NCBI GenBank assembly: GCA_963930775.1
Contig: OZ005698.1
Location: forward strand, 2,610,501-2,674,500
DNA: 64,000 nucleotides
Reading direction: 5' to 3'
DNA from: Cliona cf. orientalis
Taxonomy: Eukaryota > Porifera > Demospongiae > Clionaida > Clionaidae
Of the stretch, positions 1 to 64,000 are shown piece by piece. A program made the translations under genes and the position numbers. How positions within the stretch are numbered: position 1 is the first letter of the stretch; each line of letters starts with the position of its first letter. Under the pieces are notes generated by a model. The model made no database searches and was not told the DNA's origin. It saw nothing but the letters and a program-made list of their open reading frames with translations.

Positions 1-3000
1 CAATGATGGTTGTTCTTCTGATGGTAATGTTACTCTTTCTGCTTGTATTAATTCCTGTGACTTTTGTTCAACTGGGCTTGAATATTCATGAAGCTTCTCT
101 GATGAAGGAGTTACTTTAGTTTGTCTGTTCTCAGATGGGATGTTTTCTTTGCTATCAGTACTAGTTTCAGTGGGGACCCTGGGTGGTGCTCTGTGCTTGT
201 ACATTTTTCGTAGTGCTTCTTTTGATTTAAGCATGCTAGTAGCTGATGGATCTCTGCCTTTCACTGCAAATCTAAAATTTTCTAAATCAATTTCTTCGTA
301 TTCATGTACCATGCTAATGTTGTCTAACTCAGGCATATTTGACTCTTCATGATCACTGGCAGTTGGATTGATGACAACAGCCAATGAGTCTTCTTGGTCA
401 CAAACAGAAATTTGTGGAGGTAGAGCAGGATCCTTAGAGGGCGGTGGCCTGTGTCTGTACTGTCTGCAAAGCTCCTCTTTGGATAGTAAATTTTTAGCAG
501 ATGCCTCCTTTCTTTTGGTTGGCAGTGTTCCATGAGACCAAATAATATTTGAAAGGTGAGGCTTATATGAGGTAGCTTGATCTGTGTTAACTGAATCAGG
601 TAACCAGATATCATTGTAGTAATCATGTATCTTTTCATCACTTTTACTTCGTTTGATAGACACTTGCCTTTTCTTCAATGTGACCCACTCCTTTGGCTGC
701 TTGTGGGCATGGCGTTTTGAACGAGTAAGTGAGCTTGGATCCATCCCAACTGTCAAATCTGGGATCTCTTCATAATCATGAGCATCAAGTGAATCACCAA
801 AACCTCTAGAATGTGAAACGGCTGTTGTTTTTGAGCTGGTACTAGGTGTGAGTGAAGTACAACCTTCCACACCGTGATGAACATCAGTGTCAGTCTTCAG
901 GCCTGGTTTTGTATGTGGAGCTGAAGCTGTTTGTAATACAGTTTGCACAGTTACCAGCTCTCCCTTTACTATCATCTCTACTGGCTTTATTTTCGGTTCC
1001 AGAATGTTCTGGTAGTTTTCCAGCTTATTTTCAGAGCTGCTATCTTTTTCCATTTGTAGTGACTGCTTTCTTTCCTTCACTGATATTGATTGATGTTCAT
1101 TGTGGTGCTGCAGTTTTCTCTTATCCTCTGCTTTCATGTTTTCTTGTTTAGAGGTTTTCACATCTTCTAATGAATCATGAACAGCTGATCTTACTGTGCT
1201 CTCACTGACAGTAGTATCGTCTCTTTCTTGTAGTGGTAGATCTATGTTGCTGAGGTTATGTGATGGATGTCCGGACTCCTTGAAATTGTCTGGATTTTCA
1301 TTGGTTGTTGTCTGTCGTAAAATTGCGACCTCTTTTTTTGTGATGCTCTGATTAATTTCTGTAGTTGTACTAACCTGCTCCTCTTCCACAGTGTCACTAA
1401 CAGATGTTTGTTTCTCCTCGGGTTCAATTTCAGTTTCAATTGTCATGGCTTCAATGCAGAAGAGATCAGAATCTGAACTTCCTTTGCCAGCTAGCATTAC
1501 GTCCATTACCTTTATCTGATTAAATTCATCAGCAATGGTTGTAAATGTCTCTTGGCTTTTCTTTAAACTATTTTCATCACTTTTTAGTTCTGATTCTGTC
1601 AGTAAATGTTCTTGAATACATAGTTGAGGGTTCTGTACCACATTCCCTGTCTTATCATTGGCATGGACTTGTACTACATGTGCATGCCATTGAGATTTTT
1701 TGTCAATAGATGTTTTTTTGTTGTCTCTAGTGAGTTCACCTTTGCTGTTGCCTCTTGTGAGTTCAGTTTCTTCACGCTCCCTTGTGGGATCACTTTCTTC
1801 ACTGTCCCTCTTGGGATCTCTTTCTTCACGCATCCTTATGGGATCACTTTCTTCATTCTCCCTTGTGGGATCACTTTCTTCACTGTCCCTTTTAGGATCT
1901 CTTTCTTCATGCACCCTTGCGGGATCACTTTCTTCATTCTCCCTTGTGGGATCACTCTCTTCACTGTCCCTTTTGGAATATCTTTCTTCATTCTCCCTTG
2001 TGGGATCACTTTCTTCACTGTCCCTTGTGGGATCATTTTCTTCTCTCCTGGAATCATGACCACTTTCTTCACTGTTGCTGGTGAATTTGCTTTCCACGTC
2101 AATGCCAGGTGTAGAGACTTCATTCCCACTTGAACCGTCATTGTGTTTGGTGGGTTGATCAGTGTTGACTGAATCAGATAAATGCACAATATTGTAGTAT
2201 TCATGTTTCTTTTCATCACTTCCACTTCCTTCGATAGACACCTGCCTTTTCTTCACTGGGATGATTTCCCTTGGCTGGTTGTGGGCATGATATTTTGAAT
2301 GATTAGGTGAGCTTTCTTTATCCTTATTATCGAGATTTTCTTGTGGCCTTTTTAGCTGCTCCTCTTCTACAGTATGGCCAATAGATGCTTGCTTCCCGTC
2401 TGGTTCAACTTCCATTTCATTTTGTACAACTTCAAACTCATCAACAAATAAATTCTCTACTAAACTCCCTCGACTAACCATCATTACTTCAATTCCTCTT
2501 TGCTGGCTAAGTTCATTAGCGATGGAAATAGATGGTTTATGGCATTCCTGAACACCAATATTATGATGAATTTCTATCCGTGTTTCTGTCTGTAAATTCT
2601 CTTGGATACACAGTGGATTATTTACAGTAACAGTAACAACACTCCTCTCCTCATTAGAGTCATTAGCATGTACGTCTAGAGCATGTGTGTGCTGTTGACT
2701 TTCCTGGCCAACAGATAGCGCTTTATTGTCCTTTGTAAATTCACATTCTGAGCCAACGTTAGAAACACAGTTATAGACTGTATTTTCGAATGTATGTATG
2801 TTTGTTGTGTCATCTAGTGTGATGCGTACGGCTGCTGGAACTCTACAACTCTCAATCTTGGATTCCAGATCTGATTCACTGAATGTGCAAAAATGAATAA
2901 GATCACATAGCTAGCTACACCACACACATCACGCTCCCCTTAATGTCTCAATTGGAATTAATTGAGTACTTAAAGTGTGCATACAAGGTATAGTATTAAA

Positions 3001-4300
3001 TGACATTGTTCAAGTCAGCGCAATGATGTTTTGAAAAACAGTGTCCTGTGTTTTAGCAATGGAAATATTATGTTTACAAATCTGTTTACTATAGTAGCCA
3101 GTGTAGGTGATATCCTATCAGATTCATAATTATATGCTTCAGTAGCTATTGCTATTTCTTGCATACAGAATGGTGCTGAGTGCCTAGCCCTGTCCCCAGT
3201 CTCTGGTCCCATGTTTCAGCGTGCAACAATGAAATGAGCCTGAATGGGGATGAGGCTTGAATTGACTGTCTTTCTGCTGGCCAACAAAAACAACCGTGAA
3301 TAATATTATAGTTAACAAATGTGATAGTCACATCACAAAAAGAATGTCCGTTTTTTTTATACTATACTGCATGGTAATCATAACAAATGCAGTAACTTTT
3401 CTAAAGCTAGTTGCAATAAACATGAACCATTGCTTTGACCTCCACTATACATTACGCATCATAATAAACTATGCTTATGTCAAAACTGCTAGTCCATTGA
3501 TAGTATCATTATTATGCTGCTTGTACATGTCCCATGATAGCTTTCCTGATGATATTATCATAACTAACTATAGCTACAATTATTATTTATGTGTACGTAT
3601 ACTAGGAAGTATAATATTATTATATCGGATGCTAACAGAACTACATATGATATTAACTTAGATCAGTACGTGCAATTAACTTGGACCAGTTCATCGTTAG
3701 CAAAATGGCATGTTTGATATTACTATAAATGATAACTAGCCATGTGTGAGGGAACATAATGAAAGTTAAGTTAAATGTCATGACAGAAGTAATGTGGACA
3801 TGTAACCAAGGGACTTCTTAGGCAACACACATACCATAATTAACAAGTAACAGTAGCTACATTGCTGTACCAATTTTTTCTTGAAGGTGATGTCTTAGAG
3901 TGCACCTTGCAGAGCTTGTGTAAACAGTAACAGACAGAACAGCATGCTGACAATGCAGCTAGGAATAGGACCAGGTACAATGCTGCACTCAGCAACCACA
4001 TGAAAACTGCAACAGATCATAACGAAGATATGCATCAACCAAATCCATATCATGGAGGTCATCACAGTAATAATATTAAATATTATTAAATTAAATATTA
4101 TCAGCAGCAGCCCGGTCCAGACTCGGTTGATGATCTACTTCTAAATTAGGAAATAACTTTTGACTGCTATAGCTAGCACTGTATACAATGTCATCATAAT
4201 AGTACTATTATAATAATTATTGTAGCTACCGTAGCACACCATGCACGTACAAAAGAAGATATGTAGCTAATGTCTTACCAATCAATGTAAAACTTTCCAT
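1..4300 (-). CDS. Membrane-anchored protein with giant disordered cytoplasmic tail (3' end off window)
   Basis: Three joined exons: 4279-4300, 3871-4006 and 2878 down past position 1. Splice sites and phases agree at both joins (22 nt, then 136 nt, then the tail). The N-terminus starts MESFTLIVFMWLLSAALYLV and is one long hydrophobic segment (signal anchor or uncleaved signal) running into a Cys-rich stretch and basic residues, so there is essentially no ectodomain. The tail exon stays open for about 2.88 kb (959 codons) without a stop. It is rich in Glu, Ser and Thr. It contains about eleven copies of an acidic 9-residue repeat near 1770-2050, a HEYEEIDLENF block like the HEYEDID of the next gene, and YNDIW and other tyrosine sites. 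No enzyme domain is visible. Seen: the frame, splice sites and TM. Inferred: a signalling scaffold. The start at 4300 is the first ATG giving a consistent join. Confidence 0.7.
1770..2050 (-). repeat. In-frame 27-bp tandem repeat coding an acidic nonapeptide
   Basis: On the minus strand the coding frame reads alternating RDSEESDPT / RENEESDPT-type units, about ten to eleven copies, with occasional changes such as I or L for T. The unit is a multiple of three, so copy-number change keeps the frame. The product is a low-complexity, casein-kinase-2-like acidic serine region (S followed by D/E). Confidence 0.85.
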
Positions 4301-4450
4301 GGTAGCTACATTCAACTGTCTTTATCGGAGTCTCTAGGATCAATACCGTCCGTTTAATAGTTGAAGGGCAGCTGGGCGTGGCTCATTCTCGCGTGTACGT
4401 GTGCGCGTGGATACATCCGTATATGCACGTTGATTTCATGACCTTTGAAC

Positions 4451-4640
4451 TACCGTATTTCTTCGAAAAATTCGGCATGAAAAGAATAATCTTGCTTTAG
4501 CTTAGCCTAGAGGTTAAAAATTATGTCTGCGTGCGCATTCTATTCCCGTTTATAGCATATACGCGTGACGACCTTTGCCGACTATTTTCAATCATTTGGT
4601 ATAGGGTGCCGAATAATTAGAAGGGCCGAATTTTACGGTA
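4451..4640. mobile_element. Short MITE-like element with TACCGTA ends
   Basis: A 190-bp segment begins TACCGTATTTCTTCG and ends TTTTACGGTA, with inner GCCGAA/TTCGGC pairing. It sits in the 444-bp spacer between two genes and has no coding potential. The rest of the 4301-4744 spacer shows nothing else recognisable. Confidence 0.4.
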
Positions 4641-4744
4641 TAATCCATAATAGCAAGAGTATGTACATGTATACGTATTCTACTACAATGGTATAGCTAA
4701 TACTATTAAAAAAACCTATGTCTAGAATTAGTTGATATTCTGAA

Positions 4745-6454
4745 TCAGTGATCTTTGAACTGATATTTCCTGCTCACCATGCCTGTAATTGGTGTCCCTA
4801 TGATAGTTTGTCCAGGTGACAGACTATCAGCTCTGTGGCTGGGATTATCATGTGTTTTGAATGATGTACAGATCGGCAGGAATTGCAAAGACCGTTGTTG
4901 TTGTTTACCGATGAAACAGGGCTTGTCCAAATTCCTGTTTTCTGCTGATAGTGTGCAATAATCTTCCTCTGGATCCTTGTGACTTTCAAAAAGTAGTGGT
5001 TGGTAGTAACTTTCATTTAATTTCACTGCACTGCTAGCTGATATGTCGTCACTATCCTGATCTTCTTTTCGTGATTTTACGGCTTCTTGCATCTGCAATG
5101 GTGATCTTGGGGGTGTTAACGCTACACGATCGTACCCGCAACTGCTCAGGCCAAGGCCTTGCATCCCACCAGTTGTGGACATCAGTGGTTGACATTGACT
5201 TTCAGATGCCTTGCCATAGGATACTGAGGTATGTGGAACATTCAGCAGGGGATGATTAATGTGCACAACTGGATTCGAACGTTGTTTAGAACTGACCATG
5301 GGAGATTCATGATCATAAGGAACAGTCGCCTCTGACAAGATAGCATATTCATCATCTTCATCATCCTCAGTGGTTGCATCATTATTACTTCCGTCAGCTT
5401 CAGGGTCAAGTTCAGTACTGCGACATGAATCTTTTGGCTCTTCTTTAAGCTGAAGTCTTGATTTTCTCCTAAAGAAGAAGTTAAATTCATTGCAAATAAA
5501 GTCAATATCTTCAAGGTAAGCTCTTGCTGGTAGCTCGGGATTCCTACGAAGAATCATATCAAATTCGCTCACGACAAAATCTATGTCTTCAAGATAGCTC
5601 CTCTCTGGAAGTTCTGGCTCACCACTCTCTTCAATAATATCATCACTATCAAATTTTGTTCTTTGGCCTTTGGCCCTATAGGATTGGTATTCACCAGACA
5701 AAATATTATCAATATCTTCATATTCATGATGCACCTGCTTATGAAATACTCCTCGTTTTCTCTGAAAACCTTGGCTGTCCACGGAAAGGCCTTCTATCCT
5801 TGTTAATTTCATAGACCCAGTTTGTGTTACAAGAATGGTTGCTGTAGATTTCATGCTTACTGCTGGTGCTTTAGTTCCTTCCTTTTGGCTGCCAGCAGGT
5901 TTCACCCTTACTTTTGCTAACACATCACCTTCATCATCTGTGTTTCTAGCAGCTGAGTCCATTTCAATGTGTGACTGTGTCTGTATTCCAACCATACAAC
6001 ATTCCTTTTGAAGTGGCTGTAATGATTTATTGCTTGATTTGGGGGAGGAACAAACTACAGAAGGTTTTATTGTAAAACATTCTGCTGTAGAAGTTTCTGG
6101 TGATTCCTGATTCGAGTGTAGGTTGTTGGTAATTAGGCCCCCAGCTCTATTGGGATCAGTCTGCTGTTTGGATCTCCTTTTACAATCTGATGCATCTGTA
6201 TCATCATTTTGTCGATTTTCTGATGATTTCGTACCTTGCAAGTAAGCATGTTTTATCCATACCCTATCACTGGAACATTTTTGTTTAAAATCTGCTGGTG
6301 TTATTCGAGTCGCTGCTTGGTCTACACCTACCTTCATATATTCAAGTCCATAAAAGTCTCTTTGCTTACATGTTGCTGTACCTTGCGTGTCACTGGAATC
6401 ACAAGCAACCAGAGGGTGATCTTTTGTATTCTTTTCTCCTGAATGTCGTTTCAT
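4745..6454 (-). CDS. Tyrosine-motif cytoplasmic protein with two PELP-YLEDIDF blocks
   Basis: A single open frame of 569 aa with the first ATG at 6454 and an in-frame TGA just upstream. No signal peptide or TM is visible, so either the protein is cytosolic or its membrane exon lies upstream and was not found. An internal acceptor (for example the CAG just inside the ORF) could make this only the last exon. The C-terminal half has two adjacent copies of the block PELPERSYLEDIDFVVSEFD / PELPARAYLEDIDFICNEFN, each ending in Arg-Arg. It also has YEDIDN, EYQSY, EYAILS, YYQPLLF and DYCTLS tyrosine sites. The same blocks occur in the tails of TM receptors in this window, so a shared signalling role is inferred. 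The 5' part is duplicated at 7064-7860. Confidence 0.65.
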   Translation of the reverse strand: MKRHSGEKNTKDHPLVACDSSDTQGTATCKQRDFYGLEYMKVGVDQAATRITPADFKQKCSSDRVWIKHAYLQGTKSSENRQNDDTDASDCKRRSKQQTDPNRAGGLITNNLHSNQESPETSTAECFTIKPSVVCSSPKSSNKSLQPLQKECCMVGIQTQSHIEMDSAARNTDDEGDVLAKVRVKPAGSQKEGTKAPAVSMKSTATILVTQTGSMKLTRIEGLSVDSQGFQRKRGVFHKQVHHEYEDIDNILSGEYQSYRAKGQRTKFDSDDIIEESGEPELPERSYLEDIDFVVSEFDMILRRNPELPARAYLEDIDFICNEFNFFFRRKSRLQLKEEPKDSCRSTELDPEADGSNNDATTEDDEDDEYAILSEATVPYDHESPMVSSKQRSNPVVHINHPLLNVPHTSVSYGKASESQCQPLMSTTGGMQGLGLSSCGYDRVALTPPRSPLQMQEAVKSRKEDQDSDDISASSAVKLNESYYQPLLFESHKDPEEDYCTLSAENRNLDKPCFIGKQQQRSLQFLPICTSFKTHDNPSHRADSLSPGQTIIGTPITGMVSRKYQFKDH

Positions 6455-7063
6455 ATTAATAAGGTATGGAGTTCAATGTTGGTTGGATTAATGTAGCTTC
6501 TTTCTCGTCTTTATAACTGGATTCAAACACTGGATGGAACAAGTTTACACCGGTGAGTGTGAGGATGGGGTACTTGTAGCTATAGACTGCCTGATTAGCT
6601 ATTATATTTCTTACTTCAACAGGGACATAAACTTATGAGAAGAACCTACTACATGCAACTTTTGCGATCATATACCCTTGCATGCACACGGACAGTAGAA
6701 GGCATCAATACATTAAGAATAGAGTGCAAAAAGTAAACAGTCAGAAGTAGTGCATTGTTTACATATTAAATGGCACTCACTGAATGAGTAGTTTATGTAG
6801 ATAAATGTGGTGGTACTAGCTAGCTAAATGTTTTTCTGTATGGTTTAGCTAGACGTTTTATCGTTTGTTTAACCACCTTAGGTTATAGCTACGTGCAACT
6901 CATGACCAGCCATGATTATGGAATTTATACTAAATCTGTATGTATACATTAAGCTTTAATCATGCATATAACGTATACTTAAAGTCAAGATGTGCACATA
7001 CATATATCTGTGTTTATAGCTAACGAAGTGAATGACATCACGTTACTGTTACAATCAATCGTA
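6455..7063. other. Intergenic spacer, part of tandem duplication
   Basis: No gene is seen. Much of 6540-7020 is similar to 7900-8400 (for example ACAAGTTTACACCG followed by GTGAGGATGGGGTA), so the spacer was duplicated together with the neighbouring coding region. Confidence 0.6.
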
Positions 7064-7860
7064 TTACTTCCATCTTGAGCTAAATGATGGCATTCCAGTG
7101 TACGTGTCTGCTTCCTCTTCAGGTGCACTTTGAAGAGAAGCTTGAGTTTTCAGTGCCTTATCGCTTTTGGTCAGTCTTCTTTCTCTATCCCTATAAAGTT
7201 TTGTTCTTTGGCCTTCGGTATAGGATTGGTATTCACCAGACATATTATTATCAATATCTTCGTATTCATGATGCACCCGCTTATGGAATACTCCTTGCTT
7301 TGTCTGAAAACCTTGGCTGTTCACAGACAGGCCTTCTATCCTTGTTAATTTCATAGACCCAGTTTGTGTTACAAGAATGGTTGCTGTAGATTTCATGCTT
7401 ACTGCTGGTGCTTTAGTTCCTTCCTTTTGGCTGCCGGCAGGTTTCACCCTTACTTTTGCTAACACGTCACCTTCATCATCTGCATTTCTAGCAGCTGAGT
7501 CCATTTCAATGTGTGACTGTCTTTGTATTCCAACCATACAACATTCATTTTGAGAGCATTTTATTTCCTGATCCGTCGTGTACATTTGTTTCTGTACTTT
7601 CTGCAAGTTCAGCTGCTTCAAATTCACTTAATAATTGAAGTTTTCTGTAATGATTCATTGCTTGATTTGGGGGAGAAACAAATTACAGTAGGGTTCGTTG
7701 TAAAACATTGTGCTGTGAACGTTTCTGGTGATTCCTGATTTGAGTGTAGGTTCTTGGTGATCAGGCTCCCAGTTCTTTTGAATTCAATCTGCTCTTTGGA
7801 CCCTTATGTGATCTGATGCATCTGTATCATTTGTCTCACTAGAATCACAAACATCCATGC
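7064..7860 (-). pseudogene. Decayed partial duplicate of the 4745-6454 gene
   Basis: The minus-strand frame 7064-7627 (187 aa) is nearly identical to the middle of the 4745-6454 product over about 120 residues: ECCMVGIQ, HIEMDSAARN, VKPAGSQKEGTKAPAVSMKS, HHEYEDIDN. It then diverges and stops before the PELP blocks. Upstream DNA (7640-7860) still aligns to the parent 5' coding region but carries frame breaks and an in-frame TGA, so the parental N-terminus cannot be read through. It looks like a truncated tandem duplicate. The short ORF could still be expressed, but the loss of both conserved blocks and of the start region argues for a pseudogene. Confidence 0.65.
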
Positions 7861-7899
7861 TGCTAATTTTTATAATGGGATTTAGCTAGCTAAACACAG

Positions 7900-9000
7900 C
7901 CGGGATGGAACAAGTTTACACCGAGTGTGAGGATGGGGTAGTTGTAGCTATAGACTGCATGATTAAATTTTTTTTTCAACAATATATGCAACTTCAACAG
8001 GGACATAAAAGAACATACTACGTGCAACTTTAGCAATCATGTAGCTTTGCATACATGCAGGCAAAATGCATCGATACATTAGGAAACAGACTAGTACCAA
8101 ATGTATACTCCTGCTTGTACGTTGTTTACATAAATTGCACTCACTGGATATAAGTAGTTTATGTAGATAAATGTGGCTAAATGTGTTTCTATAATTAATG
8201 GTTTAACTAGACGCTTTACCCTTAAAGAGTTAGTTTAACTATCTTAGGATATACTTGCAGCAGATAGCCGGCCATGATTATGGAATTTATACTAACATTA
8301 TAAGCTTTAATCATGCATGTAACATACACTTGAAGCCAAGGTGTGCTCGCGATCGTATCTGTGTTGTACAACCACCTAGCACAGAGACATGAAGTGAATG
8401 ACATTAAATGAAGTTAAGTTGCAGTTGGTATAATAATAGTGAAGTGGTATCATAAACACTGAAAATACTTTCACTTCAGCTTCTCAGCTCCCATAGTAAC
8501 TCCATGTCTTCAAGAGTGGCTAAGAGAGAGAATGAAGAGAGTATATCTAACTCCAGTATACCTGCCTGTAGAATCTCTTTTGGAAGTACAAAGTATATAC
8601 ACCTTCGTATGTTTAGTACTACAATTAGACAAGGTATTTACTAAGTCTTATATAAAATATAATCTTCTCCTCCCTCTTATTATATACTCTTGATGTCTTA
8701 ATAAAGAATTATTTCGTGCAATAGAACCTTATTAAATTAATTATTATCTTAATATAATGTTAGCTAATTGTGATCATGCCCACCAATAGGCTTATTAACT
8801 GAAGCACTTGTGGGTGCTCCTGAAATTTCATTTTTTAGCCCAAATTAGCAGGGTTTCCTCAATGAAGGATTCTGTGTTGACAACTAATTATTGCACTATG
8901 CATAATTATGCATTGCACGAGATGCTATTTTAAGTGTTAGCTATGCATACTATGCAATGAATGTAAATTTACACAAGCCCAATGTAAACAGTTACAGTTC
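7900..9000. other. Intergenic spacer
   Basis: AT-rich DNA. The first 500 bases are the second copy of the 6540-7020 duplicated spacer. Nothing gene-like is seen in 8420-9000. Confidence 0.5.
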
Positions 9001-9007
9001 ATAGTAG

Positions 9008-10419
9008 CTACATGTACATCACGTCCATTTCCATGTACTCATCTTCTTCAGTACCAGCACAGTGGAAGATAAGTGGCTGATATGTAGCGGTTTCCTCGCT
9101 TATCTGCTGCTTTTGCTTTGACGAGATGTTTTGATAGCTCATCTCCGTTTGTTGTACATCCCCTGTCACATTTTGGTAGTCAACTGTCACTACATTATCA
9201 TAAGTACACTCTTCTTCAGTAACGTTCTGATATGTGGGACATGTATCCAAATCTTGACTACCTGAGACTGGCTGAAGTAGCTGTTCAGCTTTCACTGGCC
9301 GTCTATATGGCAGTGGTTTCGTAGTGCTACTCGTTTGCTTTTGGAATGGTTGTTGGGATGCTGAGCTTGCACTGTGTTTAAATCCATGAGATCCTTGGTT
9401 TCTTGCCTTGATTTCTCTAGCAACTTTTTGTTCCCGTGATTGTGGTGTATACTTACCTGCGAGCGCTTTTGAATTTGATCCCTTCATTAATTCATGCTTC
9501 TGTGGAACAGCTGACTTTGGGATCACACCAACTGATCTTTCTAGTTCTTGCCGAAGGAGGAATTGCTGGGTTCCATGCTGTTGTTTTGCAGTGTTTTTAA
9601 CCTTCTCTGTAGTCTTGTTATGTGCTGTAGCATCAGAATCTGATGATGTCAATGTGTTTGTTGACTCCTCTGTCCGGTTTGGCAATTCTGGAGCTCGTGT
9701 CAACAACAAGTCAAACTCTTGAGCGATAAAGTCAATGTCAGTGAGGTATTCCCTATTAGGCAATTCTGGTGCTTCAGGATCTTCCGGAGAACTCGCACTG
9801 GCTTGTTGTTTAGATTCTAGCTTTTTCTTTTGAAATTCAATCTCACTCTGATATCGATTACACTTTTCGGACGTATCTCCTTTGAGATGCTTTACTTCTG
9901 CTTTTTGTGAAATTTTAAGCATCCTTACGTTCGCTTCATCAATTTCATCATAGACATGTATAGGCTCCTGCGGCCTGTATCATTATTTTTTATAAATAAT
10001 TTTGGTACCAAAATAGGATGAGGTTACCTAATATCTGGTGAACATTCCTTCTTTCCTTTAGAGCAACAGAAGAGCATTGGCAGCATGACAAGTCCCACAC
10101 AAGCAATGGCAAGCAGATTAAATTTTACATGAGATAGGCCATCAACTAATGAATAAAAATGTTAATGATCATGCATGTCTATAGCTAGCTAAATTCAACA
10201 TGAGATGTACATACCACAATTATTGCTCTTGGCAAAATTCTCACAATCATCATTTGCCATTGGCCTAATATAATATGAATGTTAAATTCAATAATAAGCT
10301 AGTCTAAGATACCTGCTACTAGGAGTTTTAACTCACACTGGCCCTGTAAGGCCTCCTTCCAGGAGCCAGAACATAGTGAATAATAGACCAAGAATTCTTC
10401 TCTCTTCAGCAAGCTTCAT
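9008..10419 (-). CDS. Small-ectodomain single-pass membrane protein with PELP-YLTDIDF and YQPL tail
   Basis: Four exons join in phase: 10337-10419, 10215-10264, 10028-10145 and 9008-9974 (405 aa). Exon 1 encodes a signal peptide (MKLAEERRILGLLFTMFWLL). Exon 2 gives an ectodomain of only about 20 residues with two Cys (DDCENFAKSNNC). Exon 3 has the TM (NLLAIACVGLVMLPMLFCC), with no charged residue. The tail begins with VYDEIDE and contains PELPNREYLTDIDFIAQEFD followed by a second APELPNR. It then has spaced tyrosines YQNV, YDNV, YQNV, YQNI, YQPLIF and a C-terminal YMEMDVMYM. The tail greatly outweighs the ectodomain, as in signalling adaptors such as LAT or PAG-type proteins; that analogy is inference. 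The two extracellular Cys could form a disulfide dimer. Confidence 0.75.
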
Positions 10420-11779
10420 ATCTGATAGTTAGCTATTTTGCTGTTTGTTGACTGTTGATATAGATTTCGTACGAGTTAATTATCAATCTTAGATCGATTG
10501 TTTTATCGAATTAGCCTTAGGTACCTGATCTAATGCTGATATTTTCTGATATTTGATTACCTTTTCCACTAATTTTGCTTAATGTTTAGTAAAGACAGCA
10601 GGTACTTATGTAAAACTAGCAGGTAGTTATGTAAACTGAACTTGTACAAAAACATGTGTTGGTATGTACACATCTGTTCTTGTTTTTCAGGTAGTGATAT
10701 GCGAATATATTTTACGATAATATAGAAACATCTTTTTTAATATTACTGCCCTGAAATCAACGTGACTCACCTAAGGGAGATCCAAGAATTTCAAACTTTT
10801 ATATTGACTTGGCTAATATTGCAACAACTAATCTTGGATCATAGTTACAGTACAAGATGTACATGCCGTCTTATAGTCACATGACCACAGCTGGTACTGA
10901 CTTAAAACTTGCTATTACAAGTCCTGTAACTGTTAATATTATGGTAATTCAGTACATGTATAAAAAGTTCATTACACTATAGCAATAGTATGATCGTTCA
11001 AGTATAATATGTGGCATTTGGGAAACATACATGTTTGGATAGTAGTTCATGTATAGACACAATGACATGATAAGTACATCAGTTTCTATTTCAATACAGT
11101 GATATGTTTTCATAGCAGTATACAAACAGCTGTATGCATGTTTTATCAACTAACAGGGACTACATATGATTGTGTGCATGTATCTTTGCGGCTCCTATAA
11201 TACAGATTCTACTATACTAGTACATAGCTACATGATAATAATAGTATATCAGTTCGGGCCCACACTTAATCTTTCACTTGACAATCGTTGAATTATCATT
11301 GACAAGTGATTATTGAACTTTGTGCTTCCACTTTTAGAATGGGAATGTAACTTGTAAAGTAGAGCTCATGATCACATAATGCTATACACTGAAACCCAAG
11401 CAGCAATTATTATTATTATCCCTCTCTGCATGGCTCTTCCAAAGGTTTTCACTGGATTTGTCTATGAAATTCTGGTCAGGTAGCTATCATATTAATTAAT
11501 GTACAAGCAATTGCAAGGTAATAATATTCCCAAAGTATAAACTGCACTGTTGGTTGAACCTATGATTATTGTTGTAACAGTGATATGGATACTTCATTAG
11601 ATGACCTTTACTAAGTTTGGGAATATTCTTTCCTCTTTAGCTCTATGATAAACAGTGTAACTTTGTACCTTTGGGACTCATGGTCAACCACAACAATTTA
11701 TATCATGGTGTCAAAAGCATCATAATAATTGCAATGCAATAATAATAATATTAGTGTAGTAATGTACATCTTAGACTAG
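10420..11779. other. Intergenic spacer
   Basis: AT-rich, with scattered short repeats and no ORF with coding character on either strand. No transposon ends recognised. Confidence 0.5.
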
Positions 11780-13355
11780 CTATAATGTTCCTGATCTGCT
11801 TGCGTACATGTTTTCACTCATTGGTGGTAGTTCGCTAGCCAGACTAAGCTGAGGTATTGATGACTTTAGTGAGTAGTCTGGCTCCGGCTTCGGTGGGATG
11901 GGTGGAGTTTTTGGTGCTGGAGTCTCCTGTCCTTCTAGTGAACCCACTCGGCTACGGATAATCTTCACATATCCATCTATGGTTACACTAGTTGCATTAG
12001 CCATTGGCACAATCAGGGATTGATACGGATTCTCGTCTGAATCTTTATTACAAGTTTCCTTTGTCTTTGTCTCCTCTTTAGCTTCTGAATCTAAACCTTT
12101 GCTTTCATCTGTATTAACCTTCTCTTCTTGGTCCGTTTTTGTGTCAGAGTTCGTTTCCGGATTTTCAAATGAACCTGTAGTTTTTGTCATAGTTGGCGTT
12201 AAGTAGTCTGCTGCTAGATGAGCTGGTGGTAGGATCGGTTGCTTTCTGTTTGAATCACGCTTCTTGATTGCAGAGTACCTTTCTGGTAAGCTATTACTAT
12301 CGTGCCTAACAGCAGAATACTTGCTTATCATCTCGTACTCTTGAATTTCCCTGCAAATCAGAAATGACATTACACATGTACAGATTACTGTGGTTGAGAA
12401 AAAATGGTGTAAATATTCACCAGGCAAGCTTTTGTACCTGGTCAAGCTCTTGTTCTGTTTTCTCATTCTGTTACAAACCGTAATTGCCACAATTGTTACT
12501 ACAATGAGGAGTAGTGTGAGAAGCCCATTGGCAATACTCAAAATCAACATCTCGGTCGATATAAAACCTGCATTGCAAACAAGATTATTGATGTCAATAA
12601 TAATATTATTATAATAATGTTTCATGGCTACACACCTTGTGGTAAGATTATATTTTCATTGTCTAGTGTTACAGTAATACTAGACTCAGTGGAGAGATCT
12701 GTCACGTTTTGGGATACTGAACAATTTCCTAGTGTACCTAAATCAAAATATAAGTTACTATTGAGATGTGGATATCAATAGTATTGTATGATCTCTGTTT
12801 ATAGAAAACACTCTGTCAGGATACTGTTAAACTTATATTATTGACCTTGGTAATGATATTGTGTAGATATATTGCATAGTGCCTCCCAGGTATCCGTACT
12901 GTTCCTACACAACTCTACCTGGAACTGCTTTCTGCCAGCATCATAACATGGCACAGAATCATTTGCTGCATGTAGAGATAATGATGTTACAGTAAGACTA
13001 GATCAAGTTCCATGGCACCTTCACCCATGCAATTTACTAGTGTTATTAATAGTACGCGTCTGTACCTTGTGATAGTATAAACAGCAGCAATTTCTCCTTA
13101 TCTTGAAAGTGGCTTACATCTAGCAGCTGACATGTGGATACATTACAGCTGCCACCCTCATTGGCCTCTATCTGCTTCATAGTTCCATTACAACTGTTAT
13201 ACCTAACAGTGCAATTAGAACAAGAATGAATCAAGCTAGTGTTAGCTAGTATCCAAGTTGTGGCCTTCTTACTGATCATTGCTAGATGCAAGATGTTGAG
13301 AAATCAGGAACACAGCCACAATAGTGTGAATCACAATCACTTCAAATTTAGTCAT
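11780..13355 (-). CDS. Small Cys-rich (SRCR-fragment-like) receptor with TM and SH3/YQSL tail
   Basis: Six exons join in phase: 13273-13355, 13066-13202, 12846-12965, 12636-12737, 12438-12567 and 11780-12350 (380 aa). Exon 1 is a signal peptide (MTKFEVIVIHTIVAVFLI). The ectodomain has about ten Cys. One part (QFQVELCRNSTDTWEALCN) resembles the first half of an SRCR domain, but no full SRCR can be laid out. The TM is EMLILSIANGLLTLLLIVVT. The tail starts after a basic stretch and holds Y-S-A repeats (SKYSAV, ERYSAI), NPYQSLIV, GYVKII and the proline ligand PKTPPIPPKPEPDYS, a likely SH3 site. An ORF reading through the TM-tail intron is an artefact; the donor after LTR restores the phase. Family identity is moderate; the TM and tail assignment is strong. 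Confidence 0.7.
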
Positions 13356-14229
13356 ATCTTGGCGGAGGTAAGAAGTAGTATGTAACGTCAATCTGCTGAC
13401 AGTGATTCTTACTTGGCTAAGGCTTAGCCCTCTAGAGCGAGATTCACGAAAAGGTTATTTTAAGAAACCCTCAGCGATGATATTGTTCTCACAGTTTTTG
13501 ACAGCTGATTCATAGAAGGTATTTAGTTAATAATCATCATTTGCATACTATAATATTATGATATAGCCTCTAGTTTGAATGACAATCTGAATGTGTGCGT
13601 GCATTAGCAACCTTTCACACATGCTGTTTGTTTACTTTCACTATTTTGGGAAATGATGTGTGCTGTAACAAACAGCAGGAATTGAATATCTCATACTGAG
13701 CAATAAATAGCTATATGCACCCAAAGATTTCACATTCAAAGAAAACACGGCATTCAATATCGAAGTCAGTTACAAAATTAGCATGCAGTAAATGTTAACT
13801 TATTTACATAGAGCTTATGATATTATTATTATTATGTTCATGTACTAGTACAAATCTAAATAACTTAATGATCATATGATCAACCTGTACTAATTGACAA
13901 TACTTGTATGTATCCCTATAGTGGGAGTCCCTGTGTACTTTGTTATGTTGAACAGGAGCCTGGGAATAAGGATAGTAGTGACTGGTGCCACTAGCTAATC
14001 TGTGTATGCGTAACCTTTCCTTTTGTGATGAACAGAGTATGTGTAGCTACATGAAGCTAGCTAGCTACATGTAACGATAACAGTTACTATTATGCTCATT
14101 TTTAATGCAATATACAATATACCAGTTCCAAAATCTAATAATAGCTAAATCACAGTGACTCATAAGCTGTAGACTAAAGCTAGTGTTAACTAATCTAAAT
14201 CTGCATGCTTTTGATTCAAATTGCATTGC
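13356..14229. other. Intergenic spacer
   Basis: AT-rich. Presumably holds the upstream region of the 11780-13355 gene and the 3' end of the next. No other element recognised. Confidence 0.5.
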
Positions 14230-17153
14230 TTAACATTTTGGTTTTGGTGGAACAGGGGGAGGCAAATCACAGCCTTTCTCTTTGGAAAGCTGTCTCAGTG
14301 ACTGATATTCTGTTGAAATGCTCTTCTGGTGAGCTCTTATTGGGAGCAGTGGTTGATAAGTGCTCTCTGTAGGATGTCCCACTTCATGTCCGTGATTTGT
14401 GTCCGATTTAAAATTGTCAGTGTGAATGAGATCGCTTGGATGTGGGGGCGGGGGAGGTATTGGTGGTAGAGAATGCTCTTTTACCTCTTTTACTGTAGGC
14501 GTTTTGCTTTTGCTGAGATTTATTTCGGTGGTGTCAACCATCTCATACATCGGACATTCAACTGCACACCTTTGATAATAATGATAATAGTTTAGTATAC
14601 AACTATGATCACATGATCATGATTTCATAATCATTATGATCCTATTTTGAAAACCAGAATTCACATCATCATTACTGCTAACACTGTTTGCATAACTTTT
14701 ACTTTGTTTTCACTTACCTAGTAGCAGTATTTTCTTTTGAATTTCCACATACTTTAGAACGGACACACACAATAATAACAATTATTGACAAAAACAGAAG
14801 CAGAAGGAGAATCCCAGAGGTGATGCTTGTTGCTAGCTCAACCCTTGTGAATGTGCATGTATCCACAGATTCAGAAGACTGTTCTGAATCAGAATCTGTA
14901 CAATTGGCAGGAATGATATAAGGAAATAGCTACCCTATACACAGCAAAAGTGCACATGAAAAAGACATACCACAGTAATCATTTAATGCAATGGTGATCA
15001 TTTCTGAAAATGGACCTTTGCCAATGGTAATGGCTGCTATTCTACACATGTAGACCTTATCTGGGTCTAGGTTGTCGATTAACACGTAAGGATCCTGGAT
15101 TGTGTACATAAACATTGTGGTTGTGTTTAATTCAACAACTTCGATATCATATTCCCGTATGATCCCATTGCGCTCTTTGACTAATGGAGGTCTCCAAGAG
15201 AGGAAAACAGCGGTAGTGTTAAATGGGTGTACTTCAATGTTAGTAGGAGGAGATATTGGAGCTGCAGATATTGTGCAAATAAAATCAGTAACCATGCATG
15301 ATGCAAAATTGATGGTACCTGATTCGTGCGTGATGAATGACTGGCAGGCTGGATTTCCTGCTCCAACTTCATTAACACCTGAAATACAACATGTATACAA
15401 CCCATAGTGTAAGAGCTCCAAGGTTTGTTCAGTGTCATTAGTATAAGCTGTAATATTTCCATCATCAGTATCTTCATCTCTCCTGACTGTACAGTTTATG
15501 AGATAATAGAAAACTGTTCCATATCTCTTTATCACATTATTTGGTGCTTGCCAGCTTAGTGTACAGTTATTTGATTCATCTACTCTTGCTTGTAATGCTT
15601 GAGATTTTGCTGCAAAAAAAAAACGAGATTAAATCAACTACAAGCTCGTATATCATAATATTTAATTCATGTTCTTACGTAGTATATCGAAGCTACAGCT
15701 GACTCCAGCATCGTGAGTGCAGTTGACTGTGGAAATGAATACTTCGTAGTGGCAGTCATACAGATTTGTCTCATTTCCAATGCACTGCACACTGTTTATA
15801 TGCTTCGGTCTGTTTCCAGTTAGTGGCTCAACAGCTACTTGAGCACCTACATTAAAATATGTATGATCAAAGATCACTGATAACTAAATTATGATACTCT
15901 ACTACAATAATTATTATACTTCACCTTTATCGGAGTATCCTAGTTGCTTGCATACAACAGTAGAATCTATTTGGTCCCAGTTGTTACTGCACACCGTGCC
16001 CCATGTTTCATTCAAACAGATCTCTACTCTTCCCTCACCATCTCTGCTCCCACCCACTAACCTCAATCTACCTTCATGGCAGAGTAGAGCTATAATAATG
16101 ATATTATATTATAATTATTACAACAATGAGCTCATTAGCATCCAAAGTTATACTTGTTTGACATTGCACAGCTGCACCAAAGAAGCAGGAGCTATAGTGT
16201 AACTATGTGAACAGTCAATCAGACGTTGTTCATTTCCTGCACAGTGAAAATTAGCTGGGTGCACTCTGAAATCATTGATAACAAGTCGATGATACACTAT
16301 TGATGGTCTTGATCCTATACAACACAACGCATCCAGATAATTGATATGTACACATAATTATAATAATTATTATAGCTACGGACAGTTTGATGTACCATAT
16401 TTTGAGAATCCAAGTTGCTTACATACAATGCCAGTAGCCACAGAATTCCACATAAATTCAGCACACACTGGACTCCAAGTACCATTGACACATACTTCTA
16501 CTGACTTTTGAATGATATTCAGAAAATCAGTTTTATCTTGCAGATGAATAGCACCATTTGTAGGACAGGGTATTATAAAAATAAATTACTTGCCTGAGTA
16601 CAATCATAATCTAGCTCCATGCACTTACAACATTGCACACCAGCATCCTCCACATGATGGCAATAACTATCACTTTCGTCATGATAGTAACAAGCTGTCA
16701 GGCTCAATTCATGGCCATAACAAATAATTTCTTCCAAGATTAATCCAGATCCTCATCCAAAATGGGCTTGTCCAAAGGCTTGTGCACCTAGTACATTAAA
16801 AATATTTATGCTTGCCTGTGAGCAATAGGTATATGATACACCTATACCATCACCCTGAAATCCAAGCTGTGTGCATACAACTCTTGCTTCATGATTGCTC
16901 CAGAAATGACCGCACACTGTTTTCCAAATACCTTGTAGGCAAATCTCTACCCTTCCTTCATAATTGTTTGTGCCATTTACTAGCCTAACCATGCCATGAA
17001 AGCAGCTGGCAGTATTTTCCCTGTGAATAAATTTTCTGTGACTATGCAAGTCATGATCATAGTTGTCGATACTTACTGCATTGATGCACAAGAGTTCAAC
17101 GTCCCAAGCATCCACAGCACAAAGAAAAGAAGCTTTGTAAAACCAAGATCCAT
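14230..17153 (-). pseudogene. SP-SRCRx3-FN3x2-TM-tail receptor with in-frame stop in SRCR1
   Basis: Exons run from a signal-peptide exon (17077-17153, MDLGFTKLLFFVLWMLGTLN) to the tail. Three SRCR domains are each split over two exons: 16848-17020 plus 16629-16787; about 16390-16560 plus 16200-16316; and about 15926-16085 plus 15678-15850. They carry the usual GRVEICL..W.TVC and VVC.QLG signatures. Two FN3 domains follow (about 15316-15611 and 15000-15270; the second has SWRPPLVKERNGII). The TM exon is about 14718-14900 (SGILLLLLFLSIIVIIVCV). The tail exon (14230 to about 14571) has PPIPPPPP and PPPVPPKPK SH3-type ligands plus TYQPLLP and EYQSLRQ. In the second half of SRCR1 the conserved FGxGSG position reads HFG-stop-GSGLILEEI: a TGA at 16753-16755. 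Everything downstream is intact, so this is a recent null allele, a sequencing error or a recoded stop. Confidence 0.75.
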
Positions 17154-17668
17154 TGTGGAAATTTCTTCAAGTAGCTACTATGTTTTGAAAATCTTATTCA
17201 ATTCCCAAGGAATAAAATTACATGACTATCATGTTGCAATGTTATTGTATAACATGACATTGTCACAAAATAATATTATGATTAATGATTAGCCTTAGTT
17301 GCCGCTATGTAGCTATAGCTAGCTATCTCAATTAGATTTCGCTTTATGCAGGCATTGATGGCTATAGAACAAATCACTGCATTCTTAAGAAATGGTATTC
17401 ATGTTAATCTTAAAAGCATTGCTTCAATCATATTATAATGACCATCAAAGTTTGACCTTATATATCATGAAGTAAGTATTATAAAAACTCAGTTACTGTT
17501 TGCAGTCTGTGCATTAATTATTATGCAGCCTATATATCATTCATGTTCCTTGTACTGTCACACCAATAATTATGACATAGGCTAGTTATAATATTATACT
17601 AGCTATACTATAGACACTGCTGCTTAAATTATTGAGTTGTCAAAAATATTATTACTGTACAAACAGAA
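17154..17668. other. Intergenic spacer
   Basis: AT-rich DNA between head and tail of two like-oriented receptors. It must contain the promoter of the 14230-17153 gene, but no specific element can be named. Confidence 0.4.
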
Positions 17669-20600
17669 TTAAGCCTCTTGATGTCCAGATGCTGGGATAC
17701 TTGACTGATGTGCGAACCCAGTCAGACACTGATAATCACTGGATATGCTTCCCATTTGTTCCTCCTGAATGAGTGACTGATAGGTATCCTTCTTCTCCTT
17801 TCCCACGTCTGTCAAATTAAACGCACCAGCACTATCATTTTCGTACTGTCCCAACTGAACATTCTCTTGAGTGGGTGAAAGGCACTGATAATTATTTTCT
17901 TGATTTAGCTTCCTTGGAGGGATCAGTGGTTGGTAATTGGTATCCTGAGTCGTGTTTGGATTGTTGGGGCGCGAGTGAACTGATCCCATTCGCTTAATAT
18001 CTGGAATTTCTGGCCCAATCGATTTTTCTGCAATCATTAAGGTCATTGATTGTTTCCGCTCCAATAAAATGTTGGTTGGAACATTTGTGTTTCCATTTGA
18101 GCCTTGTTTTGGCTCATCAACAGTATCGTAAATTTCATCGTCGCCATTTTCATTGCTGCAAGTAATCAATCAATAGACCAGAGCTTAATTGAAGAATTAA
18201 TTTTGGTATCTCATGCTGATGCTATAATAATATTCACTAACTATCTCTTTCATAATCAATGCAATATCCATCATACGTACATGCAAAGCTTATTAAACTC
18301 AACTTTCTTCCTATGCCCTGCAGTATGTATATGCATACAACATAACCACACCTCCAGATGTCTGCTGTCTCATCATTGATATTAACTTAATTCTTGATAA
18401 TGCTGACCTTAATCTGGTAAACCAACCTTGCTGTGTATGATCTGTGGAAGTATGCAGCTCCAAACACCACCACAATTGCCACTACCGCAACAACTAGTAC
18501 TCCAGTGGTGATAGCAAGTATGTACATGGCCAGGGTAGATGTTTCCATTGTGGACTGTGATGTGGTGGATTGTTGTTGTGAATTGTGAGGGCTTCTGCTT
18601 GTTGTTTCATTACCTGTAGCAGATATTATAGATAGCTAATAATTATGCTTACCAGTATTTTTTACTGAAGAAAAACATGCAGTGAAATGTGGACTCACTT
18701 TGGGCAGGCTAGCTTGATCTATGACAGCTCCTACATGCTCTACTCTCCCCTCAGCCTCAAAGTTCTCCCACACTAAGCTTCCGCACATAATAATTATTAT
18801 ATTATAGAAAACCAGCCCAAAAGCTTAGCTTATTTTATGGGTGGTTATATGGGTATAGTCTAGCTATTCATTGTCATGATTGATTTGGCAAAATCCCCTT
18901 TCCCAAGGTAGGTGAAGCATGATTAATACAATGGAACCCCTCTATATAGCTAAGGACACCCCTGAAATGACAAAAATGGGGATATCTCCCTTAACCACCA
19001 TGCATGGTCCGAGCTAGCTACATAGAGAAGTATACAAAACTACTTCTGAAATGAAGACACCTCCTTTAATCAGGACTGTCACACTTAAAATTGTCCCAAG
19101 AGTGTACAGAATAGAGGGGTTCCACTGTTAGTATAATTATAGTAACTCCTACATGCATTATTTGTATTCATCTGGGTAGAAACGATTTGGTTTTCCAGTG
19201 AAACTATGGTGGGCTCTGAGAAAGGTCCTCTTTCAGTAGTGTATGCTGCAACTGAGCAGTTGTAATCTATACTTGGCATGAGATAATCCACCACTAAAAA
19301 TGGAGCCGCAGTTGTGTAGTGTAGTGATGTATTATCGCCTGAGAGTTCAATGTGGTATCCTCGTACAATCCCATTTTGATGTTCGATGGGTGGAGCATCC
19401 CAGAAAAGAAGTACTGAAGATGAATTCAACATAAGCCATCTGATATTAGTAGGGGAAGCAGTAGGTGCTATGATAGAAATAGTATGTTGTTTATTACCAC
19501 TGCATGCATGAATGCATAACAAATTATTTTTAACTAAGTTACCTCCCTCATTTGTTTCAATGAGTTTGCATGATGGGAATCCAGATCCCATTTGATTCAC
19601 AGCTGAGACACAGCACTGGTAAGTTTCATATGGCTTAAGCTGTATCTCTAGTGTAGTGTTTAGTGTTACTGTGGTTAGAGTGCTACCAGAATGTGCTGTA
19701 GAGCAAGTAATGGAATAATTGAGGAGCTTTCCATGTCTTCTGGCAAGGCGAGGTGGTTCCCAAGTGATAGTCACATAGCTCTGCTCATCAACAACAATAT
19801 CAAGGCCAGTTGGAGCAGCTGTATGTATTATGCAAAGAAAGGAATTAAAGATCATTGAATAACTGGGCTCAATCTTCCCAACATTAATGAGTCTGACTTG
19901 ATAAGTTATGCCTGGCATAAGGGTCGAGAATAGGCCTTGCCCAATTATGCTAGCATAATTTTGAGACTAATAGGTAACACAGAGCGTTGAGAATAATGCC
20001 AAGACTAATAGGCACTATTTCCCCAAAAATTTGAATAATTAGAACAGCTATGACCTTTGCACCGGAAAAAACTTGCTAAGTAGCTCAAAAATCAAAATTC
20101 CAATAGCTATGACCTTTGCACCTGAGCATATGACCCAAGTGAGGCATCCATTATGTTACAGTACAATAACAGGTCATAATTACTTTTCGAGATGTATTGA
20201 GACTTATGGGTACAAATCTTGTCACAATGTTACACATGATAGCATATAGGCACCAAAATTTTGGAGCATAATTGGGCAAGGCCTAGTCGAGAATCAGAGT
20301 GCATGGCCAAACCCCAAATTGAATGTGGGAAATCGTCTTAAAAATTAAAACTCAAAAATGGGCTAAAAACTAAACACCCTACTCTACCAAGTAACTCAAA
20401 TTTTAAAAAAATTAATGTGATTTTCTGTTCCTCATTTTAAACATGTTTTCAAGATTAGGGGGGCTAATTCAACATTTGTGGGTTAGACCACTCTGGTTCT
20501 GAGCCCTTCAATTATAGGTGACTGAATTATGGCAGAATAAGAACAAAAAAGAATTTTTGGTGCCTATGCTATCATGTGTAACATTGTGACAAGCATGAGT

Positions 20601-22846
20601 ATTATCATTGAATTTTACTTTCCCGCCATTAACTGCATAAAATATATGTGCGACACTAGCTACACCAAGAATATTTACACAACATGACATTTCCTCCTAT
20701 ATATTTATCTGGCAGAGGATAGGCAGAATTTGTGAACATCGTAGCATATTATAACCTACAGATTTCCTACGTACAAGCAGGAAATCCAAATATTAATTTT
20801 GTTTAGTGTAAGAGCACCTGTGTACTAGAATCTTCCCTGATCCTAGTGTATTATGGGGAATGGAGCTGAGACTATAATATCACTGAGCTTAAGGTTATGA
20901 CGTACATACATGTTCATGATGGTACTTACGTGCTGTATCATAACTGCAGTGGATGCCAGAGCTATTGCAGCTGGGGCAGTTGAATGTCCCTTGGCGGTGT
21001 GGGCAGTCTATCAGCTTCAATTCATGTCCAGTGCATGCGATGTCATTAATGTTAACTGGTAGTGGCCTGCCAGGCAATGGTATAAATTCAGCTCCTATAC
21101 ATACAGAATTAATAAGGAGTATTAGTTTAAAGTTGCTCGTGTTGTTTTTCCACTGTGACACACTATGTCATGACATTGTATAAGATTGAGTTACCATACT
21201 CCGAGAATCCAAGTTGTTTACAGATGATGTTAGCATTCAAAGTGAAGCTATTGTTTGGACACATTGTTCCCCAAAACCCATCCACACAGATCTCCACTCT
21301 ACCCTTGTTCTCGGCACTGTTGTTTGCCAGTCGAATTTCCCCTTCAATACAGTCGTTAAGGGTAGGATCTAAAAAAATACAATAACAATTATTGCTAATA
21401 GTTTTTTGTTCAATACAGTAGGTGTTTTGTTTCAATTTCATTATAATCCCTATCTGTGCTATAACTGATAACAGTAATAATTTAGCTTCCCAATGCAATT
21501 ATACATGACTTGTACCATTATGATAGTAGTTGATAACCACGGAACGATTCATGTAGCAATAATATGCCTGCCAGGTTCTTTTTCTTAGTAGGGTTTGAAA
21601 AATAACGAGGTGTGAATAAGGGATAGTATACCTGGTTCTAATCCACCAATAAAAACTGTGACATTTTAATTAAAGTTGATAGTGTGGTGATTGGTTTCAC
21701 AACTGCCAAATAAAATAATAATATTCTGATTCTTGCATAATGCAATATGGGTGTATGATTAAAGTAGCCTAATGTGCCAAACTACATGTAGGAGTTTAAA
21801 ATTAATCAAACAAAGTTTGATACCCGGCCCCGGTGTTTTCTATGACATTATTATAATAGTATAATATTATGCCTATAAGTAGCCTTTATTACAACATGCT
21901 GCTGCTACTAGATTGTGCATGGTGTATTTAGACATGCAGCTGCAGGCAGTATTACCACATCTAACTCCAGCATCGTCACTGTGGAAGCAATAGTCGTAGC
22001 GGTCATTGTAATCAATCAGGGTGCAGTTGGTTAGCATTGGCTCCGTGCCTTCGCAGTTTACTCTCTCCAGAATGCTGAGGCCAGTTCCCTGGCCAAATGC
22101 AGAATCCCCATGACATAAAGCCTGGGCACCTGCAAACAGTTAATATGTGCTGCATCAAAACCCTGGTAATACTCTCTTCTTTCATGCCTATTTTTGTACA
22201 AAATAATGGTCAAACTACAGTTACTGTTGCAGTATCTTAGGTAGCAAGCTTTGAAACTATAGAGATTTATTACTTGCTAGTTGTTTTATGCAACGTAGTA
22301 TTGAAGACATCCACCATTGTTAACCAGCCACCCCCATTGCACCAGTATAGTTTACTATGGGTATACCCACCCCATCAGCCACTTTCCATGCAAAACTCCT
22401 ACAGTAGCTGGATCAGCACCTGCATGTATACAGCTATATAATACTCATAAAACTTCAAAATTTAGGTGCCAAAACTGCAACTGCAGACAGCTCTGTCTGA
22501 CTCTAATTGGGCCTCATCATGCATGTAATTATACCTTCACTGATATATCCGAGTTGAGTGCAAACTACTTTTGCATCGCTCTCTTCCCAGTGATCATCGC
22601 ATATAGTCTTCCATTGACCTGTGTAGCATATTTCAACTCTTCCTTCATGTGAGTTGCTGCGTCTGTTCCCATTCATCAGCCTGACTTCCCCTTCACAGCA
22701 GAGGGGTGATCTATGGATCGATGTATATACTCACAATAATTACCACTCAAAAATTTGAAGATATTAACCTACCCTGCATTGCTGAGTGCAACCTGCAGCA
22801 GCAGAAACACTAGTGCAGTTTGTGCACAAACGCACAAAAGCATCAT
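17669..22846 (-). CDS. SP-SRCRx2-FN3x2-TM-tail receptor
   Basis: Signal-peptide exon 22773-22846 ([20 protein letters not shown]). SRCR1 lies at about 22541-22711 ([27 protein letters not shown]) and about 21957-22131 ([17 protein letters not shown]). SRCR2 lies at about 21195-21371 and 20930-21095. A roughly 1.1-kb intron holding two MITEs follows. The FN3 domains are at about 19548-19820 (TITWEPP) and 19190-19468 ([19 protein letters not shown]). The TM exon is about 18424-18617 ([19 protein letters not shown]). The tail exon (17669 to about 18155) carries EIYDTVDE and four YQ-x-L motifs: [21 protein letters not shown] and DYQCLTG. Phases match wherever checked (signal-SRCR1, SRCR2-FN3, FN3-FN3); the FN3-to-TM join was not resolved. 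SRCR/FN3 receptors are greatly expanded in sponges and thought to act in aggregation or recognition. The ligand here is unknown. Confidence 0.8.
18929..19127. mobile_element. Short Tc1/pogo-like MITE in receptor intron
   Basis: Ends CAATGGAACCCCTCTAT and ATAGAGGGGTTCCACTGT form an imperfect inverted repeat. A TA dinucleotide flanks each side, as for Tc1/mariner/pogo elements. About 200 bp, non-coding, in the FN3-TM intron of the 17669-22846 gene. Confidence 0.55.
19931..20285. mobile_element. hAT-like MITE with 8-bp target duplication
   Basis: Terminal inverted repeats start TAGGCCTTGCCCAATTATGC at both ends. The element (355 bp) is flanked by the direct repeat GTCGAGAA at 19923-19930 and 20286-20293. 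An 8-bp duplication is typical of hAT insertions. It lies in an intron of the 17669-22846 receptor. Confidence 0.75.
20291..20499. mobile_element. MITE copy 1 of a two-copy family (partner at 61585)
   Basis: About 209 bp, strongly similar along its length to 61585-61783 in the same orientation (shared CTCAAAAATGG, ACTCTACCAAGT, GTTTTCAAGATT, TTTGTGGGTTAG). Its terminal inverted repeat is more eroded than that of the partner. It directly abuts the 19931-20285 element. Confidence 0.65.
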
Positions 22847-23185
22847 TTGAAAATATATGCACTTCAATTTTAGCCGTATTCTATGACTTGATTGTAGCTA
22901 TAATTTGACCACTATTAGCTACTCATTCAGTTTTACACCTTTCCTTTGTGAGTATCATAGTTAAATTCACGTGTATCTATTGGGGATTGGGACAACTTTG
23001 GTTTATATATTGATTATCTTTCAGTTGTTTTTATGGTAGGTACGATTGTAAGCTATACGTACCAATACCAAGGGCTCATGCATATGCCAACATGATCAAT
23101 GAAGTACAATGTACATCACCATTACTATTACAGTATAATATATATAGCTGCCTGTTAGATGTAATTTAAGAGTATTAAGTCCAAT

Positions 23186-23573
23186 CATAGGCGTCAGTTG
23201 GATATCATAAGTGGGGGGTCACAGAGTTCCATCTGACAGATGGACATAAAAAAATACCTTTGGGAAATTGTAAATATCCAGACTAAAATCACTTAATATA
23301 AATAATTACCCATACTTTTGGGAAATTGTAAGTACCCAGAATCTGATATCTATTCTGGTACATTCAGAACATTGATTAAAAAGCATTTATACACTCAGAT
23401 CTTGTGATATTTAATATGCTTTCGGTTCTGAACATGGCTATTTGTACACATGAATCTCGTAATAATTATTATTACCACGATACATATCATTTTTGTAGTA
23501 AAGAGCAATAATTATTACTGAAGCAAAATGAGGGGGCCTGTGCCCCCTCAGGCCCCCCAAAATGACGCCTATG
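23186..23573. mobile_element. hAT-like MITE with perfect 8-bp target duplication
   Basis: A 388-bp element starts CATAGGCGTCA and ends TGACGCCTATG, flanked by AGTCCAAT at 23178-23185 and 23574-23581. The C-rich interior has no ORF. Confidence 0.8.
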
Positions 23574-23581
23574 AGTCCAAT

Positions 23582-24410
23582 AATAATAATTATTATTATG
23601 GAGATCAGAAATCAGTGACAAGCTATATATTATAGTGGCAATGACATACAATCTATAGCCAATCTGCTAATTACTAAGTACCTTTTAAATTATTTCGAAA
23701 CCTGTTTAGTAGAGATCAATCATACACAGTATACAAGCTTAAACAATAAACATCTGTGTGTAATCCTTTCATGTATAGCGATCACTAAACAAATGACGAA
23801 GTATCCCTAAGAATAAATCTGTTGTGATGACTTATCCCACTTTGGGACATCTCATCTTTGTCCAAACCTTTCTATGCCAGCTTGTTTGTTATATAGTCAC
23901 TGTACAGCTGTACTTGATATCAAACTTCTAAATGTTATGTCTGCAGGGGTATGGCCCGGCTTATTGTGTGGAAAGCTAACACTTTTATACAAATTGTATA
24001 CATTACGATGTAGGCTAAGCATGTATAAATCCCAAAGTCTAAGAGTGATGATTCGAAGTTGATAGTTGTCAGCTAAACCTTGTGTCCAGGTTCTATTCCC
24101 TATAGGCCAGATATTCAATGCTTTCTTTGTGTAGCTCCTATAACTAAGAGAAATTCATATTTGAACATTTCAGCTGCACTTTTAAATTAGTAGTCTTAGA
24201 TTAAGAGTATAGATTTTTAACCATCACTTTCCGGGAATATTACTACTTTTGCTAGTCTATATATACCCTTCAATGGTTATAGTATATATACCATCTGTTG
24301 ATGTCAACCTACTGTTTGCCCATCCTTCAGCTACATGTACCTATGAAATTTGTAGCTAGCACTCTTTAAGGGGAGGCATACATTTTAGGAACTGAGTATA
24401 ACTACAGTGC
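23582..24410. other. Intergenic spacer
   Basis: AT-rich DNA with simple ATT runs. No gene, RNA or element ends recognised. Confidence 0.4.
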
Positions 24411-25087
24411 AACCAAGCAAGAGAGCAAAACTTTTTTATTTCAGAATTTGAGCCTATTTATAGGCTCATAAAATAAAATCTATTACAGACAAGAGTTTGA
24501 AATTTGGTACCAATCTTCTTCAACATAAACTCTACACAGAATTTAAATTATGGGGTGTAACCATGATTACTTCCATTTTTATGGCTTCATAAGATACCGT
24601 ATAGCAGGAAATTTTCGAGGGAGAAAACGTTCGCGGATCGGTAGGAAAGGAGCATTTTGCGGAGAAAACTTTCACAAAATGTTAAAATTGGTCGCATAAG
24701 GTAGAGGATGTGCAGTGCATTGCTAATCAGATATTGTCCGTAAATCCCTTTCGGAGGGCTAAATATGTTAGGCACATTTTTTCCTATTTAGTTTTGGTTA
24801 AGAAATTCCACTTGGTGGGCTGATAGCACTTGTAATAAAGTTACTAAATCCCGAATTTGAAGTCTTGACTCCTTATCACTTCCGAGATACAGCCACTTCT
24901 ATCCAAAATCAGTGAAAAACTGGTCCGCACATATGTGGCTTCCGTATTAGCTATATATGGGAAATTTACAATTTTGTAAAAGGCAATAAGAATGATTGTT
25001 GTGGCCATTTTGATATCAAATAGGTTTGTCTGTGAAGTTTTTAGCCCAAAAATATGGTTTTGAAAAGTTTTGCTCTCTTGCTTGGTT
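24411..25087. mobile_element. Non-autonomous DNA element with AACCAAGCAAGAGAGC ends
   Basis: Perfect inverted termini AACCAAGCAAGAGAGCAAAA at 24411 and the complement ending at 25087 bound 677 bp without a coding frame. A TACCGTATAGCAGGAAATTT start near 24595 suggests a second, nested TACCGTA-type element. No clear target duplication. Confidence 0.6.
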
Positions 25088-25150
25088 AGCTAGCTAAAAT
25101 AAATATGATTTTATCCATACACACACTTTTATTAATATTTATTTGTAATA

Positions 25151-25272
25151 GATAAACTATGGTTGCCCAGGATATACCGTTCATATACCACCCTGAGTTC
25201 GAGGGCGTAGCCCGAGAGCGAAGGTACGTACGTGGTATATGAACGGTGTATCCTGGGCAAACATAGTTTATC
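25151..25272. repeat. 122-bp palindromic foldback MITE
   Basis: Two arms of about 41 bp (GATAAACTATG..TTGCCCAGGAT and its near-complement ending at 25272) surround a short GC-rich loop. The transcript would fold into one hairpin. Confidence 0.7.
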
Positions 25273-25611
25273 TGTTTAATATCTTGACCGTGATTGGTCA
25301 GTGTAATCAGCAGACTGTTTGCTTTTTCATATTTGAAACTTGAAGAGTTGGAGTAGTAGGTAGCTGGATTCTATCATAATGACAATCTGTACAATAGTTA
25401 GTGTGTCAAGCTGGAACCCTCCTATTATGTGTGGGAGCTACTGGCTATAGCTAGTGAAAAGCTAGTAGCTACAACACAAATTTGGCATACCAGTGCAACT
25501 GTGTTATTGGACTATTGTCAGGGGTAGGGAGTTATAATGCCTGAGGGCTGGGGTATATGAGAGTTATACCATGGCTGTTACCTAGGATACAAGGCTAAGT
25601 CATGATATTAA

Positions 25612-26619
25612 AGTACCATTAAATTGCGTGGGCGTGAGGTGGGGGATATGACACCCAAACCACATCAAAGTCATCAGTGAGGTGCATGTTGTGTAACCAC
25701 ACCCTTTTAATTGCACAGGTCTCAGGGGTGTGGCTGCTAGAGCCGGAAGTGTTCATTTAATATCCTCCATGGACCGGAAGCCGAGCCGGAAGGGAGGGGC
25801 CAGGCCACGCCCAAAACAGCCCCACCCTGTTCCCCAAGGACCACCATTCTCAATCAAGTGCCTACTAACCACCGGATGTCCACCGGAAGCCCACAATCAA
25901 TCCCAATTAAAACACACAGCTTCCTCAAGGCCAAAACACACACAAACACTTGGAGGCCGTTCTGCCACACCGCCCACACAAGAGCTCACCTCATTTCCTG
26001 TGTGGGCGGAGTAACAACACGTCATCGCAACCACATCCGCTTCAAACCATCGTCAGCTTCCGTCCAGCCGTACGGTCCCCTCCATCGCACCGGCGTACAG
26101 TGCCTCATTAACGGACATGGCCTCACCTTTGACCTCCTGCCACGCCCCCAAAGCCTCCTCGCGGGGTTCAAAGGTTACCACCGCTTCCGGGACACGCCCA
26201 CCTATCGCCGAGGCCAAGTCCCAGGCGCCGATATCCAAGCACTGGCCCGTGAAGCCACGCCCAATCGGAAGCAATAAAACCTGCATTAACGCACACGCAC
26301 GCACTCCACACAGTGCCAGGAACACGCCCACATGCTTAATTAGGCCTAATAAGCTTTTTTTTTTTTTTTTTTTAAGTCGTTGCGGTTAATAGTTAAGAAA
26401 GAATGCTTTGATCTTGCTTTGATGTGGGCAATTACCGGCCTTTTCTTCAGGGGCCACTTCCGGTCGCTAATTACACGCGCATAATCATCCCTGGCCGATT
26501 CTGGACACGCCCACCTTCGACCAAAAGCACTCGTATGGCCTCTTCGGCCACGCCCCTTCACGATTCGCTAATTGAATTAGCCATTCCTGATGCTCACGCC
26601 CACGCAATTAAATGGTACC
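25612..26619 (+). mobile_element. 1-kb non-autonomous element, TTAA target site (copy 1)
   Basis: About 1008 bp, bounded by inverted termini (A/G)GTACCATT(T/A)AATTGCGTGG, with TTAA on each side (25608-25611 and 26620-26623), the target preference of piggyBac- and Kolobok-type transposases. GC-rich compared with its surroundings, with many GTGGGCGTG-like boxes and a poly-T run at about 26353. ORFs inside are short, occur on both strands and resemble no transposase. A near-identical inverted copy is at 28042-29039. Confidence 0.8.
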
Positions 26620-26623
26620 TTAA

Positions 26624-28037
26624 TATATATATATTATGGTACGTCGGTCACGCGAAATTATATCCCCAGCATGGCTCTATGGACATAAACGCGAAATATT
26701 CTACTACGCATTCTCATGCCTGACATGGACTTACGGGCCGTACGTATATGTGCCGTTCTAATTTAGCGAATTGCAGATCGTCATCGATCATGCAGCATCG
26801 ATCATCATGAACGAGCCACGGCCACGTGTATAAGTCAGAGAAAAATAAGGCTGCAAACAAGGACAGACTGGGCTCGTCGTCCATCCCAGTCAGCGCGAGG
26901 AGCGGCTAGGAAGGCGATCGAGATAGCTCACTGAGACTGTACAACACAGGCAGCTATCATCGGTGGCTGTCCACTAAGTTGCCAGGGTCAAGTGGCATAA
27001 ACGGTACCTAATTGCCAGACAGAAAGATACCGCTACTTGGGCAGGCACACGGCAACTATGACTCGCATGGTCTGCTTGGATCTGTGTCAGTGCCGGGTCT
27101 ACCGTGCTATGTCTTTAAACTTAGTTCTTGAATTTCCGGTAGCACTCCAGTTCACGCTCGCTCAGGCTCGCCCCAAACAGGCCCTGCAGTCTTATGATCA
27201 GATTACTAGTATGGTATCATTATACTAAGATACATGTAAGAGTTGTCCGTGCGTGCATGCGTACGTCCGGAAAGGTGACCGGAAGCGATTCGACCCGAGC
27301 TAAAACGTTTTATTTCTAGGCATCGCTGGACTTGGGGCGATACAACAGAGAGCCCACTGACACGGCTGGGTATAGCCCCAGCAGCTACTAACGTCAGCTG
27401 CTTCAAAGAAATTAAACGCCAGGGCAGAATTAGACTGAACAGTACCACTTACAATGGCGGCCTGGAGAATGCAAAGGGGTGACACTCTGGAGTCAATATT
27501 GCCCATAGGTGCTGTCCAGAAGGAGGCGATTCTATTCTAAGCGTCTTCTCTTGGGAGCCCTTCAGGCTTGCAAGCGAAGCTGCAAGAAAACTAACGAGTT
27601 TCTTTAGCTAGCTGATTGACAAAGTCACATGATCAGGAAGCATGTGCACGTGCGCGCGCATGCGCAAAATATGTAGGTAAAGGTCGATGGTACATGCATT
27701 ATTAATAATATATAGCACAGAGATTAAGGAGTGAGCGAGCGAAGCGAGCTCACTCCTTGTATATTATGTGCATATAAAGTACTGTAAATGCACATGCACT
27801 GCAAACATGGAAATTGATTCAGCTAAGTGCATGTACGTACTAGTAGTTTATAATAATCGGTCTAATAATAAATGCAATAATATTATTGTCATGAATACTA
27901 AGCTACCTGCAATTCATTCCGTAACTGTTAATTTACAGGAAGTAAACTGATACTGATTAGGCATAAATGGCTGCAATCTCATAGTATAATAATACGCTGT
28001 GGCTAGAGTGCTGGGAACGGCACCCAAAATATAAGGC
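26624..28037. other. Unassigned DNA between two inverted TTAA elements
   Basis: About 1.4 kb. The GC-richer part (26750-27560) has no convincing ORF or RNA. A perfect small palindrome, GGAGTGAGC...GCTCACTCC, lies near 27729-27757. No transposase remnant was recognised. Confidence 0.4.
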
Positions 28038-28041
28038 TTAA

Positions 28042-29039
28042 GGTACCATTTAATTGCGTGGGCGTGAGCGTCAGGAATGGCTAATTCAATTAGCGAATCG
28101 TGAAGGGGCGTGGCCGAAGAGGCCATACGAGTGCTTTTGGTCGAAGGTGGGCGTGTCCAGAATCGGCCAGGGATGATTATGCGCGTGTAATTAGCGACCG
28201 GAAGTGGCCCCTGAAGAAAAGGCCGGTAATTGCCCACATCAAAGCAAGATCAAAGCATTCTTGCTTAACTATTAACCGCAACGACTTTAAAAAAAAGCTA
28301 ATTAGGCCTAATTAAGCATGTGGGCGTGTTCCTGGCACTGTGTGGAGTGTGTGCGTGTGCGTTAATGCAGGTTTTATTGCTTCCGATTGGGCGTGGCTTC
28401 ACGGGCCAGTGCTTGGACATCGGGGCCGGGGACTTGGCTGCGGCGATAGGTGGGCGTGTCCCGGATGCGGTGGTGACCTTTGAACCCGTCCAGGAGGCTT
28501 TGGGGGCGTGGGAGGAGGTCAAAGGTGAGGCCATGTCTGTTAATGAGGCACTGTACGGCGGTGCGATCGAGGGGCCTGTACGGCTGGACGGAAGCTGACG
28601 ATGGTTTGAAGCGGATGTGGTTGCGATGACGTGTTGTTACTCCGCCCACACAGGAAATGAGGTGAGCTCTTGTGTGGGCGGTGTGGCAGAACGGCCTCCA
28701 AGTGTTTGTGTGTGTTTTGGCCTTGAGGAAGCTGTGTGTTTTAATTGGGATTGACTGTGGGCTTCCGGTGGACATCCGGTGGTTAGTAGGCACTTGATTG
28801 AGAATGGTGGTCCTTGGGGAACAGGGTGGGGCTGTTTTGGGCGTGGCCAGGCCCCTCCCTTCCGGCTCGGCTTCCGGTCCATGGAGGATATTAAATGAAC
28901 ACTTCCGGCTCTAGCAGCCACACCCCTGAGACCTGTGCAATTAAAAGGGCGTGGTTACACAACATGCACCTCACTAATGACTTTGATGTGGTTTAGGTGT
29001 CATATCCCCCACCTCACGCCCACGCAATTTAATGGTACC
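28042..29039 (-). mobile_element. 1-kb non-autonomous element, TTAA target site (copy 2, inverted)
   Basis: About 998 bp, reverse complement of 25612-26619 with only scattered differences. Same termini and TTAA on each side (28038-28041 and 29040-29043). The shorter homopolymer at about 28286 explains part of the length difference. Since each copy has its own TTAA pair, these are two insertions rather than the ends of one larger element. Confidence 0.8.
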
Positions 29040-29314
29040 TTAAAGAGCCGGCATAACTCACGTGATCTATAGATCCCAGCTCCCGAAGGGGGCTGGGATC
29101 TATAGGTAGCTAATAATAATAAGAACAAGCTATTACTGACCGATACACGGTAAGTGAGACTAGTAGCTAGCGGGGGGGATTGGGTTTAGGTAATCGGTTG
29201 TTGACGAAGGGTTTGGGTTTCGATGATCGGTTGTTGACAAGCTCGAGGGGTTTGGGTTTCGGTGGCTGATGGCACATTTAGGGGAGTACTGAAATGACGT
29301 CATCATATTAATAT

Positions 29315-29693
29315 ACAAGTATAAAAACAATTGAATAAAATTGAAGAATGAAGTAGGGATGGCAGGATCAAAAAGTACACAAACAAGAGATAATCGCATC
29401 TACTATACATCCCTACGCTTGCTTTTCTCTACTATTGTGCACCTATTAATCATGGTTGACATGTTTGTTGAGTGCGGCATGTGGGAGACATTCGTGCAGG
29501 TTGTTCTCTAGTTGTCACGATGGTTCGGGTTTATCAATTTTGATTCAATCACATTATTACTGGCTATTTTTGCACCCCTCAAAAAGCAAGCGTAGGGATG
29601 TATAGTAGATGCGATTATCTCTTGTTTGTGTACTTTTTGATCCTGCCATCCCTACTTCATTCTTCAATTTTATTCAATTGTTTTTATACTTGT
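29315..29693. repeat. Perfect 112-bp inverted repeat
   Basis: Arms 29315-29426 and 29582-29693 are exact reverse complements, separated by 155 bp. Nothing in the arms codes. It could be a very young foldback insertion or a source of long hairpin RNA. Confidence 0.9.
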
Positions 29694-30028
29694 TTCTGTT
29701 CTTTTTTTATTGCACTTAGTGTAATTTATCAATGCCATCTTACATGGTTTGCTCACAACTTCTGATCAGCTGATTAAGTGGAAGATGGGACGTGCGCAAA
29801 ATTCTTTGCCACGCCCCTCATTAACTTGCGTTCATAAGAATTTTCAATGACGATGAATAGGATGACAAAAGAAGGCTGCTTTAGGCAGCCCAAGTAGTGA
29901 TGAGACTTTTCTGCTTAAGGAGAAAACCAAGTTCTAAGTTTTTACTGTTGGCAGCAGCTAGCTATATAGCTACCCGGCATAATTTTTATGATCTATACTT
30001 TTAATACCGCTGCTCGGCGAGCCTTGTG

Positions 30029-30362
30029 CAGTGGCGGATCCAGGATTTCTAGAAGGGGGGTAGCAGTACAGTTTTGCGCGCGAAGCGCGCGCAAAATTTT
30101 AGAAGCCACGCCCACTTTCGGGCAAAAACACGCCCATTTCGATCGTTTTTGAGACCAACTACCAGCCCTACCAGTCCAATCGATCTGTTTTCGAACGAAT
30201 TTTCTTCTAAAGCATTCTAAGGTGAGCCATAGCAGCAATTTTCTTAGATCTATAGCCAGAAGGGGGGGTTCCATTTAGTTTATCATCAGTACTTCTTAGT
30301 GTTAGATGCAGCCCAAAGGGGGGTACACTTGCACCCCCCTTACCCCCCTGGATCCGCCACTG
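30029..30362. mobile_element. hAT-like non-autonomous element (CAGTGGCGGATCCAGG ends)
   Basis: 334 bp starting CAGTGGCGGATCCAGG and ending CCTGGATCCGCCACTG, typical hAT-type termini. Only TTGTG is shared by the flanks, so the 8-bp target duplication is not intact or the insertion site has changed. Confidence 0.7.
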
Positions 30363-30739
30363 TTGTGCCTTCGTATGATGGTATCGATGATCGATCCTGC
30401 GTAGCACTAGCGAGTATATAGCTCGCCTATGCCTAACGCCTTACCGCTCATCGAGCCTTGAACCTTCATATCCATGATCGGTCCAGCGCGCCTTTGCACG
30501 CGCTAGCGATGTACGAGCTATATAGCTAGCTCGCCTAGGCCGGCGCCTAGGGCCAGGCGCTGTCACATGACTTCACCATGGCAACATATTCCGAGCATGC
30601 GCATTATTACAGCTAACAAAATGGCGTATCAGACACACCCATTCGCCAGCTTGTATGTGTAAACGGGGCTAGAGTCTACCGACTCTATGATGTATTATAA
30701 TGTATATAGTGCACAGATAGTGATATATTATTATACTAA

Positions 30740-31290
30740 GGCAGTGAAAGTGTATGATAGTGAGACAGTGGGACAGTATGACAGTGGCACAGTATATAGG
30801 ACAGTGAGACTGTGTGACAGTGGGACAGAAAGACAGTATGACAGTGGGACAGTAGGACAGTGAGACTGTGTGACAGTGGGACAGAAAGACAGTATGACAG
30901 TGGGACAGTAGGACAGTGAGACTGTGTGACAGTGGGACTGTGTGACAGTGGGACAGTAGGACAGTGAGACTGTGGGACAGTGAGACAGTATGACAGTAGG
31001 ACTGGTGGACAGTATAATATTATAAGAGGTGCAGTGGGACATACAGTAAGACAGTAGGACAGTGGGACACTAAGACGGTGTGACAGTATGACAGTGGGAC
31101 AGTATGACAATAAGACAGTATGACAATAGGACAGGGGGACAGTAAGACATGCAGTATGACATTGCCATTTGGGACAGTACGGACAGCCCAATAGCTAGTA
31201 GGACAGGGGGGACAGTAAGACAGTATGACATTAGGATAATATGACAGCCCAATAGTAGGACAGTGGGACACTAAGACAGTAGGAGCAGTA
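30740..31290. repeat. GACAGT-based minisatellite
   Basis: About 550 bp of irregular units of 9-10 bp such as GACAGTGG, GACAGTAG and GACAGTATG. Several apparent ORFs across it are translations of the repeat. It lies in what would be the first intron of the 31381-31653 exon. Confidence 0.9.
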
Positions 31291-31380
31291 AGATGTTCCA
31301 GGGATAATATATATAATATCACAATATTTAAATTTTGTGCCATGGTATCTTTGATGGGATGATTTGTAGGTTGACTTTAC

Positions 31381-31653
31381 CTGTACTGTTACTGCATGTG
31401 GTTTGATATTTTCTTTCTCTATTGTGGAATCTGCATTGGCTGGCTGGTCACACTGTCCCTGGTTAACTACTTGAGACTCCCCTAAAACCTTCTCAGTGTT
31501 CTTTGAAACTCTGCGGCTGGAGCGTGTCCCAAAAGTACTGACAGTGTCCCTTTTGTGGAGCTCAAGGGTATCTTGCAGTTTGCTCTCATCTATAATACCA
31601 TCATAGTAGAGTCCAGCGACAGTGAGGCCCTCTGCCCAGGTGGGAGCCGACAT
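31381..31653 (-). CDS. Solo first exon related to the MULE CXXC-OTU gene
   Basis: The minus-strand exon begins MSAPTWAEGLTVAGLYYDG and ends at a CAG|GTAAAG donor after 91 codons, phase 0. It is clearly related to exon 1 of the MULE gene at 34220-34447 (MSTCKPAWATDLKPVGLHYY): W-A-x-x-L-x-x-x-G-L-x-Y-Y-x-G, then HKxxTxSxFGTRxSxxK/R, then KEN(I/V)xP, with the same donor phase. No downstream exons are seen; the region beyond the donor is minisatellite. No matching terminal repeat was found. It is most likely a remnant of a related element or a truncated host gene. Confidence 0.6.
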
Positions 31654-32235
31654 GATGAAGACAACGCGATCCTGTGCTCAAAAACCAACTTGGCTACAGA
31701 AAACGTGGTGAGCTGGTCAGCTGAGCGGTAGCTAGCGCGTTCACAATTCGCGGTAAAATGTGAACTTTGACCTCGAAGATCACGTGATAGGACATCAAAC
31801 GACGTGAAAGTACTCGATCCCATATCGTTAAAGCCTTGGCCGTATAAGCGCGCTTATCCATGTGACATACATTCAACTTATTCGGTCTTATACTAGGGCG
31901 AATAACGCTCTATACCAGATGTATACCAAAGCTTATACGCGTCGATTGCGCGCGCGCGCATAAATGCAATTACGTAATGCATCCTATGCGGCCGGCCTAC
32001 GCGCGTGCGGTTAGCGAGCTAGCCATGAGGAATGTATATTAACCGCACTAGCGAGCTGTACTGCCAGCGCTATATATACGCACTTGATCAATGGCGTCAC
32101 TACGATATAATCATGTATATATAATATAGCATATAGCCATAAATGGTTAAACGGCCAAAATACACCAAATCAGTTTAAAAAACAACAATAGAATGTCCAG
32201 ATGGCATTTGCTCATCAGATCTGCAGAGTGACATA

Positions 32236-32305
32236 GGAGAGAGAGAGAGGGAATGGTGAAATAAGCGAGAGTGAAACGAGGGAGATAGAGGGAAAGAGAT
32301 AGAGA

Positions 32306-32374
<69 letters not shown>

Positions 32375-32460
32375 AGGGAGAGAGAGAGAATGGTGAATGA
32401 GCGAGAGTGAAACGAGAAAGAGAGAGGATGGTGGGGTAAGAGAGAGAGTGTATGAATGGA
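32236..32460. repeat. GA microsatellite
   Basis: An almost pure (GA)n core at about 32310-32370 with degenerate GAGAGAGG flanks. Serine/leucine-rich ORFs on the minus strand are shadows of it. Confidence 0.95.
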
Positions 32461-32486
32461 AGGTCTGTATGCAATATGTTACTAGT

Positions 32487-32935
32487 TGCAATATCTACCT
32501 GTAGTGACCGACACATCAAGATTGGTGTTGGATGCAGTGCCTCGATCCAAGGTTTATACTTCAAGCCTGATTAAGAAAAGATAGTCATTTATGAGACACA
32601 TGATTATTCTATTAAATTTTATATACCTGAGTCAATCCAGAGGGCTTGAATAACATCATAATTGCTACAAAGTCCTCGCCAGCTACAGTACATGTAGAGA
32701 TTGGTAAAATTATGATGCTAGTAGCAATCATAATACTTGTTTAAATATACCTGAGTTTTTTTCCAGATTTCTTTTATACACTGAAACCAATTCAGATTGC
32801 CACAATGTCATACCTATATTTACATGATCATCATAGTGACAGCAGGTGTTCAACGGTATACCCTGGCCAAATTGACCTACCTTCAACTAACATCATACTA
32901 CAGGTGAAACCCTCGAACCAGGCTTGCACATTGCT
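32487..32935 (-). other. Possible small exons of an unidentified minus-strand gene
   Basis: Several short splice-bounded open segments occur: NVQAWFEGFTCSMMLVE (about 32882-32935), MTLWQSELVSVYKRNLEKNS (about 32752-32814), a segment at about 32629-32690, and LKYKPWIEALHPTPILMCRS (about 32497-32566). The first two join in phase; later joins do not all keep one frame. Not recognised. Either a degenerate gene or the exons were mis-bounded. Confidence 0.3.
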
Positions 32936-32959
32936 GCCAAATATATATACAGATGGGCC

Positions 32960-33640
32960 TACATGATATGTAGATACCTATAGCAAGAAAAAAAAATGAG
33001 TGACAGCCTGGTAGTCACGTTATCAGCCACTTATAGGGTTAGCCTGGCACACGGTGTTGAAATCTTTACGATCCAACATGAGATACGTACCGGGAATCCT
33101 ATCTGTTGAAAATAAAACTGTACGCTACATATATTATGTAGATACCTGAGCAAGAAATAAACAAGTGACAGTCAGGTATTCACGTTATCAGCCACTTACA
33201 GGGTTAGCCTGGCACACGGTGTTTAAACCCTTACGATCCCACATGAGATACACACCAGGAATCCAATCTGTTGAAAATAAAACTGTACGCTACATATATG
33301 TAGATACCTGAGCAAGAAATAAACGAGTGACAATCTGGTATTCACGTTATCAGCCACTTACATGTGGGGTTAGCCTGGCACACGGTGTTTAAACCTTTAC
33401 GATCCCACATGAGATACGCACCGGGAATCCAGTCTGTTGATAATAAAACTGTACGCTACGTGTATGTAGATACCTGAGCAAGAAATAAACAAGTGACAGT
33501 CTGGTATTCACGTTATCAGCCACTTACAGGGTTAGCCTGGCACGCCGGCGGTGTTTAAATCTCTACGATCCGACATGAGATACGCACCAGGAATCCAATC
33601 TGTTGAAAATAAAACTGTACGCTACGTATACAGTAGTTTC
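32960..33640 (-). repeat. Four tandem ~165-bp units carrying an exon-like segment
   Basis: Four units, with the marker GGTTAGCCTGGCAC recurring at about 33037, 33203, 33370 and 33530. On the minus strand each contains an acceptor-like TTTTCAACAG and an open stretch such as WIPGVYLMWDRKGLNTVCQ, and most end at a GTAAGTGG donor. The open stretch is about 68 nt, so including two copies would break the frame; if real they would be alternatives. Confidence 0.6.
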
Positions 33641-34014
33641 CTCGCTAAACACCGGCCGGAGAGATACCAGTCATGGTCGATCACAGAGACTCAGGGCCAG
33701 AACAGCCACACCGACCTGGTCAGCTTTGTCAGAAGGATTTGAATCCATGTAGTCACGTGTCGTATTAATGGCCGGCCGGCATGGCAGCGCGCGCCGTGAC
33801 AAGACTGCAAAATTTGGCGCGAACTTGTGACCGCGAATCCTCGACCCGACAATGCTCATGATGCTCGAGGACAGATGATATGGGTGCCTCTAAAGGAGTC
33901 CGGCGAGAAGAGAGCGCGAAATAGTATCAAGCAGGGACTACTAAAGACAGGAGAACGAAGTTGAGCAAGTTTCACAATAATAATAATTATGAGTAGTTCG
34001 GGAGCTTCAAGTGT

Positions 34015-34024
34015 GTAGCTATAC
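34015..34024. repeat. MULE target-site duplication, left
   Basis: GTAGCTATAC, identical to 38767-38776. A 10-bp direct repeat immediately outside the terminal inverted repeat; Mutator-like elements make 8-11-bp duplications. Confidence 0.9.
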
Positions 34025-34219
34025 GGGGCTCACTACATTCACACTGTCTGGAGAACGGAAGTCACGTGAAACAATTTCCGTCCTGTCCTCTGCGCAGCTG
34101 CACTGCATGCAGCGTGGCACGCGCACGCGTATGCGCGTATGGCCCGACCACGCCCACGATGCGATCATCGCGCTTTTACGCGGGAGTTCCAATCTCGGGA
34201 GCCAGATAATCAGCTCAGC

Positions 34220-37200
34220 ATGTCGACTTGCAAGCCAGCATGGGCTACAGATCTAAAGCCAGTGGGTCTCCACTACTATGGTGGAGTCGTAGAATGTGGC
34301 GAGGAGATACTCGAGAAGCATAAGATTGCCACTCAATCCTGCTTTGGGACACGGACTTCCTCCAAGAAGAAGACTGTGAGTGGCAGCCACACCGATGCCA
34401 CGGACAAAGAGAATGTAGAGCCTTCAAATATCAAGGAGAGCTCAAAGGTAATTTAGAAACACAAATTTGATAACATATTATTATAGGGAAACTGAATGTG
34501 ATCTACAGATCCACAAAGTATTCTGGCAACAAACAATGGATGGACAAACAGTCGAGTTCGACAATACTCCATTTGTTGTGTCTGAGGTACGGCGATTAGA
34601 TTGCCAATTTGGCAAACACTACTTCAAACAGAAACAAGAGGGGGTCTCTAGTCGTGTTCATCTCCAGGGTACACGCAAAATTGGATGCAAAGCACACATT
34701 GTGGTCCGTTCAATTACGGTGTACAGTGACTTCCAGCTCAGCCAAGATGAAGCAAGCCTGGGACCTAGAAAATTGAAGGAAAAGAAAAAGGAAAAGTTAC
34801 AGGAGCTTTATCAGGTTCTCAACAACAAGAAGCCCATAAATACAAAAGTCATGTATCATATACTTTTGCCAGATGAAGAGGCACACCATGCATTCCATCA
34901 AACCCACGGTGCAGCATCATATGCACAAAGAGTACACCCCAAGTTGATTGAAAAGATCTACGAGTTAGTGTTTGAGGGGATTACGGATGTACAGGAGGTA
35001 AAACGTGCCTTAAAGCATCATGTAACTCATGTTCTGTGTCCAGATATTAAACCTGATCTTACTGACCGTTCATATTATCCCACATCTACCGATGTCCGAA
35101 ACCACATCTACAAGGCCCAACATGCTTGTCAATTATCTAAACTTGATCAAGAAAACCTTCAATTAAAGATAGAGAAATGGAAAAAGGAAAGCCCTGAATC
35201 TTTGTTTCATTTCCGTCCATACAAGGAAGAAGAACTCACCAAAATGGATACCAACATTGATTCTGAGCCTTCCAATGACCAAAATTCCTCTTCTCAGACA
35301 CTCTTGTATGTCCACCAGGAACCATGGCAGCAAGACCTCCTAAAGAGATATGGAAATATAATATCTCTAATGGATGCCACATATAAAACAACCAAGTATG
35401 AGTTGGCACTATTCTTTGTTGCTGTTAAGACAAATGTGGGCTACTCAGTGGCAGCAGAATTTGTTGTGCAATCCGAGACTGCAGAGCAGATAACAGAAGC
35501 ATTGAGAATTCTATCGTCATGGAATCCTGAATGGCATCCCCCTTATTTTATGACCGATTATTCAGAAGCAGAAATGGCTGCTATTTCAGCGGTATTTCCT
35601 AATTGTAAGACCTACCTTTGCGATTTCCACAGGGAACAGTCTTGGGAACGCTGGGTGAAAGATCGCAAACACGGATTAAGTCCTGACGAAGGTGACACTC
35701 TCCTCTCTCTTCTAAGGGACATAGCTCAAGCTCCTTCTCCCACTGACGACAATCTCCCACTTGACCACCACTACCATCAGAGTGTTGACAATCTGAAGAA
35801 AAGTAATATATGGAAGAATTATCATTCAGTTCAAGAATGGCTGGAAGGAAAATGGTTGTGTTCACCGCAGGTAATAATTATATTATTGTGGACATGTACA
35901 TGTATGTTTATATAGAGGTGTACAATCATATATATGTTTACACATAACACACAATTAGTGGGTTGTAGTATGGGTATGTACTAAGATAGTGTATACAATA
36001 TGTACATATATACATGTACATGGATGATGTAACATTGTATTGGGCATCAAAATAATTATTACATTTGGTATAATATACTGCTTCTAGTTTTGGGCAAGAG
36101 CATTTCGAGACAGAGAGTTTCATGCCGCTGTGAACACAAACAATGGAACCGAGTCACTAAACAAACTCTTTAAGTACAGCTATCTACCTCGCAAAAAGTC
36201 TATGACACTATCATCAATTATCACTCTGATCACGGAGACGTTTCTACCAGAAAGTCATCAAAAATATCTGTTTCTTAACTACAAGCAAAGCAGCCAGTAT
36301 CGTTCGTACAAGGATTTTGTCCCGGAATACTTGCATGGAAGACCACGGTCCACCATCTCCCATTGCTTGGAGCGGCGATCCAAATCACTCAAGTACACAG
36401 ATGGCGATGTGCAAGTAGTTGATGATGACCTTGGAACATTTACTGTGAAAGGAACTAGTGGAAAAAACCATGAGGTTTCATTTGCCAGTCCAAGCTGTAC
36501 ATGTCGTGATTGGATTACATTTCATTTGCCCTGTAAACATTTTTTTGGCATCTTTCGTCTACATTCAAAATGGGATTGGAATAGCTTGCCTGAAAGCTAC
36601 AGAAACAGTGCATACCTGACTACAGATCAAGGTGCAATTGAAGATTTCTTCCAACCCCCAGAGGACTTCACGGACGATCAGCTCCAAGAGAGACCAGTCG
36701 AGCCTTCAACTTGCAGCAACACAACTGGTGAATCAAAGATTCCTGAGAGAAAGGTATTAACACAGGTATCAGTAGAGTACAGTACACACTAGTACACGCA
36801 TGTACATGTGTATGTGAGATCACAAGTTATTTTGGATATTTCTACAGACACTTATCCAATCACTCAAACAGGAGGGTGAGCATGCCAGGACTGCTTTGAA
36901 AGTCCTCGAGACTCTAACCTACAGCTGTACCAACCCAAATGATCTACATGAGATTGCAACCAAAGTGGAGGAACTGATTCTAGCATTAAGGAAGAAGCTA
37001 CCGAAGTCTGAAGGCATCATTTTACGACCGGAAGCAAGAAAAGCTGCAAGAAAAAGAGCACAAAAGATCAGCAGAAAGTATCGACCTCTACCATCAAGTG
37101 TTAAGAGAGGTCGTCCTAGAAATGACTGGCGATACCAGAACCGTGTTGGAAAGAAAGCTGATGAACTTAGAAAGGTACTAAACAATAACTCAAATCCCCT

Positions 37201-38542
37201 TTAAACTACATACTATATATTTATACTTGTATAGACGGTACAACAGTTACAGGTAGCAAAAAAGGTACAGGACGACAGAAAGCCACTTCAGCAAATCCAA
37301 ATTAACCCAACAGTCAGTGAGAGTAGGCTTACACATGTGTATAAATCTTCAAAATCACAGCAAAAAGAAAATAGAGGTACATGGAGCATACTCGTACATC
37401 TACGTACAAGTGTACCTTTATAATCCATTCTGCAGAGGTCCATGAGCATTCACAGCCAAAAGTTCAGATAGCTGAAAAGAAAAAAGCGAGCACAGGTAAA
37501 AATTGAGGTATATATGCACTAAGTACAGCTACACATGTACATGTACATGTCAGGGTTGCATTCAGGATTTTATGGGGGGGGGGGGGGGGGGGGGAGTGCA
37601 AATGGCTTTTCCGGGAGGGGAGGGGAAAGGAGTTATGGCCAACTCATAATATTATGTCAAAACCACACTGTGAATCTCAGGGGTGGGCAACCTCCCCCCT
37701 CCCCCCCCCCCCCCCCCCCCCATGTGACACTAGACTTACATGTATGCTCAGTGTATCATTTTAATTATAGGAAGAAAACGAAAAAGATGTGGCCAGTGTG
37801 GTGGATGTAAAACTGAAGACTGTGGTGAATGTCAACACTGTATAGACATGCCCAAATTTGGGGGGCCTGGGAAGCGAAAGAAATGTTGCAAGAAGCGTCA
37901 TTGTGTGAACCCAATTACCATTCCACAGGTAAGGCTGTTCTATTCAGCTGCTGTAATTAGCCACTACTACAATTATTTCAGGGACAAGAACATCAAGTGT
38001 TACATGATAAAGATGGGAGGACTGACATGGTGTCCTTCTTAGCAGCAAATGGAAGACGCTTAGACTCAGCAATGGCAGATGGCAACTGTCTTTTTAGAGC
38101 AGTGTCTAAGCAACTCTGTGGTGACTCAGAACAACATGATAAGCTTCGACAGATCATAACAGACTATGTAGCAGCCAATCCCAAACTTTTCAGTGGGTGG
38201 ACCACGGAAAATCAGTCTATTGAGCAACATGTCAGCAAAATGAGGAACCCAGGGTGTTGGGGAAGCCACCTTGAACTAAAAGCAGTAGCAACAATTTTCC
38301 AAAAGTCAGTGTATGTAGCCACTGACACCCTAGTACATGGACAGTGCAGGTGGATAGTTTTTCCTCCGTTTCCAGACCCATCCTTGCCTGAAACTTTGAA
38401 TTTTAACGTGAACAACAGAAAAAAATGGCTAGAAGTCTCCTACACCAGTGGCTGTCACTATGATGGAATCCTACCAATTCGTTCCGACAAACCTCTAAAC
38501 CCACCAGCACTAACGGGGAGAATAATGAATTTGAAGCTATGA
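34220..38542 (+). CDS. MULE transposase with SWIM, CXXC zinc finger and OTU protease domains
   Basis: Eight GT-AG exons join in phase: 34220-34447, 34509-35870, 36088-36765, 36848-37174, 37235-37376, 37436-37495, 37771-37928 and 37982-38542 (about 1171 aa). An N-terminal zinc-binding-like region contains TRKIGCKAHIVVRS. The Mutator DDE core has LMDATYK (D365), FMTDYSEAEM (D426), CDFHREQSWERW and NNGTESLNK (candidate E552). The SWIM finger is C667-x-C669..C679-x-H681. A basic, coiled region follows (about 757-930). The CXXC finger (C939-C977) has all eight Cys and the KFGG motif (DMPKFGG) of CpG-binding members such as CFP1 and KDM2. The C-terminal OTU domain has DGNC (C1021), a WGSHLEL region and GCHYD (H1144), so the protease looks catalytically complete. 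Known: MULE transposases cut and paste DNA; CXXC-KFGG binds unmethylated CpG; OTU cleaves ubiquitin chains. Inferred: CpG-directed targeting and protection of transposase or chromatin from ubiquitination. Confidence 0.88.
37567..37722 (+). repeat. G and C homopolymer runs in MULE intron 6
   Basis: A G run at about 37576-37594 and a C run at about 37702-37720 lie in the intron just before the CXXC exon, about 108 bp apart; the transcript could fold them into a very stable hairpin. Run lengths may be unreliable in the assembly. Confidence 0.7.
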
Positions 38543-38766
38543 CCAGCGATTGAAACTTACGTATCTTCTGTCTTTTCCATTTGATAATTTGTGTCCTCGT
38601 TCATTGTCCTATCGTGTCCTATGTGTTTACGTGCCCACACGTACACCCCACCCAGCTAGTTAGCAATTATTACTAGATACGTATGCGCGATGGCGCAATC
38701 CGCGGCGCATTGTGGGCGTGGCCGCGTGACTTCCGTTCTCCGAATAGTGTGAATGTAGTGAGCCCC

Positions 38767-38776
38767 GTAGCTATAC
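38767..38776. repeat. MULE target-site duplication, right
   Basis: GTAGCTATAC directly after the right inverted repeat, matching 34015-34024. Confidence 0.9.
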
Positions 38777-39369
38777 AGTGGCTGTATGATCATGTGTGTA
38801 GCATGCTTGTTGTTAATTATTATGCCCCACCCACCTACACAGGAAACTTGCAAGTGTACCAAACCAAGTACGCTTCATGAAAGTTCTCTCCTAGCATGAA
38901 GTTTATTGTCGGAGTTATGTATTATATTCCTTGGTTACATCCATTAGTAGTGATGATAGCGGCAAAATTATGCTAGTTATGACAAAATGTTGTGCTGAAC
39001 ATTCACAATGCATTGTGTAAGGGTAGAGAGAACAAAGTTAACATGTTCAGTTGACAACAGCAGACTCTATTGCTTGTCCGTGGAACAGCAAAATGCTACA
39101 CCAAATATTACCCCCAAATAGCACCCGAGGTCGACGTCAAGGGTGTGCAATCATCCGCCAGTGACATCTATGCATAGGCATCCTGTCGAGTCCTGCAAAA
39201 AGAACATAGTATTTTAAGTGGAGGCCTAGGGTTGTACTTCTTTATTTTTATACTGACTTGCACATAACTAGACACCAAATTATGTGCAACACAGATCCTA
39301 GGGTGTGCTTTATTTTGAATTTATTTACGGAATACTATTACATAATATGAATGTGCCTAGTATTACTAG
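38777..39369. other. Spacer right of the MULE
   Basis: No gene or element recognised. Confidence 0.4.
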
Positions 39370-40205
39370 CACTGTGGTTGGCTGAAACGGGTTTGGACAA
39401 TAATCTTTGAACCTGTGTATGGCTGACTACATGCTGGTAATCATAATATTTCCTAGTACAGTATGGGCAGCGTAGGGTTGATTCATATAAAGTGAGGTGT
39501 GTGAGGGATGTGAATTATAGGTAACGAACTAGCAGTATAATTGGCTGAAACGGGTTTGGACATTATGATAGTCTTTGAACCTGTGTACGGCTGATTACAT
39601 GCTGGTATACGCCTGTAATTTCCTGGTACTGTGTGTGTGTGTTTGATTTCATACTGATATTATAGAGGGTGATTGAACCATAGGTACGTCGTGGCTAGTT
39701 AATTAAATCTAATAATAAGCTTTTATGTTTAACACTAGCACTGTGGTTGGCTGAAACGGGTTTGGACAATAGTCTTTGAACCTGTGTACGGCTGATTACA
39801 TGCTGGTATATGCCTGTAATTTCCTGGTACTGTGTGTGTGTTTGATTTCATACTGATATAGAGGGTAATTGAACCATAGGTACGTCTGACTAGTTAATTA
39901 AATCTAATAATAAGCTTTTATGTTTAGAACTAGCACTGTGGTTGGCTGAAACGGGTTTGGACAATAGTCTTGAACCTGTGTACGGCTGATTACATGCTGG
40001 TATATGCCTGTAATTTCCTGGTACTGTGTGTGTGTTTGATTTCATACTGATATAGAGGGTAATTGAACCATAGGTACGTCTGACTAGTTAATTAAATCTA
40101 ATAATAAGCTTTTATGTTTAGAACTAGCACTGTGGTTGGCTGAAACGGGTTTGGACAATAGTCTTGAACCTGTGTATGGCTGATTACATCATCAGTGCTG
40201 GTAAG
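39370..40205. repeat. Five tandem ~165-205-bp units
   Basis: The marker GGCTGAAACGGGTTTGGACA recurs at about 39379, 39543, 39748, 39943 and 40138. The middle copies are nearly identical over about 195 bp, pointing to recent expansion. Non-coding. Confidence 0.9.
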
Positions 40206-40592
40206 CCTTTTGGTAGAATTAGAGTGGTTGAAACCAGGATGAATGAATGAATGAGGACCCCCCCCCCATTAAATGATAATAATATGCTGTATATGTTTCA
40301 AGATGCATAAATGAGTGTTTGTGTTTTCAGACTGCCATTCGTACTTCTCTATAGGCACTGAATATGTGACACTCATCTGGGAGAAAATGCCTCTCATTAT
40401 TGAAATCTGGTTAGCACTGGAGGGTGATAGTGGGGGGACTCGGTTAACAAGTCACATAAATTTATCCAATGATCGGGATCTGTATGATCTCAGACAGTGA
40501 TTATTAAAAAAGTACGCTGGCTTGTCATTACCTAATTGGCTCATCTGAGTGCACTACAATAAATACTGGTATATTATATAATTCTACATACC

Positions 40593-40667
40593 ATGGAGAC
40601 CGGAGTCTCAGATGATCTGTTCGACAATATCCAGGGAGAGAATGATCATCTTGCAAAGCAGGGACAG
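40593..40667 (+). CDS. Possible first coding exon of an unidentified gene
   Basis: The open segment METGVSDDLFDNIQGENDHL and five further residues (25 codons) ends at a CAG|GTACTC donor in phase 0. The downstream region up to 41040 has another short splice-bounded open stretch (LCDSLTDIDSTRNVNARKIF, about 40944-41006), but no consistent gene could be assembled. An upstream short ORF (40315-40500) has no recognised relation. Low support. Confidence 0.25.
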
Positions 40668-41040
40668 GTACTCAGAGGGTATTTCTATTAAGAGCACACC
40701 TATTCACAATAAGATGGCATACTAAAACACTTGATGCATGTAATCAGCCGGCTTTCCGGCGAATCGGGCTGGATCGTACCGTCATTGACGCCTGCATGGC
40801 AGGGATATCATCACAATGGTTGGTAGACGTAGCTCAAAACATGGGGCGACTCGGGGTATGGTACTCGGGCGGGATCGAGCCTGACTCGGCAGAGCAGCCG
40901 CGTGATTAGCTGAGCCTCACTGGCGGTGATCAGATATCTTCTCTGTGACAGTCTGACTGACATCGACAGTACTCGTAACGTCAATGCAAGAAAGATCTTC
41001 GTGAAGGTATTAATGTCGAGTTTTAATGATGTCATAGCTC

Positions 41041-41771
41041 CACGATGAAATTATAACCTAGCCCCACCCCCTCCCAGCTGGAGAGAGAGGGAGGGGCTAG
41101 GACCAGCAGGGAATGGGAGGGGCAGGTACTGATAGTAAGTAAGGGTTTGATATAAGCATATATTTATAGCATACCATATGAGATTGAAATAAGAGTGTTA
41201 TTGACTCCAGCTTATACCCTCTAACAATATAAGAGTGTTATTGGCTCCAGCTTATATCCTTCTAACCATATAAGCTAGCTTAAAACAAGCTTATGTCACT
41301 ATCACATATAAGTGGACTTATAACAGCTGAATAACAAACATATACTACCATACATATACTAGCTTATACTGCCAGTTTTTTACAGTGAAAATTAGCTAAT
41401 AGGTATTAGGCCCAGGCCTATCCGTGACTCTGAATTCGGGCATCTCAGTAATTCCCACATGCAAAATTATGTAATTAATCAAGTGTAGCTAGCTGCCTTC
41501 TCCCATAAACAAAGAAGTATTAATCTTATGTCACAATGATGCTTTAACTAATAACTCAATGTTTGCTTATAGATCTAGCTACTTTACAGATGTTGACTGT
41601 GATAGAAACTGTTCTCATACATACATAAATACTTTCAACTTTAATGATCTTCTAGTATAGAGACAGTATAATATGGAATCACACAACTTAAATTGGAGTA
41701 TGTACAGGTAATTATCAGGTATGTAGGTATATAATCAGTATAGTAGTTTTGCACCTTATTTGTCATACTGC
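41041..41771. other. Intergenic spacer
   Basis: Contains a short duplicated phrase (ATAAGAGTGTTATTG at about 41190 and 41230). Nothing gene-like. Confidence 0.4.
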
Positions 41772-44700
41772 TTAGGTAAGTTTAGCATCATTTAATGACT
41801 GATAATGGCTTGAAGTGTAATCTTTACTTTCCACAGTTGCCAACATGAGCGGCTGATAATGACCTTCTGAATTGGATTCCTCTTTAATCTTGAAATTCAC
41901 ATAGACAGTAGGCTGTTGCTTTTGAGGTTTGAGGGACTCATAAAGTGATCTCTGGCCACCCTCTTGTGTAACCTTTAGTGGCATGTAATGGCAGGCTTCC
42001 TCTATGTCTTTCTCCATTGAAGCTGGCTGATCTTTGGAACATGGTAGTACCTTCTCTTCTGTTTCATTGTTGTTGTCCCCATTTAAGTTATCGTCCATTC
42101 TAGCGGGTAAATCTGGTGGGCGCTTAAAGAATAGGTCAAACTCTTTAGAGACAAAGTCAATATCTTCCAGATAGTCCCTATTAGGAAGTTCAGGTGTTTG
42201 TTCTTTGCCATCCCTTAATGCACTACCTCTTAAATGTTGGTTTAAGTTATAATCGTTTCTGCTGCCGTGCTCGGACAAACTGACGTTTGCCAAACCAGTG
42301 GACCTTTTAATGAACCTGTGATTATATACGGACAGTACATTATCATTTCAATTTTGGGCTAAAAGGGTTGGCTGGATGTGTACACAAAATTAATGTGCAT
42401 GTATTGCTTTGTGCAAGATATTATACACAAACTTGGTGAAATACCATTTAGAAGTGCATTTGCTTCGCTTTGAACCACAGCAATGGTAAACAACCCATGA
42501 TGCCATGATGGCCAATATCAGCACCAAGAGCAGACAGCCTCCTATCAGAGAGTACATAGTCACCTCCAATGCTGTAAGTGTGTATATCAATAATATAGTA
42601 ATTATTGAAAATGTTACATGCAGTTATACCATAACTTTTTGTCTTTGCAGTAATACGTATGGAGTATGGCCCTGCTCCAATTCTGGTCTTTGCAGCAACT
42701 GAAAATTCATATTTAGTATCATCATCCAATTTGGTTACTGTTAGGAAAGGCTCCACGGATGTTAGATTAGTGGTGAGACTTGCTTCGTTATCTTCTCTTA
42801 ACACCTGTATCATGTAGCCTATGATGTCACCATTTTGTGAAGGCAGTGGAGGTGCTTCCCACATGAGAGTGACAGAGTGGGGGGTGACCTTAGTGGATCT
42901 GAGATTCTGAGGAGCATCACTTGGAACTGCAAGGAATTAATGTACTAGATTAAGTATAAATCTATACTAGCTAGTACTAGCTGTTATGATACACAATAAT
43001 CATACTCATATTATGCATATTGATTTCTGATATCACTTACTGTCTTCTTCTGTTTGTATATTGATGCTAGCATTAGGTCCAATAGTATTCAAGGTGACTG
43101 CTTCCACAGTGATTGTGTAGTGATAGTTAGGGTGCAGTGATGTCATGTTGTAGGATGTTTCCTGAACATAATGGACTGGAATCTCTGCTGTATTGTCTTC
43201 TATGCTCTGGATAGTTATTTTGTAGTGTTTGACCGTTGTATTTTGATGTCGTGTATGTGGCTCCAGCCAGTGGAGGTAGACAAATTTAGAACCAGTCTTT
43301 AGGGGTTTTAAGTTTATTGGGGCACTTGTGTCAGCTGAAATTTAATTAATAATAAACTAGTATAGGCATGGTAAATTCATGCTCTCAGTCTCACCTTCAT
43401 CCGTTAACCAGACATTTGCTGTTGTAAATGGTCCTAGTCCTCCTCGAGCAAATGCTGCTACACTGCAGTTATAATTGTGGTATGGATCCAGAGACGTCAC
43501 CTGTATCTCTGAGGGAGACTTCAGAATAGTATTGTACACTAGTTCATCAGTGTCTTTGTTCCACACGTAGATCCAGTAGTGTTCAATTGGTCCATTCTGT
43601 TCTAGGTGATGAGGCTCAGTCCAGTTCATATCAACTGCTGTCAAATTTAGCACTTCACAGTTGACAACGTGTGGACCACCGGTAGGCACTGGTGAAACAA
43701 TAAATTAATAAGAATTTAATGATTATGGATGGTTGTATTCATACCAGCTTGTGGCATCCATACTGTCTGTGATACTAATGGTCCCTTCACAACTGTATAG
43801 ACTGCAATTGAAAACTCATATTGATGATAAGGATGCAGGGAATGAAGATTAATCGAAGTTGTAGCAGGGTTTGCTATGTAATGTGTTTCTGACATTGATG
43901 TATCTCTATCAGTAGCTTCAATAATGTAGTATCTGGTTCCTCCATTTGGTCTACTCCATGATAACCGGGCAGTACTGGCGCTAGTAGATCTAGCAGTAAA
44001 TCCTGGAACTTAAGTTATAGTTTATGTCCGCTTATTAATAATAATTATGTCATTAAAATTGTATAGCTAATGCATGGGATGTGCAGTGGGAGAGATTACT
44101 TACTCGTGCACATTAATTAAAGCCATAATCTAAGATGGTAAAATACTAACTCACACTAATACAATTCCCCGGGCAGTGCCCATTAAATTATGCATTTTTA
44201 TTTAGCTATTGCAATAAACGTAAGACGCTTAGCAGTAATTGCTCTTTAGGCCTCATTTAGTCTATCTACTACTTTAAACCGATGATCGGGATGGTATAGT
44301 GAACTACAAAACGGCTGTATATATGACAACTTATTAATTTTACCTGTTGGTGGAATATCCACTGTCAGTCTACTTCTGGTGTTTCCACAAGTACCATATA
44401 CACAGGCCGCTATGTAGAATGTATATTCTTCACCAGACAGTAGATTGGACACTGCATAAGTTAGGGACTGTTGTGCTGATGCATAATGTGTCCGTGTTGT
44501 GGAACATGTAGAATAATAATATGTTCGACAGCTGTATTGTATCCGATATCGTGTAATTGTGCCAATTCTATCATCCGTTGGGGGTGGTTTCCATGTCAGT
44601 GATACTGATCTACTACTCACGAAGGCATAGTTGAAATCATAAGGTGCAAATTGTGGTGCTGTATGAATAGAAAATTGAAGCAATTACCAACTCTTAGCTA

Positions 44701-45983
44701 CACACAATTATAGCTTCTGCAAGATTGTCGAGCTTCATAATTAATTTTTTTATAGCATAGCTACTACTATAGCTTACCCATCTGATTGGTTCTGAACCTG
44801 AAACTGGCACCTTCTCCCAATCTTCCTAAACTGTCTATTCCATACACAGAACATGAATACCATTTGTAAGGACGTAGGCCATACACAGCTTGTGATTTTG
44901 ATTGCTGTATCTGCATGTAGTCAGCACAACTGACCAAATATTCAGGTGCAGGAGCAACTTTATCACGACTACATCCAGTCCAGGAGAAGGAAACGTAAGT
45001 AGTATAACGATAAAATGGTGAGATTTGCGGTGGGCAAGGTTTATGAAATACTATAATGAATTGAGACAAGGAATACATGTACAACAAGCATGATCATAAT
45101 ATTATTGCATGTGTATAAAATCTTTCATACCATGCTTAGCTACTCACAGCACTTGATTCCAGCAGAATATCCATTCTGTCCAGAATAAATAAACTGGCAG
45201 TCGGTAAGATTTGACTCTGATCCATTACAATTAAAGCGTGTAAGACCTTCATAGACATAACTATCAGTTTGATAAGCAGTAGCACCTGCAAGAGGAAAAA
45301 AGTACAAAATTTCTAAGACTACAGAGGCAAGCGTATAGCATATCTATTAAAATTATACTGAGTCCTAAGATGTGAGATGGCACAGACTGAATGTTTAATC
45401 TAAAAATAAACTGTACTGAGCAGCTGTACTAATAATTGAATTCATATTATATGCAGGCATAGGTGTAACTAGGTATACATTATCATCATAGCTGCATGCA
45501 TGTCTGCAGTGCTATACTAGCCATAGAATCCATGCATGCAGCAAGAATTCATAATCATGCCCAATTTAAGCAGCTACATCTGGGTCTACAGTCTAGACTG
45601 GAAATCATTCTAATAGTATGTAACAATTCAGTAGCTCCTTCAGTGTGTCAATAATAATTAATAGCATGAATGATAAGTCACATGTATGTACTGTTGTTTG
45701 TAAATCCAAGCTGATTACAAGCTACTTCTGCATCCTGATCATCCCATTGATTGTTGAGTATCGGTTCCCATCGGCCATTCAAATAGCAAATTTCCACACT
45801 TCCAGCGATGTGAATATGAGTAGTGCTGTTGTGCATGAGCCGTAATTCTCCATACGAACATGCTTGCACTGCTGCTTGGCTACTTAATCATCAGCAAGTC
45901 AAATTAATAATGCATCCAATATCAATGGCTCATGCTTACCTGCAGCACAATAAAAGTGGTAGTAGGGACACAAGCTTCATCAT
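41772..45983 (-). CDS. SP-SRCR-FN3x6-TM receptor with PELP-YLEDIDF and YQxL tail (tandem copy A)
   Basis: Signal-peptide exon 45940-45983 (MMKLVSLLPLLLCC) joins in phase to an SRCR domain split over about 45690-45895 (SVEICYLNGRWEP, VACNQLGF) and about 45150-45287. Six FN3-like exons follow: about 44780-45050, 44345-44660, 43745-44005, 43394-43690, 43041-43335 and 42640-42925, the last with VTLMWEAPPLPSQNGDIIGY. The TM exon is about 42455-42572 (SLIGGCLLLVLILAIMASWV). The tail exon 41772-42315 joins in phase 2 (TSK-W-FIKRS). The tail has PELPNRDYLEDIDFVSKEFD, then PPDLPAR, HYMPLK, HYQPLML and HYQSLND. The gene at 47606-51744 has the same exon plan and is highly similar. Architecture is certain; function (recognition or adhesion receptor) is inferred. 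Confidence 0.85.
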
Positions 45984-46719
45984 AATGCTATTATAGCTAG
46001 CAGTAGCTTTGACTATAATGGCTATCTAAGCAGCTAAAATGTGGCTTTTATAAATTGTGACACGTGATTGCTATCATTCACACTGGTTGGTATAGCTACA
46101 GTATGGGCCTAACGCGTGTATGTATTGAAGCTAAGTAATGGAAAAAGTATAGTGTTTATATAACTTAAAAGCACAAACCTTTATCATGCAACAATATCAT
46201 ATGAAAATTCAGTAAACTTACATTAGGCTCTCGCAACTGATTCATGATTATTGTCTCCTACTCAAACTTAATACTATCGGCAGTGACAGTGTAAACAGGC
46301 AGTGGCTCTTAAGTGCATAATTCAGTTCAGGTGTGCACAGAGGCTTGCCGTGGTACATAGCCAGGTGCCAGGTGCCAGGTGCCTTCCCCCTACTCGATTC
46401 TATATAGATCATGCACTGACTCTAGATCTAAAAGAGAACTGTACATTTTTGTACCAGAACCCTGTTCAGGTGCAGGGTATGTAGTTCAATGCTCCTGATA
46501 TTGAACAAGCATACGCCTTGAGCCTATACACGCGCATGAATCATGCATGCATGTAGCTAGCAGTGAGAATTCTGCACTGACTCAAAATTAATGCTTTCGT
46601 TATTATCCTGTTTACATATCAGCATGCAGTATTAAGACAAATATTGTTCTTGGTCATACATTAACATAACATCAACTAGCAGCTATTGTTTGCCTAGTAA
46701 AGAAAGCAGTAAACATTCC

Positions 46720-47033
46720 TATAGCACTTGTATACAAGTCCCAAGACTTTTCTTTCCGAGAAAAGAAAATCTCCGGACTTGAGTAGGGATCGAGCCCACA
46801 CACTCACATCTCAGGTGTGATGCTCTACCAATTGAGCTACCAAGCCCTTGGGAGCAAGCTGGTGAGAAGGAAGGGTATAAAAGTGCCAGTTTGTTGGTGC
46901 CCATTACATCAGAGCTATTGGTAGAGCATCACACCGGAGATGTGAGTGTGTGAATTTGATCGGGCCCCACTCAAGTCCTGAGATTTTCTTTTCTCGGAAA
47001 GAAAAATCTTGGGACTTGTATACAAGTGCTATA
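46720..47033. mobile_element. Foldback element with two head-to-head tRNA-like (SINE-type) arms
   Basis: The outer ends are a long inverted repeat (TATAGCACTTGTATACAAGT at 46720 and its complement ending at 47033), continuing through CCCAAGA.TTTTCTTTCCGAG. Inside, the minus strand 46777-46845 and the plus strand about 46905-46977 each carry a tRNA-like module: box A TAGCTCAATTGG-like, box B GGCTCGATCCC-like (eroded on the plus arm), and a foldable anticodon stem TCACA/TGTGA. Position 33 is C, and the acceptor stem is imperfect, so these are not functional tRNA genes. Confidence 0.7.
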
Positions 47034-47605
47034 ATATATGAATGCATCATTGATGACTTAGGCCTGATGGCTAGTGCTTCTAGCCGAGAGCCACAGTGAC
47101 AACATCATCACTATCAGGGATGTTCCATAAGAGAAGGTTACTTTCTAGCAGTATAAACATGATCACTAAACCTCCTCCACTAGCTCCCATCAGTGTCCTC
47201 ATACATCTTTAAAATGTGTAACATATCAAGTAATACTTATTATGTACTAATTACAGCTTATTTTAACCTGAGAAAATCAATTTACATGTGACTTGTTAGA
47301 TAAACTGTTCCCATGTCTTAGACAACAATTATTGACTTTGGTGCATTGCTACCAAGATGTCTATCTACCATGTCAAAACATATTATTATCATAGCCAAAA
47401 TACACAAATCTTGCAATGATCAGCACTTTCAAAATGCATTCATCTATCTATAATAATATTATTATATCCCTTTTCTATGGATCCGAAGTAAAGATTACTG
47501 ATACACTAATTTTTTGGAACTACAGATTCTAGTAATTAGCAGGTATGTACTACTTAATTAATAATACAGTACTGGTACATTGTTCTGTGCACTATGTTGC
47601 GCTGC
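47034..47605. other. Intergenic spacer between the tandem receptors
   Basis: AT-rich, no feature recognised. It contains the 3' flank of the next receptor. Confidence 0.4.
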
Positions 47606-50600
47606 TTATGTTGATTTGGCATTAAATTTTAACAACTGATATTGGCTTGAAGGATCTTTACTTTCTTGCTCATGCTTTGCCAGTCTAAGTGGTTCATAAT
47701 GACTTCTTGCACTCGATTCTTCTTTGAGTTTGACATTCACGTATGCAGTAGGCTGTTGCTTTCGAGGTTTGAGTGACTCGTACGCACTCACTGAACTCTG
47801 GCCACTCTCTTTTGTTATCTTTAGCGGCATGTAATGACTGGCTTCCTCTTCTGGTTTCTCCATTGAAGCTGGCTGTTCTTCCAAACATGATAGTGCCTTC
47901 TCTTCTGTTTCATTTTTGTTGTCCTCGTTTACTAAGTTATCATCCATCCTAGTGGGTAAATCAGGCTGGCGTTTAAAGAAGAGATCAAACTCTTTAGAGA
48001 CAAAGTCAATGTCTTCCAGATATTCCCTATCAGGAAGTTCAGGTGTTTGTTGTTTACCATCTCTGGATGCCCTCATTCTTAACTTATAGTCATTTCTGCT
48101 GTCTTGGTCTACATTTAATTTAACGGAACTTTTGGATCCCTTGCAATGATTGGTTAACCTGTGATTGACATAATAATATGCAAGTATTATAAATGATTTG
48201 GGGCTTATTAAAGAGTGGACAACAATGATTGATGATGCATTGCCAAATTCAAATTTGTGCACAACAATACAATTAATGGTGATTTACCACTTGGAAGTGC
48301 ATTGTTTTAGCTTAGAACGGCAGCAGCAATAAACTATACATAATCCCGTAGTGGCCACTAGCACCAAGAGCAAGCAGAAACCTATCAGTGAGTACTTAGT
48401 CACCTCCAAAGCTGTATCAAGGAAGCAATTGACATAAATTTTACATGATTGAATTATCTTACCGTAATTTTTTGTCTTTGCAGTAACATGTACAGAGAAT
48501 GGCCCTTCTCCAATACTGGTCTTCGCAGCAACTGAAAAATTGTATGAAGTATCATCATCCAAATCAGTTACCATTAGAATAGACTCCCCAGTGGATAGCA
48601 TGAAGCTTGTTGCATTATCTTCTCTTAACACCTGTATCGTGTAGGCTATGATGTCACCATTTTGTGAAGGCAGTGGAGGTGCTTCCCACTTGAGAGTGAC
48701 AGAGTGGGGGGTGACCTTAGTGGATCTGAGATTCTGAGGAGCTTCACTTGGAACTGTGAGGAATTATTGTACTAGATTAAGTAATTCTATACTAGTTATG
48801 ACACACAATAATATTACTCATTATAATATAAAATTGCATTGTGCATCTTGCAATTGAATTCTGATCGCTTACTATCTTCTTCTGTTTGTATATTGATGCT
48901 AGCATTAGGTCCAATAGTATTCAAGGTGACTGCTTCAACAGTGATTGTGTAGTGATAGTTAGGGTGCAGTGATGTCATGTTGTAGGATGTTTCCTGGATA
49001 TACTGAACTGGGAACTCTGCTGTATTGTTTTCTATACTATGGATAGTTATCTCGTAGTGTAGAATCGTTGTATTTTGATGCCGTGTATGTGGTTCCAGCC
49101 AGTGTAGGTGGACAAATTCAGAACCAATCTTCTGGGGCTTTAAATTTATTGGGGCACTTGTATCCGCTAAATTAATATAAAATTAATAGGCGCAAAAATT
49201 ATCACTCTATAATACTTTCTGACCTTGATCTGTTAGCCAGATATTTGCTGTTGTAAATGGTCCTAGTCCTCCTCGAGCAAATGCTGCTACACTGCAGTTA
49301 TAGTTGTGGTATGGATCCAGAGATGTCACCTGTATCTCTGAGGGAGACTTCAGAATAATATTATACACCAGTTCATCAGCGTCTTTGTTCCACATGTAGA
49401 TCCAGTAGTGTTCAATTGGTCCATTCTGTTCTAGACGATGAGGTTCAATCCAGTTCATACCAAGTGCTGTCAAATTTAGCACTTCACAGTTGACAATTTG
49501 CGGACCACCAGTAGGCACTGGTGAAACAACAGGAATGTAGATTTTAAGAATTTAATGATTATGCATGGCTGTATTCATACCAGCTTGTGGCATCCATACT
49601 GTCTTTGATTCTAATGGTCCCTTCACAACTGTATAGACTGCAATTGAAAATTCATAGTGGTGATAAGGATGTAGAGATTGAATATCAGTCAAAGTTGTAG
49701 CCGGGTTTGCTATGTAATATGTTTTTGATACTGAAGTATCTAAATCAGTAGCTTCAATAATGTAGTATCTTGTTGCTCCATTTGGTCTTGTCCATGATAA
49801 CTGGGCAGTATTGGCTGTAGTAGATCTAACAGCAAATCCTGAAACTTAAGTTATAGTTTATGTTTGCTTAAGAAGTGCAATACTTATGTCTATTATCATA
49901 ATCATAATAATGAACTACAAACCGGTGTATATGGCCGTTTGTGTATTCATACTTTACCTTTTGGCGGAACATTCACTGTCAGGCTACTTCTGGTGTTTCC
50001 ACAAGTACCATATACACAGGCCGCTATATAGAATGTATATTCTTCACCAGACAGTAGACTGGACACTGCATAAGTTAGGGACTGTTGTGCCGGTGCATCA
50101 TATGTCCGTGTTGTGGAACATGTAGAATTAGTTTGACATCTGTATTGTATTCGATATTGTGTAATTGTGCCACTTCTATCATCCGTTGGGGGTGGTTTCC
50201 ATGTCAGTGATATCGATCTACTACTCATGAAGGCATAGTTGAAATCATATGGTGCAAATTGTGGTGCTGTATGAAAGAAAATAGAAACTCTTAGTTACAC
50301 ACAATGGCTTCTGATTCTCAAGCTTTATAATTATTATACCTAGAATACTATAGCTTACCAATCTGATTGGTCCAGAAGCTGAAACTGGTATCTTCTCCCA
50401 ATCTTCCTAAACTGTCTATTCCATATACATAGCATGAATATTGTTTATTCGGACGTAGGCCATGCACAGCTTGTGATGTTGATTGCTGTATCTGCATGTA
50501 GTCAGCACAATTGACCAAGTATTCCAGTGCAGGCGCAACTTTATCACGACTACATCCAGTCCAGGAGAAGGAAACATAATCACTTCTGTAACGATGTAGT

Positions 50601-51744
50601 GAGATTTGCAGTGGGCAAGGTCTATGAAATACTATAATGAAGAAAATACTGATGAAACATGTACAACAAGCATGATGTTGTGTATAAATACTTTTCACTA
50701 CGTATACCATGCTTACTCACAGCACTTGATTCCAGCAGAATATCCATTCCGTCCAGAAACAGTAAACTGGCAGTCAGTAAGATTCGACTCTGATCCATTA
50801 CAATTAAAGAGTGTAAAATGTCCATAGGCATAACTTTCAGTATGATATGCAGTAGCACCTTCAAGAGGAAAAATCCAAAATTACTAGGACTACAGAGGCA
50901 AGTGAATACTGAGTCTTAATTAATAAGGTGTCAGATGGTACAGGCTGAATGCTTAACCTACTATTTGTATACTGAGCACCTACTAATATAGTTGAATTCA
51001 TCAACTCATAGGCAAGAATCGTGTGAGCATACGTAGCGATAACTAGCTACATTATTAAAATTTGCCAGGCACCAGACCTGAATTCACATTTAAGTGAAGA
51101 AATTATCTATATCTGTTCAGCCTAACATTTCATTTTCTTTCTTTACTTTACTTTATCATCCTATAATATCTATTTTATTTATACTTTAATTTATGCTGCA
51201 CCTATGGTGGTGTGTTTATCAAATCAATAATAATAATAATAATAATTTAGCTGCATGCAGTATTTCCTGCCATTGAATCCGGCCATGCATGCAGCAATAA
51301 TTCATGGTTGTGCCCAAGTAGCTACATCACGGTCTATAGACTAGAGTGGTAATTATTATTCAATGCCACAATCCAGTAGCTCCTTCAGTGTGATAATTAT
51401 TATTACCGTCATTATATCATGAACATTATGAATGGTAAGTCACATTTACCATCATTTGCAAATCCAAGCTGATTACAAGCTACTTTTGCATCCTGGTCAT
51501 CCCATTGATTGTTGTGTATTGGTTCCCATTGGCCATTCGAATAGCAAATTTCCACACTTCCAGCAATGTGAATTTGAGCAGTGCTGTTGGACATGAGCCG
51601 TAATTCTCCATACGAACATGCTTGCACTGCTGCTTGGCTACTTAATCATCAGTAAGTCAAATTTAATAATGCATCCAATATCAATGGCAATCTTGCTTAC
51701 CTGCAGCACAATAAAAGTAGTACTAGTAGGGACACAAATTTCAT
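47606..51744 (-). CDS. SP-SRCR-FN3x6-TM receptor, tandem copy B
   Basis: Same plan as the 41772-45983 gene. The signal peptide starts at 51744 (MKFVSLLVLLLLCC). The SRCR halves are at about 51450-51655 and 50720-50862. Six FN3 exons lie between about 50640 and 48450; one is near-identical to copy A (EQNGPIEHYWIY, SPSEIQVTSLDPYHNYNCSV). The TM is at about 48284-48413 (YSLIGFCLLLVLVATTGLCI). The tail joins in phase through SK-W-LTNHCK. The tail keeps PELPDREYLEDIDFVSKEFD and QPDLPTR, but its tyrosine sites differ: HYMPLKI, AYESLKP, HYEPLRL and QYQLLKF replace the YQPL/YQSL of copy A. No stop was seen in any exon. The apparent start and stop agree with copy A. Confidence 0.85.
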
Positions 51745-54283
51745 CACAATCTCAGTATCATTAGCTTTCTGCAACGCTATAATATTATTATAATATAGTA
51801 ATAGCTTTGACTGATAGCTACTTGTCATGAGCAGCTAAAACTTGGCTTTTATGCTTGTGTTGTATTGTATTGAAACTTTCATACTAGTTTCAATATGTGA
51901 TTATACTATCACGCTGTGCCAGGCTTGACGTTACTGTATGGATGTGACTATAAAGTCTTGTGTATGTACATTGAAGCAGCATAAGACCTATGGCAAAGAT
52001 ACTATAGCGTTTACTTAACTTAAAAAGCACAAACTGTTATGATAAATAACACATCGATACTATGCTCTCTACATAAATAGTGCATTTAGGCTTTCATATT
52101 CAATTTTTAGCATCTCCTACTTAAGCTTACTGTATAATAATATTATTCTTATGTCTAGATCTCCTGATATCCTTTATAATTAAGGCTCCAAATCTTTTCG
52201 ATGCTCAGGGTCTGGGGACGAGGCTATTATAGTCTCCTTCCTTGAATCCAATCAACATGAATGTATATACAAGGCATGCAATTCTGCTATGGTTGTATCT
52301 AATACCAGTAATACCCTGCAGATACTAGAACTGTTTACATATCAGTGGAATTAAGGTATTGTTCCAGTCTTGTACTAACATCTTTTTAATGTTCATTATT
52401 TACAGTCATAAGCATTATAAGATCAACTATAGCAGCTGGGCTTGTTTGCCTATGAAGAAAGTAGTGAACATGATCACTAAACCTCCTCCACCCCCATCAT
52501 GATCAGTGCCCTCACACTGGACTCACACATGTTCAAAATTTACAATAAAAAATTATATAATATATATAGCAAAGATAATATAGTTCATGATTATTGTCTT
52601 TAACATTAACTTTTATGCTGATCATTTATTATTACGTGTGCATGGCAGGTGTGATGTTCATGATATTAACCCAGCTCATTGACAACTCCAGTGGCTGCAG
52701 CAAGCAAGAGAGCTAGGAGAACTTCTTAATTTAGACCAGTACAGTCACAGCGTAGGCTGCATTTAAGATGATCATAGTAATTGCAATATCTATAGAACTT
52801 ACCAGCAGAGAGACTGTATCAGTAGCATAAATACAGCAAATTAACGTCATGATATTATTTAAAATGAAGCATTAATTTCATATTAATTATTTTGATATCA
52901 TGAAATTTTGAGCAACAAGAAGCCTGCCAAGCAACTAAAATTTCTGTTGTATGTATTATACTAGTAGCTACCTCTTTCCCACCTAGTAATAGTTATTATA
53001 GTTCCTGCCAGAACTTGTTTACAGCAACTAAACTGATGATGCAGACTTTCTAATAATTATTTACTTAAGTTACACTAACATTATTCTTTTTTTTTCTTAT
53101 AGCTACTGGCATTTGTATATACGAATAGTGAAGAATAGCTGTTTCCTGTGTATGTATGAGTTAGATAATTAGTAGCAATTTCCCTTCTTGTGGCTATAAA
53201 CCCACAGTATACTATTAGCACCACGTATTTGGAATATCTAGCTAATAAAACTAGTCCTAGTATTGATCAAAATAGACCATCTTAATTCTAATATTATTGT
53301 TCTTAGTCTTGTGAGAGACATTCATGCTCAAATTCGAATGTGAGGAAAATTAATGTTCGATACTCTTCTCTTTTGAAATGTCTTCAATTTGCATGCTAGT
53401 ATAATAGCTACATTTATAGGTTTCTTGGATGTATCCCTCAGGTAACTTTACCAATTAATTTATTCACATCGCTCCAATTCAACTAAGAAACGAAGTGGAT
53501 CAACACATAATATAATTGTATCGTCACACTAGCACCAGTAGCTATCTCTTTTCTCTTATAATTAAGTCCAACTCCAATATCATACTGGAATTGTCAATAC
53601 AATATAATTATGCAGTGATTACGCAGTGCATCTTATGAGATCTAGAATGAATCATAGATTATTAATATGCATGCCTATCACAGTGCTTCCATTTTTGGTG
53701 TTATTCTTACATAGGGAGAACTACCCTACTCGATATCACATTTATTTATTGTGTGCATGCAAAGTGCTAATTAATATTATTATAAAACAGATTCACTATT
53801 AATGTTAATATTGCATGCATATTACCAGTAACTAAGTTGGCACTCTTGTATACATAATTTGAGTACATGATAATCCTTTGATACCCCCTATAAAGAACCC
53901 TGAAACTGTTATTCGTTGGAGCACAGTTTCCCAACATGATGATTATGCTTGCATGTAGTAATCATAGTGATTGCTATCTAGTTTGTATGTGGTGTGTATC
54001 AATCTCATTGCACCTATCAACATCATGATAATATTATTATGACTAGTGTGTATAATATTATTATGATTAATTGGTAATCACTGATTCAGAATCGCTCTCT
54101 TGTGAGTACCACATCTCATGCTGAGCACAATAATTGATCAAAATAATATCCATTTAATTAATTTTAATTTATTAAAAATTATACTGGAGCCCCACTTGAA
54201 CCAAATTTTCAACTTTTCATCGTCAAGCTTCAGTTCCATCTTGTATGCATAATTTTCATGAGAGTATTTAATTCTATATAATA

Positions 54284-54428
54284 GTTAGACATTGTTTAGG
54301 AGGTTTCTACGTGATTTGAAGACCGAAGGGCCGGCTCTGTACATGTGTAGAGTCCCGAGTGAAGCGAGGGTTTTACTGAGCTCTGAGGTCTTCTAAATCA
54401 AGTAGAAACCGACTAAACAGTGTCTAAC
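54284..54428. repeat. 145-bp foldback element
   Basis: Arms GTTAGACATTGTTTAG..GGTTTCTACGTGATTTGAAGACC and the complement ending at 54428 flank a GC-richer loop with CGAAGGG and AGCGAGGG. Similar in plan to 25151-25272, but with a different sequence. Confidence 0.7.
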
Positions 54429-54829
54429 ATGTTTAGATCCTAGCAACAATGCCCAAAAGCTAGACACATAAACTGTTGCCTAGCAACAACCCTAATCATA
54501 GGCAAGAAATTTTTCATGATTTCTACAGAACTTTACATAATTTTCTACAGAGCTTACATGATTTTCTATGAAGGATAGATACTTCAGTTTAACCAATTAG
54601 ATTACAATATTTTTACAAATAGAATCTAAAGCTGACTAGTGAGCTCCACAGCTAAATATTCACCTCTTGTGGTTATGTTGAATAGTATATATCTTATAGT
54701 TCCAGCACTGTGACAATATTATTCTGCCCATGCACCTATTCATGCAGTCACTACTAGGTATATATTATGCATGGCATTGCATGAACATGGTTATAACTTA
54801 GTCTGCTCTTAGTAACTCTTAAAATACAC

Positions 54830-55330
54830 ACACGTACACAGAAGTCACTAATGCCATGCTTACTGTTTACACCACTCTAGATTATGACTATAAGCATAAG
54901 AACAAAGGTACTGGTCTGGTTTTGGTACCTAGAAAGTGTTGGGTGTACAAATAAGACCAAGAAAGCTACCCTTGAAGATGACATTGTGTACAGCATTGAT
55001 TAACATGAAGTACACACAAAATGCTCATCCTCACACACACAGAAGTCACCAATGCCATGTCCACTGTTTACACCACTCTCAGTTTATGATTATAGACACA
55101 AGAATAAAGGTGCTGATCAAGTTTGGTACTCCAGAGATGTTGTATGTAGAATTGAGAGCTAAAAGCTATGAAAATTGTACCAATTACCGTGAATGCATGT
55201 GCACAGGAATTTCTCATACTCACATGTACAGAACATGCCTCAACCACATCGCCAGTCAACTAAACTCAGAAATGTGATTGTGAATGTCAAGTCAAAGGTA
55301 CAGATCAAGTTTGGAACTTTAGAGATGTTG
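54830..55330. repeat. Diverged ~200-bp tandem repeat, about 2.5 copies
   Basis: Phrases ACAGAAGTCAC.AATGCCATG, GTTTACACCACTCT and AAAGGT.CTG.TC..GTTTGG recur at about 54838, 55040 and 55290 with many differences. Confidence 0.6.
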
Positions 55331-55640
55331 TTGTGCTAAAAAGCTACGAAATGTGTACTCTACGTATACATGCATGTAGCTGATTGCATGAAAAATTACA
55401 CATACTTCATGCATGAAATGTAACAGACCGATCGTAATTCCCATGTGCATATGCTGACCTTATATATACTCCACATGCACCCACTCATATAGATGTACCG
55501 GTATGTATAGTTAACTAACCACCAACAGCAATAAAATATGTCACCCCACCACATATATAATATTATTACGGTATGTATATTTCAATAATTATAATAATTA
55601 TGATTACAGGTGTTCACTCTTGATGGATTAATGACGGATG

Positions 55641-56978
55641 CTATGGCTCATTGGCGATTTGATCTGGTGGAGGCAGTTCTAAATTATCATATGATTCACA
55701 AAAATCAGCTGCATCCGTTTGACCATCTGGTGTCACACCAGACGTCGCTGCCTTATCTCGCTCAGAAGTTGCTTTACGATGCTTGTATGCTTGAAACAAA
55801 GAGCTCATGATAAAACCGATGCCACCTCCGATAAGACCCCCCACACCTGCACCCACGGGAGCGCCTATGCCAAGCGATGCTGCCCCCGCAATGATTCCAC
55901 CAAGAGTCGCACCAGCAACAACTCCGACGCTTGATATCGCTACAATCTCAGCTCCAACTTTGTGAAGGTCTGCTTCCATATCCGGTGAGATGACAATGGG
56001 TTGCTCTTCGATATCTTTATCCTTGAAGTCGTCTTCAGTAACGGGGGGAGGTCTTTCCACTTCTGCTGCACTATTGCGGCGATTCCCACCAAAGGCAATG
56101 TCCGTGAAAGTGGATGGATATTTCTCTTCAGGATCAGTGCGGAAACGATGCTCATTCAGTGCAACGGCTGCTGCCTTGGCTTCATCTGTCTTAAGCGTGA
56201 CAAATATTGCTATCCAAACATTGCTTAGCCAAAATTTACGACCGGGTAAGGATCGTGTCTTCTTGAATCCAGCTGGAACGACTTGGATTTGCTTGATGTC
56301 AGAATCTGATGGCTTTTCAGTACCACTGATTTGACGAAGCATACCCTGGACCTTGGTTTTCCAATTCATCACACTCTTTTCAAATTCTTCATCCACGTTT
56401 GATTGTTTCTTCCTCAGTCTTCTTTCCTGATAATTTGCAAATGTTAGGACAATGACCGTATGCCTCCAAATACGACCCCCAAAGGCTTCAGTGAGGTGTT
56501 TCATTGCTGCACCATGACGCTGTGGATCAAATCGTGTATCTTCCATTGAAATGCAATAGAGCATGACGTCAATATCACCATTCGTTTTATTCTTCAAATC
56601 TTCAAGATACGCTTCTTCGTTTTCAGTTCCGTCCTGTAAACCAGGGCAATCCCAGACAGTGACCTCGACATTATGCTTCATGAAAGTGTGCTGCTCTACT
56701 TCCAGTGTTTCTGGATCAAATCCATCACCCTCTTTGAATGGACGAGTCTTTCCACCAATGAATCCATTCAACAGCGTAGATTTTCCAGCTCCTGTCTTAC
56801 CAGTAACCACAATTCTCAGCGACCTTCGCAAGGCCACCCACTCTTTGAACGCTGTAGCATCATCGTCTCCACCAATACCCGCTGGATCATTACCAACTTG
56901 TGTGAGTGGCTCATGGTGGTCACCTGCTGAGGCTGAGGCTTCAACTGATTCGATTTGAGCATCAAATTTGGTTGCCAT
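55641..56978 (-). CDS. AIG1/GIMAP-like GTPase with glycine-zipper membrane segment
   Basis: Intronless, 445 aa. The P-loop GKTGAGKS is at residues 60-67 (G1), the G3-type WDCPG at 109-113, and a G4-like position reads LTFAN. The order and sequences around G1 and DxPGLQDG resemble AIG1/IMAP and related TRAFAC GTPases. Residues about 340-390 form a long Gly/Ala-rich hydrophobic stretch with repeated GxxxG (GATLGGIIAGAASLGIGAPV onwards), expected to insert in or pair within membranes. The tail is charged. It is divergently paired with the gene at 57145 and paralogous to it. GIMAPs act at membranes of lymphoid cells and AIG1 proteins in plant defence. A defence role here is only inference. Confidence 0.8.
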   Translation of the reverse strand: MATKFDAQIESVEASASAGDHHEPLTQVGNDPAGIGGDDDATAFKEWVALRRSLRIVVTGKTGAGKSTLLNGFIGGKTRPFKEGDGFDPETLEVEQHTFMKHNVEVTVWDCPGLQDGTENEEAYLEDLKNKTNGDIDVMLYCISMEDTRFDPQRHGAAMKHLTEAFGGRIWRHTVIVLTFANYQERRLRKKQSNVDEEFEKSVMNWKTKVQGMLRQISGTEKPSDSDIKQIQVVPAGFKKTRSLPGRKFWLSNVWIAIFVTLKTDEAKAAAVALNEHRFRTDPEEKYPSTFTDIAFGGNRRNSAAEVERPPPVTEDDFKDKDIEEQPIVISPDMEADLHKVGAEIVAISSVGVVAGATLGGIIAGAASLGIGAPVGAGVGGLIGGGIGFIMSSLFQAYKHRKATSERDKAATSGVTPDGQTDAADFCESYDNLELPPPDQIANEP

Positions 56979-57144
56979 TTTGGACGTGGTAGCAGTCTGT
57001 GATCAGTCATTGAGCTCATGTGACCGCCAGGCCATATATGGCCTGAAGATTTCCCTCGCAAAAGGTGGGTCTGGTCTGGAACGTTACCAGTGCTGCGCTG
57101 GACGCAGATTGCACTTTGAACCCCGCACGTTGCACATACACACA
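56979..57144. promoter_or_regulatory. Shared 166-bp bidirectional promoter region
   Basis: The only DNA between two divergent start codons. No TATA box is evident. It contains short palindromic CCATATATGG (about 57033-57042), a CArG-type (SRF-like) site by pattern. That binding is not shown. Confidence 0.55.
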
Positions 57145-58314
57145 ATGGCAGTAGCAGTTGGCAACCGACCGGGAATACTCGCTGAGCGTTTATTCAACAC
57201 GATTGTACGTAGGGCAGTGGCGACAAGGATGAGCGAGTGGATAGAAAAGAGCAGATCTGTCAACATCTTCGTGACGGGGAAAACGGGAACCGGAAAATCG
57301 TCTCTCGTCAATGGAATCGTGGGCAAGGATGTTGCTGTTGAAGGTGACACTCTCGATCCCAGTACAGATAAGGTCACCATGTACCAGCGCATGGTGGACG
57401 ATATCGAGGTTAATGTATGGGACTCCCCCGGACTCCAGGACGGCACTGACAGGGAAACAGAGTATATTGAGGATATCAAACGAAACTGTACCAAAGGTGA
57501 CAACACAACGGTCGTCGATCTCTTCATTTATTGCATTCGCATGTCCGAGACTCGGTTCGTGAAAGGCAATCGAGACATTAGAGCAATGCACATACTCACT
57601 GATACGCTGGGAATGGGAATGTGGAGCAATACAATCTTCGTTCTCTCCTTTGCCAACGATGTAGTGGAGACAGGTATGGAGGACCATGACTTAGCTGGTA
57701 AGGAGCTAGAAGACCATTTCAACAAGAAGCTCACTAATTGGACAGAGCGGCTTCGCCAGACGTTGGAGCACGACCTATTGATACCCGAGCCCATTGCGAA
57801 GGGAGTACGAGTCATCCCGGCCGGCTACCACAAATCGCCGCAGCTGATTGAGAAATCTGGCCACTACTGGCTCAGCAAATTATGGATGGCCGCACTCTAC
57901 ACAGCTAAATCGGAAGCGCAGCCAGCACTGATTAGGATCAACGAGCGCCGCCTGAAGTCTGCAGAGGAGGTTGGTCAAGCAGGTATCGAACAGGAGCTGA
58001 TTATCGCTCAGCCGATAATCTTTGCAGAAAAGGGAGCAGAGTTCGGAGCAAGGCACGGGGTGCCTCAGTTAGGAGCAGAGCAAGGTTTTGAGACTGGTAT
58101 AGAGATCAGTACTAGGCTGCTGTTGGAGCTTGGCATGCAAAATAAGTTCATCACATACGATGATTTTGTTGAAGATGACTCTGAACCTCCTGACACTAAT
58201 GATGATATCTCTGACCACCCACCAGGTCCTGATGCTGAGGTTGGCTCAAATGATCATGACTCCTCACCAGTGTACTATACTAATGCTAACACTGCCCCAG
58301 ACACTAAGGGATAG
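57145..58314 (+). CDS. AIG1/GIMAP-like GTPase, divergent partner
   Basis: Intronless, 389 aa from the ATG at 57145. An in-frame ATG at 56968 would overlap the neighbouring coding start and add an unlikely leader, so 57145 is preferred. G1 is VTGKTGTGKSSLVNG, G3 is VWDSPGLQDG, and a FVLSFAND segment sits where the partner has VLTFANY. Both paralogs share the spacing G1 / DxPGLQDG / YCI-x-M-x-[DE]-TRF. It lacks the glycine-zipper of the partner. Its C-terminus has GAEFGARHG/GAEQGFETG half-repeats followed by an Asp/Pro-rich acidic tail with no TM. One membrane-bound and one soluble paralog from one promoter suggests joint action, possibly as heterodimers (inference). Confidence 0.8.
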   Translation: MAVAVGNRPGILAERLFNTIVRRAVATRMSEWIEKSRSVNIFVTGKTGTGKSSLVNGIVGKDVAVEGDTLDPSTDKVTMYQRMVDDIEVNVWDSPGLQDGTDRETEYIEDIKRNCTKGDNTTVVDLFIYCIRMSETRFVKGNRDIRAMHILTDTLGMGMWSNTIFVLSFANDVVETGMEDHDLAGKELEDHFNKKLTNWTERLRQTLEHDLLIPEPIAKGVRVIPAGYHKSPQLIEKSGHYWLSKLWMAALYTAKSEAQPALIRINERRLKSAEEVGQAGIEQELIIAQPIIFAEKGAEFGARHGVPQLGAEQGFETGIEISTRLLLELGMQNKFITYDDFVEDDSEPPDTNDDISDHPPGPDAEVGSNDHDSSPVYYTNANTAPDTKG

Positions 58315-58599
58315 TATCCAACCATACGAAGTACTTAATTTTTTCCTATAACTTAATTATCATAATTATTATTATAAATTAGTTAGTTGCCTAGCAACTA
58401 TGAACAACTTTTCATGCATGCATACTTCCATATTTATGACAATGTCATTATTAATGATTCTGCAAGCTGTGTACAATAATTATTATTATTATGGCATTAT
58501 TTTTAATAACATATTCATACGTACATTGTATCACACTCTTATGACATTCATGTTAATTCTATAATAATTATTGCATTGTATGTTAATGTTACTACTAGT

Positions 58600-61500
58600 T
58601 CACTCTTCTCGGGGAGCACTTGCCATTTCAACGTACATATCGTCCAGCTCTGCTGTGGTGGTATTCACACTTTCCTCCTTTTCGTTACCTGCCTCATTCT
58701 GTACTAACTGTCCAGGGTTTTCCTCCGATTGCTGACTGACTGGATTATCAGTACTCTGTCTTTGTGGGACATCATACACCAAACGTCCACGGCTGGGTGA
58801 TGCTTGAGCGTACTCACTGTAACTAGAGCGCCCTCCCAGTATCAATGGCTGATAGTCTTGGCGTCTCTTGACTGGTGTGTCATAATGACTGCTGCTGCTC
58901 TCTTTTGCTGCGTCACCATTCACGGTTGTCTTGCTATCGTCACCTGGTTGATTTTGAGCTGGATTAGCGGAGGCAGTTGCCAGGGAGGGGGACTCAGCAT
59001 AGCTATAGGGACTGGGCTCAAGTTTATGGGGAGCGATGTTGGTATAGTTCACAGCAGCAGAGTCATGCAAAGAATCTGAACTCGTTTTTGTGGTTGCGGA
59101 GCTTTGCCCAATGTTTCCATACTCAAGGTGAGACATTTCACTGGTATTTAGCTCTGAATAGTTGCTCGCTTCATGCTGTCCACTGCTTTCTCCGTTTGAC
59201 ATAAAGAGACTTTCCATCATCGTTGAGTTTGCCTGTGGCACAGAATCTGCATGTAGGAATCGCACGGTGCTACTGTATGACGGAGGTGCATCAGGGTGGC
59301 TGGGGATATTCTTGTAGTCTGGAGGCAGGGGGAGGGGTTGAGCTTGCCGCTCCAGGCACCTTAAGGGTTCATCATACAAGTGGCTGTCATCGTATTTGTG
59401 ATCGATATCAGACTCAAATTCAGCCGCCTTCATCTTTTCATCATCCAGCTTGCCACTGGACCAGGTGCCAGAGGTTGGAATTGGACTGGTGGCACTAATT
59501 CCCTGTCTTGGTTCAAGGGTGTAGTGCTGCATGCTGCTCCTGAAAATAATAGCAATCATAAATAATACTTCATGTAAGTATTTCGTGACAATGTGCATAG
59601 TAGTGCACTACAAGCATTAATTTTGGCATTACTTTACAAAATTCCTCTGTAAGCTCACATGCATAAAACATGGAAGATCCACCTACACGTAACTGTAAGT
59701 ACTTTGGTAGCAGTTACCATGGCAACATAAACTTTAATTAGAGGAGCATGTCACCTGTAGCAATTGCTACATACAAAAACCATTAGGTTATGGTTTACAT
59801 TCCAGAATAATATTATTACTATGCAAAATCAAGATCCACAATAATACAGTATCCAGTGCTGACCTTGCACTATTCATTCTGTATGCCTGCTTCTTCTGTC
59901 TTCTCTTCATGACCACAACGGCAATAATGATGGTGGCTGTGACGCATATCAGTAGTACCAGCACTCCTCCAGCAATACCAATGTACAGTGGGAACCCTAA
60001 TGAACCAGACTCCTCCTCCTGACTGATGGCCTCACGAGTAGGTGGTGCAGGCGTATACAGAGGGATACAGCGTGGCTTTGCACCCTCTTCAATCCTGACG
60101 ACACAAGCAATGACCTTCAGGTGAACTCCTTGTACGATGATGGTGGGTTCGTTTTTTACCCATATTTGGAGTTGCTCTATTATATCATTGCTCTCAGTGG
60201 TGTCAGTTCCAATCAGTGCTCCAGTGAAGATGACCCTGTCAGTCGAGGCATCCCCGCACATCAATCGGTCTCTAGCTACGTGTTTTGCTGACAGGTCACA
60301 GCTACAGCTGCTCTCAAGGTTGTCAGTGATATGCCTGATGACATCTGTACTCTTCTTGAAGTTATCTGAGGACTGCAAGAAATAATTTTATCAGAACTAG
60401 TCTGGAAATTTTTGTCAGGTGAACTTTTATGCCAATTTCTCCTTCAGCTCTTGAATTTTTAATTAAAGCTAAAATCTTCGTCCATATGATTATTATAGCT
60501 TGCATACACTATTATAGGCATCTTAGTTTGTTTTCAGCTGTGTAATAATCCCCAGGAACTCACCAGCCAGAATTCACATGAGATTGTTCCTGACATGTGG
60601 AGCTGGAACAGACTATTGTCATACACTGCATGGAATAGATAGTTCATGGTTATCACAATAGAACACGTCAACCTCTTGTATGTCATGTACTACTGTATAG
60701 TGGGTAACTATGTGTATTACATTAAGCATTAAATTTGGTAGAATTCATATTGGTGGAATTTAAATTTAGCAGTCTTATTGCTTAGCATCATAGGCTCGCA
60801 TGCACTTATGCAAATTAGAGAGCTATTAATTTGGTGACCTTTACCCAATTTGCCAAAACACCAATCTTAGTTACATGTACTGTAGGGAGTAGCAAAGGTA
60901 TGATACATGTAGATATTGTTATTCCACCTACATGGCACGATAGTCTCGTGGCTGTAGTTACCCACTCCAGCATCAGTCCTGGCAGCCACTGACACGGCAT
61001 ACACAATCCTCGGGTCAAGATCACTGATCACAATGCTCGTATCAGTCGTCTCAATCACTGTGCTCAAATTGTTGGCATTTCTCCTCACTCTCCTATCACT
61101 ACTCTCTACCTCTGCGTCTTCGGTGATTCTGTACCTGACGAGGTATGCGGTGACCACACCCATGCTCTGCTCGGGAGTGAGGGGATCCCAGTCGACCTCA
61201 ATGGCTGTGGCACTGATCCGAATGACGCTACCAATGTTAGGAGGGTTGGCCGGTACTGCATGTAAGGGGGAAGGAGATATGAGGAATAATCGTGACAGTT
61301 ATGGGCTAGAAGGTATAGTGGCTCTTTGATAGTAATAATTTGTATCATAATATTGTTGATAATTTTATACTGTGTTATTGCAAAGCCATCATAATAATAA
61401 TATTATTGCTTTGTGGTTTAAATTTGCATAACACTTTTTCTATTGATGGGCATTGGCTATATCTATAATATTATGACATTGTGCACATGCATATCTACAT

Positions 61501-62290
61501 CCAAAAGAATAACCATGATAGCCAGAACTACAATAATTATATCACATATACATGTAAATCTACAGCCATAATAATAATAAATTTGAAGCAAAGTGGGTTA
61601 ACCCCGAACTAAATGTGGGAATTGTCAAAAAGCTCAAAAATGGACTAAAAACTGTACATTGTACTCTACCAAGTTGCCAAAATTTTGAATTTTCTATAGC
61701 TCATGAAACACATACATGTATTAATCACGTTTTCAAGATTCGGGGGGCTAAGTCAACATTTGTGGGTTAGCCCACTTTGCTTCTGAGCCCTTCATTTAAT
61801 TTAATTTATTATTGTGTGCATAATCTACATGAGGGTAGCTGACCTCCTTGAGGTGTAGTTGAGGTAATGTCTGCTGCCGGTCCAGCGCCTGCCACTGTCA
61901 TGGCACTCACACTGAATGTATACATGGTGAACGGTCTCAAACCAGACACCACTATTGATGTAGCACTGGAATCTGAAACTGGAATCAGACGAGGAGTGGC
62001 TGAGTCCGGCCCCACCACCTTCACAGTGTAGCCAGTAATAATGCCGTTGTGTTGGTGAGAAGGTAGAGGGATCCAGGAGAGCTCCGCCGAGGTGGGGAGC
62101 GGATGAGTGACGTTTAGACCAGTGGGGGCACTTGAGGGAGCTGGGAATGGGAGTGTGAATGAGAAAGAGTGAGCAAGAGAGAGAGAGTGTGTGTGAGAGA
62201 GAAACAAAGAGTGAGAGAATGAGTGGGAGAGATAGAGATAGAATTGTTTGGGGGGAGGGGGGGGGGCAGAGAGAGAAGAGAAGAGAAAGT

Positions 62291-62321
<31 letters not shown>

Positions 62322-64000
62322 ATGAATGGGGGGGGGGGGGGGTCCGACAGCAGCAATAGTTCACCATCCTCCAATGTGAGTATTCTGATCATGGCAGGTG
62401 GTCCTATACCAACAGTGTAGGCAGCAACAGTGCAGACATAGTTGTAGTATGGGTGACGGTCTATCAACTGTATCGTTGTATTCATGACAGTGAAGCTGAG
62501 CTGGTGACTGGTTTCAACCTCAGTGACATTGATGGTATAGCTGCGCACTATTCCGTTCTGTAGGCTAGTGAGGGGAGGACTCCAGAACAGTTGGAGGGAG
62601 CGAGAGGATGTGGCTACTCCATGGAAGTTCTGAGGAGGACCTTCTGGAACTGGAGAAGAAAGGAATGGGATTTTCAGGTATTATTGAAATCTATTCAAAT
62701 ACATGTACTTGAAAGTACCTCAGGGTGTGGATTACATTAATTGGCCTATCACAACGTAATACATTTTATAGGTAATTATGTAATTCATTGGCTCCTGTTA
62801 TACATGGTAGGAATCAGTAAGGTGATTACTGATCACGAAGTACTAAGTATAGATTTTCCATATCTTACCGTCCTCTGGAGTTCGTACGGTTTGTGTGAGA
62901 TGTAGCCCTCTCCCAGCTCCAGTTTCTGCAGCCACAGAACAGGAATAGGAGGAGTAGGGACGCAGGGAGCTGACGGTGTGGGAGGTAGTCGTGAGCAGAG
63001 AATGGAATACAGTTTGCTGATCCGTCAGAGTAGTAATATTGACAGCATATCGTTGAATGATGCCGTTTCTTTGGTCTGGTTGGGGAGGATCCCAGCGCAG
63101 TGAAATTGACCTGGGGCTGAGTGCTCGAACAGTGAGACTAGCTGGAGTTCCAGGAACTACAAGGATGAGTATATTGAGAGGAAGTGTTAAGAAGGATCAA
63201 GAGAGAGGAAGAGAAAAAGTATGCAATATTATGAGCTCGAGCAACTTCAACCAAATAGAAAATTTTACATTCTATATTCATAATAATAGAACAAAATCTA
63301 AGAGCGGTGCTATCATTACATCAAAGAAAATTAAATGCTACATTTTAAGAGTAGTACTGCACCACTGTACCACAACTTCAATAATTTCCCCTTGTAAGAG
63401 TGGTTTGTCAATGAGTCTTACCATCTTCATGAGTGATGAACTGCAGGGATTCAGAGTATGGTCCAATAGCAACAGTGTATGCTGCTACCCTGACAGTGTA
63501 GATGTAGTATGGGTGAAGGAAGTCGAGCAGGTGGGATGTTGTTATAGTGATCAAGCTCCACACTCTTCCAGTGGGGATCTCTCGCAGCGTGATACGGTAC
63601 TGCCTGATGTCTCCATTCTGCCGTTCCTCAACGGGAGCTTGCCATGAAATGTTCACCACACGAGAGGAACGCACATCAGAAGTCAATCTTTGAGGAGCAC
63701 CAGATGGAGCTGGGAAAAAGAATGTGAATTGACGACCATTACCACCAATAGTGGAAACTTGTGACGACCATTACCAACTATACTGCCTAACGACCTTTAC
63801 CAAAGGGAATTGTGGGCTGTGCGACCCTTTACCACTACCACCCATAGACATACCTGCCTCTGGCATTTCTACTGTTGCATAGTCTGTGTATGGCCCTTGG
63901 CCAGCCTCTGTTCTGGCAGCCACCCTACACTGGTAGGCATAATTAGGGCGCAGAGAATCCCACTGAAATGTGGTGCCGTTAGTTTGGTTAGTTCTTGTTC
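58600..64000 (-). CDS. Multi-FN3 receptor with TM and Crk/SH2-type tyrosine tail (5' end off window)
   Basis: From the right edge, at least six FN3 exons are visible: 63855 to beyond 64000, about 63421-63710, 62870-63160, 62364-62650, 61840-62140 and 60930-61259. Each has the S-W-x-P-P..NG-I and Y..x-V-A-A-x-T signature. A small exon at about 60564-60628 and exon 59864-60372 encode a juxtamembrane extracellular region of unknown fold, then the TM (YIGIAGGVLVLLICVTATII) and KRRQKK. The tail exon 58600-59539 joins in phase 2. The tail carries YDEP, YDTP and YDVP (Crk-SH2-type YDxP), YSEL, YGNI, YTNI, NYTN, DYQPLIL, YSEYAQ and YVEM, plus PPDYKNIP and APPSYSS (PPxY). FN3-plus-tail resembles the sponge receptors here but lacks the PELP block. 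No phosphatase or kinase domain is present at the C-terminus. Confidence 0.85.
61585..61783. mobile_element. MITE copy 2 of a two-copy family (partner at 20291)
   Basis: 199 bp with inverted ends GAAGCAAAGTGGGTTAACCC / GGGTTAGCCCACTTTGCTTC. Sits in an intron of the multi-FN3 receptor. Interior matches 20291-20499. Confidence 0.7.
62155..62345. repeat. GA microsatellite with poly-G run
   Basis: Degenerate (GA)n from about 62160 to 62320, then a G run at about 62329-62342, within an FN3-FN3 intron. Ser/Leu-rich minus ORFs and Arg/Glu-rich plus ORFs here are artefacts. Confidence 0.9.

Follow-up and report, generated by a model that had tools for sequence, protein, structure and literature searches.

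A Mutator-like transposon family in the sponge Cliona cf. orientalis with a predicted transposase fused to a CXXC finger and a ubiquitin-type protease

Mutator-like elements (MULE/MuDR superfamily) have a MULE DDE core, a SWIM finger, inverted ends and a target-site duplication of 8-11 nt, all of which are shared by the element described here. CXXC fingers of the KFGG type serve host proteins as readers of unmethylated CpG DNA and are familiar from chromatin regulators of the host; the element shares this finger with KMT2A/MLL, DNMT1, KDM2 and CXXC1, but these are immobile. The combination of MULE and CXXC was not found in the open-licence literature among the matches listed, or among the database proteins compared. 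In contrast to the present element, CXXC and OTU are absent from the main text of a survey of 1631 Mutator-like elements (PMC6446971) and likewise from the main text of an arthropod survey (PMC13359780). The CARF-MULE proteins P0001-P0006 (Priapulus, Mercenaria, Sycon and three further records) share the ALS2CR8, MULE and ZSWIM core at 31-49% identity, but no CXXC is annotated in them and the Mercenaria protein ends in Ulp1; since the records are either gene models or contigs of short length, they may lack a further exon. A protein search for CXXC plus OTU elsewhere yielded a sole match, a reverse-transcriptase protein with OTU.

Three further groups of transposons resemble the element in part. 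In Ginger1, too, the transposase ends in an OTU or an Ulp1 domain, depending on the family, but it is of the Gypsy-integrase type and 'CXXC' is absent from the source (PMC2836005). Helentrons and other transposons with OTU/VTD deubiquitinases carry an OTU-type domain of predicted activity on a DNA transposon, whereas Helentrons use a rolling-circle RepHel and 'CXXC' is absent from that text (PMC9741609). The proteins encoded by VANDAL MULEs and TET/JBP fungal transposons interfere with or modify DNA methylation or silencing, but a transposase-fused CXXC reader is unmentioned in PMC12730594.

Within the 64,000-nt stretch of C. cf. orientalis DNA analyzed here (the window), a complete Mutator-like (MULE) transposon occupies positions 34025-38766 (Table 1). 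The inverted arms (34022-34066 and 38725-38769) are 45 nt long, 42 nt of which lie within the element, and are 93% complementary. The gene model has eight exons, GT-AG introns and a single open frame at 34220-38542 that encodes 1171 aa; an alternative exon 3 donor after 36753 is likewise frame-preserving. As all eight exons lie between the inverted ends and the 10-nt duplication, the fusion sits within one element, in agreement with the sequence-only reading, which had placed transposase, SWIM finger, CXXC finger and OTU in one spliced frame. That reading had mentioned neither the element's inverted ends and target duplication nor its ALS2CR8 domain, nor that it belongs to a family.

Table 1. 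Features of the window element (window positions)
Feature	Position	Strand	Basis
Target-site duplication, left copy GTAGCTATAC	34015-34024	.	same 10 nt flanks both element sides
Left terminal inverted repeat, start GGGGCTCACTACATTCAC	34025-34066	+	inverted-repeat search; end motif common to family
CpG-dense left end	34025-34224	.	20 CpG per 200 nt, o/e 1.18
Exon 1, start codon at 34220	34220-34447	+	gene model
Exon 2, CARF/ALS2CR8-type domain and MULE RNase H-like core, D365 and D426	34509-35870	+	gene model, Pfam, alignment
Exon 3, E552 and SWIM finger (C667, C669, C679, H681)	36088-36765	+	gene model, Pfam, alignment
Exon 4, lysine/arginine-rich linker; relatives match up to about aa 865	36848-37174	+	gene model, copy comparison
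Exon 5, poorly conserved linker	37235-37376	+	gene model, copy comparison
Exon 6, linker	37436-37495	+	gene model
Exon 7, CXXC zinc finger, eight cysteines and KFGG	37771-37928	+	Pfam zf-CXXC, MLL CXXC structures, alignment
Exon 8, OTU domain (DGNC, WG, CHYD) and stop codon	37982-38542	+	Pfam, OTUD5/OTUD3 match, alignment, AlphaFold
CpG-dense right end	38567-38766	.	16 CpG per 200 nt, o/e 1.26
Right terminal inverted repeat	38725-38766	-	inverted-repeat search
Target-site duplication, right copy GTAGCTATAC	38767-38776	.	perfect 10-nt match to left copy

A Pfam profile search of the predicted 1171-aa protein, using curated cut-offs, detected ALS2CR8 (PF15299; aa 75-281, 1.9e-28, 100.4 vs cut-off 28.9 bits), the first two residues of which are encoded in exon 1 and the remainder in exon 2, a ZSWIM1-3 RNaseH-like domain (aa 341-443, 5e-11, above cut-off) and MULE (PF10551; aa 363-450, 6.5e-12, 46.2 vs 27.6 bits). 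Among the four domains that had been named from sequence, MULE, zf-CXXC and OTU thus exceeded their cut-offs, while SWIM (aa 664-681) fell under its own (17.4 vs 19.6 bits) with its C-x-C...C-x-H residues complete. These SWIM residues are invariant in 10/10 aligned sequences (window included), as are D365, D426 and E552, which we take to be the MULE DDE catalytic residues, and C447 and H450, which form a C-x2-H insert.

The zf-CXXC match (aa 933-977, 5e-11, 42.9 vs cut-off 26.5 bits) is joined by a match to MLL/KMT2A CXXC structures at 2e-13, and all eight cysteines are invariant in the seven aligned copies, confirming a complete finger with KFGG. KFGG varies to KYGG in copy F and KFSG in copy C, and in locus L049 the first cysteine is shifted by one residue. 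The C-terminal OTU domain (PF02338; aa 1017-1099, 4.6e-17, 63.1 vs cut-off 23.3 bits), also proposed earlier, is upheld by the presence of DGNC and CHYD and by the match of its exon to OTUD5 and OTUD3. DGNC is invariant in 5/5 aligned sequences and HYD is present in the four that reach that far; the AlphaFold model of the domain has a mean pLDDT of 76 and a pTM of 0.78. In its architecture, the window element is almost certainly an autonomous-looking Mutator-like transposon of the CARF(ALS2CR8)-MULE lineage, with a C-terminal CXXC and a swappable ubiquitin-type cysteine protease.

A survey of domains across the 217-Mb genome returned 38 zf-CXXC matches. In 22 of these, this transposase lay no more than 6 kb upstream in the same orientation (stretches of this kind represent 0.06% of the genome); in none did it lie within that distance in the opposite orientation. 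OTU lay downstream of 19 of the 38, and 15 had both transposase upstream and OTU downstream. CXXC was present within 6 kb of 16/19 CARF-family MULE-domain matches, and neither CXXC nor OTU was found within 8 kb of the 39 other MULE matches. The C-terminal fusion is recurrent as a family. It is very unlikely that the CXXC and OTU exons constitute a cargo gene of their own within the element, or that they are transcribed separately. Linker exons 5-6 are barely matched among copies, as such a gene would have it (in the exon 5 region most matches end at about aa 865-872 and copy B alone extends to 923), but a same-phase splice acceptor precedes the CXXC exon in seven of the eight copies read, the window frame is open through all eight exons, and the same-strand order of transposase and CXXC in the 22 linked copies is never reversed within 6 kb.

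Near-identical copies at different sites demonstrate that CXXC is mobile within the inverted ends, in some cases together with OTU. Copies A and B are 97% identical over 4.77 kb with CXXC inside, and copies C and D are 99% identical over 5.0 kb with CXXC and OTU inside; flanks are unrelated in both pairs, and the near-identity implies apparently recent movement. Exact 10-nt duplications surround A, B, E, F, G and the deletion derivative N, while C has 9 nt and D none. Among 20 nonautonomous derivatives, 17 have 10-nt duplications, two have 9-nt duplications (one of them mismatched) and one lacks a duplication. The family end motif occurs at 141 places and its reversed control at 4. A search with the ends of the window element gave, besides the element itself, only one weak 65-nt match in the genome, on C3. 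Values of pN/pS were 0.13 (A/B) and 0.21 (C/D), showing that synonymous changes prevail, and stops were absent from the exons compared. A host CXXC-OTU gene standing beside a transposon by chance was ruled out, given the joint mobility (A/B, C/D) and the linkage (22/38).

The element ends differ from the interior in composition. CpG observed/expected (o/e) is about 1.2 at the ends, 0.4-0.5 in interiors and 0.47 in the remainder of the window. The first 150 nt exceed the interior at 21/21 ends of 13 elements, a count that leaves out both ends of copy D (nested insert in one end); with D included, 22/23 ends are higher over 0-100 nt, the exception being its right end. The first four 50-nt bins from the end have o/e values of 1.04, 1.34, 1.02 and 0.76, and 300 to 600 nt inward the value is 0.40 with an excess of TpG/CpA, which the ends do not have. 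Nonautonomous derivatives show 1.26 over the first 100 nt and 0.16 in the following 100 nt; in a second comparison the value fell from 1.39 to 0.22 at 100 nt. Control transposon ends gave 0.62, from one other family only, a short MITE that is CpG-rich in its interior rather than its ends. From this composition and from methylase genes we infer the methylation state of element and host DNA; the host probably has a DNMT1-like gene, as a CXXC match at C9:9853074 lies just upstream of methylase matches at C9:9855452-9856881.

The CpG-rich ends suggest that the element may sense DNA methylation there. In the reading that we favor, by a modest degree, CXXC would bind the element's own unmethylated CpG-dense ends and OTU would act on ubiquitin there. 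The finger would contact unmethylated CpGs within the terminal 100-200 nt, and the transposase would thereby favor copies whose ends had escaped methylation; OTU would deubiquitinate either the transposase or the chromatin of the bound ends, which may prolong or permit the transposition reaction. Doubt rests on the end-binding step rather than on the architecture. The MLL-type glutamine preceding the second-last CXXC cysteine is retained in E, A/B, G, C/D and L019, but is replaced by lysine in the window (KRKKCC), F, L007, L013 and L049. An OTU match is absent from 7 of the 22 transposase-linked copies, so not every member needs OTU; one of the seven has Ulp1, which appears to take its place. 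The end control, moreover, is the single MITE family described above.

CpG-dense ends might instead be bound by the CARF/ALS2CR8-type domain, or act as bidirectional promoters, with unrelated roles for CXXC and OTU, which we consider somewhat unlikely. The CARF site contains CpG, which counts in favor of binding of the ends by the CARF domain. Mutator long inverted ends hold promoters and transposase sites, according to PMC3310237, but CpG density is seen at both ends across about ten sublineages with differing end sequences, a better fit to a bare-CpG reader than to one fixed motif. An anti-silencing role is unlikely. In that case CXXC-OTU on the ends would keep DNA methylation off, for example by erasing the histone ubiquitin through which Polycomb or the machinery of maintenance methylation is recruited, and transposition would be independent of it. 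The retention of terminal CpG without the interior TpG/CpA excess is consistent with this role, and transposon-encoded measures against methylation are published for VANDAL and TET/JBP elements (PMC12730594), but the sharp 100-nt CpG boundary in nonautonomous copies perhaps reflects inherited composition, not protection.

The sequence-only reading had proposed that CXXC targets host CpG islands or the element's own CpG-rich termini. The end composition lends independent support to the termini, whereas CpG-island targeting was demoted as an established role. At 20 nonautonomous-derivative sites, the central 200 nt had a CpG o/e of 1.00; the value was 0.62 further out (400-800 nt; p 8e-5, paired Wilcoxon) and 0.47 for the window. 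By comparison, 10 sites of a TTAA-target family were poorer in CpG, both by count (p 0.0007) and by o/e (p 0.04; one-sided tests). This would be expected if CXXC chiefly picked insertion sites by tethering the transposase to unmethylated host CpG islands. Such a chief role is improbable: 12 sites of a control MITE family with 9-bp duplications had an indistinguishable o/e of 1.10 (p 0.59; 1.14 with one near-duplicate removed, n=11), so site composition does not establish CXXC targeting, and accessible DNA is perhaps unmethylated regardless. The 9-bp-duplication MITE might itself be CpG-guided. Movement of the TAGTCTCG MITE by a CXXC-MULE was also considered; in the distant MULE loci compared, its end was a lone end (L052) or belonged to a short MITE (L053), and did not stand around the MULE. 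Usable ends for inverted-end controls were not found in the distant MULE loci L050-L053.

Returning to end binding, it is possible, though we hold it as doubtful, that the lineage made transposition conditional on methylation, with CXXC picking copies with unmethylated ends and OTU/Ulp1 reversing ubiquitin or SUMO marks, as a self-encoded reader-eraser. The apparent swap between OTU and Ulp1 downstream of CXXC fits the view, raised for Ginger1, that DNA transposons repeatedly need to remove ubiquitin or SUMO. A CXXC finger rides in the transposase in 22 linked copies, and the element ends resemble CpG islands in miniature. Should the finger read these ends, the transposon would co-opt the host methylation read-out to choose which copies move, making testable the general question of whether transposons sense host DNA methylation themselves.

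The genome searched comprised 216.8 Mb in 149 contigs, with the window located at C10:2610501-2674500. The window element contains a single gene of eight exons with GT-AG introns throughout, giving a stop-free frame of 1171 aa with the donor after 36765, or 1167 aa if the second in-frame donor, after 36753, is used. This bears out the single spliced frame with transposase, CXXC finger and OTU domain claimed by the sequence-only reading. Its modules were recovered by profile search (table) with the exception of SWIM, which scored below the Pfam cut-off (17.4 vs 19.6). The SWIM residues C667, C669, C679 and H681 were nevertheless invariant across 10 aligned sequences (window copy, four other copies in the genome and the CARF-MULE database relatives P0001-P0005), as were D365, D426 and E552 of the transposase; the relative P0006 was excluded on account of an incomplete core in its gene model. 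Against solved structures, the CXXC piece matched 23 distinct sequences, with MLL/KMT2A the best (2e-13), and the OTU exon matched OTUD5, OTUD3 and OTUD1. Modelled with AlphaFold from a five-sequence input, the OTU exon was predicted to fold into mixed helices and strands (mean pLDDT 76, pTM 0.78).

Features of the window element and its predicted protein
Feature	Position	Details	Basis
Element, whole	34025-38766	4742 nt	Inverted-repeat ends and target duplication
Terminal inverted repeats	34022-34066 / 38725-38769	93% complementary; element ends begin GGGGCTCACTACATTCAC	Repeat search
Target-site duplication		GTAGCTATAC, identical 10 nt on either side	
ALS2CR8 (CARF)	aa 75-281		Pfam, over cut-off
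ZSWIM1-3 RNaseH-like	aa 341-443		Pfam, over cut-off
MULE	aa 363-450		Pfam, over cut-off
zf-CXXC	aa 933-977		Pfam, over cut-off
OTU	aa 1017-1099		Pfam, over cut-off

Tandem repeats flank the element at 32990-33640 (~170 nt) and 39340-40200 (~190 nt), with units judged by eye. Also by eye, an open frame at 31231-31677 (-), MSAPTWAEGLTVAGLYYDG..., is similar to the element's exon 1 and looks like the remains of a relative ~2.3 kb to its left.

Genome-wide match counts are lower bounds: at least 38 for zf-CXXC, at least 38 for the OTU exon and at least 95 for the transposase exon, 79 of which were retained after 16 with identity of 32% or less were discarded. Of the 38 CXXC matches, 22 have a same-strand transposase match no more than 6 kb upstream, in stretches that account for 0.06% of the genome, and none has one on the opposite strand within that distance. 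OTU follows within 3 kb in 19/38, with both partners linked in 15 and either one in 26. One of the 12 unlinked matches, C9:9853074, seems to be part of a DNMT1-like gene (methylase matches C9:9855452-9856881). Counted by transposase cluster, CXXC is present in 22 of 39, several of the remainder being short fragments. The MULE model yielded 58 genome matches, 19 in the CXXC-MULE family and 39 others; CXXC occurs within 6 kb of 16/19 family members while neither CXXC nor OTU was found within 8 kb of any of the 39 others, and CXXC therefore goes with this MULE lineage in this genome. Another MULE, at C6:8698307-8701164, has an Ulp1 match 2.3 kb downstream and no CXXC match nearby. Contig C1 (37.5 of 216.8 Mb, 2.5 times the length of C2) carries 25/39 family transposase clusters (binomial p 1e-10) and 18/26 linked CXXC matches, raising the question of whether it is a repeat-rich or unusual chromosome.

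Comparison of copies shows that transposase and CXXC, with OTU in some copies, are mobilised together. Copy A, at C1:21.78 Mb, and copy B, at C2:2.05 Mb, share 97% identity across 4768 nt and sit in unrelated flanks, with inverted ends of ~45 nt, 10-nt duplications GAAATGTGAC and GAAATAAATA, and CXXC inside. Identity reaches 99% across 5.0 kb between copy C (at C11:5.56 Mb) and copy D (at C2:7.31 Mb), both of which contain CXXC and OTU; C has a 9-nt duplication, and D has two nested inserts and lacks the duplication. In E (C17), whose end motif departs from the family pattern at three positions, and F (C1), inverted ends enclose MULE, CXXC and OTU between exact 10-nt duplications. Two adjoining elements at C1:15950007-15956055 have end motifs 11 nt apart (15955382-15955399 (-) and 15955411-15955428 (+)), the layout expected had one of them landed at the border of the duplication of the other.

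Within each near-identical pair, most coding change per site is synonymous, on small counts: 14 synonymous and 7 nonsynonymous for A/B (pN/pS 0.13), 10 and 8 for C/D (pN/pS 0.21), and 3 and 0 for the CXXC and OTU portion of C/D. No stops were found in the compared exons of either pair. All eight zinc cysteines are kept in 7/7 aligned copies and the OTU DGNC in 5/5 aligned sequences, and the splice acceptor ahead of the CXXC exon keeps its phase in 7/8 copies read, the exception being L013, where the chosen site has another phase. No OTU was found downstream of CXXC in A, B and G, and an OTU match is absent from 7/22 CXXC copies with transposase. Locus L049 (C1:34.37 Mb) combines MULE/SWIM and CXXC frames with an Ulp1 match over cut-off; the protease of the family therefore seems exchangeable. 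In N (C3), a deletion derivative with a 10-nt duplication, the N-terminus of the transposase is joined to the C-terminus of the OTU, with family-type ends on either side.

The end motif GGGATYSACTWWGTTCAC occurs at 141 places with at most one mismatch vs 4 for the reversed control, and among the 100 places listed many are paired 2-3.3 kb apart. Twenty of ~30 visible pairs, picked before their flanks were known, were fetched as nonautonomous derivatives; target duplications are 10 nt in 17, 9 nt in one, 9 nt with a mismatch in one and absent in one. Six-frame translation of one interior gave short frames and, by eye, one CXXC-remnant-like stretch. The outermost 100 nt of the 40 derivative ends have a CpG observed/expected (o/e) of 1.26, the following 100 nt one of 0.16. 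In 21 ends of 13 copies (window copy included, D left out), o/e per 50-nt bin is 1.04, 1.34, 1.02 and 0.76, falling to 0.40 at 300-600 nt with an excess of TpG (1.29) and CpA (1.33), much as in the window outside the element (CpG 0.47, TpG 1.28, CpA 1.31). The end exceeds the interior in 21/21 cases, not all independent, since end sequence places the 13 copies in some ten sublineages and all 20 derivatives in a single one. The right end of D, which holds a nested insert, is not above its interior. A control MITE family shows 0.62 at ends and 1.0 inside.

Targeting of CpG islands, which the sequence-only reading had raised as a possibility, gained no specific support from comparison of insertion sites. 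Joined flanks of the 20 insertions are CpG-rich (o/e 1.00 over the middle 200 nt, against 0.62 at a distance of 400-800 nt; p 8e-5 by paired Wilcoxon), and their mean CpG count was reached by 0/5000 random draws from the window, the sole background. However, 12 control-MITE sites, 10 with 9-nt duplications, are equally CpG-rich (1.10, p 0.59 vs the CXXC family; 1.14 with L104 removed, its flanks being 81% identical to those of L103), and a CpG-rich target site thus does not set the CXXC family apart. A TTAA-target family, sampled at ten sites all on C1, gave 0.78 (one-sided vs the CXXC family: p 0.0007 for CpG counts and p 0.04 for o/e). The MITE end pattern TAGTCTCG has 2926 genome matches at two mismatches or fewer; two such elements with 9-nt duplications are nested in copy D (C2:7306300-7314500), one inside the right inverted end. 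The TTAA-target family (end GGTACCATTWAATTGCGTGGGCG, 2198 genome matches) occurs at several loci and, in a foldback-like arrangement, at window 25608-29043.

The 1171-aa query against 5.8 billion proteins returned six CARF-MULE relatives without annotated CXXC, one with Ulp1; the remaining matches were CXXC or OTU proteins. With the CXXC-OTU half as query, the sole match was P0037, a reverse transcriptase/endonuclease protein with OTU. The search requires five-residue words in common and complete gene models, and may miss split exons elsewhere. A MULE with CXXC was found neither among the listed results of literature searches nor by terms inside two MULE surveys (PMC6446971, PMC13359780). Passages of PMC2836005 place OTU or Ulp1 at the transposase C-terminus in Ginger1, the position that OTU has in the window element, and report Ulp1 in Mutator elements, so a MULE with a C-terminal protease is already known as a kind. 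P0037 indicates that retrotransposons carry OTU too. Separately, a 644-aa open frame with a CXXC finger at L004 928-2862 (C11:5743378-5746515), with close homologs, may be a CXXC gene not yet described. For MULEs, the CXXC reader and the CpG-dense ends are both new within the reach of these searches.

The CXXC fingers of MLL, CFP1 and KDM2B bind unmethylated CpG. At the MLL glutamine position, the window copy, F, L007, L013 and L049 have lysine. This substitution, the chief doubt at the sequence level, might make their CpG preference weaker. Established in this genome are the architecture and mobility of the elements, the small number of replacement changes, the contrast of CpG-dense ends with CpG-depleted interiors, and the presence of host methylase genes. 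From known CXXC biochemistry, the finger may bind the element's own ends when these are unmethylated. The OTU domain would strip ubiquitin either from the transposase itself or from the chromatin of those ends.
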